Shown: piece after piece, positions 1 through 5,476 of the stretch
How the letters are laid out: the number at the start of each line of letters is the position of its first letter
How positions within the stretch are numbered: the stretch's first letter is position 1
NCBI GenBank assembly: GCA_016182435.1
Contig: JACPGN010000120.1
Location: forward strand, 1,011-6,486
Direction: 5' to 3'
From: Lentisphaerota bacterium
GTDB lineage: Bacteria; Verrucomicrobiota; Kiritimatiellia; JAAZAB01
DNA: 5,476 nt
Notes under the pieces: generated by a model
What the model was told of the DNA's origin: nothing
The model's database searches: none
Seen by the model: only the letters and a program-made list of their open reading frames with translations
Translations under genes and position numbers: made by a program

Positions 1-49
1 GGAAACAAAAACACCCCTTACACGTTGTCTGCGATTCTCTTAACTTGGT

Positions 50-91
50 TATTGGATATTCCTTGTTGAATATTGGATATTGTGTTGGATA
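50..91. repeat. Short TTGGATATT direct repeats
   Basis: TATTGGATATT occurs exactly at 50-60 and 71-81 (a 21-bp period), and a shortened third copy, GTTGGATA, lies at 84-91. The stretch is AT-rich compared with the genes around it. No coding potential is seen in 1-165. Confidence 0.65.
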
Positions 92-130
92 ATGGGTTGC
101 GGGCATAGCCCGCCTTAACCCCTTAATCCA
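86..130 (-). terminator. Long imperfect hairpin downstream of the DUF212 gene
   Basis: GCGGGC (99-104) and GCCCGC (108-113) form a perfect stem with a 3-nt loop. GGGTT (94-98) with AACCC (117-121) extends it across a short bulge, and TGGAT (86-90) with ATCCA (126-130) forms an outer stem. It begins 36 bp after the DUF212 stop codon, a suitable place for a terminator. No T-tract follows on the minus strand, so a simple intrinsic terminator is not proven; it may instead be an intergenic repeat. Confidence 0.4.
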
Positions 131-165
131 TGAGAAGCCTGATATTTGTTGACCGCCTCCTTGGC

Positions 166-636
166 TCAACCGCCGCGCGTCAGCGCCACGGCCTGAACCA
201 GCAGCGCGACCATGATGCCCATCAGCATGCCCAGCAACACTTCTATTTGCGTATGCCCCAGCAGCTCGACCAGCCGCTGGCGGGGAAACCGGTGCGTCTT
301 GAACAACTCGTCCAGCATCTGGTTCAAGACGCGAGCCTGCTCGCCGGCGGCGCGGCGCACGCTCTGCGCATCGAACATGACGATGGCGGCAAAGGCCAGG
401 GTGACGGCAAACAGCGGGTCGGCCGTGCCCAGGCGGATGGCTACCGAGGTGCAGAGCGCCGCGGCCAGCGAGGAATGCGCGCTGGGCATGCCGCCGGTGC
501 TGGCCAGGAAGCCGAAATCAATTTTGCGCGCCTGCACAAAAAAGCAGACCATCTTGGTGACCTGCGCCAGCATCCAGCCGCAGAAGATCGCCCAGAACGT
601 CGGGTTAAACCACCAGCCTGTCCAGATTGAATGCAT
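166..636 (-). CDS. Divergent PAP2 family (DUF212/YuiD-like) membrane protein
   Basis: This is a 156-residue protein of the family annotated as divergent PAP2 / acid phosphatase-vanadium haloperoxidase related (DUF212, Bacillus YuiD type). Its biochemical role is not established. Three family blocks are visible: STGGMPSAHSS at about residues 46-56, FDAQSVRRAAGEQA at about 88-101, and ELLGHTQIEVLLG at about 124-136. The PSAH and GH elements resemble the phosphate-binding signature of PAP2 enzymes. Hydrophobic stretches at about 12-35, 55-88 and 130-152 indicate an integral membrane protein. The length is normal for the family. I chose the ATG at 636 because the family begins close to this point and a GGGAG Shine-Dalgarno-like run lies about 6 nt upstream. 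An in-frame GTG at 747 would add 37 residues, but they would be translated from an intergenic palindrome and look unlike the family. The gene is 206 bp from the upstream sugar transferase, so it is probably expressed separately. Confidence 0.9.
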   Translation of the reverse strand: MHSIWTGWWFNPTFWAIFCGWMLAQVTKMVCFFVQARKIDFGFLASTGGMPSAHSSLAAALCTSVAIRLGTADPLFAVTLAFAAIVMFDAQSVRRAAGEQARVLNQMLDELFKTHRFPRQRLVELLGHTQIEVLLGMLMGIMVALLVQAVALTRGG

Positions 637-698
637 GGGCTCTCCCGCGAGTAGGTGTGGTTGCTGAGCCGCTTGCAAGACTATTTGCGCGCGGCAAG

Positions 699-734
699 TT
701 TTCCTCCTCAGGCGGATCCGCCTTTGGCGGAAAA
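699..734. repeat. 36-bp near-palindrome centred on GGATCC
   Basis: The half-sites 699-716 and 717-734 are reverse complements at 15 of 18 positions. The core AGGCGGATCCGCCT (710-723) is a perfect 14-bp palindrome. On the plus strand TCCGCC-TTT-GGCGGA (717-731) also forms a tight hairpin. The element lies 63-98 bp upstream of the DUF212 gene start, so it may fall in its leader or promoter region. Confidence 0.75.
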
Positions 735-832
735 GTTCAGCGTTCACGGTTCACAGTTTACGAACATGCTGATCATAAATATGTCGGGCATAAATCCACT
801 AACCTTGAACCGTGAACTATTGAACTGTGAAC
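735..832. repeat. Two facing arrays of a GTTCACG-like heptamer
   Basis: Four consecutive 7-bp units lie at 735-762 (GTTCAGC, GTTCACG, GTTCACA, GTTTACG). Four units in the opposite orientation lie at 804-832 (CTTGAAC, CGTGAAC, then an 8-bp TATTGAAC, then TGTGAAC). Exact complementary pairs include 742-751 with 808-817 and 748-758 with 823-833. The arrays could fold into a long hairpin with a spacer of about 41 nt. A run of six T follows on the plus strand (837-842), and only TTTT follows on the minus strand (734-731). The element starts 10 bp after the sugar transferase stop, so it may also help end that transcript. Confidence 0.7.
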
Positions 833-842
833 CTAATTTTTT

Positions 843-1552
<710 letters not shown>

Positions 1553-1565
<13 letters not shown>

Positions 1566-1590
1566 GCGGGCTCAACTCGATCATGCGGGC
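1553..1590. repeat. Exact 19-bp tandem duplication
   Basis: TCAACTCGATCATGCGGGC occurs twice head to tail, at 1553-1571 and 1572-1590, with no mismatch and no extension on either side. Nineteen is not a multiple of three, so the duplication throws the sugar transferase out of frame. Reading through only one copy joins ...IGQARMIEL to ILLCEQELVTF... and restores a normal protein. The unit contains the ATG used by the downstream frame. Confidence 0.97.
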
Positions 1591-2310
1591 CTGACCGATG
1601 CTGGTATCGGTGAGGATTAGCTGGTCGGCCTGATTGCCTTCGATAAAGGCGCGCAGATCGTCGAGCGAGCCTTTAATTGATTCCGGCGGAATCTCGGGGT
1701 GCGCCTCGCCCGCGCGCGTCTTAAAAAAGGCCACCACCCGCGCGCCCAGGCGCGGCTCCTGTTTCAGCGCTTTCTTCAAGTGCGCGGCGATGGCGTCGGC
1801 GCCCACGATGGCCACCCGATTGACCACCCGCCGGCGCCGGGCCAGGCGCCATTCCCAGCGGAAGAGCGCATAGCGCTCCAGCAGGACCAGCAGCGGCACG
1901 GTTGCCACCGCGAGCAGCACGGTGAGGCGCGAAAAGGGCGGCTCGGTGCGCAGGACGAAGGCCAGCGCGGCCGCCACCAGGATGGCCAGCAGGACGCCGC
2001 GCACAATCCGGGGAATCTTATCGCTGAACGCGCCGATTTGCGGGCGAACGTAAAGGCCCAGGGACTGGAAAATCAGCAGGAACAGGAACGCGCCGACTCC
2101 GGCGCCCTGCGCATACATGCTGTATAAGTTGAGCGGCGGCCGGTCGTGAAAGAGCGGGATCACTCCGCTGTCAAACCGGAGCCAGGTGGCCAGCAGGAAG
2201 CCGCAAAACACGGCCAGCGCATCGGCGCCGATCGCCACGCAACTGGCCAGTACATCGGATGTATCGCGAACGCGCATGGCTTTATTCGTTCCCGGTTTAA
2301 TCTATAATAA

Positions 2311-3492
2311 TTAACCAAGCAGCGGGATATCCGTCTCCCGGCCCTGGTTCTGGGCCGAGACATAGGCGGCATAAAGCGTGCTGACCGTATCGGCCGCCAG
2401 TAGCTCATCGCTCTGCGGCGCGCGGTCGTCCCGCAGGCATTCCATGAAGTCCTGCAGCTCCTGCGGGTAGCCGGTCATCCAGTTTTCATCCGGCGCGGGA
2501 AAGCTCCAGCCCTGCTTGGTGCCCAGTTTTTCCGTGAGATATACGTGTTGGAGTTGTTTTTCCACCGGGTTGTAGAGCAGATTAGCGTCGGTCGGATTGA
2601 TGTTGCAGCGCATACGGTGGTTGTTGGCGTAAATTTCCATCCAGTTATGCACCCCGCCCATCACGAGCTCGCAGGAAAACACGTCCGCCAGCATGCCATC
2701 CTCGAAGGTGAGGTGCACCTGGACAAAATCCTCGACATCTTTGTAATCGGTGCGCAAGTGGCCCTGGCTGATAAACTGCGGACTGCGCGTCACCGCATGG
2801 GTGCGGCAACTTACGGTTTTCGGCCGGATAGCGCGCTTGAGCCGCTCAAGTCCCTCAATGCGCTTGAGATACAAGGCGGCGGTTAGCGGGTGGCACCCCT
2901 TGCCCACCAGCGATCCGCCGCCCGAGAGATGCCAGTCGCCATAGGCGCTGCTGACACTGCCGCTGTGGCTTTCCTCGGCGTGAATCCACAAAATCTGGCC
3001 CTGGGTGGCGCGCAGGATTTCAGCTTCCTTCTGCACGGAAGGCGCATAGACCCAGTTTTCGGCATAGAATAATTTGACGCGCTGCTTGCGGGCGGCATCA
3101 ATCATCCGCTGGACCGATTGCAGGGCTTCATTGAGCAGGCCGTGCTTATCCGCGCGGTCGCCCCGCCAGTCGGGCGTGCCGGGTCCATAGGCGCCGGTGA
3201 ACGGTTTTTCCACAATGACATGGCGGCCCAGTTCACAGGCGCGCAGGCACAGCGGCTCGTGCAAAGCGCCGGGCACACAGAGGTCCACCACGTCCACAGC
3301 GCGGGCAAGGTCGTCAAAGCTGTCAAAGGCCCTAATGCCGTTCTTAGCGGCAAAGGCCTGGCGGCTTTCCTCCGATTTAGAATAAACGCCTACCACCTCG
3401 ACGGCGACTCCGCCGATGTTCCGGTAGGATTCCAAATGGAACCGGGCCGCGAAACGCGCCCCCGCCAGGCCGACCTTAATGGGTGCTTTCAT
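2311..3492 (-). CDS. Gfo/Idh/MocA family NAD(P)-dependent oxidoreductase
   Basis: This is a 393-residue cytoplasmic oxidoreductase of the glucose-fructose oxidoreductase / inositol dehydrogenase / MocA family, whose members oxidise or reduce hydroxyl groups of sugars, inositols or sugar nucleotides. The N-terminal Rossmann domain starts IKVGLAGARFAARFH at about residues 5-19. The nucleotide-binding turn is GLAGAR rather than the common GxxGxG form. VEKPF at about 94-98 holds the conserved EKP lysine (K96). The C-terminal substrate domain has GGGSLVGKGCHPL at about 191-203, with H201 at the usual active-site histidine. The Asp often seen in the DxGxH version of this motif is replaced by Gly. 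A conserved-looking AENWVYAP segment lies at about 144-151. The length is typical. The ATG at 3492 fits the family start, although no good ribosome site precedes it. The gene ends 33 bp before the sugar transferase, which suggests one operon and a possible role in making a precursor for a surface polysaccharide. The substrate cannot be assigned. Confidence 0.92.
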   Translation of the reverse strand: MKAPIKVGLAGARFAARFHLESYRNIGGVAVEVVGVYSKSEESRQAFAAKNGIRAFDSFDDLARAVDVVDLCVPGALHEPLCLRACELGRHVIVEKPFTGAYGPGTPDWRGDRADKHGLLNEALQSVQRMIDAARKQRVKLFYAENWVYAPSVQKEAEILRATQGQILWIHAEESHSGSVSSAYGDWHLSGGGSLVGKGCHPLTAALYLKRIEGLERLKRAIRPKTVSCRTHAVTRSPQFISQGHLRTDYKDVEDFVQVHLTFEDGMLADVFSCELVMGGVHNWMEIYANNHRMRCNINPTDANLLYNPVEKQLQHVYLTEKLGTKQGWSFPAPDENWMTGYPQELQDFMECLRDDRAPQSDELLAADTVSTLYAAYVSAQNQGRETDIPLLG

Positions 3493-3580
3493 GCGGGCAG
3501 GACTATACCCAATCAGGCTGGCGCTAAAAAGAGGAAAAAGATTGTCGGCGCAAGTCTCTCAGAATGTGTGAAAAAATTGC

Positions 3581-3639
3581 GGACGACGTGCCTGCCCGCA
3601 GTGGCTGCGCCACAGGCGCTGCAGGCGGGGAAGTCGTCC
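3581..3639. repeat. Nested inverted-repeat element (three stacked stems)
   Basis: Three perfect stems are nested inside one another: GGACGAC (3581-3587) with GTCGTCC (3633-3639), GCCTGC (3590-3595) with GCAGGC (3621-3626), and GTGGC (3601-3605) with GCCAC (3609-3613) around a TGC loop. Together they give 18 base pairs of potential stem in 59 nt. No T-tract follows on either strand, so this is not a classical intrinsic terminator. It looks like a REP-like or other dispersed intergenic element. Confidence 0.7.
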
Positions 3640-3683
3640 CTCCATTGGTGAAATCAAGCCGTTTTTCCTCGGAAAATGGAGGG
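3638..3683. repeat. Inverted repeat abutting the nested element
   Basis: CCCTCCATT (3638-3646) pairs perfectly with AATGGAGGG (3675-3683). Between them lies a second small palindrome, TTTTCC-TC-GGAAAA (3663-3676), which overlaps the right arm, so the two foldings exclude each other. It directly joins the nested element on its left. Confidence 0.6.
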
Positions 3684-3738
3684 TCCCTGGCCGACGCTCG
3701 GGCAGGCGGGTTCCACCCCGACCGACGCTCCCTGGCCG
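3684..3738. repeat. Permuted direct repeats downstream of polX
   Basis: TCCCTGGCCG occurs at 3684-3693 and 3729-3738, and CCGACGCTC at 3691-3699 and 3722-3730. The two modules appear in opposite order but the same orientation. On the minus strand both copies look like circular permutations of a 14-bp unit, GAGCGTCGGCCAGG. The array starts 10 bp after the polX stop codon. The whole 256-bp gap 3493-3748 holds no credible gene. Confidence 0.55.
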
Positions 3739-3748
3739 GAATACGTCA

Positions 3749-5473
3749 TCATCCGGTTCGTTTCAGGAGTTTCTGCAGGGCGCTCCAGCCGCGGGTGTTG
3801 AGCACGTCATCTTTCTCCAGCCAGCCGCGGCGGGCCTGGCCGAGACCCAAACGCATCAAATCAAGATCATTGGGATTATGGGCATCCGTGGAAATCGCCA
3901 CCTTCACGCCCAGGTCTTTGGCCATGCGGCAATAAGCGGCGTTCAAATCCAGGCGCTGGGGGTGGGCGTTCAACTCTATAAAACAGCCGCGTTCCCTGGC
4001 GGGGGGCAACAGGCGCTCCAAGTCCACCTCATAGGCCTCGCGCTCGCCGATCAGCCGGCCGGTGGGATGAGCCAAGATATGGAAATAGGGATTATCCATG
4101 GCGCGGATGATCCGTTCGGTCTGCTTCTCGCGCGAGAGGGTAAAGAGATGGTGGACGGAGCCCACGACAATATCCAGCTCCTTGAGGATGTCGTCGGATA
4201 AATCCAGCTCCCCGGATTCGAGGATGTCCACCTCAATTGATTTCAAGATGCGGAAGCCGCGGAACTTTTCGTTCAGGCGATCAATTTCATGGATCTGCTG
4301 CTTCAGGCGCGCGCTGTTCAGGCCGTGGACCATGCTCAGGCGTTTGGAATGGTCCGTAATCGCCAGGTATTCATAGCCGCGTTTTTGCGCCGTTGCGGCC
4401 ATTTCCGCGATACTGCTTGTGCCATCCGTGGCGTTCGAGTGGGCGTGCAAGTCGCCGCGGATATCCGCCAGGGTAACAAGTTTCGGCAGTTGGCCGCGCT
4501 CGGCCGCTTCGATTTCGCCCCGGCCCTCGCGCAGTTCCGGCTCGATATACGGCAACTGCACCGCGGCATAGACCTCCTGCTCCGTTGCCCCGCCCACGCG
4601 CTTCTCGCCGCGAAACACGCCATATTCATTGAGCTTGAGTCCCTTCTGCAGCGCGCGCGCGCGGATGGCAATGTTGTGCGTTTTGGACCCCGTGAAATAA
4701 TGCAACGCGGCGCCATAGCTCTCTTCCGGTACCACGCGCAGGTCCACCTGCAGGCCTGAGCGCAGCACAATTGCCGAGCGCGTTGGGCCCTGCGCAATTA
4801 CCTTGGCGGCATCCTCATGCCCGACAAATCTCCGCATGATTTCGGCGCTGTCCGCGCCGGTCGCCAGGATATCCACGTCCCCCACTGTTTCCAGCCGCCG
4901 CCGAAAACTGCCGGCCGGCACAACCTGTTTAACCCCTTTCACCCCGCGTAAAGTTTTCAGCAGCGACGCCACGACTTGTTCAGCCGTGAACCACAACACG
5001 CGGTTCCCGGCCTGGGTTTTCCTTTCGATATACTCGCGAATTTTTTGTTCGGTTTTTTCGGCAAACCCGGCCAGGGTCCGCAGTTTGCCGGTGCGCACGG
5101 CGTTGCCCAGGCCTTTAAGATCCATGATCCTCAACTTTTCGAAGATTTCATGGACTCGTTTGGGGCCCAGTCCCGGAATCTTCATCAGGTCGCTGAGCGT
5201 CTCCGGTACCTGCTTGGCCTCCTTTTCCAATGCTTTCAGATGCCCGGTTTCCACGATCTCCTTCATTTTCAGGGCCAGGGCTTCGCCGATGCCGGGCAAT
5301 TCGGACAAGTCCTCTTTAGCCGCGACCATATCGGTCACGCTGCGCGGCAGGTTTTCCACCAGCCGGGCGGCGTTGCGGTAGGCGCGCACGCGAAACACAT
5401 TGGCGCCCTCGATTTCCAGCAGGTCGGCCAGCTTGTCGAGCGTTTGGGCAATTTCGATATTATGAACCGGCAT
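3749..5473 (-). CDS. polX: DNA polymerase/3'-5' exonuclease PolX (family X polymerase with PHP domain)
   Basis: This is a complete 574-residue PolX, the bacterial family X polymerase that fills small gaps in base-excision repair and carries a metal-dependent PHP nuclease domain. Order of parts: an N-terminal 8-kDa-like helical region (about 1-50); helix-hairpin-helix DNA-binding motifs around LPGIGEAL (59-66) and IPGLGPKRV (99-107); the nucleotidyltransferase core with AGSFRRRLETVGDVDIL (187-203), giving catalytic D199 and D201, and the third carboxylate D244 in VDLRV; then the PHP domain from about 338. All PHP metal-binding motifs are present: DLHAHS (H343, H345), ATDG (D350), ITDHS (H375), E414 in SIEVDIL, VGSVHH (H441), ILAHP (H469) and STDAH (D530, H532). 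Both activities should therefore be intact. The length is typical. MPVHNIEIA is the usual family N-terminus, so the start at 5473 is probably right although only three bases upstream are visible and no ribosome site can be judged. It appears functionally unrelated to the polysaccharide genes downstream. Confidence 0.96.
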   Translation of the reverse strand: MPVHNIEIAQTLDKLADLLEIEGANVFRVRAYRNAARLVENLPRSVTDMVAAKEDLSELPGIGEALALKMKEIVETGHLKALEKEAKQVPETLSDLMKIPGLGPKRVHEIFEKLRIMDLKGLGNAVRTGKLRTLAGFAEKTEQKIREYIERKTQAGNRVLWFTAEQVVASLLKTLRGVKGVKQVVPAGSFRRRLETVGDVDILATGADSAEIMRRFVGHEDAAKVIAQGPTRSAIVLRSGLQVDLRVVPEESYGAALHYFTGSKTHNIAIRARALQKGLKLNEYGVFRGEKRVGGATEQEVYAAVQLPYIEPELREGRGEIEAAERGQLPKLVTLADIRGDLHAHSNATDGTSSIAEMAATAQKRGYEYLAITDHSKRLSMVHGLNSARLKQQIHEIDRLNEKFRGFRILKSIEVDILESGELDLSDDILKELDIVVGSVHHLFTLSREKQTERIIRAMDNPYFHILAHPTGRLIGEREAYEVDLERLLPPARERGCFIELNAHPQRLDLNAAYCRMAKDLGVKVAISTDAHNPNDLDLMRLGLGQARRGWLEKDDVLNTRGWSALQKLLKRTG

Positions 5474-5476
5474 AAG

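Follow-up and report, generated by a model that had tools for sequence, protein, structure and literature searches.

Large monotopic phosphoglycosyl transferases initiate the assembly of glycans through the transfer of a sugar-1-phosphate onto undecaprenyl phosphate. Their prototype, WbaP of Salmonella enterica, is made up, according to the available text of one report, of a membrane bundle, a PF13727 domain, which makes most of the dimer contacts and is implicated in uridine nucleotide binding, and a C-terminal catalytic core (PMC10942596). Tandem duplication in this family of transferases is already known. For wchA of Streptococcus pneumoniae, whose product WchA/Cap8E is an undecaprenyl-phosphate glucose-1-phosphate transferase of the same enzyme superfamily, the available text of a second report records a 9-bp tandem repeat giving Y63* in nontypeable isolates, in which nonsense and frameshift mutations of the gene, including G243*, were also found (PMC4022640). 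The gene described here is likewise broken by a short tandem duplication, and as such the case is an ordinary one; however, the pneumococcal alleles have been compared within the species, with a phenotype and reported reversibility, whereas the present allele comes from one contig of an uncultured bacterium.

The stretch of DNA that was analysed (5476 nt, hereafter the window) comes from a Kiritimatiellota-like bacterium and carries on its minus strand the gene for a large monotopic phosphoglycosyl transferase. The gene is divided into two overlapping open reading frames (ORFs), the N-part and the C-part, and the features that concern us are as follows.

843–2277, minus strand: transferase gene overall, comprising the N-part ORF and the C-part ORF
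1477–2277, minus strand: N-part ORF, 266 aa, with the N-terminal region and most of PF13727
1609–2064, minus strand: PF13727 (CoA_binding_3, the 'DUF' of large monoPGTs), profile positions 2–148 of 175
1572–1590, minus strand: 19-nt copy toward the 5' end of the gene, where the N-part frame reads ARMIEL
1553–1571, minus strand: 19-nt copy toward the 3' end of the gene, carrying the ATG (1565–1563) that opens the C-part ORF
1477–1565, minus strand: overlap of the N-part and C-part ORFs, 89 nt, in different frames, with more C-frame starts at 1514 (GTG), 1496 (GTG) and 1493 (ATG)
843–1565, minus strand: C-part ORF, 240 aa, with the tail of the regulatory region and the complete catalytic domain
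864–1400, minus strand: PF02397 Bac_transf catalytic domain, profile positions 1–175 of 179, 230.5 bits
1260–1267, minus strand: C8/G8 run (G8 on the coding strand) inside the catalytic domain of the C-part, mixed sequence in relatives, frame intact
166–636, minus strand: DUF212 gene, from a conserved ATG
2311–3492, minus strand: Gfo/Idh/MocA oxidoreductase gene
3749–5473, minus strand: PolX gene

The exact 19-bp tandem duplication on which the original prediction was built was confirmed. A repeat search of the window returned two adjoining 19-nt copies, at 1553–1571 and 1572–1590, which are 100% identical at a spacing of 19, and Tandem Repeats Finder gave a period of 19, 2.0 copies, a 100% match and a score of 76; this pair is the only exact tandem repeat in the window with a unit of 10–150 nt. 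A chance origin is excluded: the expectation for a 19-nt pair at lag 19 is about 4e-8, and in 300 Markov-1 simulations covering unit sizes of 8–40 nt no exact tandem unit exceeded 11 nt, a length reached a single time, and 256 of the 300 lacked any. The array consists of exactly two copies and is not extended at either side. Slippage on a pre-existing direct repeat was considered and rejected, as there is no flanking homology. A search of Rfam at gathering scores found no known RNA element.

Since the duplication adds 19 nt, the reading frame moves by one. The N-part runs through 235 native residues and then 31 out-of-frame residues up to a TGA, with the stop at 1477, and the last 27 profile positions of PF13727 are unmatched in it; the cut falls in the last part of this regulatory domain, ahead of the catalytic domain. 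The NCBIfam model TIGR03025 (445 positions) is shared between the two halves, the N-part covering positions 2–207 and the C-part 206–436, and the C-part alone scores 346.6 bits against a cut-off of 295.55. PF13727 and PF02397, which stand on a single chain in relatives, are found on two ORFs in the window. The one chain that defines large monotopic phosphoglycosyl transferases of the WbaP/WcaJ/EPS type is accordingly absent here, and the complete catalytic domain that also defines them is present in the C-part. Two features had been overlooked by the original prediction, namely that the break, which lies within the regulatory domain, leaves the regulatory and catalytic modules apart, and that the ATG opening the catalytic half is supplied by the 19-nt unit itself. 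The further claim that the rest of the gene is undamaged stood as regards frames and domains, with one doubtful spot, the C8/G8 run at 1260–1267. This run yields Gly, where the relatives carry Arg or Lys in 197 and Gly in one of the 234 proteins (out of 240) that matched the motif used for the residue recount; it may reflect faulty base calling or a homopolymer of recent origin.

The C-part matches WbaP chains, including 8t53, and the window differs from S. enterica WbaP in that its chain is divided by a frameshift inside PF13727. When the C-part was modelled alone with AlphaFold, the mean pLDDT was 78 and the pTM 0.75, with all ten-residue blocks from residue 41 onwards at 67 or above and the first 40 residues at 40–52. 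Four matches to the model were obtained at E values up to 0.001, to PglC (8g1n twice, and 8e37) and to WbaP (8t53), and the sequence matches of the C-part to solved chains agree with these. The N-part, compared by sequence with solved structures, gave no match. The C-part shares a PglC-type core with PglC of Campylobacter, a small monotopic phosphoglycosyl transferase (8g1n, 39% identity by Foldseek), but it keeps about 50 residues, modelled with low confidence, before the core, and is known here from its sequence and model.

A scan of the genome collection found four relative loci at 75–86% N-part identity, from uncultured Lentisphaerae, Kiritimatiellae and Verrucomicrobia metagenome-assembled genomes (MAGs). 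When their DNA (L001–L004) was aligned with the window, the 19 additional bases were seen in the window only, each relative having one copy, and the closest, L001, carries the identical 19-mer once without a mismatch. At four further loci (L014–L017) there is no adjoining pair of unit-like matches and the frames are unbroken. Among ten genomes of the family a full-length, stop-free orthologue was present in eight (G006 gave partial or diverged matches only, and G010 none), and in all eight the frame is uninterrupted across residues 1–471 of the L001 protein, within open frames of 473–507 aa. Comparison with related genomes, as proposed in the original prediction, has therefore revealed one copy in the four relatives L001–L004 and no two-copy form in the eight orthologues examined. 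In the wider class, 204 of 240 genomes gave matches with E values of 1e-30 or lower, and no internal stops occur among the matches listed, in which a frame change would show as a separate entry. Partial matches were inspected in ten class genomes, others (such as those of G100 and G082) being left out. They terminate at or near contig ends (G132, at L042 and L043, G179, G089, G145, G102, G026, G143 and, at L102, G152), run into 100 N (G109) or break elsewhere: in G028 (L104 near 922) the frame of the transferase changes around residue 132, and in G152 (L045 near 320–343) a frame change is accompanied by lost residues near 280–311. Neither of these two lies at the window junction or has an exact tandem unit of at least 10 nt there, and further splits at that junction were rejected for the ten genomes. 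Breaks of the transferase on single MAG contigs, whether by mutation or error, are consequently not unique to the window.

The protein searches revealed no second allele. In the N-part search the window's own entry, P0001, has one member on one contig of 6486 nt, and among the best 120 of 161 matches no other protein exceeded 87%, so that no same-species allele with one or two copies was found there. In the C-part search, which left out full-length proteins by length, the best identity was 82% among the best 120 of 7987 matches, the window's own C-part not being among these; the L001 protein is 94% identical over the C-part. Five short relatives (P0015, P0024, P0041, P0058 and P0095) were considered as instances of the same split and rejected, since all extend past the junction.

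Between the window and L001, the N-part had a Nei–Gojobori dN/dS of 0.21 and the C-part one of 0.11, compared with 0.15–0.17 and 0.11–0.17, respectively, between L001 and the three other relatives; the values for two neighbour genes that are intact were 0.085 and 0.18. Lineage-specific amino acid changes in the window and L001 numbered 11 and 7 in the N-part, and 7 and 6 in the C-part. Purifying selection thus persists on either side of the duplication, so that this must be either a recent event or no real one. There is no clear sign of decay, although the small surplus of changes in the N-part speaks weakly for it, and the N-part value, slightly above the range between relatives, also counts against a real mutation. 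An old, decayed pseudogene was rejected, given the low dN/dS of both parts and the lack of a further frame break. The predicted recent or artefactual origin therefore agrees with the data, relatives having a single copy and the window lineage showing no clear excess of changes.

In our view, a single recent mutational event or a slip during assembly is the most likely origin, rather than a built-in switch. Our preferred reading, to which we assign a probability of about 45%, is that of a real, recent and private tandem-duplication mutation in one sampled population, with transfer lost or strongly reduced, and we rank it slightly ahead of an artefact. In such a mutation, 19 bases would have been duplicated without flanking homology inside the transferase gene, shifting the frame within the PF13727 regulatory domain; the expected effect would be that the sugar-1-phosphate transfer starting a surface or exported glycan is lost or strongly reduced. 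That the duplication sits in a living cell rather than in the assembly alone is an inference, as are the drop in activity and the kind of glycan made. Some translation of the intact catalytic half may leak through, begun at the ATG that the unit carries or resumed close to the N-part stop; the additional C-frame starts at 1514, 1496 and 1493 precede this stop. The C-terminal domain of WbaP is said to be sufficient for catalytic activity (a finding credited to Patel in 2012), and so the lesion would not have to abolish the function altogether, although loss or strong reduction of activity would seem the likelier outcome. An assembly or scaffolding artefact, the main alternative named in the original prediction, is a serious competitor in view of the single contig and the exact, unextended pair of copies. 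The cell would then have one copy, and the second would stem from a 19-nt contig-end overlap left unmerged or from a low-coverage error that was kept. Exactly 2.0 copies without extension are what an unmerged overlap would leave, but a mutation without microhomology leaves them as well, and the lack of extra matching bases fits non-homologous duplication and unmerged overlap equally. Usual short reads are longer than 38 nt, and reads should therefore span the pair; moreover, the remaining genes of the window all have unbroken frames, which argues against a generally bad consensus. Against a real mutation, the two-copy allele has been seen on one metagenome contig only, none of the eight orthologues examined has such a pair, and the suspicious G8 run, about 290 nt from the duplication, could be a local error; the sporadic frame breaks on single contigs of G028 and G152 may likewise be errors. 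The PF02397 gene is single in six of the eight related genomes searched (G006 and G010 left out; genome completeness not given), so that losing its function could come at a cost to the cell, and an artefact becomes more probable accordingly. A survey of three genomes of the class, covering 1.42 Mb in 71 loci without the short and gene-centred ones, counted 31 exact tandem pairs of at least 10 nt, four of them with units of at least 19 nt and none of these four both a non-multiple of three and of exactly two copies; such duplications are uncommon. Searches of the literature on false duplications in assemblies and on reversible or short tandem duplications found little of use. By itself the finding, one unverified lesion on one contig, is of little weight. 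If real, it adds an uncultured phylum to the losses of the first glycan-synthesis enzyme by short tandem duplication and provides a natural test of the catalytic half working without the regulatory domain; if an artefact, it is a useful example of an assembly join imitating phase variation.

Readings in which the two-copy form has a function of its own are less probable. Functional fission would have the C-part translated from the unit's ATG and acting, without its regulatory domain, as a small PglC-like transferase. It is unlikely, even though the C-part has a complete catalytic domain opened by that ATG, a PglC-like model (8g1n, TM 0.61/0.74), a dN/dS of 0.11 against L001 and, in WbaP, a counterpart whose C-terminal domain is reported to suffice for activity. 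Shine–Dalgarno pairing at this ATG (−3.5 kcal/mol) comes close to that at the N-part (−4.3) and Gfo/Idh (−3.8) starts and is far weaker than at the DUF212 start (−7.4); it is modest, and the start sites do not decide the question. Five of 17 proteins inspected from the best 120 of the 7987 C-part matches (P0125, P0150, P0208, P0210 and P0231; 239–245 aa) have a Met start near the same point; they hold the catalytic half only, as either fragments or natural splits, and if fragments they would lend fission no support. Also against fission, the ATG is not conserved (Thr in three of the four nearest relatives, Met in L014 and L015), no promoter-like site was found by sigma-70 consensus, and pneumococci carrying nonsense or frameshift truncations of WchA, such as G243*, were nontypeable. 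A regulatory toggle, the two-copy form making the catalytic half alone from the same ATG while the cell alternates between a nucleotide-regulated large and an unregulated small transferase, strikes us as very improbable.

Improbable, too, is the on/off switch of the original prediction, in which the duplication would form and collapse often enough to toggle a surface glycan. Spontaneous sequence duplications in the pneumococcal capsule genes cap3A, cap8E (the same enzyme type) and tts have reportedly been described, by Waite in 2001 and 2003, as phase variation. The available text of a further report calls such pneumococcal capsule-gene duplications reversible (PMC4243769). On the other hand, tandem duplications of 26–116 bp in lrp of Xenorhabdus are grouped, in the available text of PMC6786866, with mutations that do not count as phase variation; there the reversal tests concern eight isolates, not necessarily including a duplication. 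An unstable repeat conserved in relatives, as expected of a contingency locus, does not appear to exist here, to judge from the single copy in L001–L004 and the absence of a pair in L014–L017. The pair is absent from the eight orthologues examined, the site has no iterated tract, collapse would have only 19 nt of homology to act on, and the best 120 of 161 N-part matches include no one-copy allele of the same species. With no second same-species allele found, nothing shows switching, and the idea is without support of its own here.

The original prediction also spoke of capsule or surface polysaccharide, which the surroundings do not show: no capsule cluster is seen in the window, and the neighbours in these 5.5 kb (Gfo/Idh oxidoreductase, PolX and DUF212 protein) include no flippase, polymerase or glycosyltransferase gene. 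No sigma-70-like promoter was found in 600–2500 by sigma-70 consensus, and seven terminator-like matches, against 1.9 expected, all fall inside the coding sequence of the transferase and were set aside. The transferase and DUF212 genes are 206 nt apart in the window (637–842), whereas L001 has 5 nt between them and L004 next to none, and the palindromic short-period repeat stretches that follow the transferase stop differ among the window, L002 and L003, a comparison made partly by eye. Arrays of a similar kind, of TTGAACATCGAACA, are present in L088, from another genome of the class. Imperfect TTGGATA repeats also occupy the intergenic positions 45–99 of the window.
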